DNA from: Tannerella sp.
GTDB taxonomy: Bacteria; Bacteroidota; Bacteroidia; Bacteroidales; Tannerellaceae
Assembly: GCA_031268395.1 (NCBI GenBank)
Contig: JAIRXI010000025.1
Coordinates: 1-19,718, forward strand
DNA: 19,718 bases
Direction of reading: 5' to 3'
In this document: in pieces, positions 1 through 19,718 of the stretch
How the letters are laid out: each line of letters starts with the position of its first letter
Position numbering within the stretch: position 1 is the stretch's first letter
Position numbers and translations under genes: made by a program
The notes under the pieces: model-generated
Seen by the model: only the letters and a program-made list of their open reading frames with translations
Told to the model about the DNA's origin: nothing
Database searches by the model: none

Positions 1-130
1 AATTCCAAATTCCCACATGGAAATTACCGATTCCCCTATAGAAATTCCCGATTTCCCTATGGAAATTCCCAATTACTATAGGGTAATTCTCGATTTCCAC
101 AGGGTAATTCTCGATTTCCACAGGGAAATT
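1..130. repeat. 21-bp-period array of ATTTCC-N4-GGAAAT dyads (left edge)
   Basis: Six complete units are visible. The right arm (GGAAATT, AGAAATT or GGTAATT) begins at 19, 40, 61, 82, 103 and 124, an exact 21-bp step. The AATT at 1-4 is in register with a further unit cut by the window edge, so the array continues to the left. Each unit is a dyad of the form ATTTCC-N4-GGAAAT. The fourth unit has changed both arms together (ATTAC and GTAAT), which keeps the symmetry. Twenty-one bp is two turns of B-DNA, so all dyads face the same side of the helix. Because 21 is a multiple of 3 a reading frame stays open through it, but I see no reason to call a gene. Function unknown; see the similar array at 19175-19411. 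Confidence 0.85.
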
Positions 131-177
131 TGCCCCGTAAAATCTGTTTTTATCCTTAAAATGAGCGTTTTAAAAAA

Positions 178-345
178 AAGACGCTTCTCCTGTTGTGTCC
201 GGAAGAGGAGATTTCCGGCAGGCAGCAAACGGAATATCTGCCCGTCACCCCGTCCTCTATGAACGATGAACGGGGGCATTGTGTATTTATAACTTTCAAC
301 TTTCAACTTTCAACTGCTGAAGCGTCTAATGGATATGTTGGGATT
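178..345. repeat. Dispersed-repeat fragments related to the 10871-11185 element
   Basis: Bases 178-212 (AGACGCTTC, then TGTGTCCGGAAGAGG) match 10888-10917 with few differences. Bases 317-345, read on the minus strand, match the end of the element at 10871 (CCCAACAT, then TCCATTAGACGCTTC). The two pieces face each other about 105 bp apart, as the ends of a mobile or hairpin element would, but the middle differs and the left end lacks the terminal CCCAACAT. Bases 294-314 inside it are three tandem copies of TTTCAAC. I read this as a decayed or partly replaced copy. No gene is visible in bases 1-343. Confidence 0.6.
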
Positions 346-1534
346 ATTCCACCTCCAATACGAGTCCTTTCAGGTATTCGCCTTCGGGGTGATAGATGTT
401 GACGGGATGGTCGGGCGGCTGGGCGAGCTGGTGCAGGATGCGGACATGACGCCCGGACTGTGCGGCGGCGCTGAAGACGGCTAACCGGAAATCGTTCCGG
501 CTGACCACCTGCGAGCAGGAAAAAGTGAAGAGAATCCCACCCGGCCGGATCTTCTCGAAGGCCGGCACGTGGAGTTTCCGGTAGCCCAGCAGGGCGTTGC
601 GGAGCACGTTCCGGTGCTTGGCAAAGGCCGGGGGATCCAGAATGATCAGGTCGTAGGCATCGCCCGTTTTTTCCAGGAAGTCGAAGGCGTCTCCGGTAAA
701 TGCCCGGTGGCGCGTGTCGTCCGGGAAGTTCAGCGCGATGTTTTTTTCGGCCAGGGCGACGGCCCTGGCCGAACTGTCCACCGAATGGACAAGGGTTGCT
801 CCGCCGCGCATGGCATAGACGGAGAAGCCTCCGGTGTAGCAGAAGAGGTTCAGTACGGAACGGTTGCGGGCGTATTGCTCCAGCAGCAAGCGGTTTTCGC
901 GCTGGTCGACAAAGAAGCCCGTTTTCTGCCCTTTCTGCCAGTCGACATGGAAGCGCAGGCCTTTCTCGACCGCCAGCAGTTCCGCGTCCGGGCGGCCATA
1001 CAGGGATTCGTTTTCCGCTTCCAGCGCCGCCTTGAAGGGCAGTGTCCCTTCCGATTTGCAGTAAATGTGCTGCACCCTTTCGCCCAGCACCTCTTTCAGG
1101 GCGTCGGCGATGGCGGCGCGGGCGCGGTACATTCCCACCGAATGTGCCTGCATGACGGCCGTCGTGCCGTAGAGGTCGACGATCAGCCCCGGCAGGCGGT
1201 CGCCCTCGCCGTAGACCAGGCGGCAGGTGTCGTTGTCGGGGCTGCCGGTCAGCCCGAGCGTGCGGCGCAGTTCGCAGGCCGCCTGAAGCCGGCCGGTCCA
1301 GAAGGCCTGGTCGATGGCAACCGGACGGAACGACAGGATGCGTACGGCGATGCTCCCGATCTGGTAATGGCCGATGCCCAGAAACGTCGTCCGGTCGGCG
1401 GCAAAGACTTCGACCAGGTCGCCTTCCGCCGGATCGCCCTGGATCGCGGCGATGGCGCCGGAGAATACCCACGGGTGAAAGCGCCGGAGGGATTCTTCCT
1501 TCTTTGGCTTGAGGAAGAGGCGGGCGCGGCTCAC
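344..1534 (-). CDS. rlmI: RlmI-family class I SAM-dependent 23S rRNA methyltransferase
   Basis: The 396-aa product has the full RlmI layout: an N-terminal PUA-type RNA-binding region (about 3-75), a linker domain, and a Rossmann methyltransferase (about 190-396). Visible motifs are DQRENR (210-215), the SAM-binding loop NLFCYTGGFS (229-238), VDSS (252-255), the LDPPAF motif (299-304) and the catalytic-type SCS (339-341). In Escherichia coli RlmI makes m5C1962 in 23S rRNA; the same target is inferred here. The start is a GTG overlapping the TGA of the upstream exonuclease gene by 4 bp (GTGA), which implies translational coupling. It is the last gene of a three-gene minus-strand operon. Length and motifs look intact. 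The exact modified base is not provable from sequence, since RlmI-like paralogues vary. Confidence 0.9.
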   Translation of the reverse strand: MSRARLFLKPKKEESLRRFHPWVFSGAIAAIQGDPAEGDLVEVFAADRTTFLGIGHYQIGSIAVRILSFRPVAIDQAFWTGRLQAACELRRTLGLTGSPDNDTCRLVYGEGDRLPGLIVDLYGTTAVMQAHSVGMYRARAAIADALKEVLGERVQHIYCKSEGTLPFKAALEAENESLYGRPDAELLAVEKGLRFHVDWQKGQKTGFFVDQRENRLLLEQYARNRSVLNLFCYTGGFSVYAMRGGATLVHSVDSSARAVALAEKNIALNFPDDTRHRAFTGDAFDFLEKTGDAYDLIILDPPAFAKHRNVLRNALLGYRKLHVPAFEKIRPGGILFTFSCSQVVSRNDFRLAVFSAAAQSGRHVRILHQLAQPPDHPVNIYHPEGEYLKGLVLEVE

Positions 1535-2112
1535 GGGTGCTGAGTGAGATGACGGTAAATCTGCAGGCAGGCCCAGGCGTCCAGTGCGGCGTACTGCTGC
1601 ATGGGGGCGGTCAACGTATCGGTTTCCCAGTTGCTGAGCTGTGCCCGTTTCGATATTTTCCGGCCGAACAGGATGGCGTAGATTTTCCTCAGACTGGCTT
1701 CCCGGATGCCGAACGGCAGCACGAACTTCTGCAGGTCGATGAATCCGTCCGGCTCGATCGGCGCCAGCTTGCGCAGTGCGTGGAAATCATCCAGCAGCGA
1801 CAGTCCGACTTTGGCCGCCTGCCCGTTTTCCAGATAGGCCTTCAGCTCTGTGGGGACGCCTCCCAGCCGGTTCAGGCGAAACAGATAGCAGGTGTGTTCC
1901 GTCGATAGCTGCATCAGGCACACCTTGTGATGGTCTTTTTTGGTAAAATTGGGGCGTGTTTCCGTGTCGAACCCCGTCAGGCCGGAGGCTTCCAGCGCTG
2001 CAAGGGCTTTTTTTACGTCCGTCGGCCGGTCGACGACGACGATGCGTCCGGGGAACACTTCGGGCGGCATGTCAGCTATCAGCTCGCGGGTGATGGAAGA
2101 GGGATAGTTCAT
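1531..2112 (-). CDS. 3'-5' exonuclease domain protein (DEDDy type, RNase D-like)
   Basis: The 193-aa product is a stand-alone DnaQ/RNase D-type 3'-5' exonuclease domain. Exo I is FDTET (D49, E51), Exo II includes LLDDF (D108/D109), and Exo III is YAALD (Y174 to D178), so all four metal-binding acids and the DEDDy tyrosine are present. No HRDC or helicase domain follows, so it is much shorter than RNase D. I chose the ATG at 2112, giving MNYPSS, because it overlaps the TGA of the DUF5063-like gene (ATGA); the open frame runs further upstream but only inside that gene. It sits between the DUF5063-like and rlmI genes, each junction overlapping by 4 bp, so the three are made together. Substrate (RNA or DNA) is unknown; RNA maturation would fit the rRNA methyltransferase neighbour, but that is inference. 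Confidence 0.88.
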   Translation of the reverse strand: MNYPSSITRELIADMPPEVFPGRIVVVDRPTDVKKALAALEASGLTGFDTETRPNFTKKDHHKVCLMQLSTEHTCYLFRLNRLGGVPTELKAYLENGQAAKVGLSLLDDFHALRKLAPIEPDGFIDLQKFVLPFGIREASLRKIYAILFGRKISKRAQLSNWETDTLTAPMQQYAALDAWACLQIYRHLTQHP

Positions 2113-2651
2113 GCTTCGTTGCCGGATTGCAGGTGAATATCTTCGCTGTAGCGGATGGCGTGCAGCGCCTTGAGCGCGTTGAGCAGGGACTGCCCCCAGA
2201 ATTGCCGGAAACTGTCTGCGCAAAGCGACAGCGCCAGCGACATGGCGGCCTCGTGCCCCTGCCGGAAGAGGTATGCGAAATTGCCCAGATCCTGATAGAT
2301 GTCTGCCAGGTTTTCGGAAATGAATGCGATGATCGGCGCGTCGCTGTAGGCCATGTCCGGCAGAAAGGTCTCCAGGTAACTGTCATGTTCGCCCAGCAGG
2401 CCGGCAATCCGCTCACGGAGTATATTGTAGGATTCTTCCGTGATAAAGCCGGGTGCGCCGCCGTCTTCGTCCGGGACAGCCGTTTCGGGTATCAGGGAAG
2501 CTTTCAGGTAGAGCAGGGGCAGCAGTCTGGTTGCCTGATCAACAAACCCGAACCGGCCGGATGCGAAATCGCGCTCCATCCATGCGCAAAATTCAACCGC
2601 CACCCTGACAAATTCCAGCGTATTTTTGTCGTAAACCGAAAGACTCTTCAT
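2109..2651 (-). CDS. DUF5063-family protein
   Basis: A helical, acidic cytosolic protein of about 180 aa that resembles the Bacteroidetes DUF5063 family (recognised from overall sequence and position, not from a search). It has no signal peptide or membrane segment. I chose MKSLSVYDKN (ATG at 2651); an ATG two codons earlier (2657) is equally possible, while the longer open frame to 2756 runs through promoter-like sequence. It is the first gene of the operon with the exonuclease and rlmI, overlapping the exonuclease start by 4 bp. Family function is unknown; fixed linkage to an exonuclease and an rRNA methyltransferase hints at an RNA- or ribosome-related role. Confidence 0.75.
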   Translation of the reverse strand: MKSLSVYDKNTLEFVRVAVEFCAWMERDFASGRFGFVDQATRLLPLLYLKASLIPETAVPDEDGGAPGFITEESYNILRERIAGLLGEHDSYLETFLPDMAYSDAPIIAFISENLADIYQDLGNFAYLFRQGHEAAMSLALSLCADSFRQFWGQSLLNALKALHAIRYSEDIHLQSGNEA

Positions 2652-2695
2652 ACTCATTACCATCAATTGAAGCCAGTGTTTTAATATTGAAAGTG

Positions 2696-2725
2696 CAAAA
2701 TTAATGAAAATGCCAGGATTTCCAA
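2696..2725 (-). promoter_or_regulatory. Bacteroidetes-type promoter for the DUF5063-exonuclease-rlmI operon
   Basis: On the minus strand TAATTTTG (2696-2703) fits the Bacteroidetes -7 consensus TAnnTTTG. A TTGG (2722-2725) lies 18 bp upstream, in the place of the -33 element. The -7 box is about 45 bp upstream of the chosen start codon, leaving a short 5' leader. This arrangement supports starting the first gene at 2651 or 2657. Confidence 0.6.
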
Positions 2726-2880
2726 CTGTGCGGAATGAAAAAAGTTTTCCCGGCACCTTGTGTTATACTTCGCGCGACACAGTTTTGTGAACGATGAATC
2801 CGTTCAAAAACGGTTCTGTTTTTGTGCGGTCGAAAAATACGTACCGATTGCGGAAAAACCTGCATCTTCAACATGCCATG

Positions 2881-3765
2881 CTACTGCTTTCCTTCCGTCC
2901 GCACGCTGCCGTCCGTTTTCCTGATCAGCCCCTGCAGGACACTCCCCGGCCCCAGTTCGACGAAATGGTCTGCGCCGTCGGCAATCATGTTTTGCACGCA
3001 CTGCGTCCAGCGCACGGGGGATGTCAGCTGTGCGATCAGGTTCGCCTTGATCATTTCCGGGTCCACCGTCGCCTTTGCGTCGACATTCTGATAGACCGGA
3101 CACACCGGCGCATGAAAATCCGTCGACCGGATGGCTTCTTCCAGTTCGACGCGCGCCGGTTCCATGAGCGGCGAGTGGAAGGCGCCGCCCACTTTAAGTT
3201 TCATCGCCCGTTTTGCTCCGGCGGCCAGCAACTGTCTGCAGGCCGCGTCGACCCCGGCTTCCGTGCCCGAGATAACCACCTGTCCGGGACAGTTGTAATT
3301 GGCGCACACCACGATTCCGTCCGTGATGCCGGCGCAGATCCGTTCGACCTCTCCGTCCGGCAGCGACAGGACGGCGGCCATCGTGGACGGCGTTTTTTCG
3401 CACGCCTTCTGCATGGCGTTCGCCCGCCTGGCGACCAGTGTCAGGCCGTCTTCAAACGAAAGCGCCTGCGCCGTCACCAGAGCCGAAAATTCGCCCAGCG
3501 AGTGGCCCGCTACCATGTCGGGCCGGATTCCGTCGCCCGGCAGCGTCCCGGCCAGAATCACCGAATGCAGGAAAATAGCGGGTTGCGTGACCTTGGTCTG
3601 TTTCAGGTCGTCGTCCGTCCCGGCAAACATAAGGTCGGTAATACGGAATCCGAGTATATCGTTTGCCTGTTCAAAAAGTTGCCCGGACAGACGGTCCCGA
3701 CCGTACAGGTCTTTCCCCATCCCGACAAATTGAGCCCCCTGTCCGGGGAATACAAATGCCCTCAT
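2881..3765 (-). CDS. fabD: Malonyl-CoA:ACP transacylase FabD
   Basis: The 294-aa enzyme transfers malonyl from CoA to acyl carrier protein at the entry to type II fatty-acid synthesis in the cytosol. It carries GQGAQ (8-12), the nucleophile motif GHSLGE with Ser89, the RRANAMQ segment (113-119) with the malonate-binding Arg, and the catalytic His197 in GAFHSPLM. Length is normal for FabD. I start at the ATG at 3765 (MRAFVFPGQG); the frame extends 11 codons upstream but without family similarity. The gene appears monocistronic: 229 bp separate it from the next minus-strand gene, and it is divergent from tatA. No other fab gene is in the window. Confidence 0.95.
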   Translation of the reverse strand: MRAFVFPGQGAQFVGMGKDLYGRDRLSGQLFEQANDILGFRITDLMFAGTDDDLKQTKVTQPAIFLHSVILAGTLPGDGIRPDMVAGHSLGEFSALVTAQALSFEDGLTLVARRANAMQKACEKTPSTMAAVLSLPDGEVERICAGITDGIVVCANYNCPGQVVISGTEAGVDAACRQLLAAGAKRAMKLKVGGAFHSPLMEPARVELEEAIRSTDFHAPVCPVYQNVDAKATVDPEMIKANLIAQLTSPVRWTQCVQNMIADGADHFVELGPGSVLQGLIRKTDGSVRTEGKQ

Positions 3766-3795
3766 TTCTTCTTCTTTTATTTTTTTAAGACGGCA

Positions 3796-3803
3796 CAAAA
3801 GTA
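3796..3803 (-). promoter_or_regulatory. Probable -7 box for fabD
   Basis: TACTTTTG on the minus strand fits TAnnTTTG and lies about 30 bp upstream of the fabD ATG. I do not see a convincing -33 element. The 129-bp gap to tatA therefore carries two divergent promoters. Confidence 0.5.
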
Positions 3804-3844
3804 ATAAATTTGGGAAAACAGCGCACCGTATTCGGGAAAGATTG

Positions 3845-3852
3845 TATCTTTG
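3845..3852 (+). promoter_or_regulatory. Probable -7 box for tatA-tatC
   Basis: TATCTTTG fits the Bacteroidetes -7 consensus and lies about 42 bp upstream of the tatA ATG. No clear TTG is seen at the usual -33 distance. Confidence 0.55.
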
Positions 3853-3894
3853 CCCGACTAAACAGATAGACTATTAATTTTTAATGTAGACAAG

Positions 3895-4089
3895 ATGAAT
3901 CATTTATTATTTCTCCCGAATTTGGGTACCGGTGAAATTATCGTCATCGCTTTTGCCATATTGCTGATTTTTGGAGGTAAAAAAATACCCGAACTGATGA
4001 AAGGAATCGGAAAGGGAGTACGGAATTTCAAGGACGGCGTGAAAGGCATCGAAGAAGACATCAAACTGGACGACACGGATAGCAAGTAA
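3895..4089 (+). CDS. tatA: Sec-independent translocase subunit TatA/E
   Basis: A 64-aa protein with one N-terminal membrane helix (about 13-27), the FGGKKIPEL hinge (26-34) and an amphipathic helix followed by an acidic tail. This is the layout of TatA, which oligomerises to let folded twin-arginine substrates through the inner membrane. tatC starts 5 bp after its stop, so the two are one unit. No tatB is present; minimal TatA-TatC systems are usual in Bacteroidetes. Confidence 0.95.
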   Translation: MNHLLFLPNLGTGEIIVIAFAILLIFGGKKIPELMKGIGKGVRNFKDGVKGIEEDIKLDDTDSK

Positions 4090-4094
4090 CCGAT

Positions 4095-4949
4095 ATGTCA
4101 CAGCAGCAAGACGAAATGTCCTTCTGGGATCATCTGGAAGAACTCCGCTGGACACTGTTCCGTTCTATTTTAGCCCTTGTTATTTTAGCCATCGGTTTTT
4201 TCGCATTCATGCGGGGAGACGATGGCATATTTCACAATATCATTCTGGCACCGACGCGGGGCGATTTTGTTACGTATCGCCTGTTCTGTTCCGTGGCGTC
4301 GTCGTTTTCCTTTCTGACCGAGTTTTGTGACACGGCGTTCAACATCGAAATCATCAATATCAAACTGGCCACCCAGTTTTTTATGCACATGACGACCTCT
4401 TTCTGGCTGGCGGTGGTGTTGGCATGTCCCTACCTGATGTTTGAAGTATGGAGATTTGTCCGTCCGGCGCTCTACGAGAACGAAAAGAAAAATGTGCAGT
4501 GGGTATTCGTCTTCGGGACGGGAATGTTTTTTATCGGCTGTGCCGTGGGATATTATGTGGTGTTTCCCATGACGTTGCGCTTTCTGGCAACTCACCAGCT
4601 CAGTGTAGAAATCAATGAACAGGTGTCGCTTGATTCGTATATGGACAATTTCCTGATGATGATTTTCATCATGGGCGTTGTGTTTGAAATGCCGCTGCTG
4701 TCGTGGCTGCTGTCCAAACTGGGCCTGCTGCACCGCGGTTTCTTCAACCGATACCGACGCCATGCCGTGGTGGCGCTGCTGATCGTGGCGGCCCTGATTA
4801 CGCCCAGCGGCGACCCGTTTACACTCTCCCTCGTCTTTATCCCGCTTTACGCCCTGTATGAACTGAGCGCCTTCTTCGTCCGTCCGGCGCCAAGGGAAGA
4901 GGCCGACGACAGGGTATTTGATGTGGCAGGCGTCTATCCGAACAGATAA
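4095..4949 (+). CDS. tatC: Twin-arginine translocase subunit TatC
   Basis: The 284-aa multispanning inner-membrane protein is the receptor for twin-arginine signal peptides. The N-terminus has the family hallmark FWDHLEELRWTLFRS (10-24). Several hydrophobic segments follow, consistent with the six TatC helices, including the conserved FEVWRFVRPALYENEKK region and the late GVVFEMPLL segment. It is somewhat longer than E. coli TatC because of an insertion in the first periplasmic loop. It is preceded by tatA (5-bp gap) and followed after 74 bp by the penicillin-binding protein gene on the same strand. Confidence 0.95.
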   Translation: MSQQQDEMSFWDHLEELRWTLFRSILALVILAIGFFAFMRGDDGIFHNIILAPTRGDFVTYRLFCSVASSFSFLTEFCDTAFNIEIINIKLATQFFMHMTTSFWLAVVLACPYLMFEVWRFVRPALYENEKKNVQWVFVFGTGMFFIGCAVGYYVVFPMTLRFLATHQLSVEINEQVSLDSYMDNFLMMIFIMGVVFEMPLLSWLLSKLGLLHRGFFNRYRRHAVVALLIVAALITPSGDPFTLSLVFIPLYALYELSAFFVRPAPREEADDRVFDVAGVYPNR

Positions 4950-5023
4950 TCCGGCAGCCCGTTTGAACGCTAAAAAAGCAGATGGCGGCCGTCCACCGGC
5001 AGAAGCCGTTTTGACTGCAAAAA

Positions 5024-7402
5024 ATGGAGAAGGGAAAAAAGAACAAAAAGAAAAGCGGATTTAGACTGACCAACCGCGAGCGAATGTATGTAATATACGG
5101 AATATGGGGGTCACTGGCGGTATTCGTCGGCGTAACGGTCATTCTGTTTACGGCCATCGCCAACGGATGGATAGGTTACGTGCCTCCGGTGGAGCAGCTG
5201 GCCAACCCGATCGACAAGTATGCTACACAGGTGATTTCGTCCGACGGCAAAATGCTGGGCAGTTTTTCGTACAGTTCGGACAACCGTATTTATGTAGGAT
5301 ACAACGACCTGTCTCCCGATCTGGTGAAAGCGCTGATCGCCACGGAAGACGCCCGCTTCTCGAAACACAGCGGAATTGACCTGAAAGGACTGGCTCGTGC
5401 CATCGTGAAACGGGGCATCTTCATGCAGAAAAGTGGCGGCGGCGGAAGCACCATCACCCAGCAGCTGGCCAAGCAGTTGTATTCGCCCAGCGCGGAAAGT
5501 CTGAAGGAACGGCTTCTCCAGAAACCCATCGAATGGGTGATTGCCGTCCGGCTGGAACGCTATTACACGAAAGAGGAAATCGTCAACCTGTACCTCAACA
5601 AGTTTGATTTCCTGTACAATGCCGTAGGTATCCGGTCGGCCGCACGCGTTTACTTCGACGCCACACCCCGCACCCTGAAGACGGAAGAAGCAGCCACACT
5701 GGTAGGGATGTGCAAAAATCCTTCCTACTACAATCCGGTACGCTATGCACAGCGAACAACCGAACGGCGGAACATGGTCCTGCGGCAGATGCGCGACAAC
5801 GGCTATCTGGCGCCGGCCGCCTGTGATTCCCTGCGCAGGCTCCCGCTCACGGTTCACTTCACGCGCCTGGACCACCGCGACGGCCTCGCATCTTATTTTC
5901 GGGAATACCTCCGCCTGACAATGGTTGCCAAAAAACCGGTACGGAACGACTATGCCTCCTGGCAAACCCGGAAATTTACCGAAGATTCGCTGGCATGGGA
6001 GACCAGTCCGCTGTATGGCTGGTGCAGCAAAAACAGGAAACCGAACGGCGAACCCTACAACCTGTATACGGATGGGCTGAAAGTGTACACAACACTTGAT
6101 TCCCACATGCAGCAATACGCCGAAGAAGCCATGGTGGAGCACATGAGCGGAACGGTGCAGCCCAAATTTACCAAAGAAAAGGCAGGACGGAAATATGCGC
6201 CGTTCTCCAGCCTGCTGAAACAGGAAGAGATTGAGGACATCATGAAGCGAGCCGTCCATCTGAGCGACCGGTATCGCTCCCTGAAAAAAAGCGGCATGAA
6301 CGATGCCGAAATAGAAAAGACGTTCGAGACACCTGTGGAGATGCGCGTGTTCAGCTGGAACGGCGTGGTTGATACGGTCATGACGCCGATGGACTCCATC
6401 CGTTACTATAAAGGTTTTCTGCGTACGGGCTTCATGGCGATGGATCCGCGTACCGGCCACGTGAAAGCTTATGTGGGTGGGATTGACTACAACAGTTTCA
6501 AGTATGACATGGTCACGCAGGGTCGCCGGCAGATCGGCTCGACCATGAAACCCTTTGTCTATTCGCTGGCGATGATCGAAGGCGTGAGTCCGTGCGACAA
6601 GATGATCCACGTCCAGCAAACCCTGACCGACGAAAACGGGAGACCGTGGATTCCCAAAAATGCCGGCGCAAAGATGGAGGGTGAAGAGGTGACGGTCCAG
6701 TGGGGCTTGCAGCAGTCGGACAACTGGGTGACGGCCTGGCTCATGAAAAGCCTCTCGCCCTATACGCTGGCCCGCCTGCTGTATTCCTTCGGCCTGCGGG
6801 GCGAGATCGACCCGGTCGTGTCGATGTGCCTGGGCACGCCGGACGTCTCGGTGAGCGAGATGGTAAGCGGATACACGACCTTCCCGAACCGGGGCGTGCG
6901 GATAGAGCCGCTGTATGTGACGCGGATTGAGGACGCAAAGGGAAAAACCGTTGCCGCGTTTACGCCGCAGGTCGTAGACGTGCTGACGGAAGAGGCCGCC
7001 TGCAAGATGCTGGGCATGCTGCGCGGCGTGATGGACGGCGGCACCGGTAGCCGGGTACGTTACCAGTATGGCCTCCGGGCGCCGATGGGCGGCAAGACGG
7101 GAACCACGCAGGAAAACTCCGACGGCTGGTTCATTGGCTTTACGCCCAGCCTGGTATCCGGCTGCTGGGTCGGCGGAGAAGAACGCTCCATCCACTTCGA
7201 CAGGATGAGCGAAGGACAGGGAGCCAGCATGGCATTGCCGATTTATGCCCTGTTTATGAAGAAAGTGTATGCCGACAAGACGCTGGGATATTCGGACAGG
7301 GAGAATTTTGAAATCCCGGAAAAATATGCCCGTGCCTGCCCCCCGGTCAGGGAGCGAATCCCGGCCACGTTTACACTGGGTGACGACGACTTTTTCAATT
7401 GA
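5024..7402 (+). CDS. mrcA: Bifunctional class A penicillin-binding protein (PBP1A type)
   Basis: The 792-aa enzyme polymerises glycan strands from lipid II and cross-links their peptides in the periplasm. It has a short basic cytosolic tail, one membrane anchor (about 21-45), then a GT51 transglycosylase with the catalytic EDARF motif (Glu108), GGSTITQQLAKQL (140-152) and KEEIVNLYLNK (183-193). The C-terminal transpeptidase has all three penicillin-binding motifs: S506-T-M-K509, S565-D-N567 and K691-T-G-T. Nothing is missing. A CvfB-like gene begins about 55 bp downstream on the same strand. Confidence 0.94.
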   Translation: MEKGKKNKKKSGFRLTNRERMYVIYGIWGSLAVFVGVTVILFTAIANGWIGYVPPVEQLANPIDKYATQVISSDGKMLGSFSYSSDNRIYVGYNDLSPDLVKALIATEDARFSKHSGIDLKGLARAIVKRGIFMQKSGGGGSTITQQLAKQLYSPSAESLKERLLQKPIEWVIAVRLERYYTKEEIVNLYLNKFDFLYNAVGIRSAARVYFDATPRTLKTEEAATLVGMCKNPSYYNPVRYAQRTTERRNMVLRQMRDNGYLAPAACDSLRRLPLTVHFTRLDHRDGLASYFREYLRLTMVAKKPVRNDYASWQTRKFTEDSLAWETSPLYGWCSKNRKPNGEPYNLYTDGLKVYTTLDSHMQQYAEEAMVEHMSGTVQPKFTKEKAGRKYAPFSSLLKQEEIEDIMKRAVHLSDRYRSLKKSGMNDAEIEKTFETPVEMRVFSWNGVVDTVMTPMDSIRYYKGFLRTGFMAMDPRTGHVKAYVGGIDYNSFKYDMVTQGRRQIGSTMKPFVYSLAMIEGVSPCDKMIHVQQTLTDENGRPWIPKNAGAKMEGEEVTVQWGLQQSDNWVTAWLMKSLSPYTLARLLYSFGLRGEIDPVVSMCLGTPDVSVSEMVSGYTTFPNRGVRIEPLYVTRIEDAKGKTVAAFTPQVVDVLTEEAACKMLGMLRGVMDGGTGSRVRYQYGLRAPMGGKTGTTQENSDGWFIGFTPSLVSGCWVGGEERSIHFDRMSEGQGASMALPIYALFMKKVYADKTLGYSDRENFEIPEKYARACPPVRERIPATFTLGDDDFFN

Positions 7403-7456
7403 GTAACAGGAAACAACTAACCCCGCGCAACCGTGTCGGGACATGACGAAAGACGT

Positions 7457-8293
7457 ATGGAAACAGGAAAGATGAATACGCTGAAAGTGATCAAAACAGT
7501 CGATTTCGGCGTCTATCTGGACGGCGGAGAAGGACGGGAAATCCTGCTCCCGGCGCGTTACGTCCCCCAGGGATGCGGGGAGGGTGACGAAGTAGACGTT
7601 TTCATCTATCACGACAACGAAGGGCGACTGATTGCCACCACGCTCCGGCCGCTGGCGACGGTCGGCGAGTTCCAGTGGATGCAGGTGAAGGAGGTCTCCG
7701 CGGTGGGAGCCTTCCTGGAATGGGGGCTGATGAAAGACCTGCTGGTGCCCCGTCGCGAACAGAAAACGCCCATGCAGGAAGGCCGCCGGTATCTGGTTTA
7801 TGTCTATCTGGATTTCGTGACGAAGCGAATTGTCGCCTCGGCACGCATCGACAGGTTTCTCGACAACGTGCCGCCGCCATACGAACGGAACCAGGAAGTA
7901 GACCTGATCGTGGCCGAATCCACGGAAATGGGTTACAAGGTCATTATCAATCATCAACACTGGGGGCTGGCGTATCATAACGAAGTGTTTCATTCCCTGG
8001 AAAAGGGCGAAAAGCGGAAAGGATACATCAGGGAAGTGCGCGAAGACGGGAAGATAGACGTCAGTCTGTATCCGCTGGGATACGGGAAGATAGACGGCAT
8101 TGCACGTCGCGTACTGCAAACGCTGACGCGTAGCGGCGGTTTCCTGCCCGTGCACGACGGGAGCGATGCCGGCGAAATCCAGTCCCTCTTTGCCTGTAGC
8201 AAAAAGAGTTTCAAGAAAGCCGTCGGCGCCCTGTACAGGCAGCAGTTGATTTCGCTGGAGAAAGAAGGCATCCGGCTGACGGGCAGCGAATAG
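7457..8293 (+). CDS. cvfB: CvfB-like S1-domain RNA-binding protein
   Basis: A 278-aa cytosolic protein resembling CvfB/YitL: consecutive S1-type OB folds, clearest in the N-terminal part (NTLKVIKTVDFGVYL, 7-21) and again from about 70, and a C-terminal winged-helix-like region (about 210-278). I chose the ATG at 7457 (METGKMNTLK) because family members begin a few residues before the NTLKV segment; a GTG at 7433 and an ATG at 7472 are alternatives. CvfB binds RNA and affects virulence-factor expression in Staphylococcus aureus; its role in Bacteroidetes is not established. The stop lies 5 bp before the 344-bp palindrome. Confidence 0.85.
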   Translation: METGKMNTLKVIKTVDFGVYLDGGEGREILLPARYVPQGCGEGDEVDVFIYHDNEGRLIATTLRPLATVGEFQWMQVKEVSAVGAFLEWGLMKDLLVPRREQKTPMQEGRRYLVYVYLDFVTKRIVASARIDRFLDNVPPPYERNQEVDLIVAESTEMGYKVIINHQHWGLAYHNEVFHSLEKGEKRKGYIREVREDGKIDVSLYPLGYGKIDGIARRVLQTLTRSGGFLPVHDGSDAGEIQSLFACSKKSFKKAVGALYRQQLISLEKEGIRLTGSE

Positions 8294-8298
8294 ACAAC

Positions 8299-8642
8299 GG
8301 ATCACCCGTAAAACCCTGTGTTCACGGGACGAAGCACTTGATGACAGCTGCACGGCAAACCTGCGTTTCGGACAGATAACCTCATTTCCACCTCCTTTTA
8401 ATAACAAAACAACCTCAGCGGCAGGCCAGGCATGAACCCTCCGGCAACACCTCATTACCTTATTCTTTACAGGAGGTAATGAGGTAATGAGGTCCGCCTG
8501 TATGAGCATCATCTGCCTGCTACGGAGGTTGTTTTGTTATTAAAAGGAGGTGGAAATGAGGTTATCTGTCCGACCCGCAGGTTTGCCGTGAGGCTGTCAT
8601 CAAGCGCTCCGTCCCATGAACACATGGTTTTACCGGTGATCC
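8299..8642. repeat. 344-bp imperfect palindrome between convergent genes
   Basis: The left arm (8299-8426) and right arm (8515-8642) are reverse complements over about 128 bp, with roughly a tenth of positions differing. They are almost identical over the inner part: GACAGATAACCTCATTTCC and ACCTCCTTTTAATAACAAAA recur exactly. The 88-bp centre has its own hairpin, CCTCATTACCT (8450-8460) against AGGTAATGAGG (8474-8484), with GAGGTAAT repeated in tandem. The element fills the gap between cvfB (stop at 8293) and the HAD gene (stop at 8660). Both gene transcripts run into it, so it could act as a two-way terminator. It could also be a MITE-like insertion or an inverted duplication. I found no clear target-site duplication and no transposase. 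Confidence 0.85.
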
Positions 8643-8659
8643 CAGGCAACCGGCAGGGG

Positions 8660-9445
8660 CTACAGCAGTCCGAAATGGAGGAGCGCCTGTTCGATGCCGT
8701 TGTCATCGACCGGTGCAGTCGTGTAGTCGGCGGCCGCTTTCACGTGGTCGGCCGCATTACCCATCGCCACGCCGACAGCCGCGTGCCGGAGCATCGGGAT
8801 GTCGTTGCCGCCGTCGCCGAAAGCCATGGTCTCGTCGAGGTCCAGGCCACAGTATTCCAGCATCCGGTCGATGCCGGTCTGCTTGCTCACACCGCGCACG
8901 TTCACGTCGGCAAACAGCGGCATCCAGCGGCTTGCCGTGCAGTGTGGCGTCACGTGCCGCTCCAGGTACTGCATTTTTTCATCATCCACATACGGACAAA
9001 ACTGGAACACGTTTCTGCGGATTGTCTCCCGCGGGTCTTCCACACGCGGGAGCGAGACGTTGATATGCCGTGCCACCTCCCTGACCACGTCGTCCACATA
9101 GTTGACCGTAATGGCGTCTTCCGGCATAAAGGCGACCGGAAAAGGATCTTTCTCCAGGTGATGCACCAGCGCTTCCAGATCCTCCTGCGGAACGGGACAT
9201 GCATAAATGACGTTCCTGCGACCGGCGTCGACACAGTAAGCGCCATTGTAAGTGATGTAGCCGTCGAACGGAATCCCGTCGAGCACGTCGATCATCGGCA
9301 GCATCCGTCCCGTTGCTACGAAGACCTTCACCCCGCCGGCTCGCAGGGCGTCGAGCGCGGCAAGCGTCGAGGGCGGAACGCGATGAGTCCTGAAACTGAC
9401 CAGCGTCCCGTCTATATCGAAAAAAACAGCTTTTATCCGTTTCAT
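8660..9445 (-). CDS. Cof-type HAD-IIB family phosphatase
   Basis: The 261-aa protein has the four haloacid-dehalogenase motifs: DIDGT (nucleophile D10, acid D12), ATGR (Thr45), Lys188 in SKQTG, and GDGGND (210-215), which binds Mg. The large insertion between motifs II and III is the type-IIB cap that sets substrate choice. Relatives dephosphorylate sugar phosphates, flavin or cofactor phosphates; the substrate here cannot be told. It begins 3 bp after the stop of the PaaK-like ligase gene, so the two form an operon. Its stop is 18 bp from the large palindrome. Confidence 0.9.
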   Translation of the reverse strand: MKRIKAVFFDIDGTLVSFRTHRVPPSTLAALDALRAGGVKVFVATGRMLPMIDVLDGIPFDGYITYNGAYCVDAGRRNVIYACPVPQEDLEALVHHLEKDPFPVAFMPEDAITVNYVDDVVREVARHINVSLPRVEDPRETIRRNVFQFCPYVDDEKMQYLERHVTPHCTASRWMPLFADVNVRGVSKQTGIDRMLEYCGLDLDETMAFGDGGNDIPMLRHAAVGVAMGNAADHVKAAADYTTAPVDDNGIEQALLHFGLL

Positions 9446-9448
9446 CCG

Positions 9449-10753
9449 TTACTTTCCCTCCCTGTAGTCAAAAAACCTGATCAGTTTCCGACTGGTCGGA
9501 GGGGACTGTTTCTGAGCAATCAGTTCGGCCGGTTCGAAGATAATGTCCGGCGCCACGCGGATCTTTGAGCGGAACAGGTCTTTAATCTGCTTCACGAACG
9601 CCTCGCTGGTGTTGGCGCTGCCCACGCGGATGCTAATACTGTCCGTGCCGATCGTGTTCGTATACACTTCTACAATATAGTTCCTTATCTCCGGGATATT
9701 ATCCAGCACGTCATACAGCGCCGGCGGGTAGAGCGTCGTTCCCTTGTACTTGATCATCTGCCCTTTGCGTCCCAGGACAGGTCCCAGCCGCAGCGAGTTG
9801 CGTCCGCAGGCGCAGGGTTCCTCGAAATGGAGGCAGAGGTCGCCCGTTTTGAAGCGAACCACCGGCATGCCTTCCACGCCCAGCGTGGTCACGGTGATTT
9901 CGCCCGGCTCGCCTTCGCGGACGGGCCGGTTGTGGTCGTCCAGGAACTCCACGACCGTCAAATCGGGTTTGTGATGTGCGCCGCACTGTTTTTCGCACTC
10001 CATGAAGGAGGACTGCATTTCGGTGGACGCATAGTTGGAATGGAGCGAAAGTTCCGGCCAGAGCGTGTGGATTTTCTCTCCCAGGATACTGTATCCGTGT
10101 GTGTTGGTGCGGAGGCTTTCCCCCACACAGACGGCCCTTTTCAGCGACGAATGGCGGTAGTCGATACCCCGTGCCGCGGCAAACTCAATCAGTTTCAGGA
10201 TGAACGACGGCACACAGACGCACACGGTCGGGCAAATCCGGCGAATCAGGTTCCACTGCAACTCCGGGATTCCGTTGCCCGAACGGATGATGCCCGAACC
10301 AAACCGGAAACTGCCGAACAGGCTGGCCAGTCCCGCCATGAAACAGCGGTCGTTCGTGACCATCAGCTGCAAAATGTCGCGGCTGTCGCAACCGCAGATC
10401 TGGTATGAAAGATATTCGCTCAGCGCCAGCCGGTCCAGGTCGGAGCGGGTCAGCGCGAAGGTAACCGGTTCGCCCAGCGTGCCCGATGTCGTCACATAGT
10501 CCAGCACGTCCGCAGGCGGCACACAGAGAAATTCCCCGTTATGGAGTTGCAAATCCTGTTTGGTGGTCACTGGAATATGCCGCAAATCTTCCGGACCGCG
10601 GATTTTCGAAACGTCAATCTTTTCTTTTGCAAACAGCGCCTTGTAATAAGGCGACCGGGCAGCGACATATTCCAGTGTTTCCGAGAGTTTTTTCTCCTGA
10701 AAGGCGCTGATTCGGTCTTGTGGGAGATACGGGAGATCTTCACTTTTTATCAT
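9449..10753 (-). CDS. PaaK-like phenylacetate-CoA ligase family enzyme
   Basis: The 434-aa adenylate-forming enzyme has the short PaaK layout: the phosphate-binding loop TSGTLGEP (89-96), YASTE (241-245), the TGD motif (303-305), and GRKGQMIKYKG (328-338) at the start of the small C-terminal domain. Cysteines at 252, 257, 314 and 316 with nearby histidines could form the zinc site seen in some PaaK-like ligases. I start at the ATG at 10753 (MIKSEDLPYL); the frame also allows a TTG three codons earlier. No phenylacetate-degradation genes are nearby, so the acid that is activated is unknown; many Bacteroidetes carry this family without that pathway. It is first in an operon with the HAD phosphatase. 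Confidence 0.85.
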   Translation of the reverse strand: MIKSEDLPYLPQDRISAFQEKKLSETLEYVAARSPYYKALFAKEKIDVSKIRGPEDLRHIPVTTKQDLQLHNGEFLCVPPADVLDYVTTSGTLGEPVTFALTRSDLDRLALSEYLSYQICGCDSRDILQLMVTNDRCFMAGLASLFGSFRFGSGIIRSGNGIPELQWNLIRRICPTVCVCVPSFILKLIEFAAARGIDYRHSSLKRAVCVGESLRTNTHGYSILGEKIHTLWPELSLHSNYASTEMQSSFMECEKQCGAHHKPDLTVVEFLDDHNRPVREGEPGEITVTTLGVEGMPVVRFKTGDLCLHFEEPCACGRNSLRLGPVLGRKGQMIKYKGTTLYPPALYDVLDNIPEIRNYIVEVYTNTIGTDSISIRVGSANTSEAFVKQIKDLFRSKIRVAPDIIFEPAELIAQKQSPPTSRKLIRFFDYREGK

Positions 10754-10790
10754 TGTATCCAATTAATTATCCTTGTTTCTTTTCCGTTGG

Positions 10791-10798
10791 CAAAGATA
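10791..10798 (-). promoter_or_regulatory. Probable -7 box for the PaaK-HAD operon
   Basis: TATCTTTG on the minus strand matches TAnnTTTG and lies about 37 bp upstream of the ATG at 10753. A TTTG (10821-10824) lies 22 bp further upstream, slightly far for a -33 element. Confidence 0.6.
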
Positions 10799-10870
10799 CG
10801 AAATCTCTGCATAACCGAAGCAAATGGTGCTGTCGGCTAAGGGATGAGTTTTGGATATATGTGGGAAATA

Positions 10871-11185
10871 AACCCAACATGTCCATTAGACGCTTCCTCC
10901 GTCGTGTCCGGAAGAGGCCCTGCCGGTAAAAAACGGCCCGTCCCGGCCAGGGACGGAATGTGGTCGGAAGGGCCTTCTTTCGCGCAGGGTAAGACAGCGG
11001 ATGGACACAGCCCCGGCATCTGTCCGCCGTGCCCCCTTTTTCGTCCACATTCCGTCCCAGCCGGGACGGGTGATTATGCTACAGGCCGTTTTCTACCAAC
11101 ATTCGTCCCTGGCCGGGACGGGCCGTTTTACCGGCAGGGCGTCTTCCGGACACGACAGGGGAAACATCTAATGGACTGTTGGGTT
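10871..11185. repeat. 315-bp element with about 90-bp terminal inverted repeats (MITE-like)
   Basis: The left end (10871-10962) and right end (11096-11185) are imperfect reverse complements. They begin with AACCCAACA, pass through a TCCATTAGA block, share TCGTGTCCGGAAGA, CCCTGCCGGTAAAA and ACGGCCCGTCCCGGCCAGGG, and differ by about ten substitutions or small indels. The core carries a third GTCCC/GGGAC palindrome at about 11053-11070. No transposase frame exists. Pieces of the same ends occur at 178-345, so it belongs to a dispersed family. It could be a MITE, a REP-type palindrome or a structured RNA; I cannot decide. Confidence 0.8.
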
Positions 11186-11290
11186 AATCACTTTAAGGCT
11201 TTCAATCTCGCTTTCTGTTACATCAATTTCGGCTTTGTCTAATCTAAAAGGGTTATACAGCAGTTCCGTGTGGAAACCGCCGTATAACCC
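11168..11290 (-). pseudogene. Possible remnant of a small gene, cut by the repeat element
   Basis: On the minus strand a frame is open for 40 codons from just after a TGA (11291-11293) to a TAG (11168-11170). It has no ATG. Its second half reads like protein, with FRLDKAEIDVTESEIE followed by SLKVINP, and the DNA there is clearly more AT-rich than its neighbours. The last five codons lie inside the inverted end of the 10871-11185 element, as if insertion of that element truncated the gene. The first third overlaps the terminator hairpin, which argues against a living gene. Family not recognised. Confidence 0.3.
11250..11290 (-). terminator. Intrinsic terminator of the susC-susD operon
   Basis: GGGTTATAC (11250-11258) pairs with GTATAACCC (11282-11290), and the inner GCAGTTCC pairs imperfectly with GGAAACCGC around a small loop. 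On the minus strand the hairpin is followed by TTTTAG. It starts 25 bp after the stop of the last operon gene (11316), where a rho-independent terminator is expected. Confidence 0.8.
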
Positions 11291-11315
11291 TCAAAACGGA
11301 TCTGCCCGAATGCGG

Positions 11316-12329
11316 CTATTTCATTGTATAGCGCTTCAGGCTGATCTTCGCACTGCTGGACGGTATGTCCGGGTTGGAGGAACCGGGGTTGACCGTGTTT
11401 ACATAAATATATGCGCGATATTTGCCGTCCTGCGTTTCGACCCACATGCCGGCCTCGTTCCTTACGTTGATGGCATAGTTGGGCTTTCCGGCGAGATCGA
11501 TTGCCGGGAAGTCCATGTCATCCACGTAGTGGCCATACTGGAGCCTTGACAGATGCCGGTCCCACAGATGGTACACTTTCCAGACGGGCGTACTGTTGTT
11601 TACGCCCGCAGGCAGCGTGACGCCGGGCAGATATTCGGCGCCGGCTGCCGGCGATACAAAGGAATGGGCAAAGGTGATGCCGGGAATGTCGCGATAGAGG
11701 TAAACCAGGTCGATCCGGTCGGCACGGGAGGCCGCTTCCGAAGCGCTGTACACCGCCATGTCGGCCACGGAGAGGTAACACTTCTCGCCGTCGGTCGCCA
11801 CCAGGTCGAGCGCCACATCCACCATTGAAACCTCGTAGGGTCCCATCCGGTATGACGTCTCCTGACCGTTGGCGGCGCGGGCCGAGAAGGTAAATTCCAC
11901 CTTCCGTCCCTTTGCTTCCGCCGGTATCCGGTAGCTGTACCGCAGCGAAGCGGCGCAGGTGTCGACAGTGAAGGTGACCTCCGAGGCCGTGCCCGAGGTG
12001 ACACACGGGTTGCCGACCGTTTCAAACACGTCGCTGCCGCTGATGTCGGTATGGAAGGAGCGGTGTTCAAGCTGCGTTCCTTCGGCTCCGGCAATGGAGG
12101 CTTCGACTCTGGCCGAAACGATCCGGCCCGCTTCCGGCGGCAACGCCATGGCGTAGACAAATTCAATGTCCCATCCTGCCACATTGGGGCCAAGCGACCG
12201 TTTGATACAGTCGCTCGACAGGCTGGAGACGGTCGCGGGTGTCGGAATATCGTCGCTGTTGCAGGCTGTTGGCAGGGCCAGGGCCAGCGACAGCGCTATT
12301 GTTGCATGAAAAAATTTAAAGTGTCTCAT
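11316..12329 (-). CDS. SusE/F-position surface lipoprotein, possibly DUF4466-like
   Basis: The 337-aa product has a lipoprotein signal peptide ending at Cys23 (ALPTAC; position -3 is Pro, so the lipobox is imperfect) followed by an acidic SDD, a sequence type favouring surface export in Bacteroidetes. The rest is mostly beta-rich with no membrane helix. The C-terminal segment with MWVETQDGKYRAYIY resembles DUF4466 proteins of Bacteroidetes uptake loci, a recognition I hold loosely. It is the last gene of the SusCD operon, overlapping the preceding gene by 14 bp. In such operons this position normally holds an outer-membrane ligand-binding lipoprotein. No enzyme motif is seen. Confidence 0.65.
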   Translation of the reverse strand: MRHFKFFHATIALSLALALPTACNSDDIPTPATVSSLSSDCIKRSLGPNVAGWDIEFVYAMALPPEAGRIVSARVEASIAGAEGTQLEHRSFHTDISGSDVFETVGNPCVTSGTASEVTFTVDTCAASLRYSYRIPAEAKGRKVEFTFSARAANGQETSYRMGPYEVSMVDVALDLVATDGEKCYLSVADMAVYSASEAASRADRIDLVYLYRDIPGITFAHSFVSPAAGAEYLPGVTLPAGVNNSTPVWKVYHLWDRHLSRLQYGHYVDDMDFPAIDLAGKPNYAINVRNEAGMWVETQDGKYRAYIYVNTVNPGSSNPDIPSSSAKISLKRYTMK

Positions 12330-12789
12330 CGCTGTTCTTTGTTAGTGATTCATACTGCGGTTTCTGAACGGTAATGTATACCGTGTAGGTTTTCCGTACC
12401 TTGCGGTTGCCCGATATGACCGTGTACTGCCGCGGCTGCGTCAGGTTGGAGAAATCGGTGAAGCCGGTGATTTTCGGTTCCAGTTTGGCGTCGGTGACGA
12501 GCGTAAACTGTGGCCACAGATTCGTCAGGTCGGTACCGTAAAACACTTCCACTTCAATCGTACAGGCCAGGGTGTCGACTGCGGCGCCCTTCGTCCTTAC
12601 GGTCAGGAAATCGGAACCGAGCAGTTCAAAGCTGCTTACATAACACTGGTTCCGTTCCGTAATCAAGAGTCCGTCTTCGTCGATCGGATAGTCGAAACAT
12701 CCGGTGAGCAGAAGCGACAGCAGGACAAATGACCCTGCGGCAAACCCTATTTTTCGCATAAAGCGTTTAGTTGAAAATTTCTTTTCCAT
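12316..12789 (-). CDS. DUF5018-like lipoprotein of the SusCD operon
   Basis: A 157-aa lipoprotein: a positively charged N-terminus, a hydrophobic stretch (about 13-30) and a clear lipobox LTGC (Cys31). One Ig-like domain follows: a VSSFELLG strand, VEVFYGTDLTNLWPQFTL, and a closing QYTVISG-KTYTVYITV pair. This pattern is that of DUF5018-type domains, which are usually part of longer proteins. I start at MEKKF (12789), 17 bp after the susD stop; ATGs at 12798 and 12759 are alternatives. It overlaps the following lipoprotein gene by 14 bp, so translation is probably coupled. Likely an accessory outer-membrane lipoprotein; ligand unknown. Confidence 0.7.
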   Translation of the reverse strand: MEKKFSTKRFMRKIGFAAGSFVLLSLLLTGCFDYPIDEDGLLITERNQCYVSSFELLGSDFLTVRTKGAAVDTLACTIEVEVFYGTDLTNLWPQFTLVTDAKLEPKITGFTDFSNLTQPRQYTVISGNRKVRKTYTVYITVQKPQYESLTKNSDETL

Positions 12790-12806
12790 ATTATACATGT
12801 TTAATA

Positions 12807-14729
12807 TCATAGAAACGGTGTATTTTGGGTCAGGTTCGGATTTCGCTCGCGCTCGGCCGTCGGAATGCGGAAGATATAGCACTGCTGGTATTCCCGTTCG
12901 CTCATGTTCTGGTAATACCGTTCCCAGGAGATATGCTCGTCGTGAGTACTCACACGCCAGACGCCGTTGTTGTCGTAGGGCGGACACCAGACGCGCTCAA
13001 TAGCCCGCCAGCGGCGGATGTCGAATCCGCGCTGGCCCTCGGCCAGGAGTTCAATGATCCGTTCCTGCTCGATAGCCTCGAAGAAGGCTTCTTTCGAGGA
13101 AGTCCGGTCGGCATTGAGCGCCGGCAGGTTGCCACGGTGACGGATCCGGTTGAGCAGGTCGATGGCCAGACCGTCCGGGCCATTGTTCACTTCGTTGATC
13201 GCTTCGGCATACATCAGGTATACGTCCGCCAGGCGCATCACCGGAAAGTGATAGTTGCCCTCGCTGCGTCCCAGGCCGGGCGTGTTGCGGACAAACTTGC
13301 GGAAGACGTAGCCCGACGTCGTACCGTCGGTGTTGTAGGTGATCTGTCCGATGTTGTCTGCCGTAAACCCGGGGAAATCCGTATAGTTATCCGCCGTGAT
13401 GATCGCGTTCCACGTCTTGTAGACGAACGGACACCAGCCGGTCGAAAGGCGCGAGGTGAAGGCGATACTGGTCTCGTAATCCCACTGGATGGTCGCTTTC
13501 ATGCGGTAGTCGCGGTCGACATAGCTTTGGGGATTCAGGGCGGAATTGGGCGTCGTGTAGGCCACCTCTCTGCCGACTGCGTCGGGACTCATCGGGATGA
13601 GCGGTTCGCAGAACTCGCCGGTCTTGAGGGACTGGTAACGGTCGGCCACTTCAAAGCGGGGCGTGACCCAGACTTGCGAGCCTTCGTGATTGCGTCCCGC
13701 AAAGTCGCGCATCAGTTCCTCGCCCTGGTCGGTCGAAAGTCCGCCGTGGGTGAATACCATGATCAGTTCCGGGTCGCCGTTGGCTTCGGGCGTGAAGAGG
13801 TAATAGTAATTCGGCAGTTTCTCGGCCTTGCCCGGCTCGTCGCACTCGCCCGGATCGCCACCCCTGAAGAGCGTCAGTCCGTAGTTGTCGATCACCGCCC
13901 TGAAGTCGGCGGCGGCAGCGGCGTATGCGGCCGAAGCCTCCGTAGCGCTGGGCGTAAACGTATCCAGTTCCGGCCAGCCGAAGTGATTCCAGCAGGCCCA
14001 GTAGAGCTGCAGCTTGCCGCGGAAAGACAGTGCGGCCGGCTTGGCGGCGCGACCGATCTCCGAGGCCTTGACCGGCAGTTTCTCGAAGGCATACGTGAAA
14101 TCGTCGTAGATGAACTGCTTCACCTCCGCAATGGGCGAACGCGCGATCGTCTCCACTTCCGAGTTGTCCGTCACAATGTTTTTGATCAGCGGCACGTCGC
14201 CCCACATGGAGATCAGCCTGAAATAGACCATGCCGCGCAGCAGGCGCGCCTCGCCGATAATGGTTTCGAGGCTGGCCCGCGCCGCAGGCGTCGAGGCATT
14301 GGGCAGCATCTTCTCCACGTTGTCGATCACGTAGTTGGCGCGGTGGACGCCGCCATAGAGATAGCGGTACATTTTGTCGAAACTGCCGCCGTAGCCGCCC
14401 CAGCCCGAGGGATTGAAATTGGCGCCGTTATAGGCAGCGCCAAGCCGCAGGTTGTTGCCGTCCGTACTTGTCCCGCGCACTTTCGTATAGTCGGCCAGTC
14501 CGTCCATATAATAGTCGCGGTCGAAAAGCGGGCGGATATCGGCGTAAGCGCCGTAAAGGGCATACGATGCATCGGCTTCCGTCTGCCAGAAGGCATCGCT
14601 GTCAAGTTCGGTAGTCGATTGCTGATTCAGCAGACTGTCGACGCATGAAACGGCGCACACCAGCCACAGGGCCAGGCAACATGCCGATAAAATTCTTTTT
14701 ATATTTATTACTTTCATAAATCGTTCCAT
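12807..14729 (-). CDS. susD: SusD/RagB-family nutrient-binding outer-membrane lipoprotein
   Basis: The 640-aa product has a lipoprotein signal peptide (AVSC, Cys29) and the SusD pattern: an N-terminal region with DSDAFWQTEADASYALYGAY, TPR-like helices including GEARLLRGMVYFRLISMWGD, and a C-terminal RagB/SusD part with FPVMRLADVYLMYAEAINE and ERIIELLAEGQRGFDIRRW. SusD forms the lid of the SusC channel and binds ligand at the cell surface. The start at 14729 (MERFMKV) is 10 bp after the susC stop; the ATG at 14717 is equally good. The substrate cannot be read from sequence. Confidence 0.95.
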   Translation of the reverse strand: MERFMKVINIKRILSACCLALWLVCAVSCVDSLLNQQSTTELDSDAFWQTEADASYALYGAYADIRPLFDRDYYMDGLADYTKVRGTSTDGNNLRLGAAYNGANFNPSGWGGYGGSFDKMYRYLYGGVHRANYVIDNVEKMLPNASTPAARASLETIIGEARLLRGMVYFRLISMWGDVPLIKNIVTDNSEVETIARSPIAEVKQFIYDDFTYAFEKLPVKASEIGRAAKPAALSFRGKLQLYWACWNHFGWPELDTFTPSATEASAAYAAAAADFRAVIDNYGLTLFRGGDPGECDEPGKAEKLPNYYYLFTPEANGDPELIMVFTHGGLSTDQGEELMRDFAGRNHEGSQVWVTPRFEVADRYQSLKTGEFCEPLIPMSPDAVGREVAYTTPNSALNPQSYVDRDYRMKATIQWDYETSIAFTSRLSTGWCPFVYKTWNAIITADNYTDFPGFTADNIGQITYNTDGTTSGYVFRKFVRNTPGLGRSEGNYHFPVMRLADVYLMYAEAINEVNNGPDGLAIDLLNRIRHRGNLPALNADRTSSKEAFFEAIEQERIIELLAEGQRGFDIRRWRAIERVWCPPYDNNGVWRVSTHDEHISWERYYQNMSEREYQQCYIFRIPTAERERNPNLTQNTPFL

Positions 14730-14739
14730 TTTATAATGA

Positions 14740-17700
14740 TCAAAATCCGATATTAATACCCAGCGAATAGGATGAAATCAGCGGATTGCTCGCGACTACA
14801 ATATTGCCGTCAGCATTTTTGGGCGCTGCTTCGGGGTCGATCCCGCTGAATTTGGTCAGCGTGGCGAGATTTTCACCGGAGAAATAGATGCGGCAAGTCT
14901 GTACGAATACGGGTCTCAGCCACTTCTGAGGCAAGGAATAGCCAATCTGCACGTTTTTAAGCCGCAGGTACGACATGTCGTCTTCCTTCAAGTAGCCGCC
15001 GGAATGTCCGGCGATCCACACCGGTCGCGACCATTCGGCATCGCGGTTGTCCCACTGCCAGCGGTTGTTCCACTCGTCCCATCCATTCGTGGAGCCGGTT
15101 GAAATTATCTTCCGTCCGGCCGCGCCCTGCAGCATGAAGGCGAAGTCAATGCCTTTCCATGCGGCGTTGCCGCGCAGGGCGAAGTTGGTCGTCGGCCGGT
15201 CGGTCTGGTAGGCGGGATAAGCCACCTTGTCTTCATCACTGATCCGTCCGTCGCCGTTCACGTCTATCTGGGAATAGTCGCCCGGCGCCAGGCCCTGCGT
15301 TCCCTGCGGCGGACGGCTGTAAACGTCGTTCCAGGTCTGTATCATGCCGGTCTGCTGAGCGGCATATAAAAAATGGTAGGGCATGTCTACGTAAGTTGTT
15401 CCCTTGTAGAGAAATTCATTCCACTCCTGAAGCTGTGTCCAGTTTTTCGAGAAGTTCCCGCTCAGCGAATAACTGAAATCGCCCTTCCGGTCGCGCCAGG
15501 TGAGGTTGACTTCGACGCCGCGGTTTCGGAGGTCGCCGATGTTTTTACGCGGCGCACTGTAGGCGCCCGTCAGGTGGAGCGACAAATCCGAGGGACGTAT
15601 CATGTCGGTGGTCAGCCGGTCGTAGTAGTCCAGTTCCGTCGCCAGCCGGCCTTGCAGGAAGCCCAGGTCGAGACCGATATTGGTGACCCGTCCGACTTCC
15701 CACGTCAGGTCGCGGTTGATCATCTTCTTGTTGACAAATCCCTTCACAATACTGCTTCCCATCATGTAGTTGCTTGCCGCGAGGACTTCCCGCTGTTCGT
15801 AGATGTCGACGTCGTTATTACCCAGCGTACCGTAGGATGCACGCAGTTTGCCCTGATGCAGCCAGTTGCCGGCCAGTTTTTTGACAAAGTCTTCTTCCGA
15901 GAAACGCCAGCCCAGCGCCGCCGAGGGGAAATAGCCATACTGGTGTCCGGGCAGGAAACGGGAAGACCCGTCTGCACGGAAATTGACTTCCAGCAGATAT
16001 TTGTCGTACGCGACGTAGTTCAGACGCCCGATGAAGGAACGCAGTCCTTCGGCGTCGGAATAGCCCTTCGTGCCCTGCACGTCGGTCAGCGCGGCATTTA
16101 TTTCGTGCAGCGAGGAATGCAGACGGTTGTTGCGCGAGGTATACTGCTCGCGGTTGTACCAGAACTCTTCGCTGTAGCCGGCCATCAGGCTGAGGTCGTG
16201 ACCGTCGGCGATTTTCAGGGTATAGTCCAGCCGTCCGTTCAAGTGGGTTTTGTATCCCGTCAGGGTCTCGTTCGTCACGCCCGCATCTTCGCCTATATAG
16301 GTTCTCGCTCCGTAGGCCCCCACCTGGAAGTTATACGCCCGGACCGGAATGTCGGCCGCATAGTCGAACTGGTTGTAATACTTCAGCGCATATTCCAGAT
16401 GAGCCGACAGCCCCTTCACCGGCTTCCAGTCGAGGAACATGCTGCCGAGCGCCTCCTGGCGGTTCCGGTTGGTACGGCTGTTTTCCTTGAACGCATACGG
16501 ATTGCCGACCTGCATGTCTTCACCATACGCCATCACGCCGCCGTAGTACCCTGTTTCGGGGTCGTAGGGCGTAACGCCGGCGTTTCCACCGGTACCGGTG
16601 TCATAAAAGACCTGCTTTGTCCAGTCGCCCGAGAAGCGAATGCCCACACTCAGGCTGTTCAGCAGCTGATAGTCGAAATTGAACCGCGCATTGTAGCGCG
16701 CATAATCGTTGTGGATTTGCAATCCTTTCTGATCCTGCACGCCGACCGATATGTAAAAGTTCGACTTTTCGTTGCTGCCGCTGGCCGACAGGTTATAGCT
16801 CTCTACCGAGCCATAGTCGCGCATCAGCCATTCCCACCAGTCGGTATTCGGATACTTCAGCGGATCAATCATGCTCAGCGCCATCCACTGGTCGACCGTT
16901 CCGATCTTGTACATGTAATCGGATTCCGACATGTTGGAGAAGAACGCACGCTGCTGCGACGTCAGGTAGCGCGAATAATCCGTCATCTGTTCAACCCTTT
17001 TGGTCGGATAGTCCGTCGAAACGTTAGCCGAAACGTTAAACGACACCCTGTCCGAGCCTTTCCCCGACTTGGTCGTAATCAGGATTACGCCGTTGGCCGC
17101 ACGCGATCCGTAGATAGCGGCGGAGGCGGCATCCTTGAGGAGCGATATGTTTTCGATATCGTTCATGTTCAGGCGGCTGATGTTCACGTCAGGCATCCCG
17201 TCGACCACGACCAGCGGCGCGGAGTTGTTCACCGTACCCATACCCCGGATCATCAGCGTCACGTCTTCGCTTCCGGCCAAACTGTTGTTCTGGCTCACGG
17301 CCAGACCGGGCAGCAGGCCCTGCAATCCGTTGGCTGCATTGGTCAGCGAGCGGCTCGTCAGCGTTTCGTCCACCTTGATGGCAGATACGGCGCCGATGAG
17401 GTTCACCTTCTTCTGCGTTCCGTAACCGACTACGACCACCTCGTCAATCAGTTGGGAATCTTCGCCCAGCGTGACGTCGACGACGGTCCGGTTGCCCACC
17501 GTAACTGTCTGTACGGCAAAGCCGATATACGAAAATTCCAGTACGGCATTCCGGTCGGGAACGGTAATTATGTATTTCCCGTCGAAATCCGTAGCCACTC
17601 CGGTTGTTGTCCCCTTTACAAGAATATTCACACCCGGAAGCGGTTCGCCGGATTTATCCGTCACCGTGCCGGATATGGAAATACGCTCCTGTGCAAAGAC

Positions 17701-17778
17701 CGAAAGTGAACAGACAACCACACACATGAAGAGTAAAACTCTTCGCAATGTTCTGTAATTTATTAATCCATGTTCCAT
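14740..17778 (-). CDS. susC: SusC/RagA-family TonB-dependent transporter
   Basis: The 1012-aa outer-membrane transporter has a signal peptide (about 1-30, SVFAQ cleavage site) and an N-terminal carboxypeptidase-regulatory-like domain (about 34-105). Next comes the SusC signature DEVVVVGYGTQKK (112-124) opening the plug domain, then plug motifs such as GLQGLLPGLAVSQNN and ANGVILITTKSGKG, and finally a long beta-barrel ending in the aromatic YSLGINIGF. With SusD it makes the pedal-bin complex that imports oligosaccharides or peptides using TonB energy. There is no N-terminal STN domain, so signalling to an anti-sigma factor through this protein is not expected. It leads the four-gene operon; length is typical. 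Confidence 0.96.
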   Translation of the reverse strand: MEHGLINYRTLRRVLLFMCVVVCSLSVFAQERISISGTVTDKSGEPLPGVNILVKGTTTGVATDFDGKYIITVPDRNAVLEFSYIGFAVQTVTVGNRTVVDVTLGEDSQLIDEVVVVGYGTQKKVNLIGAVSAIKVDETLTSRSLTNAANGLQGLLPGLAVSQNNSLAGSEDVTLMIRGMGTVNNSAPLVVVDGMPDVNISRLNMNDIENISLLKDAASAAIYGSRAANGVILITTKSGKGSDRVSFNVSANVSTDYPTKRVEQMTDYSRYLTSQQRAFFSNMSESDYMYKIGTVDQWMALSMIDPLKYPNTDWWEWLMRDYGSVESYNLSASGSNEKSNFYISVGVQDQKGLQIHNDYARYNARFNFDYQLLNSLSVGIRFSGDWTKQVFYDTGTGGNAGVTPYDPETGYYGGVMAYGEDMQVGNPYAFKENSRTNRNRQEALGSMFLDWKPVKGLSAHLEYALKYYNQFDYAADIPVRAYNFQVGAYGARTYIGEDAGVTNETLTGYKTHLNGRLDYTLKIADGHDLSLMAGYSEEFWYNREQYTSRNNRLHSSLHEINAALTDVQGTKGYSDAEGLRSFIGRLNYVAYDKYLLEVNFRADGSSRFLPGHQYGYFPSAALGWRFSEEDFVKKLAGNWLHQGKLRASYGTLGNNDVDIYEQREVLAASNYMMGSSIVKGFVNKKMINRDLTWEVGRVTNIGLDLGFLQGRLATELDYYDRLTTDMIRPSDLSLHLTGAYSAPRKNIGDLRNRGVEVNLTWRDRKGDFSYSLSGNFSKNWTQLQEWNEFLYKGTTYVDMPYHFLYAAQQTGMIQTWNDVYSRPPQGTQGLAPGDYSQIDVNGDGRISDEDKVAYPAYQTDRPTTNFALRGNAAWKGIDFAFMLQGAAGRKIISTGSTNGWDEWNNRWQWDNRDAEWSRPVWIAGHSGGYLKEDDMSYLRLKNVQIGYSLPQKWLRPVFVQTCRIYFSGENLATLTKFSGIDPEAAPKNADGNIVVASNPLISSYSLGINIGF

Positions 17779-17821
17779 AATTTAGAATAAAAATATTGTT
17801 TGTTGTTTTAGTTTATCATAC

Positions 17822-18025
17822 GCCGACCTTCGCTTAAGTATCCGGCGTTTTCGCGCAAACAGCGTTTGTCGCGTTTCAAATTCATGCGCCGGCGTCTTCA
17901 TATCAACGACCCGGCACTTTCGGGCAAACTGTGTTTGCCGCATCTCAAATTCATCTGCCGGCGTCTTCGTATCAACGACCCGGCGCTTTCGGGCAAAAAA
18001 CCATGTGTTTGCCGCATTTCAAATA
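17822..18025. repeat. Three tandem units of about 66-69 bp, two hairpins each, upstream of susC
   Basis: Units begin at about 17822, 17888 and 17957 (steps of 66 and 69 bp). Each has hairpin A (GCCGG-C-GTC against GACCCGGC in units 2 and 3; CGCCG against CGGCG in unit 1) and hairpin B (GGCAAAC-TGT-GTTTGCC at 17923-17939; CAAAC-AGC-GTTTG in unit 1; GGCAAA/TTTGCC with a longer loop in unit 3). They are joined by a TTTCAAAT or CTCAAATTCAT linker. The arms changed together between unit 1 and units 2-3, which suggests pressure on structure. The array lies 44 bp upstream of susC and downstream of the orphan gene. It may be a leader or control region for susC, the orphan gene's 3' UTR, or a mobile palindrome. 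I saw no TAnnTTTG box for susC in the 339-bp gap. Confidence 0.75.
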
Positions 18026-18060
18026 ATCAGTAGTTCTACTCTTTTCCTATCCGTCCATAA

Positions 18061-18138
18061 ACTGTAAATTTAAAGGGTTCAACACTCCGTTTTTTTCGAA
18101 CTGTCAATGTAAAGGGTTCAACGATCCTTTTTTTTCGC
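18061..18138. repeat. Two tandem 39-bp copies over the 3' end of the orphan gene
   Basis: Bases 18061-18099 and 18100-18138 are near-identical: ACTGT, AAAGGGTTCAAC and a T-run followed by TCG. The second copy contains the last codons and TGA of the gene at 18118-19107, and the other lies just past the stop. Since 39 is 13 codons, the repeated stop stays in frame. On the minus strand the gene's last codons pass through eight A (18128-18135). Confidence 0.8.
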
Positions 18139-19107
18139 GTTCAGTTCGGCTTGTATTCGTTCGATTTCCTGGCGGTGGCGTTCGATTTCCTGCATTTGAG
18201 CATCGAAGTCTTCGTGGTGCTGGCGGTCGAGGGTGGCGGCGAGGTCTTCGGTAGTGAGCGGCATGGAGAAAGTCGGTTCGTTGCCGAAGCGCGGTTCGTC
18301 GTCGATGTGGCGGAGGAAGGCGGCCTTGATGAGGTACTGCTGTCCGTGCGAACCTTTGGGCATCGGAATGTCGTTGTGCAGGCGGGTGCTCATTTGCCGG
18401 TACACTTCCGTTACGCCGTCGGCGGCGGTGATGACAATGAGGACCTGCCGCACGCCCGGAGGCCATCCGTGGGCCACCTGCGCGGCGTTTTCGCCGGCCG
18501 ACTGATCGACCACGGCGCGGATAAAGTCCGCATTGATAACCGTCACCTTGACTTCGGCCAGGATGTCGGTGGCTTCCATGCGGCCGCGGCGTCCGCCGAT
18601 TTCACCGGGGAGCAGGAAGCCGAGCAGATGCACGTCGTCGGCCGTGAGAATGCCGGCGGTGTACTGTCCGTAGGCCCATACCCTGACCTGGAGCAGGCAG
18701 AGTCCGACGGTGGAGGCGAGCAGGGTGTTGCGCTGGGTGCGGTCGGCCGGCGAGCCGGCGTTTGTGCGGCAGAGGCTGATCAGTTCCTGCAGCCGGTTGC
18801 GGTTGCCGGTGAGCTGTGTCAGCAGCTCGGGCGGCATGGCCCAGGTCTGCTGGTGCGCCTCGGCCATCCTGACCACATTGTCGATGTTGCTGAACCGGTC
18901 GTCGATGCTGTCGTGCCATCGCCGGACGCTGGCCAGCACGCTCTCCGGGATGTTGCTGCGTCCCGGCACGCCCGGCGCAAAGGCGAAGGCGAGTCCGCTG
19001 CCGGCTGCCGGAAACAGCCCGAAGTCCGAAAGGGCGGTTAATAACTCATTTGCCTGGTCAAAAATCGTGTTGGCCGGCAGGTTCATGATCTCAAATAAAC
19101 TGTTCAT
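18118..19107 (-). CDS. Unrecognised 329-aa protein, lineage-specific family suspected
   Basis: I do not recognise the family with confidence. There is no signal peptide or convincing membrane span. Residues 1-155 look mainly helical, with a small Gly/Ala/Pro-rich stretch (34-49). Residues about 160-285 look beta-rich, with LLGFLLPGEIGG, TDILAEVKVTVINADFIR and VRQVLIVITAADG, and could form an Ig-like or sandwich domain. Residues 290-329 are a charged coiled coil (EIERHRQEIERIQ) ending in KKKDR. The start ATG at 19107 is the first in frame; MNLPAN at residue 8 is an alternative. A TATAAT (19132-19137) lies about 25 bp upstream and the CACGTG array begins about 68 bp upstream. No catalytic motif or helix-turn-helix is visible. 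Codon use and GC resemble the neighbouring genes. Confidence 0.75.
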   Translation of the reverse strand: MNSLFEIMNLPANTIFDQANELLTALSDFGLFPAAGSGLAFAFAPGVPGRSNIPESVLASVRRWHDSIDDRFSNIDNVVRMAEAHQQTWAMPPELLTQLTGNRNRLQELISLCRTNAGSPADRTQRNTLLASTVGLCLLQVRVWAYGQYTAGILTADDVHLLGFLLPGEIGGRRGRMEATDILAEVKVTVINADFIRAVVDQSAGENAAQVAHGWPPGVRQVLIVITAADGVTEVYRQMSTRLHNDIPMPKGSHGQQYLIKAAFLRHIDDEPRFGNEPTFSMPLTTEDLAATLDRQHHEDFDAQMQEIERHRQEIERIQAELNAKKKDR

Positions 19108-19131
19108 AATGCTTGTAATTAAGGGATTAAT

Positions 19132-19137
19132 ATTATA
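19132..19137 (-). promoter_or_regulatory. Possible TATAAT-type promoter element for the 329-aa gene
   Basis: TATAAT on the minus strand, about 25 bp before the ATG at 19107 and just downstream (in the gene's sense) of the CACGTG array. It does not fit the Bacteroidetes TAnnTTTG consensus, and no -33 box is clear, so this is tentative. Confidence 0.3.
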
Positions 19138-19174
19138 GGGTTTTCGCTGTTCATGCGTATTTTCAAAACCGGCG

Positions 19175-19411
19175 CACGTGAGATGATTTTCATTTCACGT
19201 GAGATGATTCTTATATCACGTGAAATTACTTCTGTTTCACGTGAAGATGGTTTTATGTCACGTGAAGTTAAATCATCTTCACGTGATATGATTTCATTTT
19301 CACGTGAAAACGGTTTCATTTCACGTGAAGTCAGTTTCATTTCACGTGAGATGAAAACCGTCTCTCGTGAAACTGAAGTTATCTCTCGTGAAACGGTTTT
19401 AATCACATGTG
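19175..19411. repeat. Array of twelve CACGTG-type palindromes at exact 21-bp spacing
   Basis: Perfect CACGTG cores start at 19175, 19196, 19217, 19238, 19259, 19280, 19301, 19322 and 19343. Degenerate cores follow in the same register at 19364 and 19385 (CTCGTG) and 19406 (CATGTG). Every step is 21 bp, two helical turns. All perfect cores but the first sit in TCACGTGA, and several reach TTTCACGTGAA. The 13-bp spacers vary but are AT-rich. The core equals the centre of the ParB site parS (TGTTTCACGTGAAACA); the best unit (around 19238) matches 13 of 16 positions. The array is directly upstream of the 329-aa gene. The decayed copies are all at the far end from that gene. Confidence 0.95.
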
Positions 19412-19718
19412 AGGATTTTTCGCAATTTACTGTTTTCGCCGTCGGTGGACGGGAAGGCAGCGTAAAATGTCCGTATGGCATCTCCGGTATTCCCGGTTGA
19501 CGGTTGACGGCAGACAGGCGCGTCTTCATTTGAGAGAGAAGGCTTTCCGGCGCGGCAACGGCGTTGCCTCTGTCAGCGGAACGTTTCTCCTGCAAGGTAC
19601 GGAAACGGACAAAACAGGATGCCTCCGCCACCCTAACGCGGCGGAGATGAATGACTGTATGATTATAATTTGCTGGTTTATAGCAAGGTGATGGGGGGGG
19701 GGGGGGTGAAATGTACAG
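19412..19718. other. Gene-free right edge with a G14 tract
   Basis: No gene can be supported here; a 74-codon plus-strand frame (19467-19691) has no recognisable features. A perfect 7-bp stem, CTCCGCC (19623-19629) with GGCGGAG (19640-19646), has no T-run. TATAATTTG (19664-19672) is one base off the TAnnTTTG pattern. Bases 19693-19706 are fourteen consecutive G, which could vary in length during replication and alter expression of a gene beyond the edge. Confidence 0.6.

Follow-up and report, generated by a model that had tools for sequence, protein, structure and literature searches.

Plasmid iterons and iterated centromeres are phased direct repeats on which proteins are bound along one face of the DNA, and the repeat RNAs of type III toxin-antitoxin systems (ToxI) are built of longer repeats that are folded as RNA pseudoknots. 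The array described here shares phased direct repeats with the former, but it occurs in multiple copies upstream of a gene family (gene B, below) for which no plasmid or phage match was found. It resembles the type III systems in that its tandem repeats immediately precede a gene (67 bp away here, and present in 32 of 41 loci), yet its units in the window are dyads of a DNA type and the structure model of the gene B product brought no toxin-like match. With parS of the ParABS system it has a CACGTG core and a dyad in common, whereas parS is a 16-bp palindrome that lies at mnmG/uvrC in relatives and the array consists of 12 phased units, at least three mismatches from parS, with other cores at sister loci. 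Within the Bacteroidales, BrickBuilt of Porphyromonas gingivalis is described as a minisatellite/MITE whose copies all belong to a single family of 23-nt units and which carries IS5-like terminal inverted repeats (PMC4596501). Compared with BrickBuilt as described there, the array is likewise an intergenic tandem repeat of two-turn units without spacers, with imperfect copies, dyad or stem-loop potential and dispersed copies with a shared flank on the gene side; it differs in its period of 21 bp, in a unit sequence that varies by locus and in being tied to one gene family.

The window, the whole stretch of 19,718 nucleotides analysed, is contig C187 of a Tannerella sp. assembly of 3.13 Mb in 425 contigs (82% complete), and the array near its end (Table 1) is genuine. 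An earlier note had read 12 sites at an exact 21-bp interval, nine of them with an intact CACGTG, and all were recovered: CACGTG begins at 19175, 19196, 19217, 19238, 19259, 19280, 19301, 19322 and 19343, in steps of exactly 21 bp, and the degenerate cores CTCGTG (19364 and 19385) and CATGTG (19406) continue the register. Nine of the 13 occurrences of CACGTG in the window fall within the array; when the whole window was shuffled by dinucleotides, 2 of 200 trials reached 13 or more, and 20,000 mononucleotide shuffles of its last 600 bp gave a maximum of three. The units are imperfect, intergenic, tandem direct repeats that abut without spacers, and their dyad extends beyond the 8-bp core, with a score that was reached in none of 300 trials with permuted unit columns. 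The same note held that the 8-bp core and the spacing are constant while the spacers vary, which stands for the 21-bp spacing and fails for the core, since 3 of the 12 units depart from CACGTG and variants recur in C228 and C153, its sister copies (CACGGG in the first two units of each, CACGAG in one further unit of C153). Its reading of the array as phased dyads subject to some constraint nonetheless agrees with the comparison of C187 and C228, which differ at 2 of 80 core positions and 14 of 118 spacer positions (Fisher p 0.018); three smaller comparisons of core and spacer involving C153 gave p values of 1.0, 1.0 and 0.15.

Table 1. Positions of the array, its flanks and the adjacent gene in the window
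Feature	Position	Strand	Remark
Tandem array	19175..19420	.	12 units, each of 21 bp; cores in order CACGTG (nine), CTCGTG (two), CATGTG (one)
Gene B	18118..19107	-	329-aa protein of an uncharacterised family
Spacer between array and gene B start	19108..19174	-	67 bp
Far-side flank of array	19421..19500	.	translation recurs in P0004 (1246-bp contig) beside C228-type units

Two more copies of the array occur in the same genome, both at contig ends (93% identity over 254 bp and 88% over 243 bp), and of gene B C153 retains just the first codons and C228 retains none. The flank on the gene side is common to C187, C228, C153 and C292; positions 19120-19174 are nearly identical in C228 and C153, and the homology of C292 to the spacer is weaker (71% over 90 bp). 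On the gene-B strand this spacer terminates in an A/T-rich stretch common to gene-B loci, and a conserved A/T-rich stretch stands immediately before the start of gene B in 21 aligned loci. The far-side flank is probably shared with another array copy, because its translation recurs beside C228-type units. Terminal inverted repeats were not found for the focal copies, whose far ends are missing at contig ends, and a self-comparison returned matches of the array only. Elsewhere in the window, a second 21-bp array (unit AATTCCCGATTTCCACAGGGA) occupies positions 1-130 at the contig start, and its tail recurs at arrays in C313 (L137) and, inverted, in C20 (L105), where the array is flanked by inverted ends of about 34 bp as a MITE-like element. 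Tandem repeats of 69 bp (17842-17997) and 39 bp (18060-18137) were also seen, the latter overlapping the 3' end of gene B. A homopolymer G/C tract lies at 19694-19707, with counterparts upstream of gene B in L132, L224 and L233; tracts of 9-14 located upstream of gene B, at a distance of about 550-650 bp, were present in 4 of 35 loci and in 20 of 2000 random windows, and these may possibly be phase-variation tracts.

Gene B belongs to a widespread family (418 protein homologues at E<=0.001, and seven matches in its own genome) that has no counterpart in Pfam, NCBIfam or PADLOC. The search of PHROGs gave weak matches only (best E 0.098), and the search of solved structures by sequence gave a single match at E 0.84. 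In the structure model, a helical bundle (residues 55-161) is followed by a predicted beta domain of FN3-like fold (177-284), and residues 286-328 form a C-terminal helix; in the fold search, FN3-like matches came from residues 177-284, the part that was searched by itself. At one locus (G465:C160:314-1147) a 68-residue piece of gene B inside the FN3-like part is repeated four times at 210-bp steps.

The array and gene B are linked. The sample comprised 43 gene-B loci drawn from 72 match rows, mainly the longer matches, and 41 of them had the 170 bp or more of upstream DNA used for autocorrelation. A lag-21 array lies within 1.1 kb upstream in 32 of these 41, and in 28 at a stricter threshold, whereas random windows drawn from the genome of C187 had one in 55 of 1000 cases; lags of 16-20 and 22-30 were found in 0-1 of the 41, and nine loci were without an array at the threshold used. 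By TRF, 29 of 43 loci had a 21- or 42-bp array in the 1 kb upstream and 3 of 43 an array of any kind downstream, flanking DNA being short in some. Where the start of gene B was mapped, the array was present in 21 of 26 loci and absent from L225, L228, L234, L236 and L259.

Position, period and dyad symmetry recur at the gene-B loci, while the unit sequences are on average barely above permuted controls. Symmetry exceeded that of column-permuted controls (p<=0.05) in 23 of 33 arrays and did not in the other ten. Outward from the axis, the Watson-Crick share per pair runs 0.60, 0.57, 0.77, 0.69, 0.68, 0.67, 0.54 and then down to 0.23, so that pairing is high across about seven pairs, which gives each unit a dyad of about 14 bp. 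Unit consensuses vary by locus (TCAC|GTGA, TTTCCC|GGGAAA, CCCGT|ACGGG, CTCGC|GCGAG, CTCTA|GAGAG and others), many having ATC...GAT shoulders. Across 528 locus pairs, mean unit similarity was 0.39-0.43 where gene B identity was below 70% and 0.487 in the 14 pairs of higher identity; permuted units averaged 0.366, with a 95% point of 0.421; the rank correlation with gene B identity was weak (0.22, from non-independent pairs). Turnover of the units is fast but incomplete, because unrelated units occur in L223/L224 and L226/L231, where gene B is 90% and 78% identical (weak arrays being among these), and related units (similarity 0.57-0.59) in three pairs at 76-78% gene B identity. At a separate site in two species (L105:16048-16235 and L146:17996-18245), a 21-bp array stands beside the same gene pair, the neighbouring proteins being 81% and 69% identical, and the units are unrelated; the array therefore persisted or re-formed at one place.

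The reading we prefer, with a probability of roughly 0.42, is that of a non-coding, rapidly turning-over palindromic array 5' of a multi-copy gene, which would offer a dimeric DNA-binding protein a phased series of docking sites. What was observed at the gene-B loci is an array directly upstream, with an exact 21-bp period, dyad symmetry and turnover of sequence; a function at the level of DNA, docking by a dimer and an effect on gene B are inferred from these. A putative dimeric protein would dock on each dyad, the two helical turns of each unit would align successive dimers along the same side of the helix, and the array, once filled, would control or insulate gene B, while homogenisation of the units would let the core drift as spacing and symmetry persist. 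The data are compatible with helical phasing, given the exact 21-bp period of the gene-B loci. In favour of docking sites are the lag-21 enrichment, the upstream position and the symmetry reported above, the cores that differ by locus, the lower divergence of core than of spacer and the largely negative tests for coding. The suggestion in the earlier note that the sites may serve another dyad-binding protein beside the adjacent gene fits best of its proposals. Against docking stand the nine loci without an array and the ten arrays that did not beat permuted controls, as well as the frequency of period-21 and period-23 arrays away from gene B. The DNA-binding partner was not found, and the model of gene B itself is FN3-like with no recognised DNA-binding fold. 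A sequence-specific protein would also need to co-evolve with each core, and a functionless palindromic minisatellite could travel with gene B.

That last possibility is a close second, doubtful in itself and nearly as well placed as docking sites: slippage and palindrome-directed copying would make dyad repeats of 21-23 bp throughout the genome, and cassettes of gene B would carry one of these selfish or neutral minisatellites. A TRF survey (period 15-40, at least 3.5 copies) of 486 kb of the genome found 27 arrays, 16 of period 21, eight of 23 and one each of 18, 20 and 22. In 57 contigs taken by number (388 kb) there were 18, nine of period 21 and seven of 23, and therefore, if these contigs are typical, about 145 in the whole genome. 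Such arrays occur across this genome generally; gene B, which adjoins 3 of the 16 surveyed period-21 arrays, is a place of concentration at which the period is always 21. The second common class, of 23 bp, includes L084:1-196, L085:364-465, L085:3399-3598, L090:9182-9319 and L124:7265-7397, some with hairpin-like units. Also in favour of a minisatellite, some surveyed arrays sit inside MITE-like elements with inverted ends of about 34 bp, copies exist without an intact gene B (C153 and C228), and the MITE-borne BrickBuilt is comparable (PMC4596501). Two observations weigh on the other side: gene-B loci show lag 21 and not 20, 22 or 23, despite the frequent 23-bp arrays in the genome, and the bias is strongly upstream (29 of 43, against 3 of 43 downstream).

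Beyond this genome, three TCACGTGA at 21-bp steps were found in 40 stretches of named genomes (L021-L060), from Amycolatopsis, Hormoscilla, Treponema, Planctomycetaceae and others, and in one Amycolatopsis genome all 13 of the TCACGTGA pairs found were spaced by exactly 21. A link of these arrays across phyla was considered and rejected, no gene being shared within 2.5 kb except for one weak match of 31%; gene B was found in 3 of 11 searched genomes with TCACGTGA triplets. In a scan of 395 genomes sampled from the phylum, a TCACGTGA pair spaced by no more than 30 turned up in 15, and among the places listed in that scan the 21-bp spacing was confined to the present genome, several of the others being parS pairs. 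A literature search of open-licence PMC papers returned no description of such an array.

Less likely is a cis element of which symmetry is conserved and sequence is free: each copy of gene B would have its own 21-bp-phased array with a freely drifting address, and its reader would see the shape of the dyad (a cruciform or paired half-turns) instead of its sequence, or each locus would have a matched recogniser in a lock-and-key arrangement among paralogues. An RNA element is improbable; here transcription of the array would yield a series of hairpins, which would serve as an attenuator or as an RNA that partners the gene B product in the manner of the repeat RNA upstream of type III toxins. 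The upstream position of the array, the ability of the units to self-pair and the conserved inverted repeats, read by eye, that C292 and C308 have in common on the far side of the array would suit it. The window has, however, no Rfam match at gathering thresholds, and array pairs on the gene-B strand number 276 for G-U and 411 for A-C, with no excess of G-U, which argues against a hairpin RNA from that strand only, as the opposite strand turns the A-C cells into G-U.

Somewhat further down is a coding minisatellite, in which each 21-bp unit would supply seven codons to a heptad-repeat protein encoded just before gene B (in the window, with heptads of the SRE type). In many loci an open frame of the gene-B strand runs through the array, and in several it ends 14 bp before gene B; the C187/C228 pair favours coding, with eight synonymous and eight non-synonymous differences in the gene-B-strand frame (pS 0.156, pN 0.049). 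The two strands are nevertheless alike, in a comparison that is not fully independent as palindromic units make them so: a stop-free frame spans 32 of 33 arrays on the gene-B strand and 31 of 33 on the other, with third-position shares of 0.34 and 0.35 and synonymous shares of 0.245 and 0.267. Comparisons of the flanks were without clear third-position bias, and the plus-strand frame of the window has one homologue found, P0004. The heptad protein, suspected on the plus strand and then on the gene-B strand, was dropped on the likeness of the strands and the lack of a clear codon signal in the flanks.

Near-perfect parS sites (0-1 mismatch) number 13 in 11 of 41 genomes of the genus, an array lying near at least one of these, in G009, and a parS lies between mnmG and uvrC in all three relatives' loci read (L261, L262 and L263, at 1501). 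The window is not at that location, since the Pfam matches of its nine tested genes are not mnmG or uvrC. The scan for full sites that the earlier note had proposed succeeded in relatives but found no site with 0-1 mismatch in the 82% complete genome itself, which leaves a small residual doubt; a site with three mismatches at C152:607-622 was rejected as the mnmG/uvrC parS, neither gene being on that stretch. Mapping against parB, also proposed, was uninformative: in the closed genome G030 an exact parS (1,418,558) and parB (36,652) are 1.38 Mb apart, and distance to parB therefore does not discriminate. Despite the CACGTG core, the ParB gene in the genome (one TIGR00180 match over the cut-off, on C288) and the lack of a near-perfect parS there, the earlier note's cluster of parS sites, a ParB centromere, is very unlikely, given a best array 16-mer with three mismatches to TGTTTCACGTGAAACA (the next best has four), the separate parS of the relatives and the other palindromes of sister-locus arrays, among them CCCGGG, CGTACG and GCGCGC. 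An array of CACGTG is by itself no evidence of parS.

Should the linkage to gene B prove functional, spacing and symmetry would be kept while sequence turns over, in an element tied to a widespread and unnamed protein family, and these loci would offer a testable system for the co-evolution of repeat arrays and their readers.
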